DNA of 60,378 bases from Ruminococcus flavefaciens (GTDB taxonomy: Bacteria; Bacillota; Clostridia; Oscillospirales; Ruminococcaceae), in contig CACWHY010000015.1 in the NCBI GenBank assembly GCA_902760805.1, forward strand, positions 1 to 60,378. The letters are read 5' to 3'. Positions 1-60,378 of this stretch are shown here, piece after piece. The notes beneath the pieces are model-generated. The model did no database searches. It saw nothing but the letters and a program-made list of their open reading frames with translations, and was not told the DNA's origin. The translations under genes and the position numbers were made by a program. Every line of letters begins with the position of its first letter. Positions within the stretch are counted from its first letter, which is position 1.

Positions 1-69
1 CACGCAGGCTTTGCATCTTGCAAGGTCAGCGTTAGCATACACTTTTTTTCACTGCGAAATTTTTTTGTT

Positions 70-1671
70 TTACCCCTTGACATTTGATAGCCGGTCTGCC
101 GGGATAACGATCTCTTTCAGAGAAGTACACTCGAAGAAGGCCTTTTCACCGATCGAAGTTACTGTGTCGGGGATCACCACGTTGTCCAGCTTTTCGCACT
201 GATAGAAGCACTGAGGTCCGATCGACTCAAGACCGCTGTTCAGCTCTATATCCTTCAGCTCCAAGCAGCACCAGAAGGCCTCAGTAGCGATGTCTTTCAC
301 GGTGGAGGGGAGGGTCAGATGCTCCAGAGCGCTGCACCAGCAGAAGGAATAGCGCTCCAGTGTTTCCAGGCCCTCAGAGAGCTCCACATCTGTCAGCGAG
401 GAGCAACTGGCGAAAAGGGAGCTGCTGAGGGACTTGACGCCGCTCCCCACATGAACAGACCTAAGAGCTCCGCATCTTTCGAAGGCATCATTACCCAGTT
501 CAGTAACACTGTCAGGAATGACTATTGTTTGCAGTCCGTTGCAGTAAGAGAAGGCGTATTCTCCGATAGAAGTTAGGCTGTCAGGAAGAGTGACCTCCTT
601 GAGAGCGGAGATGTTGTAGATCGAGTACGGATCCAGCCTTTCCACACCATCAGGAACAGCATAGCTGGCGTCCGGCTTTTTTGTGGGGTATGAGAGGAGC
701 ACCGTGCGGTCCTTGTTGAAGAGAACGCCGTCTAGTGAAGAGTAGACCGGATTGTCCTTGTCAACATTTATAGCTTCCAGCACCTTAGCCATGAGAGCCC
801 TGGATCCGATGTGAGAAACATTCTTTGGGATAGAGATCTCCTTCATGGCATTGCATCCGATAAAGGCCTCATCTCCGATCGAGGTGACGCCGCTGCCTAT
901 GGTGATAGAGGTGACGTTGTAGCAGTATTCAAAGGCGTTGCTGCCGATGTACTGGACAGAATCAGGGATAACTATGCTGGTGAGAGCCTTGTTTTCCGAG
1001 ACTGTGTAGCCGGCAACACCGGTAGTTCCGTCAGGGATCACAAGCTCGCCCTCGCTGCCGGAGGCATCTATGAGCACAGATCCAATGAACAAAAGCTCAC
1101 CGCCGGAGCTTTCCTTCATAGCCTTTAACCATGGAGTATTGCCGAAAGCACGGGCGCCGACGAAGCTCACGCTGTCAGGGACAGTGACCTCCTCCAAGGT
1201 GATCAGGTTATAGAAGGCGCTGTCGCCGATAGAGGTCACATTTGCCGGTATATCAATGGCAGTCAGCTTGTATGTGGAGTCGCTCCAAACGTACTCTCCG
1301 CCGGAGAAAGCCCAATCACCGATCTCAGTCAGAGAGTCGGGAAGGTCAACGCTTTCCAGAGCGCCGCAGTTGCAGAAGGAGTAGGCTCCAACATAGGTGA
1401 TACCCTCGCCGATAGTTGCGGAGGTAACTTCTGAGCGAGTCCATGGGGTCTGGATACCGCCGGTCTCTGTCCAAAAATCCGCCATTCTGCCGGAGCCGGT
1501 GATCGTCAGAGCGCCGTTTTCGTCGATCTCCCAAGAAATATCGCTGTTTTCGTCGCCGCACAGACCGGAAGTAGGTGCTGGGTCAGCGGCAGATACGGGT
1601 ACATAGTTTAGCGGAAGAGCTGTCATCAAAGCGGCAGTCAAGGCTGCCAGAGCACGTTTTTTCATAAGCAT
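70..1671 (-). CDS. BspA-type leucine-rich repeat surface protein
   Basis: A secreted protein of 533 residues. The N-terminus (MLMKKRALAALTAALMTALP) is a signal peptide followed by a VSAADPAP-like cleavage region. The rest consists of about 23-residue repeats of the LRR_5/BspA type, with recurring 'LTSIGEYAF', 'IPDSVT' and 'C.ALE.V.LP' elements. The last repeats run to the C-terminus, and no dockerin, LPXTG or membrane anchor is visible. In this family the repeats mediate binding to hosts, particles or other proteins; the ligand here is unknown. The start could be the ATG at 1671 or the one at 1665. The only good SD (AAGGAG, 1695-1700) is 23 nt from the first ATG, with a hairpin between them (see separate entry). 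The gene is monocistronic. Confidence 0.85.
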   Translation of the reverse strand: MLMKKRALAALTAALMTALPLNYVPVSAADPAPTSGLCGDENSDISWEIDENGALTITGSGRMADFWTETGGIQTPWTRSEVTSATIGEGITYVGAYSFCNCGALESVDLPDSLTEIGDWAFSGGEYVWSDSTYKLTAIDIPANVTSIGDSAFYNLITLEEVTVPDSVSFVGARAFGNTPWLKAMKESSGGELLFIGSVLIDASGSEGELVIPDGTTGVAGYTVSENKALTSIVIPDSVQYIGSNAFEYCYNVTSITIGSGVTSIGDEAFIGCNAMKEISIPKNVSHIGSRALMAKVLEAINVDKDNPVYSSLDGVLFNKDRTVLLSYPTKKPDASYAVPDGVERLDPYSIYNISALKEVTLPDSLTSIGEYAFSYCNGLQTIVIPDSVTELGNDAFERCGALRSVHVGSGVKSLSSSLFASCSSLTDVELSEGLETLERYSFCWCSALEHLTLPSTVKDIATEAFWCCLELKDIELNSGLESIGPQCFYQCEKLDNVVIPDTVTSIGEKAFFECTSLKEIVIPADRLSNVKG

Positions 1672-1674
1672 TTT

Positions 1675-1700
1675 TCACGGAAGAGACCCGTGAGCTCCTT
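1675..1700 (-). promoter_or_regulatory. SD separated from start codon by a small hairpin
   Basis: Read on the minus strand, AAGGAG (1700-1695) is followed by a 6-bp stem (TCACGG, with partner CCGTGA; 1675-1680 and 1688-1693) and then the LRR start codons. Folding the stem reduces the effective spacing from 23 to about 4 nt for the ATG at 1671, or about 10 nt for the ATG at 1665. No nearer SD is visible. Confidence 0.45.
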
Positions 1701-1746
1701 TCTGTCAGATTTCGATAGTTATAAAAGAGGGTAACACTTTGGTAAT

Positions 1747-1775
1747 ATTATACAATATTCTCAACATTTTTTCAA
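1747..1775 (-). promoter_or_regulatory. Promoter of the LRR gene
   Basis: On the minus strand, TTGAAA (1775-1770) and TATAAT (1752-1747) are separated by 17 bp. It lies about 75 bp upstream of the LRR start, and no other gene lies between. Confidence 0.65.
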
Positions 1776-1846
1776 GAGTCTGATGAAAAATCGGCATTTT
1801 GAGCACATTGAAAGAAGCAGTTTAGGCAACTTGCATGATCGGAGGC

Positions 1847-1874
1847 AAAAAAAAGGCTGCGGAGAACCGCAGCC
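1847..1874 (-). terminator. Terminator of the SGNH gene
   Basis: An 8-bp GC-rich stem (GGCTGCGG/CCGCAGCC) with a 4-nt loop is followed on the minus strand by eight U, just after the stop of the SGNH lipoprotein gene. Confidence 0.9.
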
Positions 1875-1880
1875 CATAAG

Positions 1881-3131
1881 TCAGTCTATGCTCAGGAAGG
1901 TGGAGAATTGCTCAGCGAAGGCATCGGCCACTATCTGGCCGCCTTCTCCGTTAGGGTGGCCGCCGTAGAGAGCATGAGCAGGATCCTCCTCAGTGGAAAG
2001 GTAAGAGGCGAAGTCGAAGAGCGTCGCTCCCAGCTCCTGGCAAAGTCCAGGCAGCTTCTGGTTGTATTCAAGGCGGACAGCCTCCATGTTTTCACGATAG
2101 TCCTCAGGCGGAGCCGTGAACACGATCACAGAGCAGCCCTGCTCCTTGAGGAAAGTGACCGCAGTCCGCAGGTACCCCAGGATCTCGTCAGCGGTATTTC
2201 CGCCGTCGCCGCCGTACTCACCGGAAATGATGTCGTTGGTGCCGAAAGCCACGATCACAGCGTCCGCCTGAGAAGCCCGGCTGAGCCAGTCTCCGCCGGC
2301 AGCTATGTCGCTTGTTCGTGACCAGCCCAGACCGCAGTTGTAAAAGCTGTTCTTACTGCCCATTCTCTGAGCGATACGAGCCGCCCAGAACTCATAGGCC
2401 ATGAACTCAGTCTGACAGCCCTGAGTTATGGAGTCGCCCACAGCGCAGATCTGATATTTCACGTCACGCTTAGCGCCGATGAGCTGCGGAAGGGGGAGCT
2501 GGTCGCAGTAGACCATGCCTTTTCCGTCGCCGTAGTCAGCAGAGGTCTTAGTCAGATTTGACATACTGGTAGCCGGGATATTCTCGCCGGAGACAGTCCA
2601 CTCCCACACAAGGAAGTGCCCCTCAGGAACGTCAAAAGTCACCGGGTCGCTCCAGAAGGTCTCGCCGGCGGAAACGGTCTTTCCCTCACTGCCGGAGAAG
2701 GTGACAGGAGTGCGGCCGGTGATCTCGTCCTCCACAGAGGTGCCGCCGTCAGCGATTGATGCACTTTCGATAGTGTAGCCGCCGCCCACCTGACCAACGT
2801 GGCCGTGAGTTCCATCGTCATAGGTTGAATCGACAGTGTTTGAGAAGTAGAACTTGTACTCCAGTTCACCGGTCTCCTCCACGGGGAAATAAGCCCGGTA
2901 GGTGACGCTTTCCGCCTTATCCACGCAGTAGTTGCTGCCGGTGGAGATATAGGTGTTGGAGACATAGGTGCGGAAGTCTGAGGCCGAGGTCTTCACCGGG
3001 GCGGGGGAGCCGGTGTCCTGTGATGTCACTGCGGAGCTCTCCTGAGAGCTGCCGGGGGTGTTAGCTGAGCCGCATGAGAACAGTGAGAGGGCTGTCAGAG
3101 CAGCGGCTGAGAGGGTGATCAGCTTTTTCAT
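1881..3131 (-). CDS. SGNH/GDSL-family hydrolase, lipoprotein
   Basis: Predicted extracellular lipid-anchored esterase of 416 residues. The N-terminus is a lipoprotein signal with lipobox LFSC. A Ser/Thr-rich linker and a beta-rich N-terminal half come before the SGNH fold. The fold shows block I 'AVGDSITQG', the block III 'GTND' motif and a C-terminal 'GGHPNGEGG' segment with the expected His. Related proteins in rumen bacteria act on acetylated glycans or other esters; the substrate here is not determined. The SD AAGGAGG lies 7 nt before ATG 3131. The Crp-family gene ends only 45 bp upstream with no obvious terminator, so the two genes may be co-transcribed. Confidence 0.85.
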   Translation of the reverse strand: MKKLITLSAAALTALSLFSCGSANTPGSSQESSAVTSQDTGSPAPVKTSASDFRTYVSNTYISTGSNYCVDKAESVTYRAYFPVEETGELEYKFYFSNTVDSTYDDGTHGHVGQVGGGYTIESASIADGGTSVEDEITGRTPVTFSGSEGKTVSAGETFWSDPVTFDVPEGHFLVWEWTVSGENIPATSMSNLTKTSADYGDGKGMVYCDQLPLPQLIGAKRDVKYQICAVGDSITQGCQTEFMAYEFWAARIAQRMGSKNSFYNCGLGWSRTSDIAAGGDWLSRASQADAVIVAFGTNDIISGEYGGDGGNTADEILGYLRTAVTFLKEQGCSVIVFTAPPEDYRENMEAVRLEYNQKLPGLCQELGATLFDFASYLSTEEDPAHALYGGHPNGEGGQIVADAFAEQFSTFLSID

Positions 3132-3175
3132 AGTTTCCTCCTTATAATAAGCGGCGGATCTGCCGCAAAATAGCG

Positions 3176-3835
3176 TTATTCATTAGGTCGCTGGAGCCTG
3201 AAGGTCCTTTTAGACAAGGTGAGGACGCCCTCCTTTTTCAGCTTGGTGATTTGCCGCTGAAGAGCTGACCTGTTGACGCAAAGATAATCCGAAAGCGCCG
3301 TGGTCGAGAAGGGGATCTGAGGCGCCTTTCCCTGGGGAGTATTGTCCTCGGTTATTTGGAGGAAAGAGATCAGCTTGTCCTCAATGGAGCGCTGGCTCAG
3401 CACCTCGATGTGCTCACTGAGGGAGATTGCCTTCTCCGACATCAGAGCCAGCAGGTTTTCGACCACCATTGAATGACAGCGGCAGGCCTTCTCGCAGCGC
3501 TTCATCAGCTCCTCACGCCTAACGAAGAGCACCTGACAGTCGCTGTCAGCAATGATCTCCACAGAGCTCCTGTGGGAGCCGGAGAAGGTGAAAAATTCCC
3601 CGAAAATGCTCTGTTCGCCGAGAGTTTCAGCGATAGTCCGCACGCCGTTGACGTCATAGCGGACCATGCTGGCGGCTCCGGAAAGCACGATGCCTATCTT
3701 GTCACTAGTCCGGGAGTAATCAGCGATACAGCTCCCGCTTCTGAAATGCTTGATCTCACAGTTGAAGCATGAGATCATGCGGCGGCAGTCCTCATGACCG
3801 ATGCCTTTGAAAAGGATGTTATCTTCCGGTAACAT
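3176..3835 (-). CDS. Crp/Fnr-family transcriptional regulator
   Basis: 219 residues from the ATG at 3835, chosen because it follows GGAGG by 6 nt; an upstream in-frame start lacks an SD. The N-terminal cyclic-nucleotide-binding-like beta roll ('GIVLSGAASMVRYDVNG', 'GEQSIFGEFFTFSG') is followed by a long helix and a C-terminal winged helix ('TTALSDYLCVNRSALQRQITKLKKEG'). Several cysteines near the N-terminus (CFNC) and one CRC segment could sense redox state, but this is inference. A 16-bp palindrome lies in its own 5' untranslated region, suggesting autoregulation. The divergent neighbours (a small protein and rubrerythrin) and the downstream SGNH lipoprotein are possible targets. Confidence 0.85.
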   Translation of the reverse strand: MLPEDNILFKGIGHEDCRRMISCFNCEIKHFRSGSCIADYSRTSDKIGIVLSGAASMVRYDVNGVRTIAETLGEQSIFGEFFTFSGSHRSSVEIIADSDCQVLFVRREELMKRCEKACRCHSMVVENLLALMSEKAISLSEHIEVLSQRSIEDKLISFLQITEDNTPQGKAPQIPFSTTALSDYLCVNRSALQRQITKLKKEGVLTLSKRTFRLQRPNE

Positions 3836-3849
3836 AAAAATTCCTCCGA

Positions 3850-3865
3850 TGTTGCAAATGCAACA
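3850..3865. promoter_or_regulatory. Candidate operator: TGTTGCA-N2-TGCAACA palindrome
   Basis: A perfect 7-bp inverted repeat with a 2-bp centre, 16 bp in all, as expected for a Crp/Fnr dimer site. It lies roughly 11-26 nt downstream of the predicted start of the regulator's transcript, a position suited to autorepression. Confidence 0.55.
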
Positions 3866-3882
3866 GATTTTTTCTACTATAT

Positions 3883-3911
3883 ATGATACAATATATACAG
3901 ACAAAAGTCAA
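3883..3911 (-). promoter_or_regulatory. Promoter of the Crp/Fnr-family gene
   Basis: On the minus strand, TTGACT (3911-3906) and TATCAT (3888-3883) are separated by 17 bp, about 50 bp upstream of ATG 3835. Confidence 0.6.
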
Positions 3912-3946
3912 GCTTTTGTTTACTATATTTTGTGGAGGTGCTAAAA

Positions 3947-4210
3947 ATGAAGGTAAATGTTTTGGGAGAACAGATCTCTCAGCAAGAGATCGACGCCTAC
4001 ATAGACTACGGAAGGAAAAAGTACACCGGTCGAGAGATCACTGGTATGGATGTGACTGTTGACGGTGAGTACGTTGACCTGAAGTACACCTTTGCGGACG
4101 TTCCGTTTGATCGGATCAGGAGGATCACCGGATATCTTGTTGGCACACTGGACCGCTTCAACAACGGAAAGCGTGCTGAGGAGCGTGACAGAGTAAAGCA
4201 TTCGGTTTGA
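3947..4210 (+). CDS. Small conserved protein, paralogue of the gene at 54199
   Basis: 87 residues from the ATG at 3947 (SD GGAGG, 8 nt upstream). I do not recognise a named family. The protein is soluble, with the pattern MKVNVLG..IS..EIDAYIDYGRKKY.GREI.GMDV.VDGE.VDLKY, then a helix ending in a charged tail. The same pattern recurs in the 89-residue protein at 54199. No cysteine or membrane segment is present. It lies 54 bp upstream of rubrerythrin on the same strand and is divergent from the Crp/Fnr gene, so a role in oxidative or redox stress is possible but only inferred from context. Confidence 0.75.
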   Translation: MKVNVLGEQISQQEIDAYIDYGRKKYTGREITGMDVTVDGEYVDLKYTFADVPFDRIRRITGYLVGTLDRFNNGKRAEERDRVKHSV

Positions 4211-4264
4211 GCAGTAGGGGAGGTATGCTCTCCCTGTGTATAAATAATCACGGAGGTATAAAAA

Positions 4265-4816
4265 ATGGCAAAGTTCATATGTTCAGTATGCGGATACGTT
4301 CATGAGGGAGATGCTCCCCCTGAGAAATGTCCCCAGTGCGGAGTTCCCGCATCAAAGTTCAACAAGGTAGAGGATGGCGGCGAGCTGGTATATGCCTGCG
4401 AGCACGTTCTTGGAGTTGCTAAGGATGTAACAGATCCTGAGATCATCGAGGGTCTGCGCTCTAACTTCACTGGCGAGTGCTCTGAGGTGGGAATGTACCT
4501 TGCAATGGCAAGAGTTGCCTACAGAGAGGGCTACGCTGAGATCGGCGCTTACTGGGAGAAGGCTGCTTGGGAAGAGGCTGAGCACGCTGCTAAGTTTGCA
4601 GAGCTCCTGGGCGAGATCCTTTCCGACTCTACAAAGGAGAATTTGGAGAAGAGAGTTGCTGCCGAGCACGGTGCTACAGAGGGCAAGATGAAGCTGGCTA
4701 AGAGAGCTAAGGAGCTCAACCTCGATGCTATCCATGACACAGTTCATGAGATGGCAAGAGATGAGGCTCGTCATGGCAAGGCCTTCGCAGGACTGCTCAA
4801 GAGATATTTCGGCTAA
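4265..4816 (+). CDS. Reverse rubrerythrin (N-terminal rubredoxin domain)
   Basis: 183 residues. The N-terminal rubredoxin-like domain has Cys6-x2-Cys9 and Cys22-x2-Cys25. It is followed by a ferritin-like four-helix domain with the expected Glu and ExxH ligands ('[18 protein letters not shown]', '[15 protein letters not shown]', '[12 protein letters not shown]'). The rubredoxin-first order defines 'reverse' rubrerythrins, which in clostridia reduce peroxide (and oxygen) using electrons from NADH-linked partners. It protects anaerobes in the cytoplasm. It follows the small protein gene on the same strand after 54 bp, with its own SD (GGAGGT), and is followed by a strong terminator. Confidence 0.93.
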
Positions 4817-4830
4817 AAATAGCGAAAACG

Positions 4831-4861
4831 CTGCTTCCCGACAACGGGGAGCAGTTTTTTT
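4831..4861 (+). terminator. Terminator after rubrerythrin
   Basis: A stem CTGCTTCCCG/CGGGGAGCAG with loop ACAA, followed by seven T, 14 bp after the rubrerythrin stop. Confidence 0.88.
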
Positions 4862-4944
4862 GTGCTCTGACGGTGGACGAAACGCTTTTTTCTGCATAAA
4901 TATCCGTTTTTCTGTGTTTATTTGAAAAAAATCTCAAAAAAGTC

Positions 4945-4973
4945 TTGCAAGATCGAAAAAAATCATATATAAT
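4945..4973 (+). promoter_or_regulatory. Promoter of the rnf operon
   Basis: TTGCAA (4945-4950) and TATAAT (4968-4973) with a 17-bp spacer. The leader of about 75 nt contains a small GCGGA/TTCCGC-type hairpin but no terminator. Confidence 0.75.
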
Positions 4974-5056
4974 TAAAGGGTGTGCTGCTTTGACGAAAGT
5001 ACTTTGCAGCTGCTAAAGAGTTCGAGCGGAGCTTTTCCGCATTAAAGGAGCGTTAT

Positions 5057-6334
5057 ATGAAAAAGCTAAACGGTATCAGGCTTAGACACCGCAAGAACAC
5101 CGAAAACTGCGCAACCGTAGATTTCCCTGTTCCTGCGAAGGTAAAGCTGCCTATGTCCATGCACATGGGAGCGCCGTGTCTGCCTCTGGTCAAGGTGGGC
5201 GATGAGGTGAAGGTGGGCCAGAAAGTGGGCGACTGCGAGTCTGCCTTCAGCGCACCGATCCACTCCGGCGTTTCCGGCAAGGTAACGGCCATAACAGACT
5301 ATCAGACAGCGATGGGATCCATATGCAAGGCTATCGAGATCGAGACAGACGGCTTGCAGACAGTTTCTGAGGAGGTAAAGCCTCCCGTGATCTCCGATAA
5401 GGAGAGCTTCATCAAGGCTGTCCGTGAGAGCGGCGCCTGCGGTCTGGGAGGAGCCGGATTTCCCACTCATGTGAAGCTGAATCCCAAAACTCCCATTGAT
5501 ACGCTGATAATCAATGCTGCTGAGTGCGAGCCCTATATTACTGCGGATTACCGTGAGATGATAGAGTGTCCTGAGGACATTATCGCAGGAATAAACCTTG
5601 TAAAGTCAATTCTTGGCATCAAAAATGCAAAGCTGGCTATCGAGGCCAACAAGCCCGAGGCTATCAAGAACTTCACCGCAATGGCCGCAAACGACCCTAC
5701 GATCGACATAATAACCCTTCCCTCAGCCTACCCTCAGGGCGCTGAGAAGGTGATCATATACAATTCCACCGGCCGTATCGTGAAGGAGGGCGAGCTCCCA
5801 TCAGATGAGGGAGTCATCGTGCTCAACGTTTCCACAGCTGCCTTTATTTACCGCTATACACAGACAGGTATGCCCCTTGTCACAAGGCGCCTGACAATTG
5901 ACGGAAACGCTGTTGGCGAGCCGAAAAACGTCCGTGCCGTGATCGGAACTTCATTCCGTGAGCTGCTGGAATTCTGCAAGACCGACATCGACTCTATCAG
6001 GAAGCTGATCGGCGGCGGCCCCATGATGGGAATGTCCATACCTGACCTGGATATGCCTGTCGTGAAGACCTCCAACGCACTGCTGGCGATCAAGTCCTAC
6101 GACGAGCGCAAGACGACCAGCTGTATCCGCTGCGGACGCTGCGTAAATGTCTGTCCTCTGGGACTTATGCCTGCTGAGATCGACAAGGCATACAAGATAC
6201 GCAATATCGAGGAGCTTCAGGCTCTGAAGGTAAACCTGTGCATGAACTGCGGAAGCTGTACATATGTTTGTCCTGCCAACAGAAAGCTGGCGGAGACAAA
6301 TCAGCTTGCCAAAGCACTTCTGCCAAGAAAGTAA
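5057..6334 (+). CDS. rnfC: Rnf complex subunit C (electron input, Fe-S/FMN)
   Basis: 425 residues, normal for RnfC. The N-terminal barrel-sandwich region precedes the NADH/FMN-binding Rossmann-like domain ('GLGGAGFPTHVKL', 'IINAAECEPYITAD'). The C-terminal region has two [4Fe-4S] motifs, 'CIRCGRCVNVCP' and 'CMNCGSCTYVCP'. RnfC is the peripheral subunit that exchanges electrons with NAD(H) in the membrane-bound ferredoxin:NAD+ oxidoreductase, which pumps Na+ or H+. It is the first gene of rnfCDGEAB; the start follows AAAGGAG by 8 nt. Confidence 0.96.
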   Translation: MKKLNGIRLRHRKNTENCATVDFPVPAKVKLPMSMHMGAPCLPLVKVGDEVKVGQKVGDCESAFSAPIHSGVSGKVTAITDYQTAMGSICKAIEIETDGLQTVSEEVKPPVISDKESFIKAVRESGACGLGGAGFPTHVKLNPKTPIDTLIINAAECEPYITADYREMIECPEDIIAGINLVKSILGIKNAKLAIEANKPEAIKNFTAMAANDPTIDIITLPSAYPQGAEKVIIYNSTGRIVKEGELPSDEGVIVLNVSTAAFIYRYTQTGMPLVTRRLTIDGNAVGEPKNVRAVIGTSFRELLEFCKTDIDSIRKLIGGGPMMGMSIPDLDMPVVKTSNALLAIKSYDERKTTSCIRCGRCVNVCPLGLMPAEIDKAYKIRNIEELQALKVNLCMNCGSCTYVCPANRKLAETNQLAKALLPRK

Positions 6335-6346
6335 GGAGGGAACGGA

Positions 6347-7309
6347 TTGAATAAGCTCATAGTTTCTCCGTCGCCCCACGACGAGAATTACGTCAAGACC
6401 TCGACCATAATGCTGAATGTGATCATCGCCCTTATCCCGGCGCTGGCGGCAGGCTGCTATTTCTTTGGTCTGAGAGCACTTCTGCTGACCGCAGTCTGTA
6501 TCGTGAGCTGTGTGGCTTTCGAGTACGGCTGCCGCAAGCTGATGAAGCGTGACAACACTATCGGAGACCTTTCCGCAGTTGTTACCGGCCTTATCCTGGC
6601 AATGAACCTGCCTGTTACCCTGCCTCTTTGGATGGCAGTCATCGGCAGCTTCGTGGCTATCGTTATCGTAAAGCAGCTCTTCGGCGGAATAGGCCAGAAC
6701 TTCGCAAATCCCGCCATTACAGCCCGTATCGTCCTCATGGTGAGCTTCCCCTCGGCCATGACCAACTGGGTGCTCCCTCTTTGGTACAAGGAGGGTACTG
6801 ACGCAGTTACCGGAGCAACTCCTCTGGTGCTCGACAGCTTCAGAGGCACCACAGAGGAGCACCTGATGCCCTCCTACATGGACCTCTTCCTCGGAAAAGT
6901 CGGCGGCTGTCTGGGCGAGACCTGCGCTCTGGCGCTCCTTATCGGAGGCCTCTACCTTGCCGCAAGAAAGATCATCAATTTGGCAGCTCCTGTGAGCTTT
7001 ATTGGCTCACTTTTCCTGCTTAGCTGGATCTCCGGCGGAGACCCCGTCTACCAGATCCTTGCAGGCGGCGTGTTCCTGGGAGCCTTCTTCATGGCCACAG
7101 ACTACGCAACGACCCCTATTTCCACCAAGGGTAAGATCGTGTTCGGCCTTGGCTGCGGTATCATAACCTTTGTAATCAGGCGCTTCGGCTCATATCCCGA
7201 GGGAGTTTCGTTCTCGATCCTTCTGATGAACGTGCTCACTCCCTACATCGAGCAGATGACCCGCACGAAGGTATTCGGAGCAAAGGAGGCGCAAAAGAAT
7301 GAAGGATAA
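6347..7309 (+). CDS. rnfD: Rnf complex subunit D (membrane flavoprotein)
   Basis: 320 residues with about nine membrane segments. The covalent FMN-threonine motif is visible as 'TGAT' in 'GTDAVTGATPL'. The start is a TTG at 6347, supported by GGAGG 7 nt upstream and by the family-typical opening NKLIVSPSPH. RnfD is an integral subunit of the ion-pumping ferredoxin:NAD+ oxidoreductase. It overlaps rnfG by 11 nt, pointing to translational coupling. Confidence 0.95.
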   Translation: MNKLIVSPSPHDENYVKTSTIMLNVIIALIPALAAGCYFFGLRALLLTAVCIVSCVAFEYGCRKLMKRDNTIGDLSAVVTGLILAMNLPVTLPLWMAVIGSFVAIVIVKQLFGGIGQNFANPAITARIVLMVSFPSAMTNWVLPLWYKEGTDAVTGATPLVLDSFRGTTEEHLMPSYMDLFLGKVGGCLGETCALALLIGGLYLAARKIINLAAPVSFIGSLFLLSWISGGDPVYQILAGGVFLGAFFMATDYATTPISTKGKIVFGLGCGIITFVIRRFGSYPEGVSFSILLMNVLTPYIEQMTRTKVFGAKEAQKNEG

Positions 7310-7832
7310 TGTAAAGCCTGCTGCTGTTCTGACAGCGATCTGCGTTATCGCAGCACTGCTGCTGGTTTTTGCTCACGAGCTCACTAAGGAGAACATCGCA
7401 AAGCAGAAGGAGCTCCGCTTCAGTAACAGCGTTGAGGCTCTCTTCGGAAAGACCGACAGCACTCTTCTTGACACCACCTTTGATGCGGAGGGAGTTGAGG
7501 CTATCGCAGTAACTCCCGACGGAAAGACAGCTGTTCAGGTGATCGCAGACGGCTACTCAAAGGAGGGCATAAATATCCTTGTGGGTATCGACGAGAACGG
7601 CGCTGTAAGCGGTATCGAGTTCGTTTCCCTGGGCGAAACTCCCGGCCTTGGCTCAAAAGTCAGGGACGATGAAGAGTTCCGCAAGCAGTTCTACGGCGAT
7701 AATGCTCCCGATGTTGATCTTGACTCTCTCAGCGGAGCAACATTCTCCTCAAAGGGAATGAAGGCCGCTGTTGATACTGCGCTCACTGTTTATACTGAGA
7801 ATAAGGAGGCGATACTCAATGCCGGAAAATAA
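7299..7832 (+). CDS. rnfG: Rnf complex subunit G (periplasmic-side FMN subunit)
   Basis: 177 residues. One N-terminal membrane anchor (residues about 7-25) is followed by an FMN-binding domain with the covalent flavinylation motif 'LSGATFSS' near the C-terminus. RnfG carries electrons between RnfC/RnfD and the other subunits on the outer face. Its end overlaps the start of rnfE. A matching ApbE flavin transferase is not encoded in this window. Confidence 0.94.
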   Translation: MKDNVKPAAVLTAICVIAALLLVFAHELTKENIAKQKELRFSNSVEALFGKTDSTLLDTTFDAEGVEAIAVTPDGKTAVQVIADGYSKEGINILVGIDENGAVSGIEFVSLGETPGLGSKVRDDEEFRKQFYGDNAPDVDLDSLSGATFSSKGMKAAVDTALTVYTENKEAILNAGK

Positions 7833-8502
7833 AACAAGCCTCGGCAGGGAGGTCACCAAGGGCATCATCAAGGAAAACCCAACACTGGTAATGCTCCTTG
7901 GAATGTGTCCTACCCTTGCGGTAACGACTCAGGCCATGAACGGTATCGGAATGGGACTTGCCACCACATTCGTTCTCCTTGGCTCAAACATAGTAATATC
8001 CGCACTGAGAAAGGTGATCCCTGACAAGGTGCGTATCCCTGCATTCATCGTTATCATCGCCAGTTTCGTGACCCTCATCGGCTTTCTGCTGGAGGGCTTC
8101 GTGCCCAGCCTTTACGAGAGCCTTGGCATTTACCTGACCCTGATCACCGTTAACTGTATCATTTTCGGAAGAGCCGAGATGTTCGCCAGCAAGAACGGCA
8201 TCCTTGCCTCCGCTGCGGACGCTATCGGAATGGGCATCGGATTTACCCTGGCCCTGTTCACAATGGGCTCAGTCCGTGAGATTATCGGATCCGGCTCTTG
8301 GATGGGGATCTCTATCCCTGTGATCCACGACAATCCTATGCTGCTGTTCATCATGCCTGCCGGCGGCTTCTTCACTCTGGGAATGATCATCGCCATTGTG
8401 AATAAGCTGGCCAACAAAAAGCCTCCCCAGGAGATTGAATGCGGAGGCTGTGAGGGCTGTCCCATGGCGGACAAATGCGGCGGAAAGGAGGCTGCTGAGT
8501 AA
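7819..8502 (+). CDS. rnfE: Rnf complex subunit E, with C-terminal cysteine cluster
   Basis: 227 residues from the ATG at 7819, which has GGAGG 9 nt upstream inside the end of rnfG. It has six predicted membrane helices of the RnfA/RnfE/NqrD/NqrE family. After the last helix comes a soluble tail, 'IECGGCEGCPMADKCGGKE', with four cysteines in a CxxCxxC-x6-C arrangement. This is absent from the short classical RnfE proteins I know and could bind a metal or Fe-S cluster. It overlaps rnfA by one base (TAATG). Confidence 0.94.
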   Translation: MPENKTSLGREVTKGIIKENPTLVMLLGMCPTLAVTTQAMNGIGMGLATTFVLLGSNIVISALRKVIPDKVRIPAFIVIIASFVTLIGFLLEGFVPSLYESLGIYLTLITVNCIIFGRAEMFASKNGILASAADAIGMGIGFTLALFTMGSVREIIGSGSWMGISIPVIHDNPMLLFIMPAGGFFTLGMIIAIVNKLANKKPPQEIECGGCEGCPMADKCGGKEAAE

Positions 8503-9080
8503 TGAAAGCACTTATGGTCATCTTACTTTCTGCAATGCTGACAGACAATTTCGTTCTGTCCAAGTTCATGGGAATTTGTCCCTTCCTTGGAGTTTCCAAG
8601 AAGCTGGACAGCGCCTCCGGAATGGGCATCGCAGTTACCTTTGTAATGATCTGCGCAACAGCAGTTACCTACCCGATACACCACGCTGTCCTCGTTCCCA
8701 ACGGCCTGGAGTATTTCGACACAGTTGTATTCATCCTGGTCATTGCCCTGTTTGTACAGCTGGTAGAGACCGCCCTGAAAAAGACGATCCCGTCACTTTA
8801 CAAGTCACTGGGAGTTTATCTGCCGCTGATCACAACAAACTGCGCAGTTCTGGGCGTTACAGTTCTGAACATCGACAACAGCTACAGCTTCGTACAGTCC
8901 ATCGTCAACTCTTTTGGAGCCGGACTTGGCTTCATGCTGGCACTGGTGATCTTCTCCGGCGTCAGAAAGAAAATGGAGTACGCAGACATTCCCGAAACAT
9001 TCAAGGGCGTTCCTGCAACGCTCATCGCCGCTTCTATAGTTTCCGTCAGCTTCATGGGCTTCTCGGGACTTTTCAGCTAA
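8502..9080 (+). CDS. rnfA: Rnf complex subunit A
   Basis: 192 residues with six membrane helices, paralogous to RnfE ('DNFVLSKFMGICPFLGVS'). In the complex, RnfA and RnfE form an inverted pair that holds an Fe-S centre in the membrane. Length and position (after rnfE, before rnfB) are typical. The start overlaps the rnfE stop. Confidence 0.95.
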   Translation: MKALMVILLSAMLTDNFVLSKFMGICPFLGVSKKLDSASGMGIAVTFVMICATAVTYPIHHAVLVPNGLEYFDTVVFILVIALFVQLVETALKKTIPSLYKSLGVYLPLITTNCAVLGVTVLNIDNSYSFVQSIVNSFGAGLGFMLALVIFSGVRKKMEYADIPETFKGVPATLIAASIVSVSFMGFSGLFS

Positions 9081-9092
9081 GGAGGTGCGCTG

Positions 9093-9884
9093 ATGACTTA
9101 TCTTGTACCAGTGCTTATCCTTGGAGTCTGCGGACTTGCAGCAGCTATCCTGCTGACTGCGGCTTCTAAGCTGTTTTATGTTGAGGTAGATGAGAGAGTT
9201 GAGAAGATCAGCCAGTCTCTCCCTCAGGCCAACTGCGGAGCCTGCGGCTATGCGGGCTGTGCGGACTACGCTGATGCGATCGTCAACAGCGGAGCTCCCA
9301 CAAATCTCTGCCGTCCCGGAGGAGCAGACGCTGCCCAGAAGATCGCCGGTGTTCTGGGAACAGCCGCAGCCGAGGTAGTTCCTATGGCAGCAGTTGTTCG
9401 GTGCAGCGGTGACTGCAACGCAACTCAGACCAAGTTCGAGTTTGACGGAGTTCAGTCCTGTAAGGCAGCAAAGCGCTTCTACAGCGGCACAGGCTCCTGT
9501 AAATACGGCTGTCTTGGCTACGGAGACTGTATGTCAGTCTGCGAGCACGACGCCATTCGTATCGAGAACGGGATCGCTAAGGTCATCCCCAACCGCTGCG
9601 GAGCTTGCGGACAGTGCGCTGCTGTATGTCCCAACAGCCTGATCTCTATCAGGCCTCTTGCAAAGCACATCGACGTATTTTGCAGCTCAAAGGACAACGG
9701 CAAGGCCACCAAGCTCAACTGCAAGAACGGCTGTATCGGCTGCCGTATCTGCGAGAAGAAATGTCCAAATGAAGCTATCCATGTTAATGATTTCCATGCT
9801 TCGATCGACTACGAAAAATGCACCAATTGCGGTGAGTGCATGAAGGCCTGTCCGGCCAAGGTCATCCACTCCTGCGAGGTATAA
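9093..9884 (+). CDS. rnfB: Rnf complex subunit B (polyferredoxin)
   Basis: 263 residues. An N-terminal membrane anchor is followed by the [4Fe-4S] motif of RnfB ('ANCGACGYAGCADYA'). Further ferredoxin-like clusters follow: 'CKYGCLGYGDCMSVC', 'CGACGQCAAVCP', 'CIGCRICEKKCP' and 'CTNCGECMKACP'. RnfB accepts electrons from reduced ferredoxin and passes them to the membrane subunits. It is the last gene of the operon; a strong terminator follows within 7 bp. Confidence 0.95.
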   Translation: MTYLVPVLILGVCGLAAAILLTAASKLFYVEVDERVEKISQSLPQANCGACGYAGCADYADAIVNSGAPTNLCRPGGADAAQKIAGVLGTAAAEVVPMAAVVRCSGDCNATQTKFEFDGVQSCKAAKRFYSGTGSCKYGCLGYGDCMSVCEHDAIRIENGIAKVIPNRCGACGQCAAVCPNSLISIRPLAKHIDVFCSSKDNGKATKLNCKNGCIGCRICEKKCPNEAIHVNDFHASIDYEKCTNCGECMKACPAKVIHSCEV

Positions 9885-9919
9885 AAAAAGCTCCCCCGGG
9901 CGTTCGGGGGAGTTTTTTT
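9883..9919. terminator. Bidirectional terminator (rnfB and micro-peptide gene)
   Basis: Stem CTCCCCCG (9891-9898) and CGGGGGAG (9905-9912), flanked by seven T on the plus side and seven A on the minus side. It ends rnfB on the plus strand and the 17-codon gene on the minus strand. Confidence 0.9.
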
Positions 9920-9921
9920 AC

Positions 9922-9975
9922 TTACTTGCAAATACCGAAAAGTCTGCAAAGGATAGCAAAGATATCACAGCACAT
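9922..9975 (-). CDS. 17-residue Cys-rich micro-peptide (novel small gene)
   Basis: An ORF reading MCCDIFAILCRLFGICK, with four cysteines and amphipathic hydrophobic spacing. I do not recognise a family. Every element of an independent gene is present: a minus-strand promoter TTGATT-17 bp-TATAAT (10045-10017), a perfect AGGAGGT SD (9989-9983) placed 7 nt before the ATG, the TAA stop, and an intrinsic terminator starting 3 bp later. It lies between rnfB and a metallophosphoesterase gene whose stop is about 36 bp upstream of the -35. It could be a regulatory or membrane micro-peptide, a metal or thiol-reactive sensor, or the coding part of a small RNA. Function is unknown. Confidence 0.6.
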   Translation of the reverse strand: MCCDIFAILCRLFGICK

Positions 9976-10016
9976 TTCTCTTACCTCCTGATGATATTCC
10001 CTCTTGGGGTATCTTT

Positions 10017-10045
10017 ATTATAACAGAGCAGTCGAGGGAAATCAA
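10017..10045 (-). promoter_or_regulatory. Promoter of the Cys-rich micro-peptide gene
   Basis: On the minus strand, TTGATT (10045-10040) and TATAAT (10022-10017) have a 17-bp spacer. The predicted 5' untranslated region is about 35 nt and includes the AGGAGGT SD. Confidence 0.65.
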
Positions 10046-10080
10046 TGCAAAGATCCTGGCAGAAAAACTGCCATTTTTCG

Positions 10081-10746
10081 CTATTTTAAGGGAGTTACTG
10101 TAGCAAACACCGCATAGAACTTGATCGGGATATGCTTATCTATGTGGCACTTTCCGAAAAACCACTTCTGATACTGACAGGACTTGATCATCTCCTCGAA
10201 AAATGCGTGGACCTCAAGTCTCTCCAGCACGTCAACATTGAGGCAGTCCTTCAGCGCAGCCGGCGGCTCGTGAGTAACGACGAAGTCGACGCTGTTGCCG
10301 TATTCCTCCAGCTTTTTGATACCGTGGATGATCTCCTCGTGGGAGGGTTGTTCACGCTCCCACCAGTTCTGGCTGTCTCTGCGGAAGTCCAGATCCTGGC
10401 TGTGGCCGCCGCCGAAAGCGAAGATCTTTTTGCCCTCTATGGTGAAGACTTCGCCCCTCATCAGGTGGAAGATATGCCTGCCCAGCCTGTGGACTCTGCC
10501 GCCGTTCCATTCCTCCACGGGAAGGCTTTCCAGAAGGTCGAAATTCTCATGGCAGCCGTCCACAAAAGCAATTGTGATGCCCAGCTTGTCCAGTTTTTTA
10601 AGGGCAGAGCGCTCTTTTCGGGAGCCGTCCCAGATAAAGCCGAAATCTCCGCAAATAATGAGCGTATCACCGCTCTTGACCTTCTTCATCTGAGGGTCCT
10701 TGAATCTATCTAAGTCGCCGTGTGTATCGCCTGTAACGTAAATCAA
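10081..10746 (-). CDS. Metallophosphoesterase (calcineurin-like)
   Basis: 221 residues from a TTG at 10746. I chose this start because GGAGG lies 8 nt upstream of it and because the family typically begins at MIYVTGDTHGD; an ATG 15 bp further upstream has no SD. Motifs 'GDTHGD', 'CGDFGFIWDG' and 'VTHEPP' fit the metallophosphoesterase fold. Two usual catalytic motifs are altered: GNHE reads GCHE, and the last GHxH reads GKCH. Activity may therefore be changed or lost. The substrate is unknown. The gene is divergent from the DD-peptidase-like gene. Confidence 0.82.
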   Translation of the reverse strand: MIYVTGDTHGDLDRFKDPQMKKVKSGDTLIICGDFGFIWDGSRKERSALKKLDKLGITIAFVDGCHENFDLLESLPVEEWNGGRVHRLGRHIFHLMRGEVFTIEGKKIFAFGGGHSQDLDFRRDSQNWWEREQPSHEEIIHGIKKLEEYGNSVDFVVTHEPPAALKDCLNVDVLERLEVHAFFEEMIKSCQYQKWFFGKCHIDKHIPIKFYAVFATVTPLK

Positions 10747-10779
10747 CGCAGTTACCTCCATGATCTTTTCTATACTACT

Positions 10780-10808
10780 ATTCTACCACAAAACCTCGGA
10801 TAATGCAA
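10780..10808 (-). promoter_or_regulatory. Promoter of the metallophosphoesterase gene
   Basis: On the minus strand, TTGCAT (10808-10803) and TAGAAT (10785-10780) have a 17-bp spacer ending in GTGG. Confidence 0.6.
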
Positions 10809-10821
10809 CCTTATAAAACAG

Positions 10822-10850
10822 TTGCATTTTCCAAAAATATGTGGTATAAT
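10822..10850 (+). promoter_or_regulatory. Promoter of the DD-peptidase-like gene
   Basis: TTGCAT (10822-10827) and TATAAT (10845-10850) have a 17-bp spacer ending in GTGG. It is back to back with the minus-strand promoter; the two -35 regions form a 7-bp inverted repeat. Confidence 0.7.
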
Positions 10851-10897
10851 ATAAAATAGTTGATTGTACCCATTTACTAAAAGGAAAAAGAGGAGAT

Positions 10898-12313
10898 ATG
10901 ATGAAAAAGCTGATAGCTGCCGTTTGTGCAGCAGGTTTAGCGCTGGCCGGAGCCGTTCCAATGGCGGCACAGGCAATGAGCTTTCCCCTGAAAACACCTA
11001 TCCAGAGCGAGTCTGCCATGCTCATAAATCTGGACTGCAACACGGTGGTCCATGAGAAAAACGCCGATACCAAGCAAATGCCCGGACCGCTGGTCAACAT
11101 CATGACAGCTGTTGTTTGTTTGGAGAACTGCGAAAATTTGGATCAGGAGGTCACGATCCACGAGAGTGTTTTCGAGGATCTTTACGTTACTGACTATCCT
11201 GATGATCTGCGCTTTGCAGATATCGAGGACGGCGACGTGCTGACCATCACCGACTTGCTTTACGCAATGATGCTCACTTCCTCGATCGAGGCCTCACAGA
11301 CTATCGCCTATACTATCGGCGAGGAGAGTGTAGGAGTTTTCGTTGAGATGATGAACAAGAAGGCCGAGGAGCTTGGCCTTGAGAACACACATTTCACCAA
11401 TCCGACGGGAATGTACGACGAAAACCAGTACACCACCGCAAGAGATATAGCGACTCTCACGCAGTATGCACTGACTGTTCCAATGTTTGAGACAGTCTCC
11501 ACGCCCTTCTCCTACAAGCCCTCTGTTCCAAATCCAAAATCCCACCCAAATACAGACGAGTGGGTGTGGTATCACTCAAACACGATGATGGACGAGAGCA
11601 GTGAGGAGTATTACTACCCCGGAACAAGAGGAATAAAGACCGCCAATCTTGAGCGTGGCGGAAGAAACATCGTAACTATCGCCAGCCGTGATGGCAACAA
11701 TTACCTGGCAGTCCTGCTGAAATCGCCCCTGAGCGATGCTGAGGGCAACAACATCTATTACCACCTGACCGATGCGATCTCCATGTTCAACTGGGCGTTC
11801 AGCCATTTTTCATACCAGGTCATCTTGGCGGACTCCGCAGAGGTCGGCGAGCTGCCTGTAAGTCTTGCAGAGGGCAACGATTACGTTCTTGCAAAGCCCA
11901 AGGAAGAGCTGACAGTTCTCTGGTATGACGAGATCGACATCTCCACCATAAATAAGGACAACATCGTCTGGTACAAGGATCAGCTCCAGGCTCCGGTCAA
12001 GAAAGGCGACCTGCTTGGTCAGGTAACGCTGGCCTACTCCGGCGAGGAGCTTGGAACAGTAGACATCATCGCAGTTTCCGACGTTGAGCGGTCCTTCTCC
12101 AAGTACAATATGTATGCGGTGACGAAGTTCCCCAAGTCAGATTGGTTCAAGAAGGCGCTGGTGGTATCATGTGTGCTCTGCGCAATATATATCCTGTTCT
12201 GCATTTACTCCTACATCGTATTCAAGAGCAGATCCAAGCCCCTGAAGCCTATCTACGCAGTTCCCAAGGTAGATAAGCCTAAGAAAAAGAAAGGATCCGG
12301 CAAGGATCAGTAA
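10898..12313 (+). CDS. D-Ala-D-Ala carboxypeptidase-like protein without catalytic motifs
   Basis: 471 residues with the full architecture of a low-molecular-weight penicillin-binding protein (DacA/DacF, peptidase S11). There is a signal peptide, a transpeptidase-like domain (about 35-290), a beta-rich C-terminal domain and a C-terminal membrane helix ('ALVVSCVLCAIYILFCIYSY') followed by a basic tail. All three active-site motifs are changed. SxxK before IMTA reads PLVN (residues 64-67), SxN reads SIE (129-131) and KTG reads KTA (247-249). It should neither hydrolyse D-Ala-D-Ala nor acylate with penicillin. It may be a structural or regulatory pseudoenzyme in wall assembly. SD GAGGAG precedes ATG 10898. 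Confidence 0.88.
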   Translation: MMKKLIAAVCAAGLALAGAVPMAAQAMSFPLKTPIQSESAMLINLDCNTVVHEKNADTKQMPGPLVNIMTAVVCLENCENLDQEVTIHESVFEDLYVTDYPDDLRFADIEDGDVLTITDLLYAMMLTSSIEASQTIAYTIGEESVGVFVEMMNKKAEELGLENTHFTNPTGMYDENQYTTARDIATLTQYALTVPMFETVSTPFSYKPSVPNPKSHPNTDEWVWYHSNTMMDESSEEYYYPGTRGIKTANLERGGRNIVTIASRDGNNYLAVLLKSPLSDAEGNNIYYHLTDAISMFNWAFSHFSYQVILADSAEVGELPVSLAEGNDYVLAKPKEELTVLWYDEIDISTINKDNIVWYKDQLQAPVKKGDLLGQVTLAYSGEELGTVDIIAVSDVERSFSKYNMYAVTKFPKSDWFKKALVVSCVLCAIYILFCIYSYIVFKSRSKPLKPIYAVPKVDKPKKKKGSGKDQ

Positions 12314-12359
12314 AAAAAGCCCGGAAGCAGTCTCATGACCGCCTCCGGGCTTCGTTTTA
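12312..12359. terminator. Bidirectional terminator between convergent genes
   Basis: Stem GCCCGGA/TCCGGGC (12319-12325 and 12344-12350) with A-rich sequence on one side and T-rich on the other, serving the DD-peptidase-like gene (plus) and glyA (minus). Confidence 0.8.
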
Positions 12360-12364
12360 TCCAA

Positions 12365-13621
12365 TTACTTGTAGAGGGGGAACTTCTCGCAGATAGCGTT
12401 TACACCTGCACGGATCTCATCAGCCTTAGCCTCGAAATCAGTAGCGCAGAGGTAGATGTACTCAGCGATCTTCTCCATCTCCTCAACGCCCAGGCCTCTT
12501 GTAGTAACAGCAGGAGTACCGATACGGATACCGCTGGTCACGAAGGGCTTCTCAGGATCGTTGTGGATAGCGTTCTTGTTAACAGTGATGTAGACCTCGT
12601 CCAGTCTGTGCTCCAGCTCCTTGCCGGTGATGTTGAAGGGACGCAGGTCGACCAGCATCAGGTGGTTATCAGTACCGCCGGAAACGAGGTCAAAACCTCT
12701 CTTGAGAAGGCCGTCAGCCAGAGCCTTAGCATTCTCAACGATCTTTCTCTGATACTCCTTGAACTCAGGCTTAAGAGCCTCGCCGAAGCAAACAGCCTTA
12801 GCAGCGATAGTGTGCATAAGAGGACCACCCTGAGTTCCGGGGAAGATAGCGGAGTTGATCTTCTTAGCCAGAGCCTCGTCATTAGTGAGGATAAGGCCGC
12901 CTCTGGGTCCACGGAGAGTCTTATGTGTAGTAGTTGTAGTGATGTCAGCGTAGGGAACAGGTGACTCATGGCAGCCAGCAGCAACAAGTCCGGCGATGTG
13001 AGCCATATCCACCATAAGGAGAGCGCCAACAGAATCAGCGATCTGACGGAGTCTCTTGAAGTCGATAGCTCTGGGGTAAGCACTTGCGCCGGCAACGATG
13101 AGCTTGGGCTTGTGCTCGTTAGCAAGAGCCTGAACAGTATCGTAGTTGATCATCTCAGTCTCGTCATCAAGGCCGTAGGAAACGAAGTTGAAATATTTAC
13201 CGGAGAGATTAACGGGAGATCCGTGAGTAAGGTGTCCGCCGTCAGCAAGGCTCATACCGAGAACAGTATCGCCGGGCTGAAGAACAGCGAAGTAAGCAGC
13301 AGTGTTGGCCTGAGCACCGGAGTGAGGCTGAACGTTAGCGAACTTAGCGCCGAAGAGCTCACAAGCACGCTCGATAGCGATCTTCTCCACCTCATCAACA
13401 CACTGACAGCCGCCGTAGTAGCGTTTTCCGGGGTAGCCCTCAGCGTACTTGTTGGTAAGAACGCTTCCCATAGCAGCCATAACAGCAGGGGAAACGATGT
13501 TCTCGCTGGCGATGAGCTCCAGGTTCCTTCTCTGACGAGCAAGCTCCTGGTCCATAGCAGCGCCAACAGCGGGATCGTACTGCGAAACGAATCCGATAGA
13601 ATCCATAAGGTCGTTGTACAT
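12365..13621 (-). CDS. glyA: Serine hydroxymethyltransferase
   Basis: 418 residues from the ATG at 13621, chosen over an ATG 9 bp upstream that touches the SD (AAGGAG). The enzyme interconverts serine and glycine with tetrahydrofolate, supplying one-carbon units for purines, thymidylate and methionine. Motifs include 'SENIVSPAV', '[11 protein letters not shown]', 'QPHSGAQAN' and the PLP-lysine segment '[14 protein letters not shown]'. The gene is single, behind a strong promoter whose -10 lies inside a 30-bp near-perfect palindrome. High coding bias gives long antisense open frames, which I discount. Confidence 0.96.
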
Positions 13622-13653
13622 TGTTATCATTCTCCTTAAAAATAGATTTGAGC

Positions 13654-13683
13654 AAAACTATGGTATAATTATATCATAGTTTT
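13654..13683. promoter_or_regulatory. 30-bp palindrome over the glyA -10 element
   Basis: Arms AAAACTATG (13654-13662) and CATAGTTTT (13675-13683) flank TATAATTATA. Only one base pair of the whole 30-bp inverted repeat mismatches. It overlaps the glyA -10 and the predicted start site, making it a strong candidate repressor operator. Confidence 0.6.
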
Positions 13684-13696
13684 GAATGAAATGCAA
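13668..13696 (-). promoter_or_regulatory. Promoter of glyA
   Basis: On the minus strand, TTGCAT (13696-13691) and TATAAT (13673-13668) have a 17-bp spacer, about 45 bp upstream of the chosen start. Confidence 0.72.
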
Positions 13697-13738
13697 GTAT
13701 TCTTTTTAGTTTCAGATATTTAGCTGAAAAAGCTCAGA

Positions 13739-14581
13739 TCAGCCCACAGCGGAAGTGATCACGTCGTACCAATCGGGGGCAGCACCGGTGGCAGCGGCGG
13801 CGTAGTATGCCAGGCAGAAGCTGGCATCTGCGGAGTCCACCTTTCCGTTAAGGTCAACGTCATAGCGCTGAAGATCCTCTTCAGGGATATCCAGAGGCTC
13901 TCCGGTAGCGGCAGAGGCGTAGAATTCCAGGATATTGGAGGCATCAGTGGAGGTCACAAAGCCGTCCATATCGGTATCGCCCAGGTTTTCCATAAGCTGG
14001 ACCTCATAGACCAGGATCGGTCTGTCGAAAACAACGGGGTACACCTTGATCTGGGCGGTATTTCCCTCGGCGAAGGCTTCCTGAGCCGTATCGGGCACAG
14101 CCACGCACTTGTCGGTGATCTCCAGGATCTCCTTGCTGACGATGTATTCGCCCCGTGAATTCTTCTCAGGGGTCTGAGTAAGAGCAGTGATCTTTACGGA
14201 AAGCCCGTTGAGCTTTATGTTGGTCTTGGTGCTGTTATACTTTGTAACGTAAGGCTCACGGTCAAGGGAAATGGTCATCTTCTTATACAGAGCCTGGATG
14301 TCCATATCCTCAGTGAAGGTCTCGGGAGTCTGGCTCCATGAGGAGAAACCGATCTGAGTGTAGTCGTCGATGTGTGTCTCCAGACTGTTTGTGTCCACAA
14401 GGCTAAAATCAACCGGATCTCCGGGTTTTCCTGAGAGCTCAGCAAAGGGCTCGCCGTTGAAATCCAGAAGAGTAATAGTACAGGTCTGCTCCTCCTCAGC
14501 GAAAACGTTTCCCTGAAAGGACATAGCAGAAACGGCCGTAAGAAAAGCAGCGGCCAGAGAAAAAAACTTATTATACTTCAT
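13739..14581 (-). CDS. Secreted dockerin-containing protein
   Basis: 280 residues from the ATG at 14581 (SD GGAGG, 9 nt upstream; a TTG two codons earlier is too close). A signal peptide ends near 'NVFAEEEQ'. The middle region of about 180 residues is beta-rich and unrecognised. The C-terminus is a type I dockerin with duplicated calcium loops: 'DTDMDGFVTSTDASNIL' and 'DVDLNGKVDSADASFCL'. Dockerins plug proteins into cellulosomal cohesins in Ruminococcus. No catalytic domain is visible, so it may be a binding or structural component. It is the last gene of the aro-headed minus-strand array and overlaps the upstream small gene by 11 nt. Confidence 0.85.
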   Translation of the reverse strand: MKYNKFFSLAAAFLTAVSAMSFQGNVFAEEEQTCTITLLDFNGEPFAELSGKPGDPVDFSLVDTNSLETHIDDYTQIGFSSWSQTPETFTEDMDIQALYKKMTISLDREPYVTKYNSTKTNIKLNGLSVKITALTQTPEKNSRGEYIVSKEILEITDKCVAVPDTAQEAFAEGNTAQIKVYPVVFDRPILVYEVQLMENLGDTDMDGFVTSTDASNILEFYASAATGEPLDIPEEDLQRYDVDLNGKVDSADASFCLAYYAAAATGAAPDWYDVITSAVG

Positions 14582-14876
14582 AATCAAACTCCTCCCGGTT
14601 GCGCAAAAAGAACAGCCGGCAATTTTTAGATAGCTTCATACATAGGTCTTGGTAGACCTCATAGGGCATTCTCAGCATCATCAGGTCAGCGGAGATGGTG
14701 GCCTGTGTGTCCTCGTCATAAGAGAAAATGGCGTAAAGGATGATCTCGTCCCAGTCGATGATCCGGGAGAGCTCATAGGCCTCCGCCTCATATTCCTCAA
14801 AACGTTCTTCGATCTCCTCCAGCGGGAAAAATCCGGCATACTTAGAGTCGATGTAAAGGTCGATATCCTGCGCCAT
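14571..14876 (-). CDS. Small acidic hypothetical protein
   Basis: 101 residues from the ATG at 14876 (SD GGAGG, 8 nt upstream). It is soluble and acidic, with 'DIDLYIDSKYAGFFPLEEIEERFEEYEAEAYELSRIIDWDEII' and no cysteine motif or signal. I do not recognise a family. It starts 4 bp after the membrane-protein gene and overlaps the dockerin gene by 11 nt, so it is translated as part of the aro array. Confidence 0.7.
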   Translation of the reverse strand: MAQDIDLYIDSKYAGFFPLEEIEERFEEYEAEAYELSRIIDWDEIILYAIFSYDEDTQATISADLMMLRMPYEVYQDLCMKLSKNCRLFFLRNREEFDYEV

Positions 14877-14880
14877 GAGA

Positions 14881-15069
14881 TCAGCCTCCGTTGCTGGTGT
14901 CATCGTGATCCTTGCTGTTCTGAGAGAGCTTCTTCCTGCTGAGCTTGAAGGTGATCACAGTGGAAGCGATCAGGACAGCGGCAAAAAGTAGAACTATCAG
15001 GATAAAGGTACTTGTCCCGAAGGAGCCGGTACCGCTTTTGGCGGCAAGGTCAATTATCGGAAAGATCAT
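14881..15069 (-). CDS. Small single-pass membrane protein
   Basis: 62 residues from the ATG at 15069 (SD GAGGAGGT). A short N-terminal segment is followed by one membrane helix ('STFILIVLLFAAVLIASTVITFKL') and a charged, Ser/Asp-rich tail. The family is unknown. The longer upstream open frame lies inside the DUF4364 gene and is not likely used. It overlaps DUF4364 by 20 nt. Confidence 0.65.
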   Translation of the reverse strand: MIFPIIDLAAKSGTGSFGTSTFILIVLLFAAVLIASTVITFKLSRKKLSQNSKDHDDTSNGG

Positions 15070-15640
15070 ACTTGACCTCCTCGTTGGACAAAGCCAGCTC
15101 AATGACCTTCCCGTAGAAGCCGGAGGGATTGAGCATGATCTTCTCACCGATCAGCTTGGCCTGAGTGAGGTCAGGAGCGAAGAGCTTCAGATCCATCAGG
15201 TCGTTGTTGGCGTCCAGACAGCGGATATGGGTGTAGTAGCCGTTTTCGATGGGGATATACTCCACCTTCAGCTCCTGTTCATATTTGAGCCTGGTGAAAT
15301 ACCTAAGAGCCGCCAGCACCAGCTGATCCCTGTAGGACTTAGGAGCGTACTTTTTCAGCTCCTTAGCGCAAGCAGTGCCTTTGGGCGTGATCACAAAATG
15401 ATCCGTGCCGTCGATTTTTTCCAAGGTCAGCAGCTTGTTCTTGGTCAGGTAATCCACCGAATCCAGGTAGGAGAAATAGTTGATCACACCTGTGCTGATC
15501 GCGATCTCATAGAGCTGTTCGGCTTCCACAGGCTTGCCGATCTTATGGATCAGGTAGCAAAGCAGGATATTGATCGTTGGGATATCCCGGATCTCGGTGT
15601 CAGCCAGCTCAGACATTTTGAAAATATTTTCGTCGTGCAT
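15050..15640 (-). CDS. DUF4364 family protein (winged-helix-like)
   Basis: 196 residues matching the DUF4364 family, common in Clostridia and of unknown role. The N-terminal half looks like a winged helix ('INILLCYLIHKIGKPVEAEQLYEI', 'VDYLTKNKLLTLEK', 'FVITPKGTACAKEL'). The C-terminal half is a beta-rich domain beginning near 'KVEYIPIENGYYTHI'. A DNA-binding role is plausible. It lies 9 bp downstream of aroC. Confidence 0.85.
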   Translation of the reverse strand: MHDENIFKMSELADTEIRDIPTINILLCYLIHKIGKPVEAEQLYEIAISTGVINYFSYLDSVDYLTKNKLLTLEKIDGTDHFVITPKGTACAKELKKYAPKSYRDQLVLAALRYFTRLKYEQELKVEYIPIENGYYTHIRCLDANNDLMDLKLFAPDLTQAKLIGEKIMLNPSGFYGKVIELALSNEEVKYDLSDN

Positions 15641-15649
15641 AAAAACACC

Positions 15650-16696
15650 TCAGCAGAAATTGGGATAGTCGAGCATATTTGATAAAAGTGCGATATCAAC
15701 GGCAGCTTCAACGCAGGGGACAGCTCTTGGAACAACGCAGGAAGCGCAGCCAAGGCCCTCCTGTGCAGGAGCAGCCGGCTTGAATGCAACGTTTAGGGTA
15801 ACAGGCATCCCTGAGGAGATACCGCCCATAACGCCGCCGTGGTTGTTGGTCTTGGTGACCACATGGCCGTGGTCGTCCACATAGAACTCATCGCTGTTCT
15901 GGGTGCCGATCATGTCTGCGGAGCTGAATCCTGCGCCGAATTCCAGGCCTTTAACTCCGGAGATACCGAAGATCAGCTGAGCGATGTTTGTTTCCAGGCC
16001 GTTGAAAAGAGTGGAGCCCACGCCGGCCGGAACGTTCACAGCGGCGCACTCTACGATGCCTCCAAGGGACTCGCCGGACTCTCTTGCACGCTGGATATCC
16101 TCCAGCATAGCCCAGCCCTTGCGGTCGTGGATAACGGGGAAGTCCTTCTGGCGGACGCTGATGATAGCATCACGGGAGATCCTCACCTTGTCAAAGGGGT
16201 TGTCCTTGAAGGTGTGGATCTGAGCGATATGAGCGCCAACGTAAATGCCTCTCCGTTCAAGGATCTGAGCGCAGACAGCTCCTGCAAAGCAAAGAGGAGC
16301 AGCAAAACGGTCGGTATATTCGCCGCACTCCTTCACATCTGAGAAGCCCTTGTAGCGGACAGCCCCTGTGTAGTCGGCGTGTCCAGGCTGAGCGAAGGGC
16401 GAAACGTTCTTATCGTCAGCAGGAACAGGCTCCGGGTTTTGGAGAAAAGCGCAGAGCTGGCCGCCTGTGGTGCGGTCGTTGTGGATACCGGACATGATCC
16501 TGGGAAGAGCCTTGTTGCGTCTGATCTCTTCCTCGGTGCAGCAGGCCTTGGGAGTTCTCCTGGCCATGAACGCAGCTAAAGCGTCGGCATCGATATATTC
16601 GCCGGCAGGAAGGCCCTCGATAGTCACGCCGATAGTGTGGCTGTGAGCCTCTCCGAAGATAGATACAGAGATCCTGTTATTCCATATCGATGACAT
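15650..16696 (-). CDS. aroC: Chorismate synthase
   Basis: 348 residues, typical length. Converts 5-enolpyruvylshikimate-3-phosphate to chorismate using reduced FMN. Family motifs include 'FGEAHSHTIGVTIEGLPAG', 'RRTPKA', 'GHADYTGAVRYKG' and 'TKTNNHGGVMGGISSGMPV'. SD GGAGG lies 8 nt before ATG 16696. It overlaps the end of aroA by 20 nt, within the aroB-aroA-aroC run. Confidence 0.95.
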   Translation of the reverse strand: MSSIWNNRISVSIFGEAHSHTIGVTIEGLPAGEYIDADALAAFMARRTPKACCTEEEIRRNKALPRIMSGIHNDRTTGGQLCAFLQNPEPVPADDKNVSPFAQPGHADYTGAVRYKGFSDVKECGEYTDRFAAPLCFAGAVCAQILERRGIYVGAHIAQIHTFKDNPFDKVRISRDAIISVRQKDFPVIHDRKGWAMLEDIQRARESGESLGGIVECAAVNVPAGVGSTLFNGLETNIAQLIFGISGVKGLEFGAGFSSADMIGTQNSDEFYVDDHGHVVTKTNNHGGVMGGISSGMPVTLNVAFKPAAPAQEGLGCASCVVPRAVPCVEAAVDIALLSNMLDYPNFC

Positions 16697-17894
16697 TTAC
16701 TTTACCTCCGAGATGAATATAGTCCTTAAAGAAGTCCGGGTAGGACTTTTCGACAGCCTGGGCTCCCCGGATCACAACATCACCGGAGCAGCCTACAGCA
16801 GCGATAGCAGCCGCCATAACGATACGGTGGTCGCCGAAGCTGTCCACCTGTCCGCCGGTCATTTTGCCGGTGGGACATATGATCAGACCGTCCTCAGTAA
16901 CGGTCACATCGCCGCCGAGCCTTCCAAGCATATCGGAAACAGCAGCAAGCCGGTCGCTTTCCTTTATGCGGAGCCTCTGAGCGTTGTATATCACAGACCT
17001 GTCCCTGCCGAAAGCTGCAAGAACAGCCATGATAGGCACAAGATCCGGGATATCGCTGCAATCCTCATTGAAGGAGCCTGCGCTCATGCCTTCGATGATC
17101 CGGAGGATCCGCTTGTCCCCCTGAACGCTGTCCGGGTCAAGACCCTCCACAGAAATTCGGCAGCCCAGAGCGTTTGCGGTGCAGAAGAAAGCAGCCTGAG
17201 AATAGTCGCCCTCCACCTGTATATCGTATGGAGAGTAGTTCTGACCGCCGGAGATAGTGAAGCTGTCCTCAGTCTCGTGAACGGTGATCCCGGCTCTTCT
17301 GAGAGTCTGGATAGTCATGTCAACATAAGGCCGTGACTCAAGATGAGAAGTCATGCGGATAGTGGAGTCCTCCGGCACAAGGGGAAGAGCGAACAGCAGC
17401 CCTGTAATGAACTGAGAAGAAACATTTCCCTCGATCTCATAGGTGCCGCCGGTGAGCCTGCCGCTGATACGGTAGGGCATTTCAGACGAAGTGAAGCTGA
17501 TACCGTGACGGCTCAGCTCACGCTTGTATATGTCGATAGGTCTTTCCGGGAGCCTGCCTTTGCCGAGAAACTCAGCCTCTGCTCCCAGAGCAGCAGCGAT
17601 AGGTATGATAAAGCGGAGAGTTGACCCGCTCTCATTGCAGTCGATAGTGCATTTTCCGGCAGCTTTTCCGCCGGAGCCGGTCACTCGAACGGTGTCGCCC
17701 TCTACGGTGAACTGAGCACCGAGAGCAGTCATTGCCCCCATGGTAGCCTCGATGTCCTTAGACATGGTCACGTTTGTGAGAAGGGAAGTTCCCTTTGCCA
17801 GAGAAGCAGCAATTATCGCCCTATGAGCGGCGCTTTTAGAGCCAGGGATCCTTACGCTTCCGCTGAGCTTAGCAGGTGTGATACGAACGTCCAT
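16677..17894 (-). CDS. aroA: 3-phosphoshikimate 1-carboxyvinyltransferase (EPSP synthase)
   Basis: 405 residues from the ATG at 17894, chosen by GGAGGG 6 nt upstream and by the family opening 'MDVRITPAKLSGSVRIPGSKSAAHRAI'. The enzyme joins phosphoenolpyruvate to shikimate-3-phosphate. Visible motifs are 'PGSKSAAHR', 'NESGSTLRF', 'KESDRL' and 'FGDHRIVMAAAIA'. The start is 1 bp beyond the aroB stop. Confidence 0.95.
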   Translation of the reverse strand: MDVRITPAKLSGSVRIPGSKSAAHRAIIAASLAKGTSLLTNVTMSKDIEATMGAMTALGAQFTVEGDTVRVTGSGGKAAGKCTIDCNESGSTLRFIIPIAAALGAEAEFLGKGRLPERPIDIYKRELSRHGISFTSSEMPYRISGRLTGGTYEIEGNVSSQFITGLLFALPLVPEDSTIRMTSHLESRPYVDMTIQTLRRAGITVHETEDSFTISGGQNYSPYDIQVEGDYSQAAFFCTANALGCRISVEGLDPDSVQGDKRILRIIEGMSAGSFNEDCSDIPDLVPIMAVLAAFGRDRSVIYNAQRLRIKESDRLAAVSDMLGRLGGDVTVTEDGLIICPTGKMTGGQVDSFGDHRIVMAAAIAAVGCSGDVVIRGAQAVEKSYPDFFKDYIHLGGKVNVIDME

Positions 17895-17895
17895 T

Positions 17896-18939
17896 TCAGC
17901 CCTCCATAAGAGCGTTGAAATCGGAAACGAGAGCATTTCTGATCTCTCCGCAGCCGATCTTTTCGCAAACGATGTAGTTTATGCGGTCGGACAAGCACTT
18001 TTTGTCGGTAGCGCAGAAGGGCAGCAGCTCTGCCATAGGCGCCTCAGTATCAGTAGGAAGCCCGTAGGTCTCCACGCATTTTTTCAGTCTTTCGGTCACC
18101 TCAGCAGGAGCAGTTTTTGATGACATGATGCACATTCCTGCTGCGACGCCCATTCCGTGAGTGTAGTTGGTGTAGTTATGCCAGCCCTCCATAGCGTGAC
18201 CAAGGGTATGGCCGAAATTCAGCAGCATACGCTCGCCGTGGTCGAATTCATCGTTTTCCACCACTGCACGCTTGATGTCGATGCAGGTGTAGACCATCTG
18301 ATCCATGACCTGATCAATTGTGGAAAGATCATGATCAGAAATCAGATCGAAGAGCTCACTGTCCTTGATCATGCCATATTTGATGCTCTCAGCCATTCCG
18401 TCAGCCAAAGTCTGAGGCGGGAGCGTTTTCAGAGTGTCACTGTCGCAGATCACCAGAGCCGGCTGCTTGAAAGCGCCCACAAGGTTTTTTCCGCCGGAAA
18501 TATCGATAGCAGTCTTGCCGCCAACAGAGGAGTCGACCTGAGCCAGCAGAGTAGTAGGAATCTGGATAAAGTCCAGTCCTCTCAGGTAAGAAGCGGCAGC
18601 AAAGCCTGTGATATCGCCTACGACACCGCCTCCAAGAGCGATGATGAAGTCGCTGCGGGTGAGATTGCTGCTGCAAAGGTGGTCATAGATCTTTCCCAGC
18701 GTAGAAAGGCTTTTGGACTGCTCTCCGTTAGGGAAAACGAACAGTGATGAGCTGATATCGCTCTGACTGAGGGATCTTTCCAGAGTCTCAGCATAAAGAG
18801 GAGCGACTATGTCGTCTGAGATTATGACACATTTCTTAGATGTCGTAACTGCGGAGATGAGCTCTCCGGCTCTTGACAGACCGCCACGCTGGATGATGAC
18901 CTCATAAGGCCTGCTGGTCTTTACACTGATCTTTTTCAT
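17896..18939 (-). CDS. aroB: 3-dehydroquinate synthase
   Basis: 347 residues from the ATG at 18939, supported by GGAGG 7 nt upstream. A 40-codon in-frame extension crosses the attenuator and is rejected. The enzyme makes 3-dehydroquinate, the second step of the shikimate pathway. Motifs are 'ALGGGVVGDITGFAAASYLRGLDFIQIPTTLLAQVDSSVGGKTAID' (in part) and 'NFGHTLGHAMEG', with the metal ligands. It heads the aro array behind a strong promoter and a terminator-bearing leader. Confidence 0.95.
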   Translation of the reverse strand: MKKISVKTSRPYEVIIQRGGLSRAGELISAVTTSKKCVIISDDIVAPLYAETLERSLSQSDISSSLFVFPNGEQSKSLSTLGKIYDHLCSSNLTRSDFIIALGGGVVGDITGFAAASYLRGLDFIQIPTTLLAQVDSSVGGKTAIDISGGKNLVGAFKQPALVICDSDTLKTLPPQTLADGMAESIKYGMIKDSELFDLISDHDLSTIDQVMDQMVYTCIDIKRAVVENDEFDHGERMLLNFGHTLGHAMEGWHNYTNYTHGMGVAAGMCIMSSKTAPAEVTERLKKCVETYGLPTDTEAPMAELLPFCATDKKCLSDRINYIVCEKIGCGEIRNALVSDFNALMEG

Positions 18940-19110
18940 TTGATGACCTCCGGGAAAATAAAAAGGCTGCTTTTCAAGCAGCGGTTGCAGTTGATACCGT
19001 AACTCCGCCAAACACCACATAAGCTCCGCAGCTACAGGAGCCGGGCTTGCGAGAAGCAAAGGTCAGCAAGGGCTACGATATTGAATGCAGTTGAATTTAC
19101 ATAAATTTTC
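18940..19110 (-). ncRNA. aroB leader with attenuator-like terminator
   Basis: The predicted transcript runs about 170 nt before the aroB ATG. Its last part holds a 7-bp hairpin (GCTGCTT/AAGCAGC, 18966-18972 and 18976-18982) followed by a U-rich run (CTTTTTATTTT) ending only about 9 nt before the SD. A second hairpin, GCTCC/GGAGC, occurs near the middle. This looks like conditional termination. No T-box sequence, THF element or other class I know is recognisable. Confidence 0.5.
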
Positions 19111-19117
19111 AAATATC

Positions 19118-19146
19118 ATTATACCATAGGATGGACACAATGTCAA
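19118..19146 (-). promoter_or_regulatory. Promoter of the aro operon
   Basis: Consensus on the minus strand: TTGACA (19146-19141), a 17-bp spacer ending in TGG, and TATAAT (19123-19118). Confidence 0.85.
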
Positions 19147-19201
19147 GAAAAAATAAACATGAGCCAGCGGTCTAAGTAAAAGATGAAACCACTTGTTCGG
19201 C

Positions 19202-19224
19202 GCCTGAAAAAGCGATTTTCAGGC
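19202..19224. promoter_or_regulatory. Perfect 9-bp inverted repeat upstream of the symporter promoter
   Basis: GCCTGAAAA and TTTTCAGGC are separated by 5 bp, ending 6 bp before the -35 of the AGCS gene. It has no T-run, so it is more likely an operator than a terminator. Confidence 0.4.
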
Positions 19225-19230
19225 AAATGC

Positions 19231-19259
19231 TTGACAAAAGCGAAGACATATGGTAAAAT
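19231..19259 (+). promoter_or_regulatory. Promoter of the AGCS symporter gene
   Basis: TTGACA (19231-19236) and TAAAAT (19254-19259) with a 17-bp spacer ending in TGG. Confidence 0.75.
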
Positions 19260-19291
19260 AAACTGATAAGTTTTTAACAAAGGAGACATTT

Positions 19292-20710
19292 ATGGACAAG
19301 CTAAGCGACTTGATCTCATCGATAGATGACATGGTGTGGGGAATACCGCTGATCGTACTGATCCTCTTCTGCGGTATCCTTCTTACATTTAGACTGGGAT
19401 TTTTGCAGGTCCGCCGTTTGGGGACTGCCTTGAGATATATGCTGAAGGACGAGGAGCAGGGACACGGCGAGGTATCCAGCTTCGCAGCCCTGTGTACAGC
19501 CCTTTCCGCCACTGTAGGCACCGGAAACATCGTCGGTGTAGCAACAGCCATAGCCGCCGGAGGCCCTGGAGCACTCTTCTGGATGGAGGTCGCAGCCTTC
19601 TTCGGCATGGCAACAAAATACGCCGAGGGACTTCTGGCCATAAAGTACCGTATCACCGATGCAAACGGCGATATCCTGGGCGGTCCCTTTTATTACATAC
19701 AAAACGGCATGGGCAAGAAATGGAAGTGGCTGGGCAAGCTCTTTGCCCTGTTCGGACTTCTGGCTGGACTTATGGGAATAGGTACCATAACTCAGATAAA
19801 CGGAATCAGTTCGGCAGTGAAAAACTACTTTGACCCTCAGTCAGCGAAAACTATCTCCCTCCTTGGGCATGATTATTCACTGGCAATAGTCATCTCCGGA
19901 GCAGTCATCACACTTCTGGTGGCTCTTATCACGATCGGAGGCCTCAAGAGGATCGCCTCTGTTACGCAGGTAGTGGTTCCGGCAATGATCGTTGCCTACT
20001 TCGCAAGCTGTCTCATTATCATCATAGGTCATCTTACTGAGATCCCTGCTGCCGTGGCAGAGATCGTAAAGAGTGCCTTTGGCCTAAGAGCAGTAGTTGG
20101 CGGAGCAGCCGGAACAGCTCTTATGCTGGCCATGAGAAACGGCGTTGCAAGGGGGATCTTCTCAAACGAGGCCGGATTGGGCTCTGCTCCTATCGCAGCC
20201 GCCGCAGCTCGTACAAAGGAGCCTGTCCGTCAGGGACTGGTAACAATGACCGGCACCTTCATCGACACGATAATCGTCTGTACCATGACAGGCATCTCCA
20301 TAGTTATCGCAGGAAGCCACAAGAAGGGACTTGAGGGCGTAGCGATCACCTCAGACGCCTTCGTTTACGGACTGCCCTTCCCGGAGAAGGTATCGGCGTT
20401 CATACTCATGGCTTGCCTGGCGATATTCGCCTTCACCACCATACTTGGCTGGAATTATTATTCTGAGCGCTGCCTGTCCTATTTGACGGGCTCCCGGAGG
20501 AAGATCACTGTCATTTACCGCTGGCTGTATGTAGCCGCTGTCTTCATCGGTCCCTATCTCACAGTTGAGGCTGTGTGGAATTTAGCGGACATATTCAACG
20601 GACTCATGGCTATCCCAAATGTAGTTGCACTGATAGCGCTGTCTGGAGTGATCACCAGCGAGACCAAGGATTACCTTGCAAGGCTGAAAGCCGATAAGGT
20701 CAAGGAATAA
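19292..20710 (+). CDS. Sodium:alanine symporter (AGCS family)
   Basis: 472 residues with about 10-11 membrane helices. AGCS signatures include 'ALCTALSATVGTGNIVGVATAIAAGGPGALFW' (in part), 'FYYIQNGMGKKWKWLG', 'RGIFSNEAGLGSAPIAAAAA' and 'GWNYYSERC'. The family imports alanine or glycine with Na+ at the cytoplasmic membrane. Na+ coupling would fit with a Na+-translocating Rnf, but the Rnf ion is not determined. SD AAAGGAG lies 6-7 nt before ATG 19292. The gene stands alone, with its own promoter and terminator. Confidence 0.92.
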   Translation: MDKLSDLISSIDDMVWGIPLIVLILFCGILLTFRLGFLQVRRLGTALRYMLKDEEQGHGEVSSFAALCTALSATVGTGNIVGVATAIAAGGPGALFWMEVAAFFGMATKYAEGLLAIKYRITDANGDILGGPFYYIQNGMGKKWKWLGKLFALFGLLAGLMGIGTITQINGISSAVKNYFDPQSAKTISLLGHDYSLAIVISGAVITLLVALITIGGLKRIASVTQVVVPAMIVAYFASCLIIIIGHLTEIPAAVAEIVKSAFGLRAVVGGAAGTALMLAMRNGVARGIFSNEAGLGSAPIAAAAARTKEPVRQGLVTMTGTFIDTIIVCTMTGISIVIAGSHKKGLEGVAITSDAFVYGLPFPEKVSAFILMACLAIFAFTTILGWNYYSERCLSYLTGSRRKITVIYRWLYVAAVFIGPYLTVEAVWNLADIFNGLMAIPNVVALIALSGVITSETKDYLARLKADKVKE

Positions 20711-20715
20711 GATAA

Positions 20716-20739
20716 GGCACCCGACCGGGTGCCTTTTTT
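20716..20739 (+). terminator. Terminator after the AGCS gene
   Basis: Stem GGCACCC/GGGTGCC with a 4-nt loop, followed by six T. Confidence 0.88.
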
Positions 20740-20803
20740 ATGTATTGGAAGAAGCAGGAAGGTGGATCCTTCCGTCCTTGCCTATATAGCGAAACCAAAT
20801 GCT

Positions 20804-21157
20804 CTAAGGGATGTCCTTTAGTATCCATTCGCCGATCATACTGGTGTAAAGCGTGACGCATGGAACATCGGCCTCGCTCTGGAGGAAGCGTGAGAAAATG
20901 GTCTTTGCCAGCTCTTTGTCACGGTTTGGCCAGCCTGCGTTCAAGGTATCGTGCATATTTCGTTCCACAGTGATAACAGTTTCGCCGGTCATCGCAGCGA
21001 TGAGCTTGTAGATCTTGTGGAGGATCCCTGGGTTGTGGATCACGTTCTCGACATACAGCCTGATACCAATATTGAAGAAGCGAAAGCCTTTAGTTCTTGA
21101 GGAAGCGCCGAGAGCGATCAGAGTGTCCTTTATACGCTGGGCATCGAGTTCATTCAT
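20804..21157 (-). CDS. Stand-alone Spo0A C-terminal-like DNA-binding protein
   Basis: 117 residues from the ATG at 21157 (SD AAGGAGG, 8 nt upstream). It resembles the Spo0A effector domain: 'TLIALGASSRTKGFRFFNIGIRLYVEN', 'LHKIYKLIAAMTGETVITVERNMHDTLNAGW'. There is no receiver domain. In Spo0A this fold binds the 0A box. A free-standing copy may compete with, or act independently of, phosphorelay control. No partner gene is obvious; the K+ channel remnant lies upstream on the same strand, 51 bp away. Confidence 0.7.
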   Translation of the reverse strand: MNELDAQRIKDTLIALGASSRTKGFRFFNIGIRLYVENVIHNPGILHKIYKLIAAMTGETVITVERNMHDTLNAGWPNRDKELAKTIFSRFLQSEADVPCVTLYTSMIGEWILKDIP

Positions 21158-21208
21158 GAGTGTTCCTCCTTTAGAAAAATACAGCAAAGCGGACTTATGA
21201 AGGCGGCT

Positions 21209-21448
21209 TTACTTTTTCACCACCTTGAAAGAGTGGACCACTAGGATGTCTTTTTCCTGGATCACCACGTTATCCGCAGCGATAATGCTCAGACCATTGC
21301 GAAAGATCAGGTAGATCCTAGTTTCAAATTCATTTTGTATCTCGTCCACGGTCATGCCGATAAGCTCGCTTCCGGTGTTCACAGGGATCTCGCCGATCTT
21401 CTCTATATCGTGGAGAATTGAGTCTGAGTGAGCCTTCTTGGAATACTG
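21209..21448 (-). pseudogene. TrkA-C/RCK_C domain in frame after the channel's stop codon
   Basis: The frame of the K+ channel gene continues past its TAA (21449-21451) for 79 codons to a second TAA at 21209. The translation begins QYSKKAHSDSILHDIE and contains 'GSELIGMTVDEIQNEF' and 'NVVIQEKDILVV', a recognisable regulatory TrkA-C domain. No start codon with SD stands at its head. It is therefore the separated C-terminus of the channel: a nonsense mutation, a sequencing error or a recoded stop. The full protein would be about 322 residues. Confidence 0.75.
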
Positions 21449-22177
21449 TTAAACAAATCCTGCGCTGATGATACCGGTAGGGATGGCGACCACACCAACT
21501 CCCAGGAAGGCGATGCAGATCGCCATGATCCTGCCGATAGCAGTCACAGGGTAGATGTCACCGTAGCCAACTGTCAGCAGAGTAGACATACTCCACCAAA
21601 GCCCTGAGAAGGCGTTCTTGAAAACGTCGGGCTGAGCCTCATGTTCAGCGCTGTACATACCGATAGAAGAAGCGAACATCAGTATCACGATGATGAACAC
21701 AGACGAGAAGATCTGATTTCGCTTTTCAAAAAGTACGGTAGTGATAACGTTGAACGAGTCGTACTGAGCGTTGATCCTGAACAGGTGGAATATCCTGACG
21801 ACTCTCAGCATACGGAAGGCGATAAATCCGGATAAGTAGAAGAAGGGGAGTATGGTCAGCAGGTCAACTACACCGTCGAAGGACAGCAAGAAACGTATAA
21901 CAGCCTTTTTCTTGGCTAGCTTCGGGTACAGCAGATCGCTGGTCCAGATCCTAAGGGCGTACTCTACGCAGAAAATGGCCACAGTAACAGCCTCGATCAC
22001 ATGAAAAAGGCTGTAAAGCGGCTCTAGAGCGTCGAAAGTCTCGCAGAACATAGCGGTGATGTTCAGCAGTATGACGATAGCGATACCCCAATCGAAAAGC
22101 CGGCTTGGAAGGTCGTCCTTGTTACCGATTTGGATTATCTCGAAGATCCTTTGCCTGATCGATCCTTGTTCTTTCAT
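21449..22177 (-). CDS. Voltage-gated-type K+ channel, interrupted by in-frame stop
   Basis: 242 residues up to the TAA. Six membrane segments are visible, with an S4-like stretch 'FRMLRVVRIFHLFRI' (residues 121-135), a pore helix and the selectivity filter TVGYGD (202-207), ending 'GIISAGFV'. The family moves K+ across the plasma membrane. The transmembrane part is complete, so a channel without the cytoplasmic TrkA-C domain could still form. The start overlaps the amidohydrolase stop (TAATG), showing translational coupling. See the adjoining pseudogene entry. Confidence 0.88.
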   Translation of the reverse strand: MKEQGSIRQRIFEIIQIGNKDDLPSRLFDWGIAIVILLNITAMFCETFDALEPLYSLFHVIEAVTVAIFCVEYALRIWTSDLLYPKLAKKKAVIRFLLSFDGVVDLLTILPFFYLSGFIAFRMLRVVRIFHLFRINAQYDSFNVITTVLFEKRNQIFSSVFIIVILMFASSIGMYSAEHEAQPDVFKNAFSGLWWSMSTLLTVGYGDIYPVTAIGRIMAICIAFLGVGVVAIPTGIISAGFV

Positions 22178-22989
22178 TATTTCAGCTGTAGGAAATCCCT
22201 GAAATTATCGGCTAGGATCATCTGGTTTTCTTTCTCGGAGAAGCCCAGAGCCAGAAAACGCTCGATCTCCTCTTCGTGGCTCCACATGGGGAAATCCGAG
22301 CCGAAGAAGCAGTTTTCCACGCCGTATTTTCTGATCATATGAGCAGCCATTTCCGGGCTGATGAAGGCCAGTGAGCTGCTTACGTCGAAGCGCACGTTCT
22401 CTCTTCCGGGAAGGCACTGCTGAGCCTCGTCCCAGCGCTGATAGCCGCCCAGGTGAGCAGCCAGGATCTTAAGCTTGGGAAAGTTCTCGTTTATGGCAGC
22501 GATCCTGCGAGGCGCCGAGAAGTCGTACCTGTGGTCGCCACAGTGTATCAGAAGAGGGAGCTCGCCCTCTATCCGCTCATATATCCTGAAGGCCTCCGGT
22601 GAGTCGGCATTGAATTTCTGGAAATCCGGGTGGAGCTTGACTCCGTGGAGCCCCAGCTCCTTGATCTGAGCGATATCGGCGTCAAGATCCTCCGAGTCGG
22701 GGTGAGTTGTTCCAAAGCCGTAAAATTCGGGATGCAGAGCGCACTCATTTGCGATGAAGGTGTTGATAGAGGAGGTCTGTCTGGGGCTAGTGGCTGTAGA
22801 GCAGACCAGATATTTCTGAACGCCGATCTTTTTTCCGCTCTCCAGGAGCTTGCTGCTCATTCCGGTGCTGTTCATGGGCAGGTCGTAGAAATGGCCGATG
22901 TTGACAGTAGCGTTTTCGGCTATTTTCTCCGGGAAAATATGGGCGTGAGCGTCGATGATGTCATATTTTCTATACTTTTCGGGAACCAT
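22177..22989 (-). CDS. Amidohydrolase-related TIM-barrel metal hydrolase
   Basis: 270 residues of the amidohydrolase 2 family. Motifs are 'DAHAHIFPE' (HxH metal ligands), 'GVKLHPDFQ', 'LLIHCGDH', 'AHLGGY' and 'FGSDFPMW' (the catalytic/metal Asp). Such enzymes hydrolyse or decarboxylate small aromatic or cyclic substrates; the substrate here is unknown. It has its own promoter and SD (AAGGAG) and is co-transcribed with the K+ channel gene. Confidence 0.85.
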   Translation of the reverse strand: MVPEKYRKYDIIDAHAHIFPEKIAENATVNIGHFYDLPMNSTGMSSKLLESGKKIGVQKYLVCSTATSPRQTSSINTFIANECALHPEFYGFGTTHPDSEDLDADIAQIKELGLHGVKLHPDFQKFNADSPEAFRIYERIEGELPLLIHCGDHRYDFSAPRRIAAINENFPKLKILAAHLGGYQRWDEAQQCLPGRENVRFDVSSSLAFISPEMAAHMIRKYGVENCFFGSDFPMWSHEEEIERFLALGFSEKENQMILADNFRDFLQLK

Positions 22990-23022
22990 TGAAATTACTC
23001 CTTTTTAGATCATACAAACAAT

Positions 23023-23051
23023 ATTATAACTCTTTCTGAACTGTTTGTCAA
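23023..23051 (-). promoter_or_regulatory. Promoter of the amidohydrolase/K+ channel operon
   Basis: On the minus strand, TTGACA (23051-23046) and TATAAT (23028-23023) have a 17-bp spacer, directly after the nspC stop. Confidence 0.78.
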
Positions 23052-23052
23052 A

Positions 23053-24180
23053 TCAAAGTCTGCTGCGGAAATCCTCATATCCGAAGGTCCTGAGAGTTTC
23101 CATGGATCCGTCAGCTTTTTTCAGGAGGATATCCGGCAGAGGCATACCGTTGAAGGTATTGTTCTTGACCATAGAGTAAATGGCCATATCTCCGAAGATC
23201 AGGCGTTTTCCGGGAGCAAGCTCCTCATCGAAGGAATACTCACCGATGAAGTCACCTGACAGGCAGGTCTGCGAGCCAAGGCGGTAGGTGAACTTCTTCT
23301 CACCGGGGAGACCGGAGCCGAAAAGCGGCGGACGATAGGGCATTTCCAGCACATCCGGCATATGGCAGGCCGCAGACGTGTCAAGGATAGCCGTGGGGAT
23401 ATCGCACTGGATCAGGTCCAGCACCTCAGTGACCAGATACCCGGCGTTTAGAGCGATAGCCTCGCCGGGCTCAAGATATACAGTCAGGCCGTATTTTTCC
23501 TGCAAGTGAGAGATGCATCTTTCAAGACGAGGGATGTCGTAGTCATCACGGGTGATGTGGTGTCCTCCGCCCAGGTTGATCCACTTCATTTTTGCCAGAA
23601 CATCGCCGAATTTCTCCTCCACAGCAGCAAGAGTTTTCTCCAGGTCGTCGGAATCCTGCTCACATAGCGTGTGGAAGTGCAGACCGGTCACGCCCTCCAG
23701 CTTATCTCTGCGGAAGTCCGCTAAACGAATGCCCAGCCTAGACTTAGGGGAGCAGGGATCATAGATCTCATGTCCCTCCTGAGTGGAGAGCTCTGGGTTT
23801 ATGCGAAGTCCTATCTCACGGCCGGCAGCCAGGGCTTTCTCCCGAAATTTATCCAGCTGAGAGAAGGAATTGAAAATGATATGGCCGCAGCAGCCAAGGA
23901 TCTCATCGAATTCGCTTTCACGGTAAGCGGAAGAGAAAACGTGATTTTCCTTGCCCATTTCCTCAGCTCCAAGCCTCGCCTCGAAAAGTCCGCTGCAAGC
24001 TGTTCCGCTGAGAAACTGTCCGATGAGAGGGTAAAGGTGATAGCAGGAGAAGGCCTTTTGCGCCAGGAGTATCCTGGCGCCTGTCCGCTGCTGAACGCCA
24101 TTCAAAATAGTCAAATTTTTGATCAGCTTTTCCTCGTCTATGATATAGCATGGAGTCTTGATCTTAGTAGTATCGAACAA
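23053..24180 (-). CDS. nspC: Carboxynorspermidine/carboxyspermidine decarboxylase
   Basis: About 375 residues. I place the start at a TTG (24180) because AGAGGTG lies 8 nt upstream; a GTG three codons earlier overlaps that SD. A PLP-dependent alanine-racemase-fold decarboxylase with 'LLAQKAFSCYHLYPLI' (PLP Lys), 'GLHFHTLCEQ', 'WINLGGGHHITR' and 'YLEPGEAIALNAGYL'. It removes CO2 from carboxyspermidine or carboxynorspermidine to give spermidine or norspermidine. Its partner synthase lies 1.3 kb away on the same strand, separated by an inverted diguanylate cyclase gene. Confidence 0.9.
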   Translation of the reverse strand: MFDTTKIKTPCYIIDEEKLIKNLTILNGVQQRTGARILLAQKAFSCYHLYPLIGQFLSGTACSGLFEARLGAEEMGKENHVFSSAYRESEFDEILGCCGHIIFNSFSQLDKFREKALAAGREIGLRINPELSTQEGHEIYDPCSPKSRLGIRLADFRRDKLEGVTGLHFHTLCEQDSDDLEKTLAAVEEKFGDVLAKMKWINLGGGHHITRDDYDIPRLERCISHLQEKYGLTVYLEPGEAIALNAGYLVTEVLDLIQCDIPTAILDTSAACHMPDVLEMPYRPPLFGSGLPGEKKFTYRLGSQTCLSGDFIGEYSFDEELAPGKRLIFGDMAIYSMVKNNTFNGMPLPDILLKKADGSMETLRTFGYEDFRSRL

Positions 24181-24230
24181 AATCAGCACCTCTTTGCGTA
24201 AAAATTCTTATAAATTTACAAAATAAATCA

Positions 24231-24259
24231 TTGCAAAATTTACGTTAACGTGGTAGAAT
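24231..24259 (+). promoter_or_regulatory. Promoter of the diguanylate cyclase gene, with palindrome in the spacer
   Basis: TTGCAA (24231-24236) and TAGAAT (24254-24259) with a 17-bp spacer that contains the perfect palindrome ACGTTAACGT (24242-24251). That palindrome is a possible operator in the region shared with nspC. Confidence 0.6.
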
Positions 24260-24296
24260 AAAATTGTATAAAAGTATACTCGACCGGAGGCCTTTT

Positions 24297-25424
24297 ATGA
24301 ATCTTCAGTCTATTTTTATGACCAACGGTGTCGGCTGCGTGATCCTAGTGATCCTGCTTATTTGCAGCCATATGGTCAGGCTGCGCCGGCAGGGCAGCGA
24401 TAAGCTGTTCACTTTGATGATAATGCTCACAGCAAGTGCCTGTGTGATCGAGCCCTTGACCTTCTATATGGACGGCAGGGCGCTTCCCTATGGCACGCTT
24501 CTGGTTGTTCTAGGAAACAGCTATCTATATATCATGAATGCTGTGGTCTCCTACTTGTGGCTGGTATATGTGGATTTGAGAATGTTCCAAAACAACCGCA
24601 GGATCAGGTCCCACTATGTGAAATACGCTATCCCTGCGCTGCTTGCTGTGATAGCGGTGATCCTGAATTTCAGGTTTCAGTTCCTTTTTTGTGTGGACGA
24701 TTATCAGCGCTATCATCGGCTGCCCCTTGGCTACGCTTATATTTCAATTACAGTGTTTTATCTTGTGGCAAGCCTTGTGGTGCGCAGGATCTATTACAAC
24801 AGATGCGGCCGAAACAGGTTTTTCCCGATATATATGTTCATTGCACCTATAGTTATCGGAGCAGCTGTCCAGGGCATTGCATACGGAGTCTCACTTGGCT
24901 GGTGCTCAGTTTCGCTGGGACTTGTAGGCCTATACATGAGTATCCAGAACGAGCTCTCCTACAGCGATCCCCTTACAAAGCTGTACAACCGCAATTATCT
25001 GGGACACATCATGAATGAGATCGTCCGCAAGAAGAATGGCTCCGGAGGCGTGATGATCGACCTTGACTACTTCAAGTCGATCAACGACAACTTCGGACAT
25101 ACCGTCGGAGATCAGGCTCTGGTGGACGCAGCCCAGCTCATCAAGAGCACTGTTCCCCCCAGCGCATTGACCGTCAGGTATGCCGGTGATGAATTCATCG
25201 TCATCGTCTATTCAGATGACGAGCGCCTTGTAAGAGAGATGATCGACCGTCTGCGAACAGCACTTGTGGATTTCAACGCCACAAGCCGCCGACAGTACAA
25301 GCTGAGCTTCTCCATAGGCTATGCAATGTATACTCCCGGAATGGACGCAGACCAGTTCCTCCACAAAATGGATACGGATATGTACGAGGAGAAGCGCCTC
25401 AAGCACAGCCGAGACAAAAACTGA
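24297..25424 (+). CDS. Membrane diguanylate cyclase (GGDEF)
   Basis: 375 residues from the ATG at 24297 (SD GGAGG, 6 nt upstream). The first roughly 215 residues form about seven membrane helices, a likely sensor. The GGDEF domain follows, with 'DPLTKLYNRNYL', 'MIDLDYFKSINDNFGH' and the active site A296-GDEF. Met-Asp metal and base-binding residues are intact. The inhibitory RxxD site is absent (Pro and Ala at those positions). It should make cyclic di-GMP. It is divergent from nspC; in Vibrio, polyamine sensing and c-di-GMP are linked, but a link here is inference. Confidence 0.88.
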   Translation: MNLQSIFMTNGVGCVILVILLICSHMVRLRRQGSDKLFTLMIMLTASACVIEPLTFYMDGRALPYGTLLVVLGNSYLYIMNAVVSYLWLVYVDLRMFQNNRRIRSHYVKYAIPALLAVIAVILNFRFQFLFCVDDYQRYHRLPLGYAYISITVFYLVASLVVRRIYYNRCGRNRFFPIYMFIAPIVIGAAVQGIAYGVSLGWCSVSLGLVGLYMSIQNELSYSDPLTKLYNRNYLGHIMNEIVRKKNGSGGVMIDLDYFKSINDNFGHTVGDQALVDAAQLIKSTVPPSALTVRYAGDEFIVIVYSDDERLVREMIDRLRTALVDFNATSRRQYKLSFSIGYAMYTPGMDADQFLHKMDTDMYEEKRLKHSRDKN

Positions 25425-25432
25425 ATACAGCA

Positions 25433-25457
25433 GGGCGGCCAGCCGGCCGCCCTTTTT
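25433..25457 (+). terminator. Terminator after the diguanylate cyclase gene
   Basis: Stem GGGCGGCC/GGCCGCCC with a 4-nt loop and five T, between convergent genes. Confidence 0.85.
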
Positions 25458-25460
25458 GCA

Positions 25461-26663
25461 TTAGTCCACCAGGACCGGATCGAAGTCCTCCTCCCAAGGC
25501 AGGCCCCACTTGTTGAGAGCCTCCATGAAGGGATCGGGATCAAATTCTTCGATGTTGTAAACGCCGGCCTTCTTCCAGGTGCCGGTCATGATCATCATAG
25601 CTCCGATCATAGCGGGAACGCCGGTGGTATATGAGATAGCCTGAGAGCCTACCTCCTTGTAGCACTCCTGATGATCGCAGATGTTGTACAGGTAGTAATT
25701 CTTGTCCTTGCCGTCCTTCTTTCCACGGAAGATACAGCCGATGTTGGTCTTGCCCACAGTTCTAGGGCCAAGTGAAGCTGGATCCGGGAGAACAGCCTTC
25801 AGGAACTGAAGGGGAACGATCTCCTTGCCCTCATACATAATTGGCTCGATAGAGGTCATGCCCACATTTTCCAGACACTTCAGGTGAGTCAGATAGCTCT
25901 GGCCGAAGGTCATGAAGAAGCGGATACGCTTGATGCCCTTGATGTTCAGAGCAAGGGACTCCAGCTCCTCATGGTGGAGCAGGTACATATCCTTCTGGCC
26001 AACGCCCTTGAAGTCGTACACACGCTTGATCTCCATGGGCTCAGTCTCCACCCACTTGCCGTCCTCGATGTAGCTGCCCTTAGCAGAGACCTCACGGATG
26101 TTGATCTCAGGGTTGAAGTTTGTGGCGAAGGGATAGCCGTGATCGCCGCCGTTGCAGTCGAGAATGTCGATGTAGTTGATCTCGTCGAACTCATGCTTCA
26201 TAGCGTAAGCGGAGAAAACTCCGGTAACACCGGGATCGAAGCCGCTTCCAAGGAGAGCAGTTATGCCGGCCTTCTCGAAGCGCTCACGGTAAGCCCACTG
26301 CCATTTGTACTCGAACTTAGCTGTGTCCAGGGGCTCATAGTTAGCGGTATCGACGTAGTGTGTTTTTGTAGCCAGACAAGCGTCCATGATCGTCAGATCC
26401 TGATAGGGAAGCGCGAGATTGAGCACAACATCGGGCTTGTAGCTTTCGATGAGAGCGATGAGCTCGTCCACATTGTCGGCATTGACCTGAGCGGTCTCGA
26501 TGACAGTTTTTGTGATAGGCTGGAGCTTTTCCTTGAGTGCGTCGCACTTAGACTTAGTGCGGCTTGCGATCATGATCCCTTCAAAGACCTCGCTGTTCTG
26601 ACAGCACTTGTGGATAGCAACGGAAGCAACTCCTCCGCAGCCGATTATCATACATTTTCCCAT
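25461..26663 (-). CDS. Carboxynorspermidine/carboxyspermidine synthase (dehydrogenase)
   Basis: 400 residues of the saccharopine-dehydrogenase-like family. The Rossmann motif is 'IIGCGGVASVAIHKC', followed by 'ASRTKSKCDAL', 'YVDTANYEP', 'GSGFDPGVTGVFSAYA' and 'ILDCNGGDHGYPFATNFNPEINIRE' (in part), which are typical of CASDH rather than lysine-pathway enzymes. It joins aspartate semialdehyde to putrescine (or diaminopropane) with NADPH. Its product is the substrate of NspC. It is the last gene of the speD operon, 23 bp after the DUF3592 gene. Confidence 0.9.
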   Translation of the reverse strand: MGKCMIIGCGGVASVAIHKCCQNSEVFEGIMIASRTKSKCDALKEKLQPITKTVIETAQVNADNVDELIALIESYKPDVVLNLALPYQDLTIMDACLATKTHYVDTANYEPLDTAKFEYKWQWAYRERFEKAGITALLGSGFDPGVTGVFSAYAMKHEFDEINYIDILDCNGGDHGYPFATNFNPEINIREVSAKGSYIEDGKWVETEPMEIKRVYDFKGVGQKDMYLLHHEELESLALNIKGIKRIRFFMTFGQSYLTHLKCLENVGMTSIEPIMYEGKEIVPLQFLKAVLPDPASLGPRTVGKTNIGCIFRGKKDGKDKNYYLYNICDHQECYKEVGSQAISYTTGVPAMIGAMMIMTGTWKKAGVYNIEEFDPDPFMEALNKWGLPWEEDFDPVLVD

Positions 26664-26686
26664 TTCTGGTTCCTCCTTGTAAAATA

Positions 26687-27157
26687 TTAGTAGCCTCTGA
26701 TCAACTCAAAGATCTTGTCGATAAGAGGGATCCTTATGCCAAAAATAATGAAGTACAGCAGACCTGCAGCTACAGCGATACAAACAGGTATAGAGAGCAG
26801 ATAGCCCTTGCGCTGCTTTTTTATCTCGTCCACAGGGACGAATGTGCCCTTTTCCGGGTCAGCCAGTATGTCGTATTCGGTATCGGCAGAAAACTTCTCA
26901 GATATGTCTTTTTCATTGTAGGTGAGGAGCTCATCGCTTTCTCCCTGAACACTGCTGCCGTCGATGATGTAGGTCATCTGAACACGGATCCCGCTGTCCT
27001 TTTTGATCGCAGGCGGATCTATGAGCCTTCCTTTAGCGGGGACGCCCTTTCGCTGGTATTTTCCCAGCTTTATGAGAGACTTTATACTGAAGAACACATA
27101 CCATATCGAGCCCAGTATAAAGAATATCATTGAAAGTGAAACGAACGAAAATCTCAT
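26687..27157 (-). CDS. DUF3592-type membrane protein 1
   Basis: 156 residues with a membrane helix at each end and a beta-rich extracytoplasmic middle ('VQMTYIIDGSSVQGESDELLTYNEKD', 'ADTEYDILADPEKGTFVP'), the DUF3592 pattern. Function is unknown. Good SD (AAGGAGG). Together with its neighbour it forms a divergent duplicate pair inside the polyamine operon. Confidence 0.72.
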   Translation of the reverse strand: MRFSFVSLSMIFFILGSIWYVFFSIKSLIKLGKYQRKGVPAKGRLIDPPAIKKDSGIRVQMTYIIDGSSVQGESDELLTYNEKDISEKFSADTEYDILADPEKGTFVPVDEIKKQRKGYLLSIPVCIAVAAGLLYFIIFGIRIPLIDKIFELIRGY

Positions 27158-27175
27158 ATATGTAGGCCTCCTTTA

Positions 27176-27655
27176 TCACGGATCTTCCGAGATCTCATCA
27201 TCATCATCATCACTGAGACCGTTTTTCCGAGCGAAGAATTTTACGATCAGCGGATAGATGATACCGAAGCCGATCAATAACCAGCCTGCACCAGTAAATA
27301 CCCACTCAAACAGCTTGAAAGACTTATCGCCCTTTACAAAAAACTTAGTTGGATCTTTTGATGAAATGAGCAGTTCTGCGGTATCTCCTACATTGAAAGA
27401 AGCCGGATATGAGCCCACAGAGTACCGTGCACTGTAGACATTTCCGTCGTATTCAAACTGAAATATCGGGTAGTAGTTTTGACTGCCATCTGTGTACTCC
27501 AACTGGTTATCTATTACAGTGCCGGTGGTGGAGACATCGCAGTCATTCATGAGTTTTTCGTGGTTGCTGGTGATCTTATGTCCGGCGAATACAAAAACAG
27601 CACCGAATAGAATGAATGCGATGTTGATCAGCAAAGAAATACCGGTTTTTCTCAT
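27176..27655 (-). CDS. DUF3592-type membrane protein 2
   Basis: 159 residues: N-terminal helix, a beta domain with 'QLEYTDGSQNYYPIFQFEYDGNVYSARY' (in part) and 'DTAELLISSKDP', a second helix, then an acidic tail (DDDDDEISED). It has the same layout as the downstream protein. The start overlaps the agmatinase stop by 4 nt, so it is coupled to polyamine synthesis. Function is unknown. Confidence 0.72.
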   Translation of the reverse strand: MRKTGISLLINIAFILFGAVFVFAGHKITSNHEKLMNDCDVSTTGTVIDNQLEYTDGSQNYYPIFQFEYDGNVYSARYSVGSYPASFNVGDTAELLISSKDPTKFFVKGDKSFKLFEWVFTGAGWLLIGFGIIYPLIVKFFARKNGLSDDDDDEISEDP

Positions 27656-28503
27656 GACAGCGCCAACAGCATTTCTCTGATGATCATGCAGGCAACAGCT
27701 GTGGAAACTCCGCTCTGATCGTAAACAGGCGAGAGTTCGTTGACGTCACAGCCCACGATATTCAGCCTGCTGCAAACCAGAGTAAGAGCTCGCCGAAGCT
27801 CATCGAAGGAAACTCCACCAGCCTCAGGAGTGCCGGTCCCCGGGAAGATAGAGGGGTCCAGAACGTCCAGATCCACGGTAAGATAGACGTTTTTGCCCTT
27901 GAGCTTTTCCACAGTTTCTTCAAGACCGTCAAAATTGAACTTGTGCATCTCAGTGTGCTCATCTGCGAAGCGGAATTCGTCACGGTCGCCGCTGCGTATG
28001 CCGAACTGGAAGATATGGCCGTCGCCGACGTGCTCATAGCAGCGCCGCAGAACGCAGGCGTGGCTGAGCTGCTGCCCCAGATACTCGTCACGAAGGTCAG
28101 CGTGGGCGTCAAAATGCACGATGTACAGGTCATCGTATCTGTCCTTAACTGCCATTACAGAGCCCAAAGTAACAAGGTGCTCGCCGCCTATCATGAAGGG
28201 CAGCTTTCCGTCGCTGAGGATCAGATCTGAGCGCATAGCGATGTCAGCGATAGCCCGTGTAGTGCTTCCGAATGGCAGCTCAATGTCTCCGCTGTCTAAG
28301 TATGAGTAGTCCAGCATATCCTTGTCCTGATAGGGACTGTAGGTCTCGATGCCGAAGCTCTCGTTCCTTATTGCAGAGGGAGCAAATCTTGTCCCCGGGC
28401 GGAAGCTGGTAGTACCGTCGAATCCGGCGCCGAAAAGCACGATCTTAGCCTGATCGTACTCACTGTCGCAGGCGATAAAGGTGGAAATATTCTTATTCAA
28501 CAT
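27652..28503 (-). CDS. speB: Agmatinase
   Basis: 283 residues from the ATG at 28503 (SD GAGGAG, 10 nt upstream); the longer frame lies inside speE. A ureohydrolase with the dimanganese ligands 'GGEHLVTLG', 'VHFDAHADLRDEY' and 'LTVDLDVLDPSIFPGTGTPE'. It hydrolyses agmatine to putrescine and urea. Together with the neighbouring decarboxylase it gives arginine to agmatine to putrescine. It overlaps speE by 11 nt. Confidence 0.9.
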   Translation of the reverse strand: MLNKNISTFIACDSEYDQAKIVLFGAGFDGTTSFRPGTRFAPSAIRNESFGIETYSPYQDKDMLDYSYLDSGDIELPFGSTTRAIADIAMRSDLILSDGKLPFMIGGEHLVTLGSVMAVKDRYDDLYIVHFDAHADLRDEYLGQQLSHACVLRRCYEHVGDGHIFQFGIRSGDRDEFRFADEHTEMHKFNFDGLEETVEKLKGKNVYLTVDLDVLDPSIFPGTGTPEAGGVSFDELRRALTLVCSRLNIVGCDVNELSPVYDQSGVSTAVACMIIREMLLALS

Positions 28504-29344
28504 CTCTGAGCATCTCCTCAACGTAATTTGGCAGGGCGAAAGCGCCGCAGTGGAGCTGTGTGTTGTAGTATTTTGTCTCAAGACCGAGCATACTCCACTT
28601 AGTAGCGTTGTAGTCTCTTACCGGGTGATATTTTTTCGAGGCAAAGCCGAAAAGCCAGTGACCCGAGGGATATGTAGGGATATGAGCCTGATAAACTCTG
28701 CTGATGGGGAAGCTCTCCACGATCCTCTTGTGGGAGCGCTGCATAGCGGCGGCGTCTTCGTCATAAAAGGGGCTCTCGTGCTGGTTGACCATGATACCGT
28801 CCTCACGGAGTGCCTTGAAGCAGCTTCCGTAGAACTCCTTGGTGAAAAGTCCCTCGCCGGGGCCGAATGGGTCCGTGGAGTCCACGATGATCACATCGTA
28901 TTTGTTCTCGCAGCTCCTAATGAACTTCACACCGTCCTCATAGTGGATATGGACCCTCTCGTCGTCGAGGCGGCAGGCAGTAGTCGGCAGGAACTTCTTG
29001 CTGACCTCCACCACCAGCTCATCTATCTCCACAAGATCTATAGACCGAACTGAATTATAGCGAGTGAGCTCACGGATAACACCGCCGTCGCCGGCACCGA
29101 TCACAAGGATATCCTTCGGGTCTGGGTGAACAGCCATAGGAACGTGAGTGATCATCTCATGATAGATGAACTCGTCCTTCTCAGTGAGCATCATATAGCC
29201 GTCCAGAGTGAGGAAACGTCCGAATTCCTTTGATGCGAACACATCTATCCGCTGGAATTCGCTGTTTCCGCTGTAAAGCTGTCTGTCCACTTTTATGGAG
29301 AATTTAACGTTTGGAGTATGTCTCTCAGTAAACCATAATTCCAT
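28493..29344 (-). CDS. speE: Spermidine synthase
   Basis: 283 residues, typical length. It transfers aminopropyl from decarboxylated SAM to putrescine. Motifs are 'YHEMITHVPMAVHPDPKDILVIGAGDGG' (in part), 'DLVEIDELVVEVSKKFLP' and 'DVIIVDSTDPFGPGEGLF', the last holding the catalytic Asp. SD GGAGG before ATG 29344. It sits between the decarboxylase and agmatinase genes. Confidence 0.95.
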   Translation of the reverse strand: MELWFTERHTPNVKFSIKVDRQLYSGNSEFQRIDVFASKEFGRFLTLDGYMMLTEKDEFIYHEMITHVPMAVHPDPKDILVIGAGDGGVIRELTRYNSVRSIDLVEIDELVVEVSKKFLPTTACRLDDERVHIHYEDGVKFIRSCENKYDVIIVDSTDPFGPGEGLFTKEFYGSCFKALREDGIMVNQHESPFYDEDAAAMQRSHKRIVESFPISRVYQAHIPTYPSGHWLFGFASKKYHPVRDYNATKWSMLGLETKYYNTQLHCGAFALPNYVEEMLRDVE

Positions 29345-29358
29345 AATTTCCTCCTGTC

Positions 29359-30813
29359 TCAGCTGAGCTTCATTACGTTCAGCCGCTCTATATTAAGGTC
29401 CTCAGTGCCGGTCATCTGGCAGCCCTTCTCCTTTGCATAGCGGATATACTCAATGATCTCAGGAGTTATGAGCTCGCCGGGGGAGAGTATAGGAATGCCC
29501 GGGGGATAGCACATGACCGACTCTGTGCAGACTCTGCCAATGCTCTCCTCCAGCGGGAGAGACTCCTTCTGAGCATAGAAGGCCTTTCGTGGAGCTTCTG
29601 CAACAACAGGGTTGATGTACTCTTGAGTGAGGAGCCCGGCGCCTTCCTTTCCGAAGCGGCGTTTTATCTCGGAAAGAGCGCTGATGAGCCGCTCAATGTC
29701 ACGCTTGCGGTCGCCCACGGAGATGTAGGCCAGGATATTTCCGATGTCGCCAAACTCTATCTGTATGTCGTATTCATCTCTCAGCAGGTCGTAGACCTCA
29801 ATGCCGGCCAGTCCCACAGGCAGCGTGAACACCGAGAGCTTTGACACGTCGAAATCGTAGATGCTGTCGCCGTTTATGAGCTCCTTGGAGTAAGCGTAGT
29901 ATCCGCCGATACTGTTGATCTCGCTGCGAGCATACTCCGCCATAGCAACAGCCTCTGCGAAGATCTCTTTTCCGCTGAGAGCAAGCCTTTTCCTGGAAAT
30001 ATCCAGGCTGGACAGCAGCAGATAGGAGGCGCTGGTGGTCTGGGTCAGGTTGACGATCTGTCTCATATAGTCGGAGTTCACGTTCTTTCCCATGAGCAGG
30101 AATGAGCTCTGAGTGAGGCTGCCTCCTGACTTGTGCATACTGACGCTGGCGCAGTCCGCACCGGCCGCCATAGCAGTGATGGGGAAGTTGTCGCCGAAGT
30201 AGAAGTGAGTACCGTGAGCCTCGTCCACCAGCACCAGCATACCGTGCTCATGGGCAAGCTCAGTGATCCTTTTCAGGTCGGAGCATATACCGTAGTAGGT
30301 AGGGTTGTTGACCATTATGGCCTTAGCGTCAGGGTTGGCTTTGATAGCCTCCTCCACCTGAGAAACGCTCATTCCCAGGGCGATGCCGAGCTGATGATTG
30401 ACATCGGGATCCACATAGACCGGGACAGCACCCGTTAAGATCAGGGCGTTGATAGCACTGCGGTGGACGTTTCTTGGCATGATGATCTTTTCGCCCTCCT
30501 TGCAGGCGTACATGATCATGCTCTGAACAGCTGAGGTAGTACCTCCCACCATGAAGAAAACGTTAGCCGCACCGAAGGCCTGAGCCGCAAGGTCCTCAGC
30601 GTCCCTGATAACAGACACCGGGTGGCACAGGTTATCCAGAGGCTTCATGGAGTTCACATCTGCGTTCATGCAGTCCTCACCGAGAAATTCAGTCAGCTCC
30701 ATATTTCCACGCCCACGCTTGTGTCCCGGCACGTCGAAGGGGACCACTCTCATTCGCCGCAGCCGGCGGAGAGCCTCATAAATGGGTGCATTAACTTGGG
30801 AGAGCTCAGCCAT
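29359..30813 (-). CDS. speA: Arginine/lysine/ornithine decarboxylase (aminotransferase fold)
   Basis: 484 residues, the length of the Bacillus SpeA type. PLP-binding elements are '[10 protein letters not shown]', '[11 protein letters not shown]', '[12 protein letters not shown]' and '[13 protein letters not shown]', with the Schiff-base Lys at about residue 228. The exact substrate cannot be read from the sequence. The downstream agmatinase argues for arginine, giving agmatine. It overlaps the speD stop by 8 nt. Confidence 0.9.
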
Positions 30814-31576
30814 TTCCGAACACGTTCCTTCCGCTGAAAATTTCGATCATCTCACGCTGCAAAGCGTTCGTTATGTCAAGGCGGCTTCGTGGAGACAGCT
30901 CCCTGACATCGGTGTTGAACAGGTAGTTTTGCAGCTCGATCTCTTTGATGAGCATTTTTGTGTGGAACATATTAGCCTGATAAACGTTTATGTCCACAGC
31001 GTCGTATTTATCGAGAATCTTGTCGTCGATGTAGTTCTGGATAGAGGTTATGTCATGGTCGATGAAGAGCTTTTCGCCGTCAAGATTTCTGGTGAAGCCT
31101 CTTACACGGTAGTCCATAGTGATAATGTCGGAATCGAAGCTTCCGATGAGGTAATCCAGGGCAGTAAGAGGAGTGATCTTGCCGCAGGTGGCAACGTCTA
31201 TATCCACACGGAAGGTAGCTATGCTGGTATCCGGGTGGTATTCCGGGTAAGTGTGAACAGTTACATGGCTCTTGTCAAGATGAGCAACTGTTTCGGTACC
31301 GCCGGCAGGGACCATAGTGTCGTCGGCGATAAGGAAGGTAGCAGAAGCGCCCTGAGGCTCGTAATCCTGCCTTGACATACTCAGCACCTGAGCGCCTATC
31401 ATCTCAGTTAGGTGGTACATTATGTCAGTGATACGCTCTGAGTTGTACACCTCATCAACATAAGCGATGTAGTCCAGCTGCGCCTTTGGGGTCTTGGCAT
31501 AACAGACGTCGTAGATGTTGAAGCTGAGTGATTTTGTCAGATTATTGAAGCCATATAGCTTGAGCTTATTTTCCAT
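30806..31576 (-). CDS. speD: S-adenosylmethionine decarboxylase proenzyme
   Basis: 256 residues from the ATG at 31576 (SD GAGGTG, 8 nt upstream; upstream frame rejected). The long, Escherichia-type proenzyme. Self-cleavage should occur between Lys102 and Ser103 in '[14 protein letters not shown]', leaving a pyruvoyl group on the new N-terminal Ser. It makes decarboxylated SAM for SpeE. It is first in the polyamine operon and is preceded by a long structured leader ending in a terminator. Confidence 0.94.
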
Positions 31577-31903
31577 AAAACACACCTCAAAATAAAAAAG
31601 CACATACTGGCAATATCAGCCTGTATGTGCGTAAGTTCCATTGACCGGGCGCAGAAACTTCCTCGGGTTTCAGAGTCTATAAAGCTAAGATACCTTTTAC
31701 TACTCTTATTGACCTTTCACAAGCTGGGTTAGACCTTCCAAAAACTTATAAAATGTTATCGACCATTTGGTCGAATCAATAAGGCAACAGAAGTTGCCAG
31801 CCGCATGAGCGGCGATCGGCATTTGACCCGGCTGTCCGTATGGCCTTTCCTCCGGTGGAGTGGTCAAAAATCTTGCTCTGAAACCGAAGCTTCTTTTGCA
31901 ATT
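31577..31903 (-). ncRNA. Structured leader RNA upstream of speD (candidate riboswitch)
   Basis: About 325 nt between the promoter and the speD ATG, without a convincing ORF. A 10-bp closing stem pairs 31876-31885 with 31666-31675 (GGTTTCAGAG/CTCTGAAACC). Inside it lie a 7-bp helix TTTGACC/GGTCAAA (31822-31828, 31862-31868) and hairpins CTCC/GGAG (31850-31860), GCCGC/GCGGC (31800-31813), GGCAAC/GTTGCC (31783-31798) and TCGACC/GGTCGA (31759-31774). A stem AAGTTCC/GAAACTT (31633-31660) and a terminator (31591-31630) follow just before the SD. I cannot match it to a riboswitch class I know. A ligand such as SAM or a polyamine is inference. Confidence 0.6.
31591..31630 (-). terminator. Attenuator terminator in the speD leader
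   Basis: Stem GCACATAC/GTATGTGC (31600-31607 and 31623-31630) followed on the minus strand by a U-rich run, placed only a few bases before the speD SD. Confidence 0.8.
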
Positions 31904-31909
31904 TAATCT

Positions 31910-31938
31910 ATTTTATCACTTTTTGAGTATTTTGTCAA
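31910..31938 (-). promoter_or_regulatory. Promoter of the speD polyamine operon
   Basis: On the minus strand, TTGACA (31938-31933) and TAAAAT (31915-31910) have a 17-bp spacer. Confidence 0.75.
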
Positions 31939-31974
31939 TAGAAATTTTGAAATTGTTCTGCAAACTCCCATGTA

Positions 31975-32003
31975 TTGACCTTGCAGTAAAAAAGTAATAT
32001 AAT
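31975..32003 (+). promoter_or_regulatory. Promoter of the ECF sigma operon
   Basis: TTGACC (31975-31980) and TATAAT (31998-32003) with a 17-bp spacer. It looks like a housekeeping promoter, not an ECF-type site. Confidence 0.72.
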
Positions 32004-32069
32004 TATTTTGAGAAAAATGCACGGAAATGCCCTTCTCAGTTGTTTATGCTTATGAAAGGGGGGAGAGCC

Positions 32070-32561
32070 ATGGATAAAGGCGATACAGCGCTTTATGCGT
32101 TCAGAAAATACGGCGACACGGTTATCCGTGCAGCCTATGCGGTCTGCGGCAGCTACCATGAAGCCGAGGACATCACACAGGAGGTCTTTCTGAAGCTGCA
32201 CTCGTCAGGTCAGAGCTTTTCCGGGGATGATCACCTTAAGGCATGGCTTCTTCGAGCGGCCATAAATCGGGCAAAGAATTATAAGAAGAGCTTTCGGGTG
32301 AGCCGGACGGACTTCGCTGATGAGGAAGCAGAAAATGTCTTTGCAGCGGAGGACTCCCATGAAGCTAAGGCGATACAGGAGGCCATAAAAAGGCTCCCGG
32401 AGAGATACTCCTCAGTGATCTTCCTCTATTACTACGAGGGCTACAATGCCCGAGAGATCGGTGAGATCCTTGGCATAAGCGAGAACACAGCATCATCACG
32501 GCTCACAAGAGGACGGAAAAAGCTCAAAGCTGAGCTGGAGAAGGAGGGCTATCATGAATAA
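32070..32561 (+). CDS. ECF-type RNA polymerase sigma factor
   Basis: 163 residues from the ATG at 32070 (SD GGGGGGAG). Region 2 is 'AAYAVCGSYHEAEDITQEVFLKLH', with 'HLKAWLLRAAINRAKNYKKS'. Region 4 is 'AIKRLPERYSSVIFLYYYEGYNAREIGEILG', with the helix-turn-helix 'SENTASSRLTRGRKKLKAEL'. It directs RNA polymerase to a dedicated regulon. It overlaps the downstream membrane protein by 8 nt, the usual arrangement for a sigma factor and its anti-sigma factor. Confidence 0.92.
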   Translation: MDKGDTALYAFRKYGDTVIRAAYAVCGSYHEAEDITQEVFLKLHSSGQSFSGDDHLKAWLLRAAINRAKNYKKSFRVSRTDFADEEAENVFAAEDSHEAKAIQEAIKRLPERYSSVIFLYYYEGYNAREIGEILGISENTASSRLTRGRKKLKAELEKEGYHE

Positions 32562-34563
32562 GATCTACAGAGAACAGCTGGACAAGATCTGCTGCTCAGA
32601 CAGCTTCCGTGCAGAAATGGAGGAAAAGCTCTCATCACCGCCGGAGGAGCAGACAGGTGACTATGTTGATCAGGTGGAGGCAGCTCCAAAGCGCAGTATC
32701 AAGCGATTTGCAGCGGTCGCAGCCGCAGCGGTGCTGGTTTTGGGAGCAGGAGGACTTCTCTGGCACGGTATCACACGGACGCCCGATGTTCCCGGGGATG
32801 AGACCAAGGAGCAGACCCAGATCCACCCGTCCACCATGGATTTTGACGGATTTGAGTTCACCCTCAGCGGCGATGACCAGTCGAAGAAGACGCTTTCCGC
32901 CGAGGAAGCAGCCTGGCTGGAGGACTATCTTTCCCAGATCACATTAGTCGAGACAGGCGGCAGCTTTGATTTTGACGATCAGGTAATGAGTTTTTACCGC
33001 CTTGAAGGAGACCTTGAACACAGCATCAGGATCTCCGGGGCTTTTAGCCAGAATGAGCTGTACATCTGGTACATGGAGGTCAGCAGCACAAACGAAGAGA
33101 TGATCTCCGACTATGACCAGCTCTATCTGATCCCTTCTGAGAGCTGTCAGGTGATCCGTGACCGTCTTTTCGGAAGCACTGAGACTGCGGTCGCTTCAGC
33201 GCCGTTCAAGTTTACAGACATGAGCTCCTTCGAGTATCATGACCCGGAAACAGGCGAGATCCTGCGCCACTGGCCGAGAAGAGAGTACATCTGCCAGCGT
33301 TTGCAGGAGTTTTTCGACTCTCTCAGCTGGCCGGATGCGGTGCCTTCCAAGTTCAGCGAAACTCCGCCGGGATCCTTTGTTTTCGATGATCTCGACGGTA
33401 AGGGGTCCGGAGCAGACAGCTTCGTCTTTTCACCGGAGGGCACGCTATGGTATATCGACCGCTCAGGCGCCGAGGACTCAGTTACCATGTATAGTTTCAC
33501 CCCGGACGACTATCAGCGGTTTTTGGAGCTTTACCGGGATCTTTTCAGTTATTCGTCTATGATCAAAAACGAATTCTATAGCATCAACTGCCCGGCTGCG
33601 ATTTTTTACGGTGAATTTGGCTCACAGCACGGCGACGCAGTTCAGATAAAGGTGAGCGACACATCAGCGCTGGAGCAGATCCTCGCCGCAAAGGAGTGGG
33701 TGGAAGTTGATTTTGAGGCTCAGTATGTGGGCAGAGAGTACCGTCTTGGGACTATGGCCTTTATGGAAAACGGAGTGATCCGCTTTGATAGCGGCGAGAT
33801 GATCCAGCCGGCAGACGGCGACTCTTCTGATTACCTTGACTGGCTGAAGGCAGCTCTCTATGCCGATCCGCTGGCTGCCGGAATGGCTGCGCTCCTTCTG
33901 CCTGAAGAGAGCTACGAAACCATGTCTGCGACCATAACCGATCTGGCTCTGGAGCTCTCCTACAACGACGAGTCCGGCCTTATGAAGACCTTCACAGATA
34001 AGGGCACAGGAAGTCTCTGGCTCAACAAGAAGACTGCCGATGAGTACCTTTCAATTACCGGAGAGAATGGCTTTTCCGCAGCTCTTTCCGGTCAGGACGG
34101 AGAATTCATCTACCGCAGAACCGCCGGAGATCTACCCCTTGATGGCCCGGATGAGCTCTCGACCTCGCTGTTTTTCAACGAGCAGCCTATCGAGCAGATC
34201 TACGGCATGAGGCACTATGTTTCTGATAGACTACAAAGGATCTCAAAACAATGGATAAGCGGACAGAGCGAGGTCTACGCATACTGCACAACGTCTGACG
34301 GAAGGAGATCATCGACCATAAGCGGCGATGCTCGGACGCTCGTATATGACAGTGATAAGATCGCTGAGGAAGGCGTTACTACGGTAAGCTGTCTTTTCAC
34401 CGATGTTGATGAGCAGTCCCATGTTCTCAGCCTGAAAGTTGACACTAAGGGCAATGTGATAAAATATTGCGAGCAGCTGAAAGAGACCGGCCAGGTGCTG
34501 TGCAAGCTGGATCTTTCAGATGTTAAATACGATGATCAGGCGGAGGAGCGACCTTCTTACTGA
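32554..34563 (+). CDS. Large membrane-anchored anti-sigma-like protein
   Basis: 669 residues. The cytoplasmic N-terminus (about 50 residues, opening MNKIYREQLDKICCSD) is short, with two adjacent cysteines. One membrane helix (about 51-71, 'FAAVAAAAVLVLGAGGLLW') leads to a very large extracytoplasmic region of mixed alpha/beta content that I cannot assign. The position, overlapping the sigma gene, suggests that it sequesters and senses for that sigma factor. The sensor portion is unusually long compared with typical anti-sigma proteins. A terminator follows directly. Confidence 0.75.
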   Translation: MNKIYREQLDKICCSDSFRAEMEEKLSSPPEEQTGDYVDQVEAAPKRSIKRFAAVAAAAVLVLGAGGLLWHGITRTPDVPGDETKEQTQIHPSTMDFDGFEFTLSGDDQSKKTLSAEEAAWLEDYLSQITLVETGGSFDFDDQVMSFYRLEGDLEHSIRISGAFSQNELYIWYMEVSSTNEEMISDYDQLYLIPSESCQVIRDRLFGSTETAVASAPFKFTDMSSFEYHDPETGEILRHWPRREYICQRLQEFFDSLSWPDAVPSKFSETPPGSFVFDDLDGKGSGADSFVFSPEGTLWYIDRSGAEDSVTMYSFTPDDYQRFLELYRDLFSYSSMIKNEFYSINCPAAIFYGEFGSQHGDAVQIKVSDTSALEQILAAKEWVEVDFEAQYVGREYRLGTMAFMENGVIRFDSGEMIQPADGDSSDYLDWLKAALYADPLAAGMAALLLPEESYETMSATITDLALELSYNDESGLMKTFTDKGTGSLWLNKKTADEYLSITGENGFSAALSGQDGEFIYRRTAGDLPLDGPDELSTSLFFNEQPIEQIYGMRHYVSDRLQRISKQWISGQSEVYAYCTTSDGRRSSTISGDARTLVYDSDKIAEEGVTTVSCLFTDVDEQSHVLSLKVDTKGNVIKYCEQLKETGQVLCKLDLSDVKYDDQAEERPSY

Positions 34564-34570
34564 CATACCC

Positions 34571-34601
34571 AAGACCGCAGAGATCCTGCGGTCTTGTTTT
34601 T
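34571..34601 (+). terminator. Terminator after the sigma/anti-sigma pair
   Basis: Perfect 10-bp stem AAGACCGCAG/CTGCGGTCTT with a 5-nt loop and a T-run. Confidence 0.9.
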
Positions 34602-34605
34602 GCTC

Positions 34606-34634
34606 TTTACGATCAAGGAAAAAAATGGTATAAT
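34606..34634 (+). promoter_or_regulatory. Promoter of the membrane-fused spermidine-synthase-like gene
   Basis: TTTACG (34606-34611) and TATAAT (34629-34634) with a 17-bp spacer ending in TGG; the -35 is weak. Confidence 0.6.
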
Positions 34635-34687
34635 GGATTTGCATAAAAACAGAGTGACAGACAATACTCAGCAAAAAGGAGCAGGTC

Positions 34688-36292
34688 ATGGAACAAAAAA
34701 AGCAAAGCCCCGGGATCCTTTCCCGGAAGTGGTACCTATATTTGACGGAGTTTTTTGCAGGAATGTCTGTAATGGCGGTGGAGCTGGGAGCGAGCCGGCT
34801 TTTGGCGCCATATTTCAGCTCCTCCCAGATAGTCTGGACCATCATCATCGGAACTATCATGATCGCCATGGCTCTGGGAAACATCTATGGCGGCCGCAGC
34901 GCTGATAAGGACCCCGACCCCGATCGGCTCTACAAGCGGATCTTAGTGGCGGCGGTGTGGATAGCGGCGATCCCGTTCCTGGGCAAGCTGGTCATCGTAG
35001 GAGTTACGGCCCTTCTGGTAGTGACAGTGAGCACGAATTTCCTTATCTGGGCAGCATTTCTGACCTGTATGATCGTTTTCGTCTATCCGCTGTTCCTTCT
35101 TGGCACAGTCACGCCCTCGCTGGTGAAGTACACCGTTGACAGTCTTGATGACAGCGGCAAAACGGTGGGTACTCTTGGCGCATTCAACACTATCGGAAGT
35201 ATAATCGGCACATTTGTCCCCACATTCGTTTCGATCCCTGCTGTGGGAACTGCCGCTACCTTCGTGATCTTCTCCGGGATCCTTCTGATCATCGGGGCAG
35301 CCTACTTCATATCTGCCAAGCGAGGCAGAGGAGCGGCGGCTGTATCTGCTGGATTTTTCGCTGTATGCGGAGTCCTTTCCCAGGTCATGGGCTTTGCCTT
35401 CTGGGAAAAGGATCTGGCCTACGAAGGGGAGTCTGTCTACAATTACCTCCAGGTGAAGGAGGACGACCGCAGGACTGCTCTCTCCACGAATGTACTTTTC
35501 GGAGTGCAGTCGGTCTACATGAAAAGCGGCGAGCTCTCCGGTCTTTACTACGACTACGCAATGGCAGCCCCCTTAATGGCGGAGGCTCCCGACGATACCA
35601 CCGACATCCTGATCCTCGGCAACGGCACCGGCACCTACGCTAAGCAGTGTTTGAACTATTTTGACAGAGTTACCGCAGAGGGCGTGGAGATCGACGATAA
35701 GATCACCGATCTTGCTCGGGAGTATTTCGACCTGCCCGAGCAGGTGAAGGTCACCACCTATGACGGCAGAGCCTTTCTCAATGTTTGCGAGAAGAAGTAT
35801 GACGTGATAATGGTGGACGCCTATCAGGACATAACGATCCCTTTTCAGATGTCCTCCACTGAGTTCTTCCAGCAGGTGAAGGGCAGCCTTAAAGAAGGCG
35901 GAGTAATGGTAGTGAACATGAATATGCGCTCCAAGGATGAGGACGGCATAAACGGCTGGCTGACAGATACTATCTGCTCGGTTTTCAGCCAGGTCTACAC
36001 AGCGGACGTTTCCGGCTCCTCCAACAGAGAGCTTTTTGCTTCTGACGATCCTCAGGCGCTGGAGAGGTTTCGCCAAAGAGCCTCAGAGCTTGATGATCAG
36101 GAGCTTTACACTATGATGAGCCGGGTAAATGACGGCCTTGTTCGCTGTGAGGGGGAAGACAAGATCCTCACCGACGACAAAGCGCCTGTGGAGCTCCTTG
36201 GCATGAGCGTTATCGACGAGATCATCAGCGAGGAGCTTGACTACTACAAGGAGGCCTTCCGTGAAGAGGGCATACATGGTCTGATCCAGTAA
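34688..36292 (+). CDS. Membrane-fused spermidine-synthase-like protein
   Basis: 534 residues. The N-terminal half has about eight membrane helices of the MFS-like domain often fused to aminopropyltransferase-like domains ('FFAGMSVMAVELGASRLLAPYF', 'LGNIYGGRSADKDPDP'). The C-terminal half is a Rossmann methyltransferase-type domain ('ILGNGTGTYAKQCL', 'VEIDDKITDLAREYF', 'YDVIMVDAYQDITIP'). The catalytic DS/TxD of true spermidine synthase reads DAYQD, so aminopropyl transfer is uncertain. The substrate is unknown. SD AAAGGAG lies upstream of ATG 34688. The HD gene follows after 9 bp. Confidence 0.8.
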   Translation: MEQKKQSPGILSRKWYLYLTEFFAGMSVMAVELGASRLLAPYFSSSQIVWTIIIGTIMIAMALGNIYGGRSADKDPDPDRLYKRILVAAVWIAAIPFLGKLVIVGVTALLVVTVSTNFLIWAAFLTCMIVFVYPLFLLGTVTPSLVKYTVDSLDDSGKTVGTLGAFNTIGSIIGTFVPTFVSIPAVGTAATFVIFSGILLIIGAAYFISAKRGRGAAAVSAGFFAVCGVLSQVMGFAFWEKDLAYEGESVYNYLQVKEDDRRTALSTNVLFGVQSVYMKSGELSGLYYDYAMAAPLMAEAPDDTTDILILGNGTGTYAKQCLNYFDRVTAEGVEIDDKITDLAREYFDLPEQVKVTTYDGRAFLNVCEKKYDVIMVDAYQDITIPFQMSSTEFFQQVKGSLKEGGVMVVNMNMRSKDEDGINGWLTDTICSVFSQVYTADVSGSSNRELFASDDPQALERFRQRASELDDQELYTMMSRVNDGLVRCEGEDKILTDDKAPVELLGMSVIDEIISEELDYYKEAFREEGIHGLIQ

Positions 36293-36301
36293 GGAGGAGC
36301 T

Positions 36302-36862
36302 ATGGAAGCCAAGGAATTTCTGGAGATCCTTCACACTGCCGAGACCCTGAAGGATACTCTCCGACACTGCACTACATCAAACCGCCGCACTGAGAGCGTT
36401 GCCGAGCACAGCTGGCGTGCAGCTCTCATGGCGCTTCTTTTAAGGGAAGAATTCCCGGAGCTTGACACAGACCGTGTCATTAAAATGTGCATCGTCCACG
36501 ATCTGGGCGAGTGCTTCACCGGTGACATCCCCACCTTTGAAAAGAATGACAGTCACCGAAAGACCGAGGATCAGCTTTTGGAGGAGTGGGTCAAGGGACT
36601 TCCGCAAGGTGTTTCCCATGAGCTGAGCAGGCTGTTTTGGGAGATGAACGCTCAGAATACGCCGGAGGCTCGTCTGTTCAAGGCTATCGACAAGCTGGAG
36701 GCGCTGATCCAGCACAACGAGTCACCCATCGACACCTGGTCTGAAAACGAGTACGAGCTGAACAAGACCTACGCCTTTGATACCGTGAGTTTTTCAGACT
36801 GGCTGACAGACTTGCGCAAGGAGATCCTCAGCGAGACTCTGCAAAAGATCGGCGATCAATGA
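36302..36862 (+). CDS. HD-domain hydrolase (YfbR-like 5'-nucleotidase family)
   Basis: 186 residues. HD-domain metal ligands are seen in 'RTESVAEHSWRAALMALLL' (His) and 'KMCIVHDLGECFTGDIP' (His-Asp), plus 'LFKAIDKLEALIQHNE' with the last Asp. It is related to YfbR-type 5'-deoxynucleotidases, which dephosphorylate nucleoside monophosphates; the exact substrate is inferred. SD AAGGAGG. It is the last gene before a strong terminator. Confidence 0.85.
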   Translation: MEAKEFLEILHTAETLKDTLRHCTTSNRRTESVAEHSWRAALMALLLREEFPELDTDRVIKMCIVHDLGECFTGDIPTFEKNDSHRKTEDQLLEEWVKGLPQGVSHELSRLFWEMNAQNTPEARLFKAIDKLEALIQHNESPIDTWSENEYELNKTYAFDTVSFSDWLTDLRKEILSETLQKIGDQ

Positions 36863-36866
36863 CATC

Positions 36867-36902
36867 ACACCGCAGTTCAAATGGCTGCGGTGTAATTTTT
36901 TG
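36867..36902 (+). terminator. Terminator after the HD hydrolase gene
   Basis: Stem ACACCGCAG/CTGCGGTGT with a 9-nt loop and a seven-T run. Confidence 0.88.
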
Positions 36903-36949
36903 TGCTCCCTCCGCATATGCTTTACAAGCAAATAATTGGAGGCGATAAT

Positions 36950-37654
36950 ATGGATAAAAAGGATCTTAACGCTCAGGCAGAGCGCTACAAAAAAGAAATG
37001 ATGAAGCTCTACGGCAGGCGAAGAAGCGATGAAGAGCCGGAGCCTGCTCCTCCCGAGGATGAAGAGATCTTCGGTGTTGACGAGGACGCCGCTGACGACA
37101 CAGCCTATGCTCCAAGCACTGATGATCCGGAGGAAACGCCTGCGGAGGAAGATGAGCTCAGCAGCCGCTATCCCGAGCCTGACCTTAGTGACCTAGGTGA
37201 TATGCCGGAGAACACCTCTCCTACGCAGTATGTCAATGAGGAGAGCCTTGGCAAGGCTACAGGCTATATCCTTGTGAATGTGCGCACAGCTGACGAGGCT
37301 TCACCGGTAGAGGGAGCTGAGGTGCTTGTAACAGCAGTTGTTGACGGCGCAAGGATGATCCTGGCCTCAGGACTTACCGATCCCAGCGGCACCACAAGGA
37401 AAATGAGCGTTCCGGTGCCTGATGCCGGACTTTCTCAGTCGCCGTCCCCGGAAAGCCGTCCGTACAATCTATTTGACGTATCGGTGTCTGCGGCAGGCTT
37501 TTTCAATGCCCGGAGCGTCGATGTGCCGGTATTTGCCGGGATAACCTCCGTGCAGAATTTTTCCATGATCCCGGTTCCGGCGATGATGAGCCCGGATTCC
37601 GAAACACTGACCTACTATAATCAGGAACCCACGCCCCTCTCTGACAATGAATAG
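36950..37654 (+). CDS. Acidic protein with carboxypeptidase-regulatory-like domain
   Basis: 234 residues from the ATG at 36950 (SD GGAGG). The first about 90 residues are very acidic, rich in Glu, Asp and Pro, and probably disordered. The remainder is a beta-sandwich like carboxypeptidase regulatory domains ('ATGYILVNVRTADEASPVEGAEVLVTA', in part; 'FDVSVSAAGFFNARSVDVPVF'). No signal peptide or membrane helix is seen. It is followed after 9 bp by the SpoIID-like/peptidoglycan-binding gene, so it likely works with it; the function is unknown. Confidence 0.7.
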   Translation: MDKKDLNAQAERYKKEMMKLYGRRRSDEEPEPAPPEDEEIFGVDEDAADDTAYAPSTDDPEETPAEEDELSSRYPEPDLSDLGDMPENTSPTQYVNEESLGKATGYILVNVRTADEASPVEGAEVLVTAVVDGARMILASGLTDPSGTTRKMSVPVPDAGLSQSPSPESRPYNLFDVSVSAAGFFNARSVDVPVFAGITSVQNFSMIPVPAMMSPDSETLTYYNQEPTPLSDNE

Positions 37655-37663
37655 GAGGAGAAA

Positions 37664-39055
37664 ATGCTAACAGGAACGCCATTTATCCCGGAGACGATAA
37701 CCGTTCATCTGGGGACGCCGGATTCTCCTGCCCCAAATGTAACGGTAGATTTCCCTTCGTACATCAAAAATGTTGCGTCCAGCGAGATCTTTCCCACTTG
37801 GCCGGAGAGTGCACTTCGGGCGAACATCTATGCAATAACCAGCTTTGCCCTAAACCGGATCTATACCGAGTGGTATCGGTCCAGAGGCTATGATTTCGAC
37901 ATAACCGCAACGACTCAGTACGACCAGAAGTTCATCAACGGCCGTGAATACTTCCAGAACATCAGCTATCTCGTGGATGAGCTCTACAACGATTACGTCC
38001 AGCGTCAGGGAAGCGTTGAGCCGTTGTTCACAGCCTTTTGCAACGGAACGACCTCCACCTGTCAGGGCCTTTCTCAGTGGGGAACTGTCACTCTTGCAAA
38101 CCAAGGTCTGACGCCCTATGAGATCCTGCAATACTACTACGGCAAGGACATCAACATCGTGAAAAATGCCCCAGTGAAGAGCGCTATGCCCTCTTATCCG
38201 GGGATCGTCCTGGAATTTGGCTCAGCCGGCAACGATGTCAAGAGCCTTCAGATCTTCCTTAATCGTATCTCCCGAAACTATCCTGCTATCCCCAAGATCC
38301 CTGTGGCAGACGGCATCTTCGACAATGCCACCGAGGAGGCTGTTCGTGTTTTCCAGCAAGTTTTCGGCCTTGCGGTCAGCGGCAAGGTTGACTCTGCCAC
38401 ATGGTATCGTATCGCCAACATCTACACCAGTGTCAAGCGCATAGCAGAGCTGGATTCCGAAGGCGTTCGCTTTGAAGAGATCGCACCTCAGTTCACTGAG
38501 GATCTGAAGATCGGTATGCAGAGCATCGAGGTGAGTATGCTGCAATACTATCTTGCAGTGATCGGTGCCTATTATGCAGCAGTGGAGCCGGTGGAGATCA
38601 CAGGCTACTTCGGGGAAAAGACAGAGCGCAGCGTGAAGAGTTTCCAGCGGGTCTTCGGCCTTCCCCAGACCGGCGAGGTGGACCGCGCCACAAGAAACGA
38701 CATCTACCGTGCCTACAAGGGTATTGCTGAGTCAGTTCCACCTGATTATACGGCAGTTGCGCTCTATCCGGGAACTGTTCTCCGTGAAGGCGACTCCGGC
38801 TCCTCGGTCCGCACGATACAGGAGTACCTGACCCTTATCAACCGCACCTATCAGAATATCCCGGCTGTGAATAATACCGGCTATTTCGGGCCGCTCACCA
38901 GACAGTCTGTGACAGCGTTCCAGCGGCAGTTCGGCATTGATCCAACGGGCATAGTCGGAGCCGTTACTTGGGACAGGATCGCAGGAGTTTACTCCGACCT
39001 GAAATACGGATTTGACAAGCGTCCCTACCAAAACCCGGGCTACACGATCACATGA
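37664..39055 (+). CDS. SpoIID/LytB-like protein with three peptidoglycan-binding domains
   Basis: 463 residues. Residues about 30-165 resemble the SpoIID/LytB domain, ending with 'GLSQWGTVTLANQGLTPYEILQYYYG'. Three PG_binding_1 domains follow (about 185-255, 285-350 and 370-445), with repeats such as 'GSAGNDVKSLQIFLNRI' and 'DGIFDNATEEAVRVFQQVFGL'. SpoIID is a lytic transglycosylase used in engulfment. Here no signal peptide is visible, so either export is unusual or the protein acts in a forespore or another compartment. It is the second of three linked genes. Confidence 0.82.
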   Translation: MLTGTPFIPETITVHLGTPDSPAPNVTVDFPSYIKNVASSEIFPTWPESALRANIYAITSFALNRIYTEWYRSRGYDFDITATTQYDQKFINGREYFQNISYLVDELYNDYVQRQGSVEPLFTAFCNGTTSTCQGLSQWGTVTLANQGLTPYEILQYYYGKDINIVKNAPVKSAMPSYPGIVLEFGSAGNDVKSLQIFLNRISRNYPAIPKIPVADGIFDNATEEAVRVFQQVFGLAVSGKVDSATWYRIANIYTSVKRIAELDSEGVRFEEIAPQFTEDLKIGMQSIEVSMLQYYLAVIGAYYAAVEPVEITGYFGEKTERSVKSFQRVFGLPQTGEVDRATRNDIYRAYKGIAESVPPDYTAVALYPGTVLREGDSGSSVRTIQEYLTLINRTYQNIPAVNNTGYFGPLTRQSVTAFQRQFGIDPTGIVGAVTWDRIAGVYSDLKYGFDKRPYQNPGYTIT

Positions 39056-39073
39056 GCCAGAAAGGAGAACAGA

Positions 39074-39595
39074 ATGGCATTTTCGGCAAGTCAGAAAAAA
39101 CAGCACATCATGGAGCTCCAGACCTATCTTCATGCCATAGCACTGATAAATGAGAATATCCCAGGCATAGTTCCTGACGGCGTTTACAGCAAGGAGACCG
39201 CCGCAGCTGTGAAGGCCTTCCAAAAGGAGTATGGCCTTCCTCAGACCGGTACAGCAGACCCGGCCACCTGGAACAAGATCGTCAGCGTATACAGAAGTTA
39301 TTTGATGGCGGCTCCCATGCCTTATGCAGCCTTTCCGTCGGCAAGTTTCGTGGCACATAAGGGCGAGCACGGACAGCTGGTCTATATTATTCAAGCCATG
39401 CTGCAAGACATAGGCGGAAAGTACGACAACGCTCCCAAGGTGGAGGTCTGCGGAGACTACGACGATGCAACCTGTGACGCAGTTAGGCGTTTCCAGCAGT
39501 GGTGCGGAGTCCCGCAAAACGGCGATGTTGACAGCGGCACCTGGAATTTGCTGGTGAGCTGCTGTGAGCACATCAGTCATACCGGAGTGAAATGA
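39074..39595 (+). CDS. Protein with two peptidoglycan-binding domains
   Basis: 173 residues. Two PG_binding_1 domains (about 5-75 and 95-165): 'IPGIVPDGVYSKETAAAVKAFQKEYGLPQTG' (in part) and 'GDYDDATCDAVRRFQQWCGVPQNG'. There is no catalytic domain and no signal peptide. It is 18 bp downstream of the SpoIID-like gene with SD AAAGGAG and probably acts with it on cell wall or cortex. Confidence 0.82.
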   Translation: MAFSASQKKQHIMELQTYLHAIALINENIPGIVPDGVYSKETAAAVKAFQKEYGLPQTGTADPATWNKIVSVYRSYLMAAPMPYAAFPSASFVAHKGEHGQLVYIIQAMLQDIGGKYDNAPKVEVCGDYDDATCDAVRRFQQWCGVPQNGDVDSGTWNLLVSCCEHISHTGVK

Positions 39596-39601
39596 TCACG
39601 G

Positions 39602-39627
39602 GCGGACAGCTTTCTGTCCGCTTTTTT
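39602..39627 (+). terminator. Terminator after the peptidoglycan-binding cluster
   Basis: Perfect stem GCGGACAG/CTGTCCGC, loop CTTT, then six T. Confidence 0.9.
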
Positions 39628-39638
39628 GCGTGGAGCGG

Positions 39639-39667
39639 TTGCAATTTTTTCCAAACTGTGGTATAAT
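39639..39667 (+). promoter_or_regulatory. Promoter of the alpha/beta hydrolase gene
   Basis: TTGCAA (39639-39644) and TATAAT (39662-39667) with a 17-bp spacer ending in GTGG. Confidence 0.72.
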
Positions 39668-39736
39668 TGATAATCATTCATAAGTTTTGTGTGATCGGTA
39701 GAACTCACCTTGGATAATGGAGGAGGTGCGGCTGGT

Positions 39737-40576
39737 ATGTCAATGAGAAAACTGAGAGACGACCTGGAATTCGTTAAAGTATCCGGACATAGGATGCACA
39801 TTTTCAGAGCAGGCAGCGAGGCAGGCTCCAAGCTGGTCTTTATGTCAGGCTCCGGAACAGTTGCACCAATGTATGATTTCAAGGTGCTTTATGAAAAGCT
39901 GATGAGCAGCTTCCGAGTGATAGTCATCGAGAAATTCGGCTATGGCTACTCAGATCTGTATGACGCTCCCTGCGACATAGATACTGTTGTGGATCTTCAG
40001 AGAAAGGCGCTGGCGGAGCTGGGCGAAAATGGACCCTACATACTACTGCCTCATTCCATGTCCGGCCTGGAAGCTATAAGGTGGAGCCAGAGTTATCCCG
40101 ATGAAGTCGCTGGGATCGTTGGCCTTGATATGGCGCTCCCTAAGACATATCAGGAATGGGGGAGCGAAGGGCTTCAAAAGCGGATCCAAGCTATGAAAAA
40201 GCTGAGAAGGCTCCACGAAAAAGGCCTGCTGTTCTGGTATCCGCTCAATAAGCGGAGCCTTACAAAGGACGAAGCCATCCAGCAGAGGCTCCTGTGGAAG
40301 CGCAACGCTATGAACGACTGCTTTATAAGTGCAGCAAAAGAGGTCCTCAAAAATGCAGAGACCGTAGCCTCTGGCGGAAGGATATGCTGTCCTCTGCTTA
40401 TGTTCGTTTCAAACGGAAAGCAGGTCTCGCCGAACTGGATCTCTCATCAGAAGGGATTTGCTCGTCAGGAGAATGGCAGGCTCATCCAGCTCAGCTGCGG
40501 ACACTATGTCCACTACTATGAAAGTGAAATGATTGCCGAAAGGGTGAAGGAGTTTGTCAAAGAGCTCCCTGCCTGA
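39737..40576 (+). CDS. Alpha/beta hydrolase
   Basis: 279 residues from the ATG at 39737 (SD AGGAGGT, 9 nt upstream). Features of the fold are the oxyanion region 'FMSGSGTVAP', the nucleophile elbow 'LLPHSMSGLEA' (Ser107) in place of the more common GHSxGG, and a C-terminal His in 'LSCGHYVHYYE'. No signal peptide, so it is cytoplasmic. The substrate is unknown. Confidence 0.82.
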   Translation: MSMRKLRDDLEFVKVSGHRMHIFRAGSEAGSKLVFMSGSGTVAPMYDFKVLYEKLMSSFRVIVIEKFGYGYSDLYDAPCDIDTVVDLQRKALAELGENGPYILLPHSMSGLEAIRWSQSYPDEVAGIVGLDMALPKTYQEWGSEGLQKRIQAMKKLRRLHEKGLLFWYPLNKRSLTKDEAIQQRLLWKRNAMNDCFISAAKEVLKNAETVASGGRICCPLLMFVSNGKQVSPNWISHQKGFARQENGRLIQLSCGHYVHYYESEMIAERVKEFVKELPA

Positions 40577-40616
40577 CTACAGCTGATTAGTCATATAAAG
40601 ATAATTGGAGGAAATT

Positions 40617-41282
40617 ATGCGTATAAGACACAAACCATGGGCCAAGCCTGAGCTTGAGGCCTGCTCATTTTACGTTGCTGAGCCTCAGGCTCAGAAAGGT
40701 CATTGGAGAGAGCTGTTCTCTGAGCCGGACAAGCCCCTGTATGTGGAGCTTGGCTGCGGAAAGGGCGGTTTCATCTCACAGGCAGCTCCTGCTCATCCTG
40801 AAGTCAATTTCATTGCGATGGACATCAAGAACGAGATGCTGGTCCTTGCAAAGCGCAAGCTGGAGGCAGCATTTGAGGAGAAGGGGACGGTCCCTGACAA
40901 TAATGTTCGGATAGCGATCCAGAACATCGAGCGCCTGGAGCTGGCATGGGATGAAAATGACCGTGCAGAGCGCATCTACATCAATTTCTGCAACCCCTGG
41001 CCCAAGAAAAAGCACAAAAAGCGCCGTCTTACTCATACAAGACAGCTTGTGAACTACAAGAAGTTCCTCAAGGGTGAGCTGTGGTTCAAGACAGACGACG
41101 ACGAGCTTTTTGAGGAGAGCTTCGAGTATTTTGAGGAGGCCGGCTTCCGCATAAAGTTCAAGACCTACGACCTAGCTGCTGAGACCGGTATCGAGAATTT
41201 CGTCACCGAGCACGAGAAAATGTTCACCGAGGAGGGCAAGAAGATAAAGTTCCTCATCGCTGAGCCTGTCAGGGAGGACTGA
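40617..41282 (+). CDS. trmB: tRNA (guanine-N7)-methyltransferase
   Basis: 221 residues from the ATG at 40617 (SD GGAGG, 5 nt upstream). It methylates G46 of tRNA with SAM. Motifs are 'MRIRHKPWAKPELEA', 'VELGCGKGGFISQAA', 'FCNPWPKKKHKKRRLTH' and 'TEHEKMFTEEGKKIKFLIAE', the TrmB hallmarks. A 71-codon membrane-protein gene follows after 2 bp. Confidence 0.95.
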   Translation: MRIRHKPWAKPELEACSFYVAEPQAQKGHWRELFSEPDKPLYVELGCGKGGFISQAAPAHPEVNFIAMDIKNEMLVLAKRKLEAAFEEKGTVPDNNVRIAIQNIERLELAWDENDRAERIYINFCNPWPKKKHKKRRLTHTRQLVNYKKFLKGELWFKTDDDELFEESFEYFEEAGFRIKFKTYDLAAETGIENFVTEHEKMFTEEGKKIKFLIAEPVRED

Positions 41283-41284
41283 TC

Positions 41285-41500
41285 ATGGAATTTGAGAAGA
41301 GCTTCGGAAACTTCACATTCGGCTATGGCTCCGCAAAAACAGCCGGAAAGGGCGATATGTCACAGGCCGAGCCTGTAAAGCGTTCTTTGAAGAGCAAGGC
41401 TGACCGCAAGCTGCTAGCAAAAAAAGCAGTGGCTGGTGCAGCTGCCGCAGGTGTTTTCCTGCTCAAACACAGTATGAAGAAGAAAAAGAAGCGGAAATAA
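41285..41500 (+). CDS. Small basic membrane-anchored protein
   Basis: 71 residues. A polar N-terminal half ('MEFEKSFGNFTFGYGSAKTA') leads to a basic segment, an Ala-rich helix ('AVAGAAAAGVFLLKH') and a tail of lysines. The family is unknown. The start is 2 bp after the trmB stop and its SD must lie within trmB (GGGAGGA), so it is probably translationally coupled. Confidence 0.65.
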   Translation: MEFEKSFGNFTFGYGSAKTAGKGDMSQAEPVKRSLKSKADRKLLAKKAVAGAAAAGVFLLKHSMKKKKKRK

Positions 41501-41541
41501 AGCCGTTTTCGGACTTTTTTGGAAAAATTTCTGTAAAACAC

Positions 41542-41570
41542 TGGACAAATGCTTTGGACTGTGCTATAAT
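41542..41570 (+). promoter_or_regulatory. Promoter of the pyr operon
   Basis: TGGACA (41542-41547) and TATAAT (41565-41570) with a 17-bp spacer. Confidence 0.75.
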
Positions 41571-41600
41571 AAAAATGTTGTTAGAAACTAACCTTTAATT

Positions 41601-41690
41601 CTGATCCTGTGAGGTCGGCAAGGCTTGTTTATTGTAACTATATGCTATAGCTATAACTATGCCCGTCTGACCTACAGACGGGTATTTTTT
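41601..41690 (+). promoter_or_regulatory. PyrR-binding loop and pyr attenuator
   Basis: The leader holds ATCCTGTGAGGTCGGCAAGG (41604-41623), which fits the PyrR-binding consensus (UCCnGnGAGGY...AAGG). It is followed by a terminator stem CCCGTCTG/CAGACGGG (41662-41669 and 41675-41682) with a T-run. By analogy with Bacillus, UMP-bound PyrR stabilises the binding loop and favours termination before pyrR. Confidence 0.88.
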
Positions 41691-41714
41691 CGTGTCTTAG
41701 AAAGGAGCTGAAAT

Positions 41715-42239
41715 ATGGAGGAAAAGCGGATCATCCTTGACGACAAGGCTGTTGGAAGAGCTATCGCCCGCATAGCCTATGAGATCATCGAGCGAAATAA
41801 GGGCACCGAGGATCTGTGCGTCGTTGGGATCCTTTCTCGGGGGGCTCCCATAGGCCGGCGTATCGCCGAGAAGCTCACTGAGCTGGAGAAAAACGAGGTC
41901 TCCTTCGGGACTCTGGACATCACTCCCTACCGAGACGACATGAAAGAGGGAGCAGGGGAGGAGCAGACAAGCATTCCCTTCTCCATAAAGGACAAAAATG
42001 TTGTGCTGGTGGACGATGTTATCTTCACCGGCAGAAGTGTCCGTGCAGCTATTGACGCTGTAATGCGGCGTGGAAGGCCACGCTCCATACAGCTTGCAGT
42101 GCTGGTGGACAGAGGCCACAGAGAGCTGCCTATCCGCCCTGACTATGTCGGAAAGAACCTTCCCACCTCTCACAGCGAGGTAGTGAAGGTATCTGTGACC
42201 GAGTTGGACGGCTGTGACAGCGTAGCGATTTTCAGTTAA
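41715..42239 (+). CDS. pyrR: Pyrimidine operon attenuator / uracil phosphoribosyltransferase
   Basis: 174 residues. Phosphoribosyltransferase fold with the PRPP loop 'VVLVDDVIFTGRSVRAAIDAV' and 'GILSRGAPIGRRIAEKL'. PyrR binds the leader RNA in response to uridine nucleotides and can make UMP from uracil. It is the first gene after its own binding site. SD AAAGGAG. Confidence 0.95.
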   Translation: MEEKRIILDDKAVGRAIARIAYEIIERNKGTEDLCVVGILSRGAPIGRRIAEKLTELEKNEVSFGTLDITPYRDDMKEGAGEEQTSIPFSIKDKNVVLVDDVIFTGRSVRAAIDAVMRRGRPRSIQLAVLVDRGHRELPIRPDYVGKNLPTSHSEVVKVSVTELDGCDSVAIFS

Positions 42240-42251
42240 AGGGAGGTCAAT

Positions 42252-43532
42252 ATGTCATCAATACTGATCAAAAACATCAGAGCGGTCGATACTCTCATCG
42301 ACCAGACCACAGACGTTCTTATCGAGGACAGCAAGATCACTATGGTAGAGAACAATATCCGCTCCGGCGCCGATGAGGTCATCGACGGAACAGATCTTGT
42401 GCTCATGCCTTCGCTTTTCGATATGCACGTCCACCTGAGAGATCCGGGCTTTACCCATAAGGAGGACGTCATTTCAGGCTGTGCTGCGGCTCTTGCCGGA
42501 GGAGTTACCGGCGTGCTGGCAATGCCGAACACAAAGCCGCCCTGTGACGACCCGGAGATCATTCGCTATATCAAGAACAAGGCCGAGGGTACAGGCGTTG
42601 ATGTTTACCCTGTGGGCTGCATCACAGGTGGGATGAAAGGCAACGGTCTCTGCGACTATGAAGCCTTGAAGGAAGCCGGCTGCATCTGTATTTCAGACGA
42701 CGGACGCCCTGTTGAGAATGCCGAGAATATGCGCAAGGCTCTGGAGCTCTCAAACGAGAACGGCCTGCTGGTGGCCTCTCACTGCGAGGATCTGAGCATC
42801 ATAAACGGCGGCATAATGAACAAGGGCGAGACCTCCGCAAAGCTGGGAGTTCCCGGCATGGACAGAGCCTCTGAGGACTACATCACAGCCCGTGAGATGA
42901 TCCTAGCCTCATCTGTGGGAGCACGGATCCATATCTGCCATGTCTCCACCGAAGGCAGCACTGCCATGATCAGATTTGCCAAGTCAAGAGGAGTCAGAGT
43001 CACCTGTGAGACCGCACCTCACTACTTCATGCTGACGGACAAGCTGCTGGAGAAGCGTGATGCAGACTACAGAATGAATCCTCCTCTGAGGACACCTGCT
43101 GACGTTCAGGCTATTATTGATGGCATAAAGGACGGAACTATCGACTGCATAATCACCGATCACGCTCCCCATGCCGCTGAGGAAAAGGCCGCTTTTGAGA
43201 AGGCTCCCAACGGCGTAGTAGGGCTTGAGACCTCCCTTGCAGCCACCCTGACCGCACTTTACCATACAGGTGAGATCACTCTGAAAAAGGTGATCGAGCT
43301 CATGTGCGTCAACCCAAGACGTATCCTGGGACTTGAGGTCCCCTCCATAAGAGTTGGCAGTACCGCAGATCTGGTGGTCGCTGACCTAGATAAAAAATGG
43401 ACTGTTGAGCCGGAAAAGCTCCACTCAAAGTCACATAATTCAGTATTCAAGGGCATGACCCTGACCGGCAAGCCCATGATCACTATATCCAAGGGCATCA
43501 TACGCTACGATTCACGAGAGGAAAGGAAGTAA
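42252..43532 (+). CDS. pyrC: Dihydroorotase
   Basis: 426 residues, the class I type of Gram-positives. Cyclises carbamoyl-aspartate to dihydroorotate. Metal and active-site motifs are 'DMHVHLRDPGFTHKED', 'ASHCEDLSII', 'ICHVSTEGS', 'CETAPHYFMLTD' and 'IITDHAPHAAEEK'. SD GGGAGG. It lies 12 bp after pyrR and 4 bp before pyrF. Confidence 0.95.
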   Translation: MSSILIKNIRAVDTLIDQTTDVLIEDSKITMVENNIRSGADEVIDGTDLVLMPSLFDMHVHLRDPGFTHKEDVISGCAAALAGGVTGVLAMPNTKPPCDDPEIIRYIKNKAEGTGVDVYPVGCITGGMKGNGLCDYEALKEAGCICISDDGRPVENAENMRKALELSNENGLLVASHCEDLSIINGGIMNKGETSAKLGVPGMDRASEDYITAREMILASSVGARIHICHVSTEGSTAMIRFAKSRGVRVTCETAPHYFMLTDKLLEKRDADYRMNPPLRTPADVQAIIDGIKDGTIDCIITDHAPHAAEEKAAFEKAPNGVVGLETSLAATLTALYHTGEITLKKVIELMCVNPRRILGLEVPSIRVGSTADLVVADLDKKWTVEPEKLHSKSHNSVFKGMTLTGKPMITISKGIIRYDSREERK

Positions 43533-43536
43533 CGCC

Positions 43537-44460
43537 ATGTCATTTGACAGACTCATTGAAAAGATCATCGAAACTAAAAATCCCACAGTGGTTGGACTGG
43601 ATCCACGTCTGGAGTATGTCCCCTCACATATCCAGCGCCGCTATCTTGAGGACGACGGCTGGACCCTGAAGGCCGCTGCAAAGGCTATCTACGCTTTCAA
43701 CCAGGCTATCATCGACGAGATCCACGATATAGTTCCTGCTATCAAGCCCCAGGCTGCATACTACGAGATGTACGGTCACTACGGAATCAGAACTCTTGAG
43801 AAGACTATCCGTTATGCAAAGCTCAATGGTATGTTCGTTATAACTGACGGAAAGCGCAACGACATCGGCGCAACAATGGACGCCTACACCAGCGCTCACC
43901 TGGGCACAGTCACGATCGGCGAGAACGAGGTGGAGCCCTTTGGCGCTGACGCTCTCACAGTAAACGGCTACCTTGGCACAGATGGTATCGATCCTCTTCT
44001 GAAGGTTTGTCGCAGCCGTGACAAGGGCATCTATGTCCTGGTAAAGACCTCCAATCCCTCCAGCGGTGAGCTCCAGGATATGAAGCTGGCAGACGGCCGC
44101 ACGATCTACGAGACCATGGGAGATATGTGCGAGAAGTGGGGAGCTGAGGCTATCGGCAAGTACGGCTATTCCGATGTCGGAGCAGTTGTAGGCGCAACCT
44201 ACCCTGCAATGCTCACTGAGTTGAGACAGAGACTTCCTCACACAATGTTCCTTGTACCCGGCTACGGAGCACAGGGCGGCGGAGCTGAGGGCCTGAAGGG
44301 TGCATTTGATGAGAAAGGCCTTGGAGCTATCGTAAACTCCTCAAGAGCCGTAATGTGCGCATACAAGAAGGAAGGCTGTGACGAGAGAGAGTTTGCACAG
44401 GCAGCTCGCCGTGAGGTGATCCGTATGCGTGATGATATCTGCCAGTACATAAACCTCTAA
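43537..44460 (+). CDS. pyrF: Orotidine-5'-phosphate decarboxylase (type 2)
   Basis: 307 residues, the longer type 2 form. Converts OMP to UMP. Motifs are 'PTVVGLDPRLEYVP', 'AIKPQAAYYEMYG', the catalytic 'DGKRNDIGATMDAY' and 'VPGYGAQGGGAEGLKGAF'. The genes for aspartate carbamoyltransferase, dihydroorotate dehydrogenase and orotate phosphoribosyltransferase are not in this window. Confidence 0.95.
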   Translation: MSFDRLIEKIIETKNPTVVGLDPRLEYVPSHIQRRYLEDDGWTLKAAAKAIYAFNQAIIDEIHDIVPAIKPQAAYYEMYGHYGIRTLEKTIRYAKLNGMFVITDGKRNDIGATMDAYTSAHLGTVTIGENEVEPFGADALTVNGYLGTDGIDPLLKVCRSRDKGIYVLVKTSNPSSGELQDMKLADGRTIYETMGDMCEKWGAEAIGKYGYSDVGAVVGATYPAMLTELRQRLPHTMFLVPGYGAQGGGAEGLKGAFDEKGLGAIVNSSRAVMCAYKKEGCDEREFAQAARREVIRMRDDICQYINL

Positions 44461-44475
44461 GTTCAAAAGCGACCT

Positions 44476-45093
44476 ATGAAGAAAAAGATCATTTTAGCCC
44501 TAAGCCTTGTGACGATCGGTCTCAGCGGCTGCGGTATGGCTTCAGGCAGCTCAGGTGATGTTGATCCTGATATGCTGATCGAGCATATCAAAGCGACAGA
44601 AGATCTGAAAGAAGAAACTGCCGTGTATAAATTCCGAAATGCTTCTGATGAAGAAGCGGAAAAGATGTGGGAGCGTCAATATGCCGGCGAATGGATATAC
44701 GATGTGGGCGAAGTGAGCAGTGAGGACGAGTTTGCACTCTTTCTTGGAAAGGTGATAGCTTGTTTCGGCATGAACGATTCGCTCAGCTCAGACTGGGAGA
44801 ATATGTATTCTTACCCAATAATCGTTGAAAACGAACAGGGCGAAGAGCTGCTCATCGAGATATATCATGGCTCTGGCGGCCCGTCATATTCTATTCCTAT
44901 AGATTTCAAAGATGACGAGGAAAAAGAAAAATATGAGCAGGCTGCAAAGGCTCTCGTTGATCATATCCAAAGCTCAGAGCCGGCTGACTATGAGCTGGAG
45001 ACCGTTTACGAGGACATCCCAGTGAATGTTAAATACTCTGTAAAGAACGGAGTAGCAAAGGCAGAGTCAGAATTCCCGGAAGATCTTCAGTAA
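44476..45093 (+). CDS. Lipoprotein inside the pyr-car gene cluster
   Basis: 205 residues. Lipoprotein signal with lipobox LSGC ('IILALSLVTIGLSGCGM'). The mature protein is acidic and of unknown family. It starts 15 bp after pyrF but lacks a recognisable SD, unlike nearly every other gene here, and it has lower GC than its neighbours. It may be poorly translated or use a different start. The 130 bp after it hold a 7-bp hairpin (TCCGCAC/GTGCGGA, 45153-45172) and a lone TATAAT before carA. Confidence 0.7.
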   Translation: MKKKIILALSLVTIGLSGCGMASGSSGDVDPDMLIEHIKATEDLKEETAVYKFRNASDEEAEKMWERQYAGEWIYDVGEVSSEDEFALFLGKVIACFGMNDSLSSDWENMYSYPIIVENEQGEELLIEIYHGSGGPSYSIPIDFKDDEEKEKYEQAAKALVDHIQSSEPADYELETVYEDIPVNVKYSVKNGVAKAESEFPEDLQ

Positions 45094-45225
45094 TAAGAAA
45101 TAGACGGCTTTGCTCAAAATGATTTTTAAGCAACAATAATACATGATGATCCTCCGCACAATGGCGTGCGGAAGAAGTATAATTATCAACTATCCGACCT
45201 ATAAAAATAACAAGGAGGAAATGAA

Positions 45226-46332
45226 ATGTCATTATTCAACAAAGGCGAAAAAGCCTATCTCATGCTGGCAAACGGCCGAGTCTTCGAGGGATATTCTTTC
45301 GGAGCCAAGGGGACCGTTATCGGCGAGGTAGTATTCACCACCGGTCTTACCGGCTATCAGGAGACCCTGACCGATCCCAGCTACTATGGCCAGATCGTCA
45401 CCCAGACCTTTCCCCTTATCGGAAACTACGGAGTGAACTCTCAGGACAGCGAGTCTGCAAAGTCCTACGTCAGCGGCTACATTGTAAGGGAGTGGTGCAA
45501 TGCACCTTCAAACTTCCGCTGTGAAGGGAACATCAACGATTTCCTCACCGAGCATAACATCATCGGTATCTGCGGTATCGACACACGCTGTCTTACCAGA
45601 ATTATCCGTGAATCCGGCGTAATGAACGGCGTTATCACCACTGAGGACGTATACGCAAAGAAGGACGAGCTCCTTGCACAGATCAATGCCTACACCGTGA
45701 AGGACGCAGTAAAGAGCGTTACAGACACAGTTGTCCGCACCTATGATCCCGAGGAAAAGAAATTCCGTGTAGTGCTCTTCGATTTCGGCTATAAGAGAAA
45801 TATCCGTCAGGAGCTGGTAAAGCGAGGCTGCGAGGTCATAGTAGTCCCTGCCGGCACCACAGCCGATCAGGTGAAGGAGCTTGCTCCCGACGGCATCATG
45901 TTCTCCAACGGCCCCGGAGACCCTGCTGAGAATACTGAGATCATTGCCAATATCCGTGAGATCCAGCAGCTTGGCATACCCATATTCGGCATTTGCCTCG
46001 GCCACCAGCTCATGGCTCTTGCCAACGGCGGAAAGACCGAGAAACTGAAGTACGGCCACAGAGGCGCAAATCAGCCTGTTATCGACTTAGAGAGCGGACT
46101 TACATACGTTACCAGCCAAAATCACGGCTACGCTGTTATCGGCGACAGCATTTCTTCTGATGTTGGACACGTTTCCCACATAAACGCAAACGACAAGACC
46201 TGCGAGGGCATACGCTATACAGCAGTCAATGCATTCACAGTGCAGTTCCACCCGGAGGCTCACGGCGGACCTCTTGATACCGCATATCTCTTCGATGAAT
46301 TTGTAACTGCAATGGGAAAGGAGCGTGACTGA
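45226..46332 (+). CDS. carA: Carbamoyl-phosphate synthase small subunit
   Basis: 368 residues. The N-terminal small-subunit domain is followed by a class I glutamine amidotransferase with 'SNGPGDPAE', the nucleophile 'FGICLGHQLMA' and 'QFHPEAHGGP'. It supplies ammonia from glutamine to CarB. SD GGAGG, 7 nt before ATG 45226. It ends 1 bp before carB. Confidence 0.95.
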   Translation: MSLFNKGEKAYLMLANGRVFEGYSFGAKGTVIGEVVFTTGLTGYQETLTDPSYYGQIVTQTFPLIGNYGVNSQDSESAKSYVSGYIVREWCNAPSNFRCEGNINDFLTEHNIIGICGIDTRCLTRIIRESGVMNGVITTEDVYAKKDELLAQINAYTVKDAVKSVTDTVVRTYDPEEKKFRVVLFDFGYKRNIRQELVKRGCEVIVVPAGTTADQVKELAPDGIMFSNGPGDPAENTEIIANIREIQQLGIPIFGICLGHQLMALANGGKTEKLKYGHRGANQPVIDLESGLTYVTSQNHGYAVIGDSISSDVGHVSHINANDKTCEGIRYTAVNAFTVQFHPEAHGGPLDTAYLFDEFVTAMGKERD

Positions 46333-46333
46333 T

Positions 46334-49300
46334 ATGCCGCTGAGAAAGGATATAAAAAAGGTACTCGTTATCGGCTCTGGCCCTATCGTCATCGGTCAGG
46401 CCGCTGAGTTCGATTATGCCGGAACACAGGCCTGTAGAGCACTTCGTCAGGAGGGCCTTGAGGTAGTTCTGGTGAACTCAAATCCTGCAACTATCATGAC
46501 CGATAAGGCAATGGCCGACAAGGTCTACATCGAGCCGCTTACATTGGACGTTATCAAGCGTATCATCGAGATCGAGAAGCCTGACAGTCTGCTGTCAACT
46601 CTTGGCGGACAGACAGGTCTCACTCTTTCGATGCAGCTTGCAGAGGAGGGCTTTCTGGAGTCTCACAACGTAAAGCTCCTTGGCGCAGATCCTCTGACTA
46701 TCCACAAGGCCGAGGACAGACAGGCCTTTAAGGACACTATGGAGAAAATCGGCGAGCCCTGCATCCCCTCAAAGGTCGTTGAGACAGTAGAGGATGCGAT
46801 GGATTTCGCACAGGTCATCGGCTATCCTGTTATCGTTCGTCCTGCCTTTACTCTTGGCGGAACTGGCGGCGGTATCGCTAATACCGAGGAGGAGCTCCAC
46901 GAGATCGCAACTAACGGTCTGCGTCTTTCTCCTATCACTCAGATCCTGGTGGAGAAGTGCATCAGCGGCTGGAAGGAGATCGAGTTCGAGGTGATCCGTG
47001 ATGCAAAGGGCAACGTTATCACGGTCTGCTCCATGGAGAACTTCGACCCTGTTGGCGTCCACACCGGCGACAGTATCGTTATCGCACCGGCAGTGACCCT
47101 CTCTGACAGAGAGTACCAGATGCTGAGAACTGCCGCTATCAATATCATCAAAGAGCTGAAGGTAGAGGGTGGTTGCAACTGTCAGTTCGCACTTCACCCC
47201 ACCAGCTTTGAATACGCAGTTATCGAGGTAAATCCACGAGTTTCACGTTCCTCAGCCCTGGCTTCCAAGGCCACCGGCTATCCAATCGCAAAGACCGCAG
47301 CAAAGATCGCTATCGGCTATACTCTGGACGAGATCATCAACCAGGTAACAGGCAAGACCTACGCCTGCTTTGAGCCAGCCCTTGACTATGTCGTTATCAA
47401 GTTCCCGAAGTGGGCCTTTGACAAGTTCGTTTACGCAAAGCGCAGTCTGGGAACTCAGATGAAGGCGACCGGCGAGGTAATGGCTATCGGTACCAGCTTC
47501 GAGCAGGCCATGATGAAGGCTGTTCGCTCTATCGAGCTGGGAATGGACTCAATGAATTTGAAGAAGCTGGCCAAACTCTCCGACGAGGAGGTCCGTGCGA
47601 AGCTCCACGATGTAGACGACGAGCGCTCATTCGTGGTATTCGAGGCACTCAAGCGAGGCATAACTCCCGAGGAGATCCATGAGATCACAATGATCGACAA
47701 CTGGTTCCTGTACAAGCTGCTCAATCTTGTAGAGCTGGAGCGCTGGCTTGCAGAGGGCGAGCTCACCGAGGAGAAGTACGACACCGCAAAGCAGTACGGC
47801 TATCTTGACAGCACTATCGAGCGCATTTCCGGACAGGCTTGTCCCCAGCATAAGAGAGCCGTCTACAAAATGGTAGATACCTGCGCAGGTGAGTTCAAGG
47901 CTGAGACACCATATTTCTACTCCACATTTGACGAGGAGAACGAGGCTCAGCAGTTCATCGAGCGCCAGAATACCGGCAAAAAGAAGGTCATCGTATTTGG
48001 CTCAGGACCTATCCGTATCGGTCAGGGCATCGAGTTCGACTACTGCTCCGTGCACTGTGTGTGGACGCTTAAAGAGCTGGGCTATGAGGCTGTTATCTGC
48101 AACAATAACCCGGAGACGGTTTCCACCGACTTTGATACAGGCGACCGTCTGTACTTTGATCCGCTGACCAAGGAGGACGTGGAGTCCATCATCGAGACCG
48201 AAAAGCCCTACGGCGTAGTAGTGCAGTTCGGAGGTCAGACAGCTATCAAGCTGACACGCCACCTTTCCGATATGGGCGTGAAGATCCTTGGAACCTCCGC
48301 TGATATGATCGACGCAGCCGAGGACAGAGAGCGCTTTGACGAGGTGCTCGAAAAGTGTGGTATCCCTCGTCCTGCCGGCCACACAGTAATGACCACTGAG
48401 GAGGCCGTGGAGGCTGCCGAGGATCTTGGCTATCCTGTTCTTCTGAGACCGTCTTACGTTCTTGGCGGACAGAACATGATCATCGCTCACTCCAAGGCAG
48501 ATGTTATCGAGTACATGGGCATCATCACCAGCCACATGATCGAAAATCCTGTCCTGATCGACAAGTACATGATGGGCACCGAGGTAGAGGTAGACGCTAT
48601 CTGCGACGGCGAGGATTTCCTTATCCCCGGCATAATGGAGCACATCGAGCGTGCCGGAGTCCACTCAGGCGACTCGATCTCTATATATCCTGCCCAGCAT
48701 CTTTCTGACCGTATCAAGCGTATCATCGTTGAGTACACCAGAAAGCTTGCCAAGGAGCTGAACGTTATCGGCCTGGTGAATATCCAGTACGTTGTATACA
48801 ATCATGAGGTATTCGTTATCGAGGTAAATCCTCGTTCTTCAAGAACAGTTCCCTACATCAGCAAGGTAACAGGCATACCCATGGTAGATATCGCTACCAA
48901 GATCATGTTCGGCGCAAAGCTGAAAGATATGGGCTACGAGAGCGGACTCTATCCGGCCGGAGACTATGTTGCAGTCAAGGTACCTGTGTTCAGCTTTGAG
49001 AAGCTGACCGACGTTGATACGATGCTTGGACCCGAGATGAAGTCCACCGGCGAGTGCTTAGGAATCGGACGAAATCTCCAGGATGCTCTTCTGAAGGGCC
49101 TTACCGCAGCAGGATTTGACCTGAAGCGTGAGGGAGGAGTCCTTATCTCCGTAAGAGACTCCGATAAGCGTGAGATCCTGCCTATTGCCGACAAGTTCGA
49201 GCAAATGGGATTTGAGCTTTATGCGACTTCCGGAACTCAGAGCGTTCTCCACAGGAACATGATCGCAGCAAACCTTGTCCGCAAGATCTCAGAAGGCGAG

Positions 49301-49525
49301 CCCAATGCAGTAACTCTTCTTGAGAGCGGAAAGATCCACTATGTTATCTCCACCTCCGCAAAGGGAAGGCTCCCTGAGAGAGACAGCGTTAAGATGAGGC
49401 GTAAGTCTATCGAGCGCTCCATTTGCAGCCTGACAGCTATCGACACCGCCAGAGCACTGGTGAAGGTCCTTGAATCAGGCCGTACGATCAACGATGTTGA
49501 GCTCATCGACATCACAACTATATAA
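46334..49525 (+). CDS. carB: Carbamoyl-phosphate synthase large subunit
   Basis: 1063 residues from the ATG at 46334 (AAAGGAG 10 nt upstream). Two homologous halves each carry a preATP-grasp and an ATP-grasp domain ('VLVIGSGPIVIGQAAEFDYAG' in part, and 'VIVFGSGPIRIGQGIEFDY'). A C-terminal MGS-like regulatory domain starts near 'GVLISVRDSDKREI'. It makes carbamoyl phosphate for pyrimidines and arginine. It is the last gene of the cluster. Confidence 0.96.
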   Translation: MPLRKDIKKVLVIGSGPIVIGQAAEFDYAGTQACRALRQEGLEVVLVNSNPATIMTDKAMADKVYIEPLTLDVIKRIIEIEKPDSLLSTLGGQTGLTLSMQLAEEGFLESHNVKLLGADPLTIHKAEDRQAFKDTMEKIGEPCIPSKVVETVEDAMDFAQVIGYPVIVRPAFTLGGTGGGIANTEEELHEIATNGLRLSPITQILVEKCISGWKEIEFEVIRDAKGNVITVCSMENFDPVGVHTGDSIVIAPAVTLSDREYQMLRTAAINIIKELKVEGGCNCQFALHPTSFEYAVIEVNPRVSRSSALASKATGYPIAKTAAKIAIGYTLDEIINQVTGKTYACFEPALDYVVIKFPKWAFDKFVYAKRSLGTQMKATGEVMAIGTSFEQAMMKAVRSIELGMDSMNLKKLAKLSDEEVRAKLHDVDDERSFVVFEALKRGITPEEIHEITMIDNWFLYKLLNLVELERWLAEGELTEEKYDTAKQYGYLDSTIERISGQACPQHKRAVYKMVDTCAGEFKAETPYFYSTFDEENEAQQFIERQNTGKKKVIVFGSGPIRIGQGIEFDYCSVHCVWTLKELGYEAVICNNNPETVSTDFDTGDRLYFDPLTKEDVESIIETEKPYGVVVQFGGQTAIKLTRHLSDMGVKILGTSADMIDAAEDRERFDEVLEKCGIPRPAGHTVMTTEEAVEAAEDLGYPVLLRPSYVLGGQNMIIAHSKADVIEYMGIITSHMIENPVLIDKYMMGTEVEVDAICDGEDFLIPGIMEHIERAGVHSGDSISIYPAQHLSDRIKRIIVEYTRKLAKELNVIGLVNIQYVVYNHEVFVIEVNPRSSRTVPYISKVTGIPMVDIATKIMFGAKLKDMGYESGLYPAGDYVAVKVPVFSFEKLTDVDTMLGPEMKSTGECLGIGRNLQDALLKGLTAAGFDLKREGGVLISVRDSDKREILPIADKFEQMGFELYATSGTQSVLHRNMIAANLVRKISEGEPNAVTLLESGKIHYVISTSAKGRLPERDSVKMRRKSIERSICSLTAIDTARALVKVLESGRTINDVELIDITTI

Positions 49526-49531
49526 GACCAG

Positions 49532-49561
49532 CTGCCGGAGCAAGTCTCCGGCAGTTTTTTG
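49532..49561 (+). terminator. Terminator after carB
   Basis: Stem CTGCCGGAG/CTCCGGCAG with a 5-nt loop and a T-run. Confidence 0.9.
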
Positions 49562-49562
49562 T

Positions 49563-49591
49563 TTGACAAATGCAGGTATATCTGGTATAAT
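49563..49591 (+). promoter_or_regulatory. Promoter of the MscS gene cluster
   Basis: TTGACA (49563-49568) and TATAAT (49586-49591) with a 17-bp spacer ending in TGG, directly after the carB terminator. Confidence 0.82.
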
Positions 49592-49622
49592 TTATTATGT
49601 ATAATTATTTGTGGAGGTGCCT

Positions 49623-50501
49623 ATGGAAAATGCTACAACTCAGGCCGATCCTGTTGCAAGCGCCTTTCAGGAGCAGGCCGACAAGACCTCGAGCTTTCTA
49701 AACACTGCCGGAGACAAGCTAGTCAAGGCGATACCAGCACTGATAACCGCTGCAATAGTGCTTATCATCGGACTCCTTCTTGTGAAGCTGATGTCCTTCA
49801 TCATAAATAAGGCCATGCGCCGTTCTAACGTCAACGAAGCAGCCAGGAGCTTTCTTGTGTCATTCATCCGTATCGTGCTATATCTTGTGCTTGCAGCGAT
49901 CGTACTGTCACTGCTGAAGGTCCCCATGTCGTCCATAGTGACCATATTCGGAGCAGTTGGCCTTGCTATAAGCCTTGCCCTGCAAAACTGCCTTTCAAAT
50001 CTGGCAGGAGGCTTCATAATCCTGTTTTCCAAGCCATTTTCTGCCGGAGATGTGGTGGAGGTCGATGGAACAGTGGGAACTGTCCGCTCCATAAGCATAC
50101 TGTACACTCAGCTTGTCACCTTTGACAGCAAGACGGTTTTGATTCCTAACGGAAAGGTCTCTGACGCAAAGATCATCAATTACACTGATACTCCTTCACG
50201 CCGTATCGAGCTGACCTTCGACATAAGCTATGACTCGGATTACAGCATGGCGAGGGCACTGATCCTATCATACATCAGTGAAAACAATAAGATCCAGAAG
50301 TCTCCTGAGCCCATAGTCCGTATGAGCGGTCACAAGTCCAGCTCAGTTGCCATTGATGTGTTTGTTTGGGTGCGCAACGAGGACTACCTTGAAATGCGTT
50401 ACACCCTTATTGAAGCCATAAAGGAGATCTTCGACTCACATGGGATCAAGATCCCATACGACCAGCTTGATGTACATATAAAAGAAAGAAAAGAGAGCTA
50501 A
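49623..50501 (+). CDS. Small-conductance mechanosensitive channel (MscS family)
   Basis: 292 residues from the ATG at 49623 (SD GGAGGT). Three membrane helices, with the pore helix and MscS signature 'VTIFGAVGLAISLALQNCLSNLAGGFIILFSKPFSAGD' (in part), followed by the beta domain and the cytoplasmic vestibule. It releases solutes during hypo-osmotic shock. It is followed directly by the metallophosphoesterase gene with no gap. Confidence 0.93.
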   Translation: MENATTQADPVASAFQEQADKTSSFLNTAGDKLVKAIPALITAAIVLIIGLLLVKLMSFIINKAMRRSNVNEAARSFLVSFIRIVLYLVLAAIVLSLLKVPMSSIVTIFGAVGLAISLALQNCLSNLAGGFIILFSKPFSAGDVVEVDGTVGTVRSISILYTQLVTFDSKTVLIPNGKVSDAKIINYTDTPSRRIELTFDISYDSDYSMARALILSYISENNKIQKSPEPIVRMSGHKSSSVAIDVFVWVRNEDYLEMRYTLIEAIKEIFDSHGIKIPYDQLDVHIKERKES

Positions 50502-51362
50502 ATGTCTGAACAAAAGAAAAAGAAAAAGCCACGCAAGCCCATGAAGCACAAGGGACTGAAGCTATTCCTGCTGCTGTGCGTTTTAGTAGGAGTGTGGTGG
50601 TACAACAATTACACGGTAAAAACAGTATCGGAGGAGTATCCCTCCGCAAAGGTGAAGTCTCCTGTGCGTATCATGGTGATAGCCGACCTTCATGCGACGC
50701 TTTACGGTATCAGCAACGAAAGCCTTACCGAGCGTGTTGAGGAAGCAGATCCTGACTTTGTGGTCATGCTTGGAGATATGTATACCCGCCGCAGTCCCTG
50801 GGAGCTGATACAGATCCCGATCGACCTGACAGCCGGCATAGTTCAGAAGGGCTATCCTGTATACTATATCACCGGCGATCACGATACCTCTAAGGAGTAC
50901 AAGGAGGCTATCTCTAAGACCGGAGCGCATCTCCTTGACTACAAGGAGGAAGTGGTTGAGTACGGTGGAACTAAGTTTCAGATCATGGGCATAGACAACG
51001 TGTATTTCAGCCCGACCTTTGACCTTACAAATGAGTTCACACTGCGGCCGGACTGTTTTTCACTGCTTCTGGCCCATATCCCAAATTACGAAAAATACTC
51101 CGCCTTTGGAGCTGACCTGACACTTTGCGCAGACACACACGGAGGCATGGTGCAGCTTCCCTTTGACGGAGGTCCGGTAGTGGATCCTGAGGCTCAGGCC
51201 TTCCTGCCAAAGTTTCTTGGCGACGGCGAGTGCTACGACAAGGGCTGGTTTGAGTACAGCGGCGGAGCTATGTTCATAACCTCTGGCCTGGGAGTTTCTC
51301 CGGCACCGGTCAGACTGAACAACCGCCCTGAAGTCGTAGTGATCGACATTATCCCCCAGTAA
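50502..51362 (+). CDS. Membrane-anchored metallophosphoesterase, YkuE-like
   Basis: 286 residues. A Lys-rich cytoplasmic N-terminus and one membrane helix ('LKLFLLLCVLVGVWWY') precede a calcineurin-like domain with 'VIADLHATLYG' and 'VVMLGDMYTRR'. The usual GNHD reads 'GDHD' and the usual GHTHGG reads 'ADTHGG', so one metal-binding His is replaced by Asp. Activity is therefore uncertain. The gene abuts mscS and is 9 bp before the next FAD gene. Confidence 0.82.
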   Translation: MSEQKKKKKPRKPMKHKGLKLFLLLCVLVGVWWYNNYTVKTVSEEYPSAKVKSPVRIMVIADLHATLYGISNESLTERVEEADPDFVVMLGDMYTRRSPWELIQIPIDLTAGIVQKGYPVYYITGDHDTSKEYKEAISKTGAHLLDYKEEVVEYGGTKFQIMGIDNVYFSPTFDLTNEFTLRPDCFSLLLAHIPNYEKYSAFGADLTLCADTHGGMVQLPFDGGPVVDPEAQAFLPKFLGDGECYDKGWFEYSGGAMFITSGLGVSPAPVRLNNRPEVVVIDIIPQ

Positions 51363-51371
51363 GGAGCTTCT

Positions 51372-52604
51372 ATGGACAAGGATATCATTATAATCGGCGG
51401 AGGAGCTTCCGGTCTTGCGGCAGCTATCTCAGCAAAGAAAACGGCTCCTGAGCTGAATGTGACCGTGCTTGAGCGCTGTGACAGGGTGGGAAAGAAGATC
51501 CTTGCCACAGGAAACGGCCGCTGTAATTTGAGCAATAGGTCTATTTCCCCGGAAAACTACCACGGCTCTCTTGACGCCGCAAAGCTGATACGGGAAAACA
51601 GCTTCGGCGAGGAGCTTTTCCGGCTAATGGGAATCATGACTTACGCCGATGATCGGGGAAGAGTTTATCCTCACAGTGAAAGTGCTGCAACAATTCTCAA
51701 TGCGCTTCGGCAGCGCTGTGAGGAGCTTGGAGTGGAGTTCCTGTGCGGAGCCGACTACTGCGTGACAGGGATAGCTCCGAGAAAAAACGGAGCGTCCGTT
51801 AAAACTCCTTCCGGCGAGTTTTCGTGCAGAGGGCTTATCGCAGCAGCCGGCGGATATGCTTCGCCCCAGCACGGCACAGACGGAACAGTCATCAAGATCC
51901 TGCGTGAGCTGGGCTATAAGACAGCTAAGATCTGTCCGGCAGTGGCGCCTTTGAAGACCGACCAGAGCCTTTTGAAAGGCCTTAAAGGAGTTCGCATGAA
52001 GGGCAGGATCTCCGCAGTTTCTCAGGGAGAGATCCTTCGCACTGAGGAGGGTGAGATACAGTTCACTGACAGCACTGTCTCCGGCATATGCGTGTTCAAC
52101 CTGGCCTATCTATATCAGCAGTACGAAGGCAGGCTCACTCTCAGAGCTGACCTTTTGCCAGAAATGGACAAGCGCCAGCTGACAGATTACCTTTTCTCTA
52201 TGAGAAAGCGCAAGGGCAGTTTTCCCCTGGAGGAGCTGGTCACCGGACTGTTTGCGAAAAATCCTTCGGTATATTTGGTAAAGAGAGCCATGGGCAGACC
52301 CATGACCGAGAAGATCTCAACTGTTACTGACAGCGAGATAAGATCTCTTGCAGCTCTTATCAAGGCAGCAGAGTTCCCGGTTACAGGCTGTGCTCCTTGG
52401 CAGAGCGCACAGGCCACCTGCGGAGGGATCCACGGCAGCTGCGTTGACGGAGAGCTGCGTTCGAGGCTCCATAGAGCTGTTTTCTTCTGCGGAGAAGTGC
52501 TTGATGTAGTGGGAGACTGCGGCGGATATAATTTACAGTGGGCATGGTCCTCCGGCGAAGCGGCCGGCAGGAGCTGCGCACTTCAGGTGAAGGAGGGGCG
52601 CTAA
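51372..52604 (+). CDS. FAD-dependent oxidoreductase, HI0933/YhiN family
   Basis: 410 residues. FAD dinucleotide fold 'DIIIIGGGASGLAAAISAKK', followed by the family block 'RVGKKILATGNGRCNLSN', 'YASPQHGTDGTVIKIL' and the C-terminal 'TCGGIHGSCVDGEL' and 'GEVLDVVGDCGGYNLQWAWSSG'. Members include flavoproteins with ene-reductase activity, but the role here is unknown. It overlaps the next gene by one base (TAATG). Confidence 0.88.
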   Translation: MDKDIIIIGGGASGLAAAISAKKTAPELNVTVLERCDRVGKKILATGNGRCNLSNRSISPENYHGSLDAAKLIRENSFGEELFRLMGIMTYADDRGRVYPHSESAATILNALRQRCEELGVEFLCGADYCVTGIAPRKNGASVKTPSGEFSCRGLIAAAGGYASPQHGTDGTVIKILRELGYKTAKICPAVAPLKTDQSLLKGLKGVRMKGRISAVSQGEILRTEEGEIQFTDSTVSGICVFNLAYLYQQYEGRLTLRADLLPEMDKRQLTDYLFSMRKRKGSFPLEELVTGLFAKNPSVYLVKRAMGRPMTEKISTVTDSEIRSLAALIKAAEFPVTGCAPWQSAQATCGGIHGSCVDGELRSRLHRAVFFCGEVLDVVGDCGGYNLQWAWSSGEAAGRSCALQVKEGR

Positions 52605-54202
52605 TGATAAGAGTCAGCAACATAAAAGTGCCGCTGGACTGTGATCTCAGCGACCTGAGAGCAATTTGCCGAGACCGGCTGAAGCTCTCTCCTGAGCGCA
52701 TCAGGAGCGTAAAGCTCTCGAAAAAGTCGGTTGATGCAAGAAAGAAGTCAGATATACACTTTATCATTTCGCTGGATATTGAGGCGAAGGGCGAGGACAG
52801 GCTCCTGAAAAGTCTGAAAAATGCCGTGAAATATGTGCCTTTCCACTATGAGATCCCGGCTGTGAGTCCCACTGAACACAGGCCAGTCATAGTCGGATTT
52901 GGCCCGGCAGGAATGTTCGCAGCTCTTGTACTTGCAATGTCCGGCGCTCGGCCTATAGTTCTTGAGCGTGGCGGAGATGTTGACTCCCGCTGCCGAGCAG
53001 TGGAGGAATTTGCATCAGGCGGAAGGCTTGATCCCGAGAGCAATGTTCAGTTCGGTGAAGGCGGTGCAGGTACTTTTTCCGATGGAAAGCTGACCACAGG
53101 CATAAAGGATCCCCGTATCAGCTGGATCCTTCAGCGTCTTGTGGAGTTTGGAGCGCCTGAGGAGATAACCTACCTTGCAAAGCCTCATATCGGCACAGAT
53201 AGGCTCCGTGGAACAGTAAAAGCCCTCCGTGAGAGGGTGATCTCTCTGGGAGGAGAGGTCATCTTTGGGGCGAGATTTTGCGGATTTTCCTCTGAAAATG
53301 GTACCCTGACAGGAGCAAGCTATGAGAAGGACGGCCAGATCTGTCAGCTGTCTGCAAATAGTTTGATCCTGGCCACCGGTCATAGCGCCAGGGACGTTTT
53401 CCAGCTCCTCCAGAGGGAGGGTATCGCAATGACCCAGAAGAGCTTTGCTGTGGGAGTCCGTATCGAGCACCGCCGTCAGGACATCGACAGAGCTATGTAC
53501 GGCGAAATGGCCGGCCATCCGGCTCTGAAAGCGGCTGATTACAAGCTGGCAGTGCATCTGCCTAACGGAAGAGCCTTGTACACCTTCTGTATGTGTCCGG
53601 GCGGATCGGTCGTGGCTGCGTCATCAGAGGAAGGCAGGCTGGCTGTAAACGGCATGAGCTGCTTTGCCCGAGATGCAGAGAATTCCAACAGCGCCCTTCT
53701 TGTGAACATAGACCCAAAGGACTACGGCAGCGACGACCCCCTGGCTGGAATGTATTTTCAGCGAAAGATCGAGGAGAAGGCTTTTGCAGCCGGAGGAGGG
53801 GACTACCATGCTCCGGCGATAAGTGTTGGCAGCTTCCTCAGCGGAGGGGAGCCTGCGCTCTCAGATACTGTGAAGCCCTCCTACAGGCCTGGAGTTCGTC
53901 CGGCGTCCCCTGAGGAATACCTTCCGGATCTCGTCTGCGAGAGCCTGCGGCTAGGTCTTCCGGAAATGGGAAAAAAGATTGCAGGCTTTGATGACGGAGG
54001 AGCTCTTCTCACAGGCGTGGAGAGCCGAAGCAGCTCGCCTGTAAGGATAAGCCGTGGCGCAGATCTAGTGTCGGAAAGTCTCCGGGGGCTTTATCCTTGC
54101 GGAGAGGGGGCAGGATTTGCCGGCGGTATCGTATCAGCAGCAGTTGACGGCATGAAGTGTGCCGAAGCAGTTATAAAAAGAATGAATGGAGGCAAGCTAT
54201 GA
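52604..54202 (+). CDS. FAD-dependent dehydrogenase (COG2509-like)
   Basis: 532 residues from the ATG at 52604 (SD GGAGGGG), coupled to the upstream FAD gene. The N-terminal about 80-residue domain ('MIRVSNIKVPLDCD') precedes the FAD fold 'VIVGFGPAGMFAALVLAMSGARPIVLERGG' (in part), 'NVQFGEGGAGTFSDGKLTTG' and 'LYPCGEGAGFAGGIVSAAVDGMKCAEA' (in part). The family is widespread in Clostridia and uncharacterised. It overlaps the small gene that follows by 4 nt. Confidence 0.88.
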   Translation: MIRVSNIKVPLDCDLSDLRAICRDRLKLSPERIRSVKLSKKSVDARKKSDIHFIISLDIEAKGEDRLLKSLKNAVKYVPFHYEIPAVSPTEHRPVIVGFGPAGMFAALVLAMSGARPIVLERGGDVDSRCRAVEEFASGGRLDPESNVQFGEGGAGTFSDGKLTTGIKDPRISWILQRLVEFGAPEEITYLAKPHIGTDRLRGTVKALRERVISLGGEVIFGARFCGFSSENGTLTGASYEKDGQICQLSANSLILATGHSARDVFQLLQREGIAMTQKSFAVGVRIEHRRQDIDRAMYGEMAGHPALKAADYKLAVHLPNGRALYTFCMCPGGSVVAASSEEGRLAVNGMSCFARDAENSNSALLVNIDPKDYGSDDPLAGMYFQRKIEEKAFAAGGGDYHAPAISVGSFLSGGEPALSDTVKPSYRPGVRPASPEEYLPDLVCESLRLGLPEMGKKIAGFDDGGALLTGVESRSSSPVRISRGADLVSESLRGLYPCGEGAGFAGGIVSAAVDGMKCAEAVIKRMNGGKL

Positions 54203-54468
54203 AAATAAACGTGATAGGCGGAGAAATGTCCCGCCATGAGATCGACCAGTACATCGCCTATGCCGGAAAAAAGTATCCCGGCAGGCAGATATGCGGAATT
54301 GACATAGTCATTGACGGTGAGTTCGTTGACCTGAAAGTCTATTTCAGCGATCAGGATTTCCAGCGAGCCTTCCGGTCCGCTGATTATCTGGTAAACGATA
54401 TGGACAAGCTCAACGACGCAAAGCAGAGCGAGTTTTCCGAGAAGCAGCGTCATCCGGTAGAGGAGTAA
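54199..54468 (+). CDS. Small conserved protein, paralogue of the gene at 3947
   Basis: 89 residues from the ATG at 54199 (SD GGAGG, 6 nt upstream), overlapping the FAD gene stop (ATGA). It shares the pattern MKINVIG..MS.HEIDQYIAYAGKKY.GR.I.GIDI.IDGE.VDLK with the protein at 3947 and has a similar charged C-terminus. Family not recognised. It is tightly coupled to the FAD dehydrogenase and lies 2 bp before rsmA. Confidence 0.75.
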   Translation: MKINVIGGEMSRHEIDQYIAYAGKKYPGRQICGIDIVIDGEFVDLKVYFSDQDFQRAFRSADYLVNDMDKLNDAKQSEFSEKQRHPVEE

Positions 54469-54470
54469 AC

Positions 54471-55325
54471 ATGGAGCTGACAAATATCGGAACAGTAAAG
54501 GATATTCTGGGCAGACACGGCTTTAGCTTCTCAAAGGGTCTTGGCCAGAATTTTATCATCGACCCAACTATCTGCCCGAGGATCGCTGAAAACGGAAACG
54601 CAGCACCCGGTTGGGGAGTTCTTGAGATCGGAACAGGTATCGGAGTGCTCACCAAGGAGCTTGCCCTTCGTGCGGACAAAGTGGCAGCGGTGGAGATCGA
54701 CAGCCGCCTTCTGCCCATTTTGGAAGAGACCCTTGCTGACTTTGACAACATCAAGATCTACAACGAAGACGTAATGAAGTGCGACCTTATGGGGCTCATC
54801 CAGAGAGAATTTGACTGCCTGAGAGTAGCTGTGTGTGCAAATCTGCCCTACTATATCACTTCGCCCATAATAATGATGCTTCTGGAGAGCCGCCTGCCTA
54901 TCGAGTCCATAACTGTAATGGTGCAGAAGGAAGCCGCTCAGCGCCTTTGTGCTCAGGTAGGAACAAGAGAGTCTGGTGCTATCACCGTGGGAGTGAACTA
55001 TTACGGCACGCCCAAGAAGCTGTTTGGCGTATCCCGTGGCAGCTTCATGCCCTCGCCAAACGTTGACTCAGCAGTCATCAGGATCGATCTTAACAAGGAG
55101 CCAAGGCTCTCTGCCGAGGAGGAGAGGTTTTTCTTCCGCATGGTCAAGAGCGGCTTCTCGCAGCGCAGAAAGACCCTCTCCAACGCACTGTCCTCCATGA
55201 TGGGCATAGGGAAGCAGGAGGTATATTCGGCTCTTAGCAGCCTAGGACTGCCGGAGAGCGCCCGCATAGAGCAGCTTGACATGGATCGGCTGATCCAGCT
55301 GTCCCAGCTCCTAATGAACAAATGA
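54471..55325 (+). CDS. rsmA: 16S rRNA dimethyladenosine transferase
   Basis: 284 residues. Dimethylates two adjacent adenosines in the 3' hairpin of 16S rRNA. Motifs are 'FSFSKGLGQNFIIDP', 'VLEIGTGIGVLTKELA', 'AVCANLPYYITSPIIMMLLE' and 'FMPSPNVDSAVIRI'. SD GAGGAG. It is the last gene of the mscS-to-rsmA run. Confidence 0.95.
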   Translation: MELTNIGTVKDILGRHGFSFSKGLGQNFIIDPTICPRIAENGNAAPGWGVLEIGTGIGVLTKELALRADKVAAVEIDSRLLPILEETLADFDNIKIYNEDVMKCDLMGLIQREFDCLRVAVCANLPYYITSPIIMMLLESRLPIESITVMVQKEAAQRLCAQVGTRESGAITVGVNYYGTPKKLFGVSRGSFMPSPNVDSAVIRIDLNKEPRLSAEEERFFFRMVKSGFSQRRKTLSNALSSMMGIGKQEVYSALSSLGLPESARIEQLDMDRLIQLSQLLMNK

Positions 55326-55394
55326 AAAAAAAGCTCCTTCCTTCGGGAGGGAGCATTATATTGCAAAAAAACAGTCCAGTAAAAACTGGACTGT
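55325..55394. terminator. Two hairpin terminators between rsmA and tRNA-Pro
   Basis: The first stem, GCTCCTTCC/GGAGGGAGC with loop TTCG (55333-55354), and the second, ACAGTCCAG/CTGGACTGT (55371-55379 and 55386-55394), both carry stronger U-runs on the minus strand. They probably end the tRNA transcript as well as rsmA. Confidence 0.75.
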
Positions 55395-55476
55395 TTTGCT
55401 GACTACTGAACTTAAATCGTTTCTCAGGAAGTTGGGGAACTGCCTGATAGGTAACTAAGTACCGGAAGTCATCAAT

Positions 55477-55552
55477 TGGTCTGAGTGACGGGACTTGAAC
55501 CCACGGCCTCTACCACCCCAAGGTAGCGCGCTACCAACTGCGCCACACCCAG
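55477..55552 (-). tRNA. tRNA-Pro (anticodon GGG)
   Basis: A cloverleaf is readable on the minus strand: acceptor CTGGGTG paired with CACTCAG, D-arm GCGC...GCGC, anticodon stem CTACC/GGTAG with loop TTGGGGT (anticodon GGG), T-arm GTGGG TTCAAGT CCCGT, discriminator A, and an encoded CCA (55479-55477). The flanks are A+T-rich, with a terminator downstream. The rest of the 55326-55641 gap holds nothing else that I can identify. Confidence 0.93.
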
Positions 55553-55641
55553 ACGTTTGAATGTTCCGTAATCAACGATTTATATTATAGCACGGTTTTT
55601 CAGGTTTGTCAAGGGTTTTTTGAAAAAAATACAGATTTTTT

Positions 55642-56163
55642 TTATTTTAAATCAAAAAGGGCGATAATTAGCGCAGAATCGTAACCGGCGGATTCAAACA
55701 GAGATCTCAATTCTTCTTTTTTGAAAGCCATTCGGAGCTTTTTTGCAAAATCGAAGGCATTATTCTTTTCCAATTCCGACGCTGAGCTCCAGTCAGCATA
55801 AAGTCTAAGGCTTTTTTTGAAAAAGTCATATTCTCCGCCGAAGATATAGCAATAATCTTCGATGCGGAGGTAGTAATACTCCGATGCTCCGTTTTTGAAC
55901 AGGTATAATATCTCAGACGGTTTTGTTGTGTAAAGATTTTTGTAATCTCCGCCACCGTATTCTATCAGCATTTTATCACCTGAGGAAATACTGTAATCTA
56001 CACCGGTGTCGGGAAAGCCGTTCCTTTCACGGTATTCAACAGTATAGGTCTCTCCGGATCCGTTGGTTATCTCATAGCTCTCCGGGGGATCCAGCTCCGC
56101 CTCATAGCAGCCGCAGCACAAAAGCATGACTAGGGCGAAGAGCAGCACTGTGATCTTCTTCAT
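55642..56163 (-). CDS. Small lipoprotein
   Basis: 173 residues from the ATG at 56163 (SD AGGAGG). The signal ends in a Cys-rich lipobox ('FALVMLLCCGCYEAE'). The mature part is mixed alpha/beta with many aromatic residues and no domain that I recognise. It lies downstream of the aquaporin gene but is separated from it by a terminator, so its expression may depend on read-through. Confidence 0.72.
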   Translation of the reverse strand: MKKITVLLFALVMLLCCGCYEAELDPPESYEITNGSGETYTVEYRERNGFPDTGVDYSISSGDKMLIEYGGGDYKNLYTTKPSEILYLFKNGASEYYYLRIEDYCYIFGGEYDFFKKSLRLYADWSSASELEKNNAFDFAKKLRMAFKKEELRSLFESAGYDSALIIALFDLK

Positions 56164-56173
56164 AGTTCCTCCT

Positions 56174-56206
56174 AAAGAAAAGGCGCACACCTTTTTGATG
56201 TGCGCC
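56174..56206 (-). terminator. Terminator between aquaporin and lipoprotein genes
   Basis: Stem GGCGCACA/TGTGCGCC (56182-56189 and 56199-56206) followed on the minus strand by a U-rich run, only a few bases before the lipoprotein SD. It could attenuate the downstream gene. Confidence 0.75.
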
Positions 56207-56213
56207 GCTTGAA

Positions 56214-56987
56214 TTACTTTTTCTTGCTGTTCTTGTTGTTAGTGTTCTTCTTTACAGGTGCGGGAGCAGGAGTCTCCTTGACTTCCTCAGCGCCTGACTC
56301 AAGGAACTTGTAGATGCAGGCTGCGAGAGCTGCACCAACGAAAGAACCAACAATGAATACCCACAGTGAGCTAAGAGGATCGGAGTTGCCGTTGATGGAA
56401 GAAGCGATAGCGGGTCCGATGCTTCTTGCAGGGTTAACGGAAGTACCTGTGAGGCCGATACCGAGGATGTGTACCAGTGTCAGTGTAAGACCGATAACCA
56501 GACCAGCGAAGGAGCCGTGTCCGGCCTTCTTAGAGGTAACGCCCAGGATAGTGAGTACGAAAATGCAGGTGAGAACGATCTCGACTAACAGACCAGCAGC
56601 AGCGCTGCCGTTTACACCGGCAAGACCGTTTGAGCCGAAGCCGCCAGTCTTGTCAGCAACGTCGCCCAGGCTGAAGATAGCTGCCAGGATACCGGATCCG
56701 GCGAAAGCGCCCAGACACTGAGAGATGATGTAGCCGAAGAAGTCGGATACTGTCATTCCTCCGCTGAGAAGAACGCCCAGAGAAACTGCCGGGTTGATGT
56801 GACAGCCGGAGATGTTTCCGATGCTGTAAGCCATGCCAACGATAACGAGACCGAAGGCCAGCGCTGTCAGGATGTAGCCGCCGCCGTTCACAGCGTCACA
56901 GCCTACCAGCATAGCTGTTCCGCAGCCAAGTGTTACCAGAACCATAGTTCCGATGAACTCAGCCACATACTTTTTGATAGATGCCAT
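56214..56987 (-). CDS. Aquaporin (MIP family)
   Basis: 257 residues with six membrane helices. Two NPA boxes, 'SGCHINPAVSLG' and 'GTSVNPARSIGPA', mark the aqueous pore. The residue arrangement resembles AqpZ-type water channels more than glycerol facilitators, but I cannot decide selectivity. The C-terminal tail is rich in Lys and Asn (KKNTNNKNSKKK). SD GGAGG. Good promoter upstream. Confidence 0.92.
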   Translation of the reverse strand: MASIKKYVAEFIGTMVLVTLGCGTAMLVGCDAVNGGGYILTALAFGLVIVGMAYSIGNISGCHINPAVSLGVLLSGGMTVSDFFGYIISQCLGAFAGSGILAAIFSLGDVADKTGGFGSNGLAGVNGSAAAGLLVEIVLTCIFVLTILGVTSKKAGHGSFAGLVIGLTLTLVHILGIGLTGTSVNPARSIGPAIASSINGNSDPLSSLWVFIVGSFVGAALAACIYKFLESGAEEVKETPAPAPVKKNTNNKNSKKK

Positions 56988-57037
56988 AATTTTTTGCCTC
57001 CTTTTGAATTTTTTCAGTTTGGCAACTGATCAACTTC

Positions 57038-57066
57038 ATTATAGCATGATTTTAGGTGATAGTCAA
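57038..57066 (-). promoter_or_regulatory. Promoter of the aquaporin gene
   Basis: On the minus strand, TTGACT (57066-57061) and TATAAT (57043-57038) have a 17-bp spacer. Confidence 0.75.
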
Positions 57067-57123
57067 CGATCTTACGTGGATTTTTTTGAAAAAAATAGAG
57101 AGGATGTGTTTGGCTTGAATAAC

Positions 57124-57151
57124 AAAAAAAGGAGCAGCACAGGGCTGCTCC
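57124..57151 (-). terminator. Terminator of the sortase operon
   Basis: Stem GGAGCAGC/GCTGCTCC with a 5-nt loop and seven U on the minus strand. Confidence 0.9.
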
Positions 57152-57160
57152 TGAACATTG

Positions 57161-58060
57161 TTATTTGCTGACGTTAGAAACGTCTGTGGGTGTGACTGTT
57201 TTTTCTTTGCTGAGAAGAACTCCGTAGACTATCAGCAGAGCGATCCCTACGGCTGTCACAGCGATAGAAGCGGCCATAAATGCAGACGTCAGGCCGTTCA
57301 TAGCTGAGGTATAGGCTGTGAAGACAGAGGGCTGCTTGATAGAAAATGAGTTGAAATAACCGGTGCCGAGCAATATGGCAGAGGGGATAGTTCCCACAGC
57401 TCCTGCGATCAAGCATGAGACTCCAAGCCAGTACAGCACTGACCTTTTTTCCTTACGGCAGGTCAGTATCAATAGCAGGATCAAAACTGCGGCTGCACCG
57501 AAGAGTCCGGCGATGATGTAGACCAGATCTCTGTAGATCACACCGACTTTTTTGAGTACGCCATGGCTTCGGAGAGAGGACATCTTATAGATATCGCACT
57601 TTTCTGAAACTACTTTTCTTGCGGAAGTTTGCGCCTTCTCCAGGGCTGTGTCATATTTCTTGTCCTTCTCGATGCTGTTTTCGCTGGCGTAGCTGCTGAA
57701 GAACTGCTCCAGGCTCTCATCCAGTTTATCCAGGTCAGCGATACCGTCAGAGGTGTTACCGGACTTCATGAACATGAAACCGTCACGGATCTGCTGATCT
57801 CTGATGTCACGGATAAGGCTTTCAGAAACAGCGTCTGTGTAAACATTGGCCGGGATCCCTGAGGAGCTTGTCCTGTCCTTGAAATAGCTTTCCAGCTCAT
57901 TGAGTATCATGGGAGCAGTCTGCTTGTCTTGAGCCAGACTAATGGCTTTTTCGGGAGTTGCATGGATAAAGACCACCATAGTTCCCATAAGAGCCAAGGT
58001 CACAAAAACCGTGATAACAGACAGCACCAGGGAGACGATGTAAGACGAAGGCTTTTTCAC
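57161..58060 (-). CDS. Membrane protein of the sortase cluster
   Basis: 299 residues. An N-terminal helix ('YIVSLVLSVITVFVTLALMGTMVVF') leads to an extracytoplasmic helical domain of about 140 residues, then three more membrane helices and a short tail. Family not recognised. The ATG overlaps the sortase stop (ATGA), so it is coupled to the sortase and may assist pilus or surface-protein assembly. Confidence 0.75.
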   Translation of the reverse strand: MKKPSSYIVSLVLSVITVFVTLALMGTMVVFIHATPEKAISLAQDKQTAPMILNELESYFKDRTSSSGIPANVYTDAVSESLIRDIRDQQIRDGFMFMKSGNTSDGIADLDKLDESLEQFFSSYASENSIEKDKKYDTALEKAQTSARKVVSEKCDIYKMSSLRSHGVLKKVGVIYRDLVYIIAGLFGAAAVLILLLILTCRKEKRSVLYWLGVSCLIAGAVGTIPSAILLGTGYFNSFSIKQPSVFTAYTSAMNGLTSAFMAASIAVTAVGIALLIVYGVLLSKEKTVTPTDVSNVSK

Positions 58061-58740
58061 TGTGCATCACCTCCTGCCTCAGTGTAGAAGCTGCTCTCTG
58101 TGAGCTCACAGATAACTCCAAAGCGCTGATCGGAGCCGCCCAGGATATCTTTTTTGCAGGTATAAAGAGTCAGCCTTGTGTCCTCAGTAGGAAGAACGTA
58201 TTTGCCGTTAGTCGCCTTAAATTCGATCAGCTCCTTCACTATGTAGGTGAATTCGCCGTAATTCGTACTTAAAGTGATCTTGTCACCGATGTCCAGTTTA
58301 TCAAGGCCCGAAAAAAAGGTATCTACATGGGCACTGATAACAGCGTTTCCTTCTGTTCCGGGAACTGCCGATCCGGTGGATTGACAAGCACCCAGCTCAA
58401 GCAGCTCGGATCCGCTTCCCCAGTAAACAGGAACGTCAACATCGAAGGCCTCACTTTTCAGCATGGCAAAGAGCTCGCCGAATTTTGGCCTGATAACTTC
58501 GCCTGTAGAGCTGGTCTTTCCGGAATAATCCTCGATGATCTTATTGTCCTTGATCACAAGTCCTGAAGCATCTCCGCCGGGCTCTGACTTTAGGGTGTCC
58601 ATAAAGGCGATATTCAGGTACATTTTCAGCTTATCGTATGGCTTTATCAGGGCTGCTGCTGTGATACCTGTGCAAAGAGCCAGCACGATAAATGGAGTTG
58701 CGATGTGGAGAAGGGGAGAATTTCTTTTTTTCTCACTCAT
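58057..58740 (-). CDS. Sortase family transpeptidase
   Basis: 227 residues from the ATG at 58740, overlapping the upstream gene. One N-terminal membrane helix (about 11-31) and an extracytoplasmic sortase domain with catalytic His138 ('NAVISAHVDTFF'), Cys195 ('LTLYTCKKD') and Arg206 ('GSDQRFGVI'). Sortases cut a sorting signal and join the protein to cell wall or to another subunit. The class is not certain. It is flanked by its likely substrate and a membrane helper. Confidence 0.88.
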   Translation of the reverse strand: MSEKKRNSPLLHIATPFIVLALCTGITAAALIKPYDKLKMYLNIAFMDTLKSEPGGDASGLVIKDNKIIEDYSGKTSSTGEVIRPKFGELFAMLKSEAFDVDVPVYWGSGSELLELGACQSTGSAVPGTEGNAVISAHVDTFFSGLDKLDIGDKITLSTNYGEFTYIVKELIEFKATNGKYVLPTEDTRLTLYTCKKDILGGSDQRFGVICELTESSFYTEAGGDAQ

Positions 58741-59575
58741 TAGCCTCACCGTTTCCTTCTTTACCAAAGCACTTCCTCATTACAAAAGCGATACCGGCAA
58801 GAGCAGTGATGAAAAGCCCTCCGCAGAACGTCAGGATACCTCTTCTGTCGTAGCCGGTCTTCTCGACGGAAGCACCTGCCTCGGAGACATTCAAGAGCTC
58901 TCCCTTATCGTTCTTCATAGCGATCTTTACGTTGTCGTCTGAGAGCTCTTCAACGGTTATGGTCATCCCCATATCGCTGGTGATCTCTGAGATCTTGTCG
59001 ATGACCTCGACTTTCTTGTCTGTAGGGAGCTGTTTGAGAAGGCTCCTGTTCTCAGCAGGGCTCAGGTCGTCGATGATGGCCTGCTGCTGAGCTTCAGTGA
59101 AGGTGCTCAAGTAAGCCAGCTTGTCTTCATAGGAAAGAGCGATGAACTTCTCACGGCTGATCCTCGTGAGAGTAGAGCCGTCTGATGCAGTCAGAGTGAT
59201 GCTGTCGTCGTCCACAGGAGCAGGAGTAACAGGAGACTCTGGCTCCTGACCTTGCTGTGCAGCAGGAGCAGCGGTGGTAGTAGTCAGTGCAGGGATGACC
59301 ACATTGGTCTGCTGAGGAACGACAGAGACCTGCTTTTGGTGAGCCTCATGGAGCTTATCGATGTACTCGTCGATCTTCTCCGGAGGATAAAGCTCAGGGT
59401 TTTGCTCATACTCGTTATAAGCACGTTGGATGTCCTCCTCAGAGTAGCCGTATGATCTGGCAACGGCAGCGGCCTCATCAGGAGTAGCGGCTTTTGCTGC
59501 AAGGGGTATCACTGCGGCGATCCCGCAGGCCAGAGCAGCTCCGGCAATAGCACCGGCGATATTTGATCCTTTCAT
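58733..59575 (-). CDS. Surface protein with sorting-like C-terminus
   Basis: 280 residues. A signal-like N-terminal helix ('NIAGAIAGAALACGIAAVIPLAAKA') is followed by a helical region, a Thr/Pro/Gln-rich linker (about 85-122) and a folded domain. The C-terminus has 'VEKTG' (237-241), a membrane helix (about 246-266) and RKCFGKEGNGEANE. This resembles an LPXTG-type sorting signal with an atypical pentapeptide and a longer tail. It is first in the three-gene sortase operon. SD AAGGAGG. Confidence 0.75.
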   Translation of the reverse strand: MKGSNIAGAIAGAALACGIAAVIPLAAKAATPDEAAAVARSYGYSEEDIQRAYNEYEQNPELYPPEKIDEYIDKLHEAHQKQVSVVPQQTNVVIPALTTTTAAPAAQQGQEPESPVTPAPVDDDSITLTASDGSTLTRISREKFIALSYEDKLAYLSTFTEAQQQAIIDDLSPAENRSLLKQLPTDKKVEVIDKISEITSDMGMTITVEELSDDNVKIAMKNDKGELLNVSEAGASVEKTGYDRRGILTFCGGLFITALAGIAFVMRKCFGKEGNGEANE

Positions 59576-59605
59576 GATATACCTCCTTCGGGTATTTACA
59601 GTTTT

Positions 59606-59634
59606 ATTATACCCATAACAAGGCTCTCTGTCAA
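59606..59634 (-). promoter_or_regulatory. Promoter of the sortase operon
   Basis: On the minus strand, TTGACA (59634-59629) and TATAAT (59611-59606) have a 17-bp spacer. Confidence 0.82.
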
Positions 59635-59740
59635 GCCAAAGACACAGTCAAACAGCCTAAAACAGGCATCTGTTCATAGTCCTAAGGCAAACCTGTCACG
59701 ATGCTTTCACAGATTTTTGAATAAAATGACAGAAATACGG

Positions 59741-59769
59741 TTGATTTTTCTGTAATAATGTGTTATAAT
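59741..59769 (+). promoter_or_regulatory. Promoter of the zinc-ribbon repeat protein
   Basis: TTGATT (59741-59746) and TATAAT (59764-59769) with a 17-bp spacer. The 59576-59887 gap holds this promoter, the sortase promoter and a foldable leader. Confidence 0.72.
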
Positions 59770-59780
59770 TATATAAATCA

Positions 59781-59823
59781 GGCTGTGAAGGAGGAAATTT
59801 ACGGCAAACCTTCGTTTACAGCC
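59781..59823 (+). other. Stem-loop in the leader of the zinc-ribbon gene
   Basis: GGCTGT (59781-59786) pairs with ACAGCC (59818-59823) and GAAGG (59787-59791) with CCTTC (59809-59813). It lies at the predicted 5' end of the transcript, which runs about 110 nt before the ATG. No known RNA class is recognised. Confidence 0.4.
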
Positions 59824-59887
59824 GTGCTTTAGGACTATCATCGCTGCGTTTAGACAGTGCTTGAAATAATGCTATCAGGAGGAATTT

Positions 59888-60378
59888 ATGGAAGAAAAAA
59901 AGTTTTCGGCAGTTAAGTGTCCCCAATGCAAAGCAGAGATGCCTGCGGACAAGACAGTCGCAAATTGGTACTGCGGTTACTGTGGAACTAAATTTCCGCT
60001 GAACGAAGAAAAGGCCGTAAAGCCAGCGGTCAAGGCTTTGAAGGTCACCGTAAAGGCGAAAGGCAAGAATGTACTCCGTGATGCTCAGTCGGCTGTTAAG
60101 AAGGAAGAGACAAAGCCTATACTGACGCCCCCTCTCAAAAAGGAAGAAGTAAAGGAAGAGCCCAAGGCCTCCCAGCCAGCTCCTGCCCCTAAGAAGGAAG
60201 AGCCAAAGGCCGTACAGCCTGCACCGGCCCCTAAGAAGGAAGAGCCAAAGGCCGCACAGCCAGCTCCTGCTCCCAAGAAGGAAGAGCCCAAGGCCGCACA
60301 GCCTGCTCCTGCCACCAAGAAGGAAGAGCCTAAGGCCGTACAGCCTGCTCCTGCCCCCAAGAAGGAAGAGCCCAAGGC
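59888..60378 (+). CDS. Zinc-ribbon protein with 14-residue tandem repeats (partial)
   Basis: The frame opens at ATG 59888 (SD AGGAGG) and runs off the right edge after 163 codons. Residues about 11-34 are a zinc ribbon with CPQC and CGYC pairs. After a basic linker, from about residue 85, come repeats of the 14-residue unit APKKEEPKA-x-QPAP (42-bp DNA repeat). At least five copies are present and the array continues beyond the window. Charged Pro-rich repeats of this kind form extended linkers between domains. What follows is unknown. There is no signal peptide at the N-terminus. Confidence 0.82.
   Translation, partial: MEEKKFSAVKCPQCKAEMPADKTVANWYCGYCGTKFPLNEEKAVKPAVKALKVTVKAKGKNVLRDAQSAVKKEETKPILTPPLKKEEVKEEPKASQPAPAPKKEEPKAVQPAPAPKKEEPKAAQPAPAPKKEEPKAAQPAPATKKEEPKAVQPAPAPKKEEPK
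60160..60378 (+). repeat. 42-bp tandem repeat inside the zinc-ribbon gene
   Basis: Near-identical 42-bp units encoding a Lys/Glu/Pro/Ala/Gln 14-mer. Differences are mostly at third codon positions. The repeat also gives a long false ORF on the minus strand. Confidence 0.85.

Follow-up and report, generated by a model that had tools for sequence, protein, structure and literature searches.

Natural riboswitches for polyamines have long been sought. According to the available portion of its description, the published spermidine riboswitch is a variant of SAM-I that presents the four-stem architecture of that class, is located before speD, speE, speB and ldcC genes, and acts as an OFF switch through spermidine-induced transcription termination (Salvail et al. 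2023, PMC10853860). It is presented in that same portion as a group of rare variants, narrowly distributed, and the authors expect further classes (Salvail et al. 2023, PMC10853860). Other candidate RNAs before polyamine genes, as outlined in the accessible sections of PMC8632094, are the odc1 motif of alphaproteobacteria, an extended hairpin with a pseudoknot, and the potE motif of Veillonella and environmental samples, whose model is poorly supported by covariation. In addition, Rfam holds the family RF02440 (SpF59_sRNA / ldcC RNA, 54 nt), of type 'Gene; sRNA'. In the available excerpts, the pneumococcal F59 is an 82-nt RNA between SP0915 and SP0916 (PMC3395615); a table of sRNA candidates gives it, under srn235/F59/Spd_sr49/M7, 327 nt at TIGR4 coordinates 869478-869804 (PMC12323649).

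The leader described here precedes speD in a window of 60,378 nt of Ruminococcus flavefaciens DNA, which is the whole stretch that was analysed. It extends on the minus strand from about 31903 to 31577, that is, about 327 nt up to the ATG at 31576, taking an assumed transcription start site. The original prediction had proposed a leader of about 325 nt behind a good promoter, with a stem and an intrinsic terminator just before the Shine-Dalgarno sequence of speD; these elements were recovered, the promoter at 31938-31910 with 11 of 12 matches and the terminator at 31630-31594. The features of the locus are the following:

31910..31938, minus strand: sigma-70-type promoter TTGACA-17-TAAAAT with TG before the second hexamer (extended -10); 11/12 consensus matches, assigned by consensus only
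31664..31886, minus strand: whole structured RNA, candidate aptamer P0 to P10; covariance model R1 gives 140.1 bits (E 7.6e-33) at 31906-31669, the window itself being among the 58 sequences behind R1
31876..31886, minus strand: 5' strand of P0, the closing stem GGTTTCAGAG/CTCTGAAACC (10 bp); partner at 31675-31664
31870..31877, minus strand: 5' strand of P1, AGCAAGAT; partner at 31691-31683 (ATCTTAGCT, one bulge); crosses P10
31816..31866, minus strand: RF02440 domain, with P2 (TGACC/GGTCA), the P3 hairpin and P2.1 (GGC/GCC) with loop CATACGGACA; peripheral
31800..31814, minus strand: P4, optional hairpin, seen by eye in only some relatives
31783..31798, minus strand: P5 hairpin GGCAAC/GTTGCC, covarying strongly (its 6 pairs show 28 or more compensatory changes on the tree)
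31776..31782, minus strand: 5' strand of P6, TTATTGA; partner TCAATAA at 31712-31706; inner six pairs invariant
31759..31774, minus strand: P7 hairpin, 9 compensatory changes
31715..31753, minus strand: P8' stem, TTTTATAAG (31753-31745) with CTTGTGAAA (31723-31715), with inner hairpins; its 3' strand is the proposed switching strand
31718..31726, minus strand: 5' strand of the putative antiterminator, CAGCTTGTG; partner TACAGGCTG at 31625-31617, in the terminator 5' arm; duplex in the window -12.8 kcal/mol
31702..31705, minus strand: 5' strand of P10, GAGT (GAGU/ACUC); partner ACTC at 31676-31673
31594..31630, minus strand: intrinsic terminator GCACATACAGGCTGATATTGCCAGTATGTGC-TTTTTT, stem 31630-31600 plus U tract; -16.3 kcal/mol
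31576..31588, minus strand: Shine-Dalgarno sequence GAGGTG and first base of the speD start codon
30806..31576, minus strand: speD, adenosylmethionine decarboxylase (TIGR03331, 390.9 bits against a cut-off of 255.8)
29359..30813, minus strand: Orn/Lys/Arg-type decarboxylase; best matches are lysine, arginine and ornithine decarboxylases, each under its cut-off
28493..29344, minus strand: speE, spermidine synthase (TIGR00417, 336 bits against 249.55)
27652..28503, minus strand: speB, agmatinase (TIGR01230, 277.2 bits against 174.3); the ORF start may be further upstream

A simple scan gave three promoters and three terminators, against a mean of 2.6 of each in shuffles. Since these counts are not above those of shuffles, the case for the leader rests on the comparison with relatives.

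The operon presents the order speD, Orn/Lys/Arg decarboxylase, speE, speB. Further downstream there are nspC and a carboxyspermidine dehydrogenase-like gene (CASDH), which reaches 407 bits with the NCBIfam carboxynorspermidine synthase model, below its cut-off of 800. One cluster (23053-31576, minus strand) holds SpeD/SpeE of the SAM route together with CASDH-like/NspC of the SAM-free route, and this mixed gene order is also observed in many relatives. On the opposite strand, a diguanylate-cyclase (GGDEF) gene (24264-25424, plus strand) lies between the CASDH-like gene and nspC. The region divergent from speD (32040-36862, plus strand) contains an ECF sigma factor gene followed by a large ORF overlapping its end, a fused MFS/spermidine-synthase-like gene (207.8 bits against a cut-off of 40) and a weak 5'-deoxynucleotidase-like ORF.

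The search of the whole window with cmscan placed RF02440 at 31866-31816 (65.8 bits, gathering score 37.2, positions 1-54 of 54), and the source genome carries one copy. Therefore, the earlier claim that the RNA matches no known family does not hold, although what is matched is a fragment labelled sRNA; the match is a confident one, but it covers a single 54-nt peripheral domain of an RNA of about 230 nt. In a permissive cmscan of 31560-31960 (401 bases, E up to 5), three matches were obtained besides RF02440, all below their gathering scores. SAM, cobalamin, T-box, lysine, FMN, THF, M-box and RNase P were not among the leader matches at E up to 5, in agreement with the original prediction, which had recognised none of their cores.

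Relatives were gathered in two ways, through the 5' Rfam domain and through a 3' pattern independent of it, and those of both routes are alike over about 230 nt. The 3' pattern yielded at least 119 stretches, with Paenibacillus, Acetobacterium, Faecalibacterium, Blautia and Bacillus testis among their titles; Mediterraneibacter is also among the genera with the RNA family, according to the record titles of the 3'-pattern matches listed. The RF02440 core CGGnCAG was not recognisable in 33 of the 106 loci with at least 300 nt upstream among the 3'-pattern matches listed (13 more were too short to judge). Inspection by eye indicated that in some of these the whole Rfam domain is absent and in others the loop alone is replaced. 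As the core is missing in many 3'-anchored loci, the part known to Rfam is peripheral, and the constant core appears to lie elsewhere, in P1, P6, P8', the segment CUUGUGAAA and P10. In two leaders located before CASDH genes (L056, L118), a different hairpin end takes the place of the conserved CATACGGACA loop and the stems around it are retained. Natural versions of 154 and 166 nt without the Rfam domain (L095:5433-5586 and L069:4203-4368) are still found before speD, and would be suitable as minimal constructs.

The RF02440 fragment was present in 18 of 398 genomes sampled from the phylum and, with an E-value limit of 0.001, in 88 of 394 sampled from the order (85 above the cut-off); among 14 controls it matched Lactococcus lactis. 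The model R1 was built from 58 of 79 less similar sequences, taken from 97 with a recognisable core, with those carrying long inserts or deletions left out. R1 matches each of 80 sources (63 outside its building set, 17 by construction), and four further matches in that search, with E 0.24-0.92, look like noise. For a second set of 100 sources, which took in 83 of the 119 3'-pattern loci listed, it gave 100 matches (69 outside the building set, 31 by construction). In 14 further loci the scores went from 198 down to 18 bits; the weak members are L217 (18 bits only) and L240 (31.3). Furthermore, R1 was found in 18 of 299 genomes of the phylum, seven of them lacking an RF02440 match, and in 34 of 119 genomes of the family, with no match in the genus mate G593. 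The RNA had no match in viral contigs (pattern search) or phages (blastn), and one record matched among 72,556 plasmid records. This copy (NZ_CP054613.1, 2204053-2204232; 84.2% identical over 75% of the query) is carried by a 2.7-Mb replicon of Paenibacillus cellulosilyticus recorded as a plasmid, with no gene annotation at the copy (L261).

From the comparison of about 200 relatives, thirteen helices are proposed for an RNA of about 230 nt, and compensatory changes are seen in nine of them. The fold of 31886-31664 has an energy of -76.4 kcal/mol, whereas shuffled versions average -54.9 (z -4.97; 0/200 shuffles as good). Across the family, P1 pairs a AGCAAAUA-like strand with UAUUUGCU; it is absent from the unconstrained fold of the window, and in the fitted alignment, where its strands are aligned by sequence only, it pairs in only 76% of cells. 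P10 covaries (GAGC/GCTC in L046 and L209, GCGT/ACGC in L032) and flanks the 3' strand of P1, so that both would probably form a pseudoknot. The last 5'-strand bases of P0 overlap P1 and its 3' strand overlaps P10, and not all of these helices can coexist; the final fold is uncertain because P0 and P10 share CTCT in the window. In the proposed fold, P8 and P9 sit on P8', which is nearly invariant, each of its 10 pairs being formed in 73 to 80 of 80 rows; an extended P8' swap test gave no covariation (z +2.5, the wrong sign). In P6, six pairs never vary, which speaks neither for nor against them, and the outer T-A is unpaired in 5/80. Because the inner pairs of P6 never vary and P8' hardly does, these two helices are to be taken as consistent with the sequences and unproven by covariation. 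In L147, L086 and L119 (and in L054 and L160) the 5' core and P6 are separated by long inserts that reach about 150 nt; judged by eye, the inserts apparently belong to the P7 or P8/P9 region, and the flanking conserved blocks are kept.

The covariation was evaluated on an alignment of 81 sequences selected manually from 104 (the window plus 103 loci retrieved through the Rfam domain); the 23 omitted were near-duplicates, cut loci and some divergent ones (e.g. L193, L203, L210, L217, L221). Pairing holds in 93.2% of the cells of this alignment, and both sides vary in 35 of its 55 pairs; double-change cells number 409, compared with 119 for shuffles. None of 500 shuffles was as high on this or any other of five measures, and pairing fell to 21-47% when the partners were slid by 1-3 columns. 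The minimum numbers of compensatory changes, counted on a tree built from the same alignment that it tests, were 61 for P9, 43 for P3, 28 for P5, 12 for P1, 9 for P2, 9 for P7, 6 for P8, 3 for P2.1 and 3 for P10. For tests of strands independent of alignment, 53 of 223 loci were not anchored, and 160 of the remaining 170 gave P0/P1 segments; these were reduced to 126 less similar sequences, 120 of them with a terminator. By partner exchange among the 126, P1 (z -12.9, 0/2000) and P0 (z -10.0, 0/2000) covary, in permutations that ignore the relatedness of the sequences. The 10-bp closing stem and the structure originally predicted, for which an absence of covariation was to count as refutation, come out well: the stem is present, its counterpart covaries among relatives, and covariation extends to the other helices named above, with P6 and P8' too invariant to test. 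The leader is thus a conserved structured 5' leader with covariation, in which P6 and P8' are invariant.

The stem of the terminator stops 11 nt short of the Shine-Dalgarno sequence. The simple scan passed over this terminator, probably because an A-A mismatch interrupts the stem. In 162 of the 170 anchored loci an intrinsic terminator lies within about 450 nt of P6, and in the other 8 none was detected. Its 5' arm pairs with an aptamer segment composed of the P9 3' arm and the P8' 3' strand; in the window, the pair is CAGCUUGUG with UACAGGCUG. By partner exchange in the 120 sequences, again in permutations that take no account of relatedness, this segment fitted its own terminator 5' arm with z -12.3 (0/2000), while six other aptamer segments gave z from -1.2 to +2.1, so only P9/P8' goes beyond chance; against the terminator 3' arm its signal was weaker (z -4.5). 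At or below -10 kcal/mol were 110 of the 120 duplexes, against 35% for shuffled arms, and 10 were weaker. Mean duplex energies were between -14.8 and -18.7 kcal/mol in each gene context (17 potA or unassigned, 52 speD, 35 decarboxylase, 10 CASDH). At the level of sequence, there are consequently a terminator and a mutually exclusive antiterminator that shares a strand with the aptamer, and the leader is, with very high probability, a cis-acting attenuator.

To which genes this attenuator belongs was assessed in 214 anchored loci (16 of 230 were left out and near-duplicates were retained), recognising the downstream genes by similarity to the window's own proteins, and PotA by motif. The first recognised gene was a polyamine gene in 208 of the 214, a consistent link to the genes of one metabolite: 94 speD, 62 Orn/Lys/Arg decarboxylase, 26 carboxyspermidine dehydrogenase and 26 potA. 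Of the other six, four were at a contig end and two were different (L196, and L221 with speD 2.1 kb on). Two PotA fragments that were scanned had spermidine/putrescine ABC ATP-binding proteins as best matches, below whole-protein cut-offs as fragments must be, and permease-like and binding-protein-like ORFs were seen by eye downstream of potA in L147, L145 and L066. In the 26 CASDH-headed loci no speD or speE match was found downstream in the DNA examined. The carboxyspermidine route produces spermidine from aspartate semialdehyde and putrescine without SAM; SAM, decarboxylated SAM (dcSAM) and MTA are not involved in the CASDH-NspC route. The SAM route, the SAM-free route and import all lead to one end product, spermidine. 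Because the RNA heads all three, spermidine is the likeliest ligand, and the leader is probably a riboswitch-type attenuator by which spermidine would turn the operon OFF. SAM, dcSAM and MTA are unlikely, as the RNA also heads the SAM-free carboxyspermidine and polyamine-uptake operons. The original prediction of a ligand-controlled terminator before a polyamine operon thus agrees with the terminator, the covarying antiterminator and the gene link found in the sequences; of the ligands it had suggested (a polyamine, SAM/dcSAM or a related metabolite), a polyamine stands, spermidine fitting the contexts best, and SAM/dcSAM are poor candidates.

In the mechanism that we propose, the polymerase would first make a compact aptamer (P0-P10, about 230 nt) that contains the P1/P10 pseudoknot. 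Its stabilisation by spermidine would keep the strand CUUGUGAAA locked in P8' and the 3' arm of P9 within that helix; nothing would then prevent the terminator downstream from forming, and transcription would stop just before the gene. When spermidine is scarce, the strand would be released and pair with the terminator 5' arm; with the antiterminator paired there would be no terminator, and speD, the decarboxylase, speE and speB would be transcribed. The direction of the switch follows from the fact that one strand cannot be in P8' and in the antiterminator at once: a ligand that steadies the aptamer should favour termination. The computation supports the terminator, the conservation of the antiterminator pairing, the link to the genes and the greater part of the structure; from these we infer the binding of a small molecule, spermidine as that molecule, and the direction of the switch.

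The same cis attenuator could respond to another ligand (putrescine, cadaverine, agmatine, carboxyspermidine, SAM, dcSAM or MTA), a reading that we consider unlikely. It is favoured by the fact that the decarboxylase and speB make diamines or their precursors, that the scanned transporter fragments are named spermidine/putrescine and that the operon also uses SAM. However, SAM, dcSAM and MTA are outside the CASDH-NspC route, which the RNA heads in 26 loci devoid of a downstream speD/speE match. Putrescine too takes part in the pathways headed by the RNA and is a possible ligand, though as an OFF ligand it would repress CASDH-NspC, the enzymes that consume it. That the leader responds to a protein or to leader-peptide translation instead of a metabolite has a low probability, even if both kinds of attenuator are common. 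In a scan of start codons and frame lengths in 81 sequences, one invariant TTG inside P6 opened a 9-codon frame in 45, but no ATG occurred at one alignment column in more than 21, and the frames from conserved TTG and GTG codons were short and of unequal length. Moreover, the RNA resembles aptamers in its large size, its long conserved stretches and its optional domains.

The labels of RF02440 and of the pneumococcal catalogues would suggest a stand-alone trans-acting sRNA, which is the least probable of these readings and, in our opinion, a very improbable one. As we mentioned before, the Rfam type is 'Gene; sRNA'; the accessible parts of the catalogues count F59 among the sRNAs of Mann et al. 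(PMC3395615), and table M7/srn235/F59/Spd_sr49 among sRNA candidates from which known cis-regulators had been removed (PMC12323649). Nevertheless, the position of the RNA before polyamine genes, of four kinds, in 208 of the 214 anchored loci, together with the terminator and the covarying antiterminator, is what a cis regulator needs, and a short transcript would be explicable as a terminated leader; the RNA may still have a secondary role in trans. The pneumococcal candidates upstream of SP0916, of 82 nt and 327 nt in the excerpts available, are such as a terminated leader might give, which is consistent with the cis-acting attenuator and not proof of it.

Taken together, the sequence comparisons lean towards a class of spermidine riboswitch that would be the second one, independent in structure and widespread in Bacillota. 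It would be a large, multi-domain, pseudoknotted RNA with a constant core (P1, P6, P8', P10) outside RF02440, an optional peripheral domain and the one catalogued piece that was found, and it would coordinate both biosynthetic routes and polyamine uptake by one antiterminator logic. If this is true, it would account for a pneumococcal 'sRNA' candidate, provide a feedback control of polyamine production in many gut bacteria, and make available a large RNA fold that discriminates a small flexible polycation, a hard recognition problem. In the available parts of the open-licence full texts listed, including PMC8632094, PMC8040213, PMC2864571 and PMC11109978, this RNA was not found as a riboswitch or polyamine switch.

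With respect to the known systems, the kind of device is known and the leader is a candidate for a new class of it; a fragment of the RNA had already been recorded under another label. RF02440 is a homologous domain, matched in the leader over all 54 model positions; it stands for one 54-nt domain taken as an sRNA, whereas the RNA of the window has about 230 nt, precedes polyamine genes and carries a terminator switch. The pneumococcal F59 / srn235 / Spd_sr49 / M7 is tied to it by Rfam's name. The odc1 and potE motifs are set apart by their descriptions, as far as the accessible sections go (PMC8632094). The SAM-I-variant spermidine riboswitch was rejected as a homologue, since no SAM family (RF00162-like) appeared at E up to 5, and is a functional analogue. 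As far as its available description allows the comparison, it works as we propose for the leader of the window, by OFF termination before polyamine genes, but the conserved sequence and the proposed pseudoknotted layout are different and, unlike those of the SAM-I variant, the targets of this RNA family include potA and carboxyspermidine operons.
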